DNA of 6,049 nucleotides. Origin: Thermoplasmata archaeon (GTDB lineage Archaea > Thermoplasmatota > Thermoplasmata > Thermoplasmatales > Thermoplasmataceae). The DNA is taken from the NCBI GenBank assembly GCA_021799755.1, contig JAJYZU010000070.1:1-6049 (forward strand), given 5' to 3'. The position numbers and the translations under genes were made by a program. The notes beneath the pieces were generated by a model. That model had not been told where the DNA came from, did not search any database, and saw nothing but the letters and a program-made list of their open reading frames with translations. This document shows, one piece after another, positions 1 through 6,049 of this stretch. The number at the start of each line of letters is the position of its first letter. Position 1 is the first letter of the stretch.

Positions 1-3
1 CTG

Positions 4-492
4 ATGGCGGAAAATGCAGCCTTAAAGCATTATAGAGATTTTCTGCCTGATAATTTCCAGTTGAATTACTATGAATTGACAATGTCAGTTCCACCCTCGT
101 CGATGGACATAAAAGGGGATTATGTAATAGCTACTTTTGGTAATAACTGGTACCGCGAGGTGAAATATCTCCTCAACGACAGTATTCAGGCTGTTTATTA
201 CGAAAAGAGCAACCTTATAAGCCGTCCCAAGGAGCTTACGTCAATTTCCGACAGAGACCGAATATATGAGATGACATTCAGGAATCCCCTTGTTTCATAC
301 GTTTTTGACAAGACGACAGAAAGACTGGTTGCAATACTTGGTATGCTTCACAGTATGATTGGAAAGAACTTCACCATGGGTGTGATTATACCAAGCTGTG
401 TGGCAAATGAGTTCCATGGCATAATTGCCGAACTTGCGGGCAGCTTCCCGGACTGGAAGATCAATCTCACACATGCATCAGAAATATTGTAG
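4..492 (+). CDS. Unrecognised protein, possibly the C-terminal part of a longer gene
   Basis: I do not recognise this 162-residue protein. It looks soluble: no signal peptide and no clear membrane segment. The middle is polar and aromatic-rich (NYYELTMSVPP, residues 21-31; FGNNWYREVKYLL, 45-57). The C-terminal half has hydrophobic helix/strand patches (ERLVAILGMLHSMIG, 106-120; MGVIIPSCVANEFHGIIAELAG, 125-146), which look like a folded alpha/beta or regulatory domain. The start is uncertain. The reading frame is open to the window edge (a CTG codon precedes the ATG), so position 4 may be an internal Met, and no promoter or ribosome binding site can be seen. The TAG stop directly abuts the TGA stop of the convergent ThyX-like gene, so there is no intergenic terminator; any transcription end must lie inside that gene's 3' end, where the plus strand is pyrimidine-rich (499-516). 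Coding status is supported by a long open frame without a better overlapping candidate. Function unknown. Confidence 0.75.
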   Translation: MAENAALKHYRDFLPDNFQLNYYELTMSVPPSSMDIKGDYVIATFGNNWYREVKYLLNDSIQAVYYEKSNLISRPKELTSISDRDRIYEMTFRNPLVSYVFDKTTERLVAILGMLHSMIGKNFTMGVIIPSCVANEFHGIIAELAGSFPDWKINLTHASEIL

Positions 493-2031
493 TCAAGCAG
501 TCTTCTTCTCCTTCCTGAATTCTGCAAATATTCTTCCAAGCGGATAATCTGCCTTGTCGACAAACCTGATGATGTTTGACAGATTAGGATGCACTGATTT
601 TATTGAGTCATAGATGGATACTGATATCTTTCTTAAATCGAAATGAGCCTGAGGCGTTGAGCGGAGTTCTGTCAGGTAACATGCCTCTTTTAGATTCACT
701 GATACGTAGATGGGATATCTGTATGCGTAAGGGATCACATATTGAGCAATTTCGTATCCATTCTTAACTGAAATTTTTTCCCATAAGACTGCCGCTCTTT
801 TCATGAGTAACGCGAAATCAGAAAGAAGTTTCTCATCGTTCCGGATTGATACGGGGGTGTCATACCCACTCTTTGGGTTCAAAAAGCCCCTTATTATGGT
901 CATCATCCGGTGTCTCTGAAGATCCCGGAAGGCACCGTAATTTGTTGAAATAAGAAACTGATAGACAGGTATCTCAAACTCCCTTGATGGTTTGTTCCTT
1001 CTGTTCTTGCGCATTTCAGCCTGTTTATTTATGAATGAAATCACATCATCCCTGTTCTGAACGGTCGATCCAGTTTTGATGGAATATGCCAGGCCAATCT
1101 TCTTTAACTCCTCTTCTTCGGTGTTAAATGAGATTAATTCAACAGTCTCATGTTTAATTGATTGGGGATCCGATCTGAATGATTCCCTTTCTCTTATATA
1201 ATCTATGTTTGATCTGCCATAATCAGAAGTGGCTGCATTGATTATCTCAGGGAATTCTGGAAGCAATTCATTATAGATGTCATCTGCCAACTTCAGGGCC
1301 TCAGTCAAACCGGTTGCTTTCATTTTCGATACTAGATGGATGAATCCCCTGGCATTGCCAGATATTCCTAAATTTGTGAGTGTTGAGGCGGGCAGTATAT
1401 ATCTGAGATCATCAAGAGCCCTTGCCCTGATAGCACTGCTATAGGCCTTCTGTGCGAGTTCTTTTTCGTTTCCGGATAGATCTGAATAGAGGGATTCCGA
1501 GGAATCTTTCCTGTTAGCGAATGCGCAATTCTCGATCGGGTTGGTTTTTTCAAAATATCCTGTAACTTGACCATAACATTCTGAGTAGAAGATGAAAAGA
1601 TCTCTGCAGAGATCATCATATTCCGTTTGCAGGTTTCCATTTATACCTGCCTCTTCCGCTGATAGAAAGAGATATCTTCCATTTACTTTTTTGTCATATC
1701 TTACATATCTGGAGGATTTTTCTATAAAAGATAGACCAATGCGGAGGTCTTCCATCATCTTACTTACAATGTTTGAAACACCCTGCACACCTACCTGAGC
1801 GAAAACCAGCTCCGCTACAGACTCATCGCCATAGTCGCTGAATACGCGCCTGTAGAACTCTGAACCCCTTTCTGAGTTTGCAGCGAATTCTTTGTCGTAT
1901 ACTTCTCTAATGTCAAGTGATGCAGTCCTGCTATACCTTGAAATAAGAGCACCGCGATCGATGCCCCTATCTGCAGTTATAAGGAAAACATTTCTATCCC
2001 GGTTGGAAAATGCTTCCCTCTTGTCGACCAT
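493..2031 (-). CDS. Two-domain ThyX-like (flavin-dependent thymidylate synthase fold) protein
   Basis: The 512 residues are about twice the usual ThyX length, and the protein contains two diverged ThyX-type domains (about 20-265 and 305-505). Classical ThyX makes dTMP from dUMP with FAD, NADPH and methylene-tetrahydrofolate, using the signature RHRxxSxNxxSxRY. The N-domain keeps the second half of it (S101, E104, S106, R108, Y109, within LSFIEKSSRYVRYD), but RHR reads LRI. It is preceded by the typical YGDESVAEL (67-75) and GVSN (84-87), and followed by LPASTLTN (213-220). The C-domain keeps RHR (373-375), preceded by FRDLQ, but lost the S..S.RY part; it retains the distal VNLKEA (445-450) and LRSTPQAHFDLR (456-467) block, whose last Arg contacts dUMP in ThyX. 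It is the last gene of a three-gene operon: its ATG follows the DUF35 stop directly (TAAATG), with only a weak purine-rich upstream stretch, so translational coupling is likely. The fold call is strong. True thymidylate synthase activity is doubtful; a repurposed flavoenzyme is possible. Confidence 0.88.
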   Translation of the reverse strand: MVDKREAFSNRDRNVFLITADRGIDRGALISRYSRTASLDIREVYDKEFAANSERGSEFYRRVFSDYGDESVAELVFAQVGVQGVSNIVSKMMEDLRIGLSFIEKSSRYVRYDKKVNGRYLFLSAEEAGINGNLQTEYDDLCRDLFIFYSECYGQVTGYFEKTNPIENCAFANRKDSSESLYSDLSGNEKELAQKAYSSAIRARALDDLRYILPASTLTNLGISGNARGFIHLVSKMKATGLTEALKLADDIYNELLPEFPEIINAATSDYGRSNIDYIRERESFRSDPQSIKHETVELISFNTEEEELKKIGLAYSIKTGSTVQNRDDVISFINKQAEMRKNRRNKPSREFEIPVYQFLISTNYGAFRDLQRHRMMTIIRGFLNPKSGYDTPVSIRNDEKLLSDFALLMKRAAVLWEKISVKNGYEIAQYVIPYAYRYPIYVSVNLKEACYLTELRSTPQAHFDLRKISVSIYDSIKSVHPNLSNIIRFVDKADYPLGRIFAEFRKEKKTA

Positions 2032-2559
2032 TTATCTCTTTTTCTTCCCTTTCTGGTCGTTCCTTCCTGAGCCCTTCGCTGGGACAAAGTAAACATCCGT
2101 TGGACTGAATGATTGCAGTCTCTTGAATTTTGCAACCACCGGCATGCCGACATACATATCATCCTGGTCTGCACCGATTAGCCTTGCCATGAAGAGAGAG
2201 TCAATGCCCTCAAATTCAACCATTATCAGGTTGAATGGGGTCTGTGGAAGGAAAACTTCGCTACCGAAATAACATGTTGTAAACGAATGTATTTTTCCGG
2301 TTTTTGGCAATTCTACCCATTCGGTTTCAGCGCCGCACATCATGCAGTGGGACCTTGGTGTTCCATATCCGTAACCACATTTTTTGCACCTGCTTCCCAT
2401 AAGTTTCTTCTTGCCAAGTGCCCTGAAGAACTCTGAGTCCTGTGCGAAACTGTGGATGTAGTCTATCGAATAGGTTGATTTGACAACAAGTGGATCTATC
2501 GTGTAAACTTCGGTCCCAGACTGACTCTCTTCCATCTTTGCATCAGGGTTTATCGTCAT
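2032..2559 (-). CDS. DUF35-type zinc-ribbon/OB-fold partner of thiolase-like enzyme
   Basis: This 175-residue protein has the DUF35 layout. An N-terminal helix region (about 30-52, IDYIHSFAQDSEFFRALGKKK) leads into a rubredoxin-like zinc ribbon with C58-x2-C61 and C72-x2-C75, then an OB-fold beta domain (about 80-160: VELPKTGKIHSFT, PFNLIMVEFEG, MARLIGA, VGMPVVAKFKR). The C-terminus is a short basic tail ending KGKKKR. DUF35 proteins do not usually act alone: in archaea they bridge acetoacetyl-CoA thiolase and HMG-CoA synthase, and in actinobacteria they pair with thiolase-fold aldolases, the OB fold probably shaping a CoA or acyl channel. Here the ATG overlaps the thiolase stop by four bases (ATGA) and has a strong Shine-Dalgarno GGAGGTG five bases upstream, which fixes the start over the later Met at residue 9. 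The partner is therefore most likely the upstream thiolase-like protein. No HMG-CoA synthase lies in the window. Confidence 0.92.
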   Translation of the reverse strand: MTINPDAKMEESQSGTEVYTIDPLVVKSTYSIDYIHSFAQDSEFFRALGKKKLMGSRCKKCGYGYGTPRSHCMMCGAETEWVELPKTGKIHSFTTCYFGSEVFLPQTPFNLIMVEFEGIDSLFMARLIGADQDDMYVGMPVVAKFKRLQSFSPTDVYFVPAKGSGRNDQKGKKKR

Positions 2560-3818
2560 TTTGGCACCTCCATGATGGATACTGTAACATAAGTTCCGGT
2601 GCCTGCATGACTATGTATCAGCCCGCGTTTTGGATTCTTCAGCTGAAGCTTGTCGTCCTTGAAGTGTTTCTTGATCGTCTTCTGGAGCTGCCAGAACATG
2701 AAGACACCCTGCATTATTCCAGTTGCACCAACCGGGTGACCGCATGCAAGCAGGCCGCCTGAGAAGTTGACAGGAATCTTACCATTAAGCTTGGGTTTGC
2801 CCTCATCTATGAACTGCCCACCCTCTCCATATTTGCACAGCCCAAGATCCTCATAGGTCTGAATCTCAGATGATGTGTATGCATCGTGCAGCTCGATTGC
2901 ATCAATCTCGTTCAGCGGATCTGTTATGCCAGCTGCCTCATAAGCTTCCTTTGCGGCAGATCTCCCGGCCCTGAATGAATGAATACCGGGATATTTCAGA
3001 TCTCTGTAGTCTGACGGCTTCTCATTTGGAAGAAGTGGAACCTTGCCAAACGGTCTGTCTGCGAGCCTCATAGTATCCGTCCCGGTACCGATACCTGTTA
3101 TTTCGATCGGATGCTTTGTTATCTCAAACGCCTTCTCTTCAGATGCGAGTATTGCAACGGCAGCACCATCAGACATTGCGCACACATCCAGCCTTGTCAG
3201 GGGATATGCTACCATCGGCGATTTCCTTACGTCCTCTACTGTAAGCTTCATCGGGCTCTGGGCATATGGATTGTGAAGGGCGTTCTCGTGATTCTTGATC
3301 GAGACTTTGGCAAGTTGCTCAACGGTGGTTCCGAATTCATGCATATGCCTGACAGCCATCATGGCATAATATCCCGTATAGAACCCGCCAACCGGATAAT
3401 CAAAGTTGGTATCACTTGCGAGAGCTATGAACTCATTTCCCTTCCATGTATTTACATGTGACATTGATTCAAAGCCGTAAACAACACAGGTGTCCATCCT
3501 TCCGGAAGCGACCTCCTCATAACCTGTCTGGAAGGAAAGGCCGCCAGTGGCTCCTCCGCCCTCGACCCTTTTGCTGGGTTTTGGTGTCAGACCCAGATAA
3601 TCCTGGACCATTATACCTGACATCAGCTGCCTCTGAAAATGATCTGAAAAATATGAAGCTACAGAACCGTCTATGTCGCTCAATTCAAGTCCAGCATCAT
3701 TCATAGCATAGTCGAATGCCTTCTTCACACGCAGTCTAAAATCCATTTCCGGAGTTGCTTTTGCGAATTTAGTTACACCGCCGGAAACCATGTATACCTT
3801 TCGTCCTTTATGCTTCAT
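2556..3818 (-). CDS. SCP-x/archaeal-type thiolase-like protein lacking the nucleophilic Cys
   Basis: The 420 residues match the archaeal acetyl-CoA acetyltransferase/SCP-x thiolase family along the whole length: VSGGVTKFAK near the N-terminus, sDGAAVAIL (216-224), IELHDAYT (308-315), YEDLGLCKYGEGG (322-334), NFSGGLLACGHPVGATG (351-367, catalytic-type His361) and HSHAGTGTYV (402-411) near the end. The expected nucleophile motif, VEAACASGG in active relatives, reads VEGGGATGG (85-93), so the Cys position is Gly89 (codon GGA). Without it, ordinary thiolysis or acetoacetyl-CoA synthesis through an acyl-enzyme is not expected. Cys-less thiolase-fold proteins paired with DUF35 include the retro-aldolases of steroid side-chain breakdown (Ltp2), so a C-C bond-making or -breaking role on an acyl-CoA is plausible but inferred. 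It is the first gene of the operon. The start at 3818 gives a leader of only about 3-6 bases from the TATA box at 3845-3853; the next Met is residue 10. Family call firm, reaction open. Confidence 0.93.
   Translation of the reverse strand: MKHKGRKVYMVSGGVTKFAKATPEMDFRLRVKKAFDYAMNDAGLELSDIDGSVASYFSDHFQRQLMSGIMVQDYLGLTPKPSKRVEGGGATGGLSFQTGYEEVASGRMDTCVVYGFESMSHVNTWKGNEFIALASDTNFDYPVGGFYTGYYAMMAVRHMHEFGTTVEQLAKVSIKNHENALHNPYAQSPMKLTVEDVRKSPMVAYPLTRLDVCAMSDGAAVAILASEEKAFEITKHPIEITGIGTGTDTMRLADRPFGKVPLLPNEKPSDYRDLKYPGIHSFRAGRSAAKEAYEAAGITDPLNEIDAIELHDAYTSSEIQTYEDLGLCKYGEGGQFIDEGKPKLNGKIPVNFSGGLLACGHPVGATGIMQGVFMFWQLQKTIKKHFKDDKLQLKNPKRGLIHSHAGTGTYVTVSIMEVPK
2565..2571 (-). promoter_or_regulatory. 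Strong Shine-Dalgarno (GGAGGTG) for the DUF35 gene
   Basis: Read on the minus strand, GGAGGTG lies five bases before the ATG at 2559, inside the 3' end of the thiolase gene. It matches the archaeal anti-Shine-Dalgarno very well. It decides the DUF35 start and shows that the internal gene of the operon can be initiated independently, in contrast to the leaderless-type first gene. Confidence 0.8.
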
Positions 3819-3844
3819 GAAAACCTTATGTAGATTCCTTTACT

Positions 3845-3853
3845 CTTTATAAT
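3845..3853 (-). promoter_or_regulatory. TATA box of the thiolase-DUF35-ThyX-like operon
   Basis: On the minus strand the sequence is ATTATAAAG, centred about 31 bases before the thiolase ATG. Archaeal transcription usually starts about 25-27 bases after the TATA centre, which puts the 5' end only a few bases before the ATG. The mRNA would be leaderless or nearly so. No better Shine-Dalgarno is seen before this ATG, in agreement. Confidence 0.55.
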
Positions 3854-3860
3854 ATTAATC

Positions 3861-3876
3861 CTGCAGTGAATTGCAG
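3861..3876. repeat. Imperfect inverted repeat between divergent promoters (possible operator)
   Basis: CTGCAGTGAATTGCAG has five-base arms CTGCA and TGCAG separated by six bases. It lies between the minus-strand TATA box (3845-3853) and the plus-strand TATA box (3881-3890), where one dimeric regulator could affect both the thiolase operon and the SDR gene. The operator role is inferred from position and symmetry only; arms this short can occur by chance. Confidence 0.35.
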
Positions 3877-3880
3877 CTAG

Positions 3881-3890
3881 AAAATTATAT
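3881..3890 (+). promoter_or_regulatory. TATA box of the SDR gene
   Basis: AAAATTATAT is centred about 28 bases before the ATG at 3915. This spacing predicts transcription starting at or next to the start codon, that is, a leaderless mRNA. No Shine-Dalgarno precedes the ATG (the upstream bases are CACTTGAC), in agreement. Confidence 0.55.
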
Positions 3891-3914
3891 CAGTTTACCG
3901 CGCATACACTTGAC

Positions 3915-4754
3915 ATGAAGGCTATTGTAATTGGCGGCTCGGGTTTTATTGGCAGCAATGTGGCCATGTCGCTTGACGCTGAGAAAGTCGTATACTACTC
4001 CAGGCATGAAAATGAAGTTCTCAATAAAAAGGGAGTTGAACATATTACTGGTAGCGTTGTTGAAACTGAAAAACTCCAGGAAGCTGTTAAGCAGTTCGAT
4101 ATGATAGTATATTCAGCTGGAATATTCAATGATCCACAGCAGACGCATGACGACGTAACATTGAAGGGAATAAAGGCAGTCGTTGATGTGATCAGGAAAC
4201 AGGATACTGGGCAGAAGCTGATATTTTTCTCTGCTATAAACACGGATTATGGAAGCTCCGAGTATTTCAGGTTAAGAAGAATTACAGAGGACAACGTGAA
4301 CCTGGCAAAGGAGAGCCTCACGATCAAATTATCAAACATTTTTGGAGAGGGAGATCGGATAACTGGCGAGATCTTGAAAATTGCGCGATCTCCAATACAC
4401 AAGATGCCGGCAGGTAAGTCCCTGGCGCCTGTCAGCATATCAGATCTTGTCAAAGTACTGCAGTCTTTCCTCGCATACAAGGGAACAATTTACGTCTGCT
4501 CAAAGGAGGATATTTCCTTAAGCAGTGCCGTGAATATTGCAAGGAATATAATTGGCGGTAGGCCTGCAAAGGGTGTGGAAAATAAAAGAAAAATACCGAA
4601 ACTTGTCTCAAAAATGGCTGAAAAGGTTGACATTCCTGATTGGAGACTTATGGATCTTACACTGAACTATTATAGGGAAAACACGTCTCTATACAGAAGC
4701 GTAAAAGATCCAATGAAATTTGTTGATTACCTGAAGGAAAAGGCTAAAGCATAA
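3915..4754 (+). CDS. Extended/atypical SDR family NAD(P)-binding protein, NDUFA9-like
   Basis: This 279-residue protein begins directly with a Rossmann beta strand and the dinucleotide motif GGSGFIG (7-13). It then has the second strand VVYYSR (25-30), VYSAGIF (65-71), strand KLIFFSAINT (101-110) and the active-site region with Tyr117. In the usual YxxxK pair the Lys is Arg here (YFRLR, 117-121), followed by the familiar E-N-V helix (125-128). LSNIFGEGDRI (139-149) and APVSISDLVKVL (171-182) match the NDUFA9-like/atypical SDR pattern (substrate-side loop with the P-V-s-DLv motif). Such proteins bind NAD(P) and act as oxidoreductases, quinone-biosynthesis helpers or complex I-associated factors; the substrate cannot be told here. 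It is divergent from the thiolase operon, with a leaderless-type start, and ends in an 11-base tail-to-tail overlap with the next gene. The start is well supported because the Rossmann strand begins at residue 2. Family call firm, specific role unknown. Confidence 0.9.
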   Translation: MKAIVIGGSGFIGSNVAMSLDAEKVVYYSRHENEVLNKKGVEHITGSVVETEKLQEAVKQFDMIVYSAGIFNDPQQTHDDVTLKGIKAVVDVIRKQDTGQKLIFFSAINTDYGSSEYFRLRRITEDNVNLAKESLTIKLSNIFGEGDRITGEILKIARSPIHKMPAGKSLAPVSISDLVKVLQSFLAYKGTIYVCSKEDISLSSAVNIARNIIGGRPAKGVENKRKIPKLVSKMAEKVDIPDWRLMDLTLNYYRENTSLYRSVKDPMKFVDYLKEKAKA

Positions 4755-5253
4755 CGTGACCAATTGCTTCTCTGTATGTATGCACACTGAGTTTTTTTAG
4801 ATATTTTATCGTGTAAGGGTCTATTTTATTCTCAAACTTTTCCATGTTTGAACATTTAAGAAGCATGGACGATGCATTTCTCATGTGAGCACTCGCCGCG
4901 AGAAGGTTCGCTGCTCTCTGATCCCCTGAACTCAGTTTTTCCTTGAGATCAAGCCATACTTCGTCGGCGTGGTTGAGCATCTTTCTATTCTGATCGCTGA
5001 GCCTGACATTCGGATCTTCTATTCCCGATACAATGGTATCAAGCATATCAAGCAGGGATCGCGTTTCGTTCAATTGCTTTCCAGTTGATACTGCAAGGCC
5101 TAGAAAGGATTCTGAGAGCCTCACCTCAGACAGGAATGAGAAATACGGGTGATCAAGGGGAAGGTCTGCATCTACAAGCTCACAATACTGCTCGTTCGGA
5201 TTTTCCTCGTCAGGCATAAAAGTGAATTGGCTGCACACTAAAAGAGTTTTCAC
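4744..5253 (-). CDS. Unrecognised mostly helical protein downstream of tRNA-Gln
   Basis: I do not recognise this 169-residue protein. It is soluble and probably largely alpha-helical from about residue 60 on (NETRSLLDMLDTIVSGI; DEVWLDLKEKLSS; AANLLAASAHMRNASSMLL), ending in a basic helix (YLKKLSVHTYREAI). Cys7, Cys24 and Cys134 are scattered, not a metal motif. The N-terminus is acidic and proline-rich. The start given is a GTG at 5253; an ATG at residue 13 (position 5217) is an alternative, and neither has a convincing ribosome binding site. The gene begins 34 bases after tRNA-Gln on the same strand, so it could be read through from the tRNA promoter. Its last 11 bases overlap the end of the SDR gene. 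A T-rich run on the minus strand (4594-4578, inside the SDR gene) could end its transcript. A HEPN-like helical fold crossed my mind, but no R-x4-6-H motif supports it. Confidence 0.7.
   Translation of the reverse strand: MKTLLVCSQFTFMPDEENPNEQYCELVDADLPLDHPYFSFLSEVRLSESFLGLAVSTGKQLNETRSLLDMLDTIVSGIEDPNVRLSDQNRKMLNHADEVWLDLKEKLSSGDQRAANLLAASAHMRNASSMLLKCSNMEKFENKIDPYTIKYLKKLSVHTYREAIGHVML
4792..4798 (+). terminator. Oligo-T terminator after the SDR gene
   Basis: Seven consecutive T on the plus strand begin 38 bases after the SDR stop, followed by a second T-rich patch (ATATTTTAT). Archaeal RNA polymerase terminates at such oligo-T runs without needing a hairpin. It lies inside the 3' coding end of the convergent 169-residue gene, where it encodes part of the KYLKKL stretch antisense, so it could also arise from Lys codons. 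Confidence 0.4.
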
Positions 5254-5287
5254 GTTTTCTCAATACATGAAATTCCTGAAAGGAAAA

Positions 5288-5360
5288 TAGCCCCGGGCAG
5301 ATTCGAACTGCCGTCGACGGGTCCAGAGCCCGTAATGCTTGGCCACTACACCACAGGGCT
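5288..5360 (-). tRNA. tRNA-Gln (anticodon CUG)
   Basis: Read on the minus strand, all cloverleaf parts are present: acceptor AGCCCTG paired with CGGGGCT (one T-G), T8, D-arm GTGT/GCAT with AGTGGCCAA loop, anticodon stem ACGGG/CCCGT with loop CTCTGGA (anticodon CUG, G37), and T-arm GGCAG-TTCGAAT-CTGCC. The first pair is A-T, with discriminator A at 5288. The coordinates include the discriminator. CCA is not encoded (TTT follows), so it is added by the nucleotidyltransferase. There is no intron at the usual 37/38 site. The weakly T-rich sequence just after it (TTTTCCTTT, 5287-5279) may act as a terminator, though the next gene starts only 34 bases away. It reads CAG codons; Gln-tRNA in archaea is normally made by misacylation with Glu followed by GatDE amidation. 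Confidence 0.96.
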
Positions 5361-5392
5361 TTTAGGTGTGGCTACGCCATCCTTTCTGCTGG

Positions 5393-5400
5393 AATACTTA
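5393..5400 (-). promoter_or_regulatory. Possible TATA box of tRNA-Gln
   Basis: TAAGTATT on the minus strand is centred about 36 bases before the first tRNA base, predicting a 5' leader of about 9 bases for RNase P removal. The match to the archaeal TATA consensus is only fair; TTAATTAG a little further upstream (around 5410) is an alternative that would give a longer leader. Confidence 0.35.
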
Positions 5401-5453
5401 GAACCCTAATTAATCTTACATGCAAAATTTTCCATGGTAAATAACGGAATCTG

Positions 5454-5460
5454 TTTTTTT
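5454..5460 (+). other. Isolated T7 run in the intergenic region
   Basis: Seven T on the plus strand stand between the tRNA (minus strand) and the next plus-strand gene. No plus-strand gene ends upstream of it, so it is either part of AT-rich spacer or a terminator for an unseen short plus-strand transcript crossing 5361-5453. I see no C/D box or H/ACA signature there. Confidence 0.2.
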
Positions 5461-5492
5461 ATGCGCTATTCTATGCTTTTGTTAGAAGTATT

Positions 5493-5503
5493 GATTCTGA
5501 ATC
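5493..5503. repeat. GATTC-T-GAATC palindrome with flanking half-site copies
   Basis: A perfect 11-base palindrome (five-base arms, one-base centre). The same half site occurs nearby as GAATCTG (5447-5453) and CAGATTC (5519-5525), which are themselves inverted copies of each other. The group lies directly upstream of the TATA box at 5526-5537, where a regulator of the next gene could bind. Function is inferred from position only. Confidence 0.3.
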
Positions 5504-5525
5504 TAAGAATAAAATAGCAGATTCG

Positions 5526-5537
5526 TTAAATTATTTA
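5526..5537 (+). promoter_or_regulatory. TATA box upstream of the 134-residue protein
   Basis: TTAAATTATTTA is centred about 28 bases before the in-frame GTG at 5560 but only about 10 before the GTG at 5542. If this box is used with normal archaeal spacing, the mRNA would start at about 5558-5560, favouring the downstream GTG as a leaderless start. Confidence 0.45.
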
Positions 5538-5541
5538 GGGT

Positions 5542-5946
5542 GTGAACCTTCATGAAGATGTGAAGAACTGGAGCGGACACATCATATTTCCAAGCAATTT
5601 CCAGTGGAAGGAACTTGAAAAAGTGTTTCCAGAGATCTGGGAGATTTTTTCCAAGGATGCAAGGCCAACGGTAGAGGAAGTTCAGTATGACCAGGCTAAT
5701 CTGTATCTCAACCTGGAGGAGATAAGAAACAATAAGAAACCCTTTGGATACATCAAAGAAGGGGCAAAAAACAGGTTACTTTTTCCGATGGACAGGAAGG
5801 AGATGATAATATATAGGGGGCTCCTTTCAGAGAACATCAGGGACCTGACAGAAGAGGTCGCCAAAATACTGAGAAATGCAAAAATAAAGTTCACAATTGA
5901 ATACGACAAAATGCTTCTGCAGGAAATCCGGGCAAGGCGCAAGTAA
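5542..5946 (+). CDS. Unrecognised small charged protein
   Basis: I do not recognise this protein of 134 residues from the first GTG. It is strongly charged and soluble, with no Cys and no membrane segment. The order is an aromatic-rich N-terminus (KNWSGHIIFPSNFQWKELEK), an FPEIWEIF helix (29-36), an acidic stretch around EEVQYDQANLYLNLEEIR (45-62), FGYIKEGAKNRLLFP (68-82), then two amphipathic helices ending in the basic tail EIRARRK. The coding frame is convincing, as it runs cleanly to TAA at 5944-5946. The start is uncertain: GTG at 5542 is the longest option, but a GTG at 5560 (residue 7) has the right distance from the TATA box for leaderless translation and would leave 128 residues. Neither has a well-placed Shine-Dalgarno. 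The next gene follows with its own promoter, so this is probably a single-gene transcript. It might be an information-processing or nucleic-acid accessory protein judging from the basic tail, but that is only a guess. Confidence 0.75.
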   Translation: MNLHEDVKNWSGHIIFPSNFQWKELEKVFPEIWEIFSKDARPTVEEVQYDQANLYLNLEEIRNNKKPFGYIKEGAKNRLLFPMDRKEMIIYRGLLSENIRDLTEEVAKILRNAKIKFTIEYDKMLLQEIRARRK

Positions 5947-5956
5947 CTTTCAAGAA

Positions 5957-5965
5957 TAATTATAT
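5957..5965 (+). promoter_or_regulatory. TATA box of the gene starting at 5988
   Basis: TAATTATAT is centred about 26-27 bases before the ATG at 5988, again the spacing of a leaderless archaeal mRNA. A GGAGAG just before the ATG (5982-5987) would be too close to act as a ribosome binding site. Confidence 0.5.
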
Positions 5966-5987
5966 CTAATCTTGCGATACCGGAGAG

Positions 5988-6049
5988 ATGGTCAGCAGGA
6001 TAAAGGTAGTCAATGATGTGGGAGAACTTGTTTCCATTTTCCATGCTGC
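5988..6049 (+). CDS. 5' end of a gene running off the window
   Basis: Only 20 complete codons are visible, beginning MVSRIKVVND and continuing VGELVSIFHA, with no stop before the window end. Support comes from the TATA box 26-27 bases upstream, the position 41 bases after the previous stop on the same strand, and the ordinary composition of the peptide. Too little is present to name a family. Confidence 0.55.
   Translation, partial: MVSRIKVVNDVGELVSIFHA

What the first reader, a model, noticed from the sequence alone, without database searches (positions are those of the whole stretch)
3540..3566. Thiolase-like protein with Gly in place of the nucleophilic Cys
Seen: VEGGGATGG at residues 85-93 where active archaeal/SCP-x thiolases have V-E-x-x-C-A-S-G-G; the codon for Gly89 is GGA, two changes from a Cys codon, so a single read error does not explain it. 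His361 in GHPVGATG and HDAY (311-314) are kept. Known: thiolase-fold proteins without this Cys can act as aldolases, as with Ltp2, for which catalytic Tyr residues have been proposed. Inference: this archaeal protein may make or break a C-C bond in a CoA thioester rather than act as a thiolase; Tyr314 and Cys359 (just before GHP) are candidate residues.
Basis: partly seen in the sequence, partly recalled or inferred. Interest (0 to 1): 0.72.

Follow-up and report, generated by a model that had tools for sequence, protein, structure and literature searches.

The report
Cysteine-less thiolase, likely a CoA aldolase
An enzyme labelled as a thiolase lacks, in every relative looked at in archaea and bacteria, the cysteine that thiolases need, and it may split branched CoA compounds from amino acids such as leucine in a different way, which can now be tested in a tube.

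Summary
In detail: Gly89 (GGA, window 3554-3552, minus strand) stands where thiolases have the nucleophilic Cys. It is a family trait, not an error: Gly in 120 of 120 closest homologues and 60 of 60 genome-search hits not chosen by motif. The family (NCBIfam NF004982, no assigned function) spans Thermoplasmata and many bacteria and is one supported clade. New here: His404 (218 of 219 readable rows) aligns with the second catalytic Cys of ordinary thiolases, so the site is Gly/His311/His361/His404. A DUF35 gene follows in 110 of 123 loci. Neighbours suggest branched acyl-CoA breakdown: an isovaleryl-CoA-type dehydrogenase directly upstream in five loci, and in bacteria acyl-CoA dehydrogenases and an isobutyryl-CoA-mutase-like enzyme. 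Eleven archaeal genomes with the gene have that dehydrogenase but no biotin carboxyltransferase and no HMG-CoA lyase above cut-off. Best reading: a Cys-free aldolase; boldest: 3-hydroxyisovaleryl-CoA to acetone plus acetyl-CoA, a carboxylase-free leucine route. No activity was shown.

The parts
2556..3818 (-). Cys-less thiolase-fold protein, 420 aa, NCBIfam NF004982 (PRK06365)
3540..3566 (-). VEGGGATGG, residues 85-93; Gly89 in the nucleophile column
   Evidence: Gly in 222 of 222 distinct family rows (the locus rows there were taken by a motif pattern), and in 120 of 120 and 60 of 60 rows not chosen by motif
2877..2888 (-). HDAY, residues 311-314; His311 aligns with the catalytic Tyr of Ltp2 (Y294) and Sal (Y302); Ala313 with Cys of HDCF
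   Evidence: His 213 and Tyr 9 of 222
2718..2741 (-). GHPVGATG, residues 360-367; His361, column of Ltp2 Y344 and Sal Q352
   Evidence: His in 221 of 221 readable rows
2607..2609 (-). His404 of the SHAGTG loop, in the column of the CxG cysteine of T2 thiolases
   Evidence: position counted from the ORF start 3818; alignment with three T2 thiolases from the loci; His in 218 of 219 readable rows
2032..2559 (-). DUF35 partner (zinc ribbon plus OB fold), its start overlaps the thiolase stop by four bases
   Evidence: PF01796 47.6 bits, PF12172 28 bits; CKKC...CMMC in the translation; directly downstream on the same strand in 62 of 65 and 48 of 58 loci

Best explanation
The window gene and its DUF35 neighbour encode a thiolase-fold enzyme that makes or breaks a C-C bond beside a CoA thioester without a covalent acyl-Cys step, i.e. 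an aldolase/retro-aldolase for short branched 3-hydroxyacyl-CoAs made in branched-chain amino acid breakdown. Proposed working (inferred): the backbone NH at Gly89 and the loop around 406 hold the beta oxygen, as proposed for Gly89 of Sal; His361 with His311 holds the thioester enolate oxygen; His404, in the column of the CxG cysteine, with His311 moves the protons; the bond breaks to a carbonyl product plus a shorter acyl-CoA. DUF35 is the fixed partner that shapes the site. Shown: residue losses and replacements, fold, gene pairing, neighbours. Inferred: activity, substrate, roles of the histidines, the physical complex.
Confidence: 0.5

Rival explanations
1. A decarboxylase of malonyl-type CoA thioesters, like KSQ domains, in which loss of Cys leaves two histidines that stabilise the enolate after CO2 leaves.
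For: Active-site histidines kept; TbSLP, a thiolase-like protein, decarboxylates malonyl-CoA very slowly (PMC12329534, passages). In bacteria a mutase of the methylmalonyl-CoA mutase family lies within 7 kb in 13 of 58 loci.
Against: The mutases lack the Tyr89/Arg207 pair in 7 of 7 (residue roles recalled), so this neighbour probably does not make methylmalonyl-CoA. None of 11 archaeal genomes with the gene has a PF01039 carboxyltransferase to make malonyl- or methylmalonyl-CoA. Sal showed no malonyl-CoA decarboxylation. Gly, not Gln (KSQ feature recalled).
Confidence: 0.14
2. A CoA enzyme without C-C chemistry, such as a hydratase/dehydratase or isomerase of 3-methylcrotonyl-CoA-type enoyl-CoAs, built on the thiolase fold.
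For: A dehydrogenase is a frequent neighbour (35 of 58), while no hydratase was recognised among the neighbours scanned (not searched for systematically); His residues could add water.
Against: Crotonase-family genes are present in 11 of 11 archaeal genomes examined, so the step may be covered; no thiolase-fold hydratase is known to me (recall).
Confidence: 0.12
3. A catalytically dead thiolase that serves as a CoA-binding scaffold or regulator for the DUF35 protein or for a neighbouring dehydrogenase or mutase.
For: Loss of the nucleophile; DUF35 proteins act as scaffolds in known complexes (PMC6996347, passages).
Against: 70-77% identity to bacterial relatives, with His361 in 221 of 221 and His404 in 218 of 219 readable rows, is more than a scaffold would seem to need; the site has gained a family-specific His rather than decayed.
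Confidence: 0.1
4. A thiolase that uses another Cys, or a non-covalent (direct CoA attack) thiolase or Claisen condensing enzyme.
For: Cys213 is present in 221 of 222 rows; the GHP and HDx motifs are kept; the overall fold is nearest to archaeal thiolases.
Against: No Cys in the nucleophile column of any row; the Cys213 column is also Cys in Ltp2, whose named catalytic residues are tyrosines; Cys328 is Arg or Ala in 16 of 222 and Cys359 is not Cys in 89 of 221 readable rows.
Confidence: 0.14

Closest known systems
NCBIfam NF004982 (PRK06365.1), 'thiolase domain-containing protein'
   Same: The window protein scores 803.2 bits against a cut-off of 695; bacterial L053 also passes (723.5).
   Different: The model carries no function. 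A related branch (L120-L129) lies below the cut-off at 488-515 bits but shares GGATGG, HDAF and SHAG.
Steroid aldolases Ltp2-ChsH2(DUF35) (6ok1) and Sal-Shy(DUF35) (9myr)
   Same: Thiolase fold, Gly for Cys, DUF35 partner, activity on CoA thioesters in those two.
   Different: Window has His311 for the base Tyr, Ala313 for His296/Cys304, His361 for Tyr344/Gln352, and His404; separate clade; no hydratase domain in the DUF35 protein.
Archaeal acetoacetyl-CoA thiolase of the thiolase/HMG-CoA synthase/DUF35 complex (6esq, 6et9)
   Same: Best Foldseek match, 34% identity over the VIA alignment, HDxF and GHP loops, DUF35 partner.
   Different: It keeps Cys85 and HDCF and has Val in the His404 column; no HMG-CoA synthase was recognised in the window.
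Benzoylsuccinyl-CoA thiolase BbsAB (7pxp)
   Same: Thiolase plus DUF35 pair, HDAF motif.
   Different: Keeps Cys85; its loop at 404 differs and aligns ambiguously.
ST0096 of Sulfolobus tokodaii (4yzo)
   Same: Archaeal thiolase-like protein without the nucleophile Cys.
   Different: Ser76 there, HDMA, Met in the 404 column; outside the window's clade; no function seen in the calls.

Membership tests
Thiolase (SCP2/T2 type) | Thiolase fold | tested here: met
Thiolase (SCP2/T2 type) | Nucleophilic Cys in the CxS loop | tested here: not met
   Gly89; 222 of 222 family rows
Thiolase (SCP2/T2 type) | Second catalytic Cys, in HDCF (SCP2) or CxG (T2) | tested here: not met
   Ala313 and His404
Thiolase (SCP2/T2 type) | GHP histidine | tested here: met
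   His361, 221 of 221 readable rows
NF004982 (PRK06365) | Score over the curated cut-off | tested here: met
   803.2 vs 695 bits
Ltp2/Sal steroid aldolases | Gly in the nucleophile column | tested here: met
   G83 of Ltp2 and G89 of Sal align with Gly89
Ltp2/Sal steroid aldolases | Catalytic base Tyr of YDxF/Y | tested here: not met
   His311 in the window; Tyr in 9 of 222 family rows
Ltp2/Sal steroid aldolases | Same clade | tested here: not met
   In a quick 50-row tree the steroid-aldolase rows lie in one starred clade, the window family in another; whether the two are sisters is open, support 80, not starred
Ltp2/Sal steroid aldolases | Bound DUF35 partner | tested here: inconclusive
   Gene pair in 110 of 123 loci; binding itself not testable here
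Ltp2/Sal steroid aldolases | Retro-aldol activity | not testable with these tools
   needs an assay
KSQ-type decarboxylase | Gln for the active-site Cys, two His (recalled) | tested here: not met
   Gly, with His311, His361 and His404

The most novel reading that the evidence does not exclude
The pair is a 3-hydroxyisovaleryl-CoA lyase: isovaleryl-CoA (from leucine) is dehydrogenated to 3-methylcrotonyl-CoA, hydrated to the tertiary alcohol 3-hydroxyisovaleryl-CoA, which no 3-hydroxyacyl-CoA dehydrogenase can oxidise and hence no thiolase can cut, and is then split by this enzyme to acetone and acetyl-CoA with a three-histidine site (possibly even a bound metal). This would be a carboxylase-free, biotin-free leucine route used by Thermoplasmata and perhaps by anaerobic bacteria.
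Probability: 0.28. Interest if true: 0.82.

Novelty: new variant of a known kind. Interest (0 to 1): 0.62.

Why it matters
A protein found from Thermoplasma acidophilum to Chloroflexi is named a thiolase domain protein or acetyl-CoA acetyltransferase in the sources, yet cannot use thiolase chemistry as known. Metabolic models that count it as a thiolase would be wrong. If it is the proposed aldolase, it fills a gap: eleven archaeal genomes with the gene have an isovaleryl-CoA-type dehydrogenase but no carboxyltransferase and no HMG-CoA lyase over cut-off, so the textbook route from leucine looks closed to them. It would also be a new active-site solution in a superfamily where I found two worked-out aldolases, both for steroids, and a small-substrate C-C lyase run backwards would join acetone and acetyl-CoA.

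Tried and rejected
Tyr314 and Cys359 as catalytic residues: rejected on conservation and on the Sal Y305F result. Ala313 as a sign of lost catalysis: dropped, since BbsB and the P. furiosus thiolase also have HDAF. The upstream mutase as methylmalonyl-CoA mutase: dropped, 7 of 7 have Phe and Gln in the Tyr89/Arg207 columns (that isobutyryl-CoA mutase has Phe80/Gln198 is recalled). His404 against the CxG Cys: I first doubted the register; an alignment with three T2 thiolases put them in one column, but no coordinates confirm it, and BbsB aligns ambiguously there.

Phylogenetic profile: in 194 genomes of the phylum, the gene is in 28, the isovaleryl-type dehydrogenase in 27, both in 24; the 3 with the dehydrogenase alone all have a carboxyltransferase, while 19 of the 24 with both have none. 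Fisher gives 2e-23 and 0.019, but I do not rely on these: the same 19 genomes are also the top 19 for another thiolase-like paralogue, so they look like one lineage and the profile is about two events. That control paralogue is in 162 of 194 at E<=1e-60 and shows no such link. Four genomes have the gene without the dehydrogenase (G233, G254, G255, G325; two have a carboxyltransferase, two have none). All 16 bacterial-side genomes examined have a carboxyltransferase-domain gene and 2 of 16 an HMG-CoA lyase over cut-off, so the 'no carboxylase' argument holds for the archaea only. The HMG-CoA lyase model rings over cut-off in only 3 of 14 control genomes, and weaker relatives (73 bits or less) occur in 8 of the 11 archaeal genomes.

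The acyl-CoA dehydrogenases beside the bacterial-side genes show EGT or EGS, the usual Glu, wherever the motif was read; the one compared with the PDB (L134) is nearest to 1ws9, not to an isovaleryl enzyme. The substrate may thus differ across the family. Of seven loci with YDAY/YDSY whose neighbours I hold, five have the isovaleryl-type dehydrogenase upstream and two (L059, L060) do not. Literature: ten searches (listings seen) showed no paper on this family or on such a lyase in the held open-access library; subscription papers are not held, and the Ltp2 structure paper and the archaeal thiolase complex paper were not held. The window's own genome is not held. The structure model has low confidence at 124-145, a strongly conserved stretch, unexplained. 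No complex prediction was possible.

Full report

THE LOSS IS A FAMILY TRAIT. The 120 best homologues of 5674 found all have Gly at 89 (the tool lists 120). The 80 best of 225 loci in one-genome-per-species data run from 95% down to 70% identity and include Thermoplasmata, Chloroflexi, Bacillota, Nitrospirae, Deltaproteobacteria, Planctomycetota and candidate phyla. NF004982 hits at E<=1e-120 were found in 19 of 198 genomes of one bacterial phylum, 28 of 194 of the Thermoplasmata phylum, 4 of 249 and 9 of 201; all 60 of these proteins have Gly (19, 28, 13; at least 10 of the first 47 repeat proteins of the 80 loci). In a set of 222 distinct rows (120 P rows, the window, and 101 locus rows taken by a GG-x-x-G pattern) Gly89 is 222 of 222, Asp312 222 of 222, His361 221 of 221 readable, His404 218 of 219 readable, His311 213 with Tyr in 9, Ala313 214 with Ser in 8, Tyr314 192 with Phe in 30, Cys359 132 of 221 readable. 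In a quick 50-row tree the family is one clade with 99% SH-aLRT; Cys thiolases, the Ser and Thr groups and the steroid aldolases lie outside it (one member, L119, reads GGSTGG and was labelled 'other' there). Whether the family and the steroid aldolases share the loss by descent is not resolved (support 80).

THE REBUILT SITE. Aligned with solved structures, His311 stands on Ltp2 Tyr294 and Sal Tyr302 (the base), Ala313 on His296 and Cys304, His361 on Tyr344 and Gln352, Gly89 on Gly83 and Gly89 (Sal chain numbers less 24 equal the paper's). In Sal the backbone amide of Gly89 is modelled next to the beta-hydroxyl (PMC12329534, passages read). So the aldolases also have Gly for this Cys. Unlike them, the window family keeps both histidines of thiolases and adds His404, which aligns with the Cys of the CxG loop of T2 thiolases. 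Neither aldolase nor any of the 8 Cys thiolases in the set has His in that column, though BbsB has one a residue or two earlier in a loop that aligns ambiguously. Nine rows, among them a Thermoplasmata subgroup (L150, L161-L164), have YDAY or YDSY, the aldolase-like motif, with His361 and His404 unchanged. That His311 lies by His361 and His404 in space follows from the thiolase fold (established knowledge) and was not measured.

NEIGHBOURS. DUF35 lies directly downstream on the same strand in 62 of 65 Thermoplasmata-side loci and 48 of 58 others; four of the 13 without a hit end within 600 bases of the gene, and clustering shows DUF35-like genes in two more. In the 58 others, within 7 kb: acyl-CoA dehydrogenase in 35, B12-binding mutase subunit in 18, mutase large subunit in 13, CoA-transferase in 8, T2 thiolase in 7, acyl-CoA synthetase (L055 type) in 7, MeaB in 6 (tblastn with chosen references, so genes outside that list are not counted, hydratases among them). 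In three loci (L134-L136) one run of genes holds T2 thiolase, 3-hydroxyacyl-CoA dehydrogenase, two acyl-CoA dehydrogenases, mutase, B12 subunit, the Cys-less thiolase, DUF35, a third acyl-CoA dehydrogenase, MeaB and two CoA-transferase subunits, and L133 most of it, with a cobalamin adenosyltransferase in L134 and VorB-type 2-oxoacid oxidoreductase genes and a MerR-like regulator upstream in L214. The mutases have Phe and Gln where methylmalonyl-CoA mutase has Tyr89 and Arg207, 7 of 7; by recall this is the isobutyryl-CoA mutase pattern. So the setting looks like branched short-chain acyl-CoA oxidation.

ISOVALERYL-CoA. In L187-L190 and L200 the matched stretch of the gene starts 9-35 bases after that of an acyl-CoA dehydrogenase with IGAGTNEI, without the usual Glu. 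The one of L188 has isovaleryl-CoA dehydrogenases as its five best solved relatives, 337 to 312 bits, the next 285, and the Glu of that type (recalled) is aligned; the other four are 70-88% identical to it. These are the five Tyr311 loci; two further Tyr311 loci, L059 and L060, lack it. All 11 archaeal genomes examined (ten of Thermoplasmata or their phylum, one of an uncultured archaeon, L023), including that of L001 (95% identical to the window protein), carry this dehydrogenase at 56-100% identity, well apart from other dehydrogenases at 29-39%; ten of the eleven show AGTxEI, one GGTTEI. None of the 11 has a PF01039 carboxyltransferase (control: 12 of 14 genomes ring), none an HMG-CoA lyase over cut-off (control: 3 of 14 over cut-off), all have crotonase-family genes. 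Without 3-methylcrotonyl-CoA carboxylase and HMG-CoA lyase the textbook leucine route is closed. Hydrated 3-methylcrotonyl-CoA is a tertiary alcohol that cannot become a 3-oxo compound, so a thiolase is useless, whereas a retro-aldolase gives acetone and acetyl-CoA. Ltp2 solves the same problem for a tertiary C17 alcohol (established knowledge). This last step is inference.

HOW SURE. That the protein is not an ordinary thiolase: high. That it does Cys-free C-C chemistry: about one in two. That its substrate is 3-hydroxyisovaleryl-CoA: about 0.28, held down because the bacterial-side neighbours keep the usual Glu and the one compared is not isovaleryl-like, the window-type gene is rarely beside the dehydrogenase (L005 and L025 at 3.4-3.6 kb), and the co-occurrence (24 of 28 and 24 of 27 in 194 genomes) rests on about two lineages. 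Rivals: decarboxylase, hydratase-like enzyme, scaffold, unusual thiolase; see the fields. No paper on the family was seen in the listings of ten searches of an open-access library; I read the abstract and passages of PMC12329534 and passages of PMC6996347 only.

Noticed in passing
window 493-2031 (-): 512-residue protein with two Thy1/ThyX-like stretches, below the ThyX equivalog cut-off (64.6 vs 87.9 bits); a relative lies near the thiolase/DUF35 pair in 32 of 65 Thermoplasmata-side loci.
   Followed up: no
L089, L090, L101, L102 (Thermoplasmata); search: A second Cys-less thiolase group with Ser or Thr in the nucleophile column, HDSY/NDSY and KGNP instead of GHP; relatives at E<=1e-60 in 162 of 194 genomes of the phylum (their residues not read).
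   Followed up: partly
L087, L088, L100: Third Cys-less group with Ser and HDM, in one clade with ST0096 (4yzo).
   Followed up: no
L106:694-1911 (+): Basal relative with GGATGA and Gly89 but Ile in the His404 column.
   Followed up: no
L049, L053, L054, L056, L065, L073, L074: Mutases with Phe/Gln at the two carboxylate-side positions of methylmalonyl-CoA mutase; the one of L053 scores best with methylmalonyl-CoA-mutase-named models. Likely misnamed acyl-CoA mutases.
   Followed up: partly
L047:5974-10709: A record titled Undinarchaeales carries thiolase-like, DUF35, acyl-CoA dehydrogenase, EtfB and EtfA genes in a row; possibly misbinned or transferred.
   Followed up: no
window protein residues 124-145: TWKGNEFIALASDTNFDYPVGG is nearly invariant yet the model is least certain there; family-specific Asn128, Tyr147, Tyr150. 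Possible partner contact or active-site cover.
   Followed up: no
window 5288-5360 (-): tRNA-Gln (CTG).
   Followed up: no
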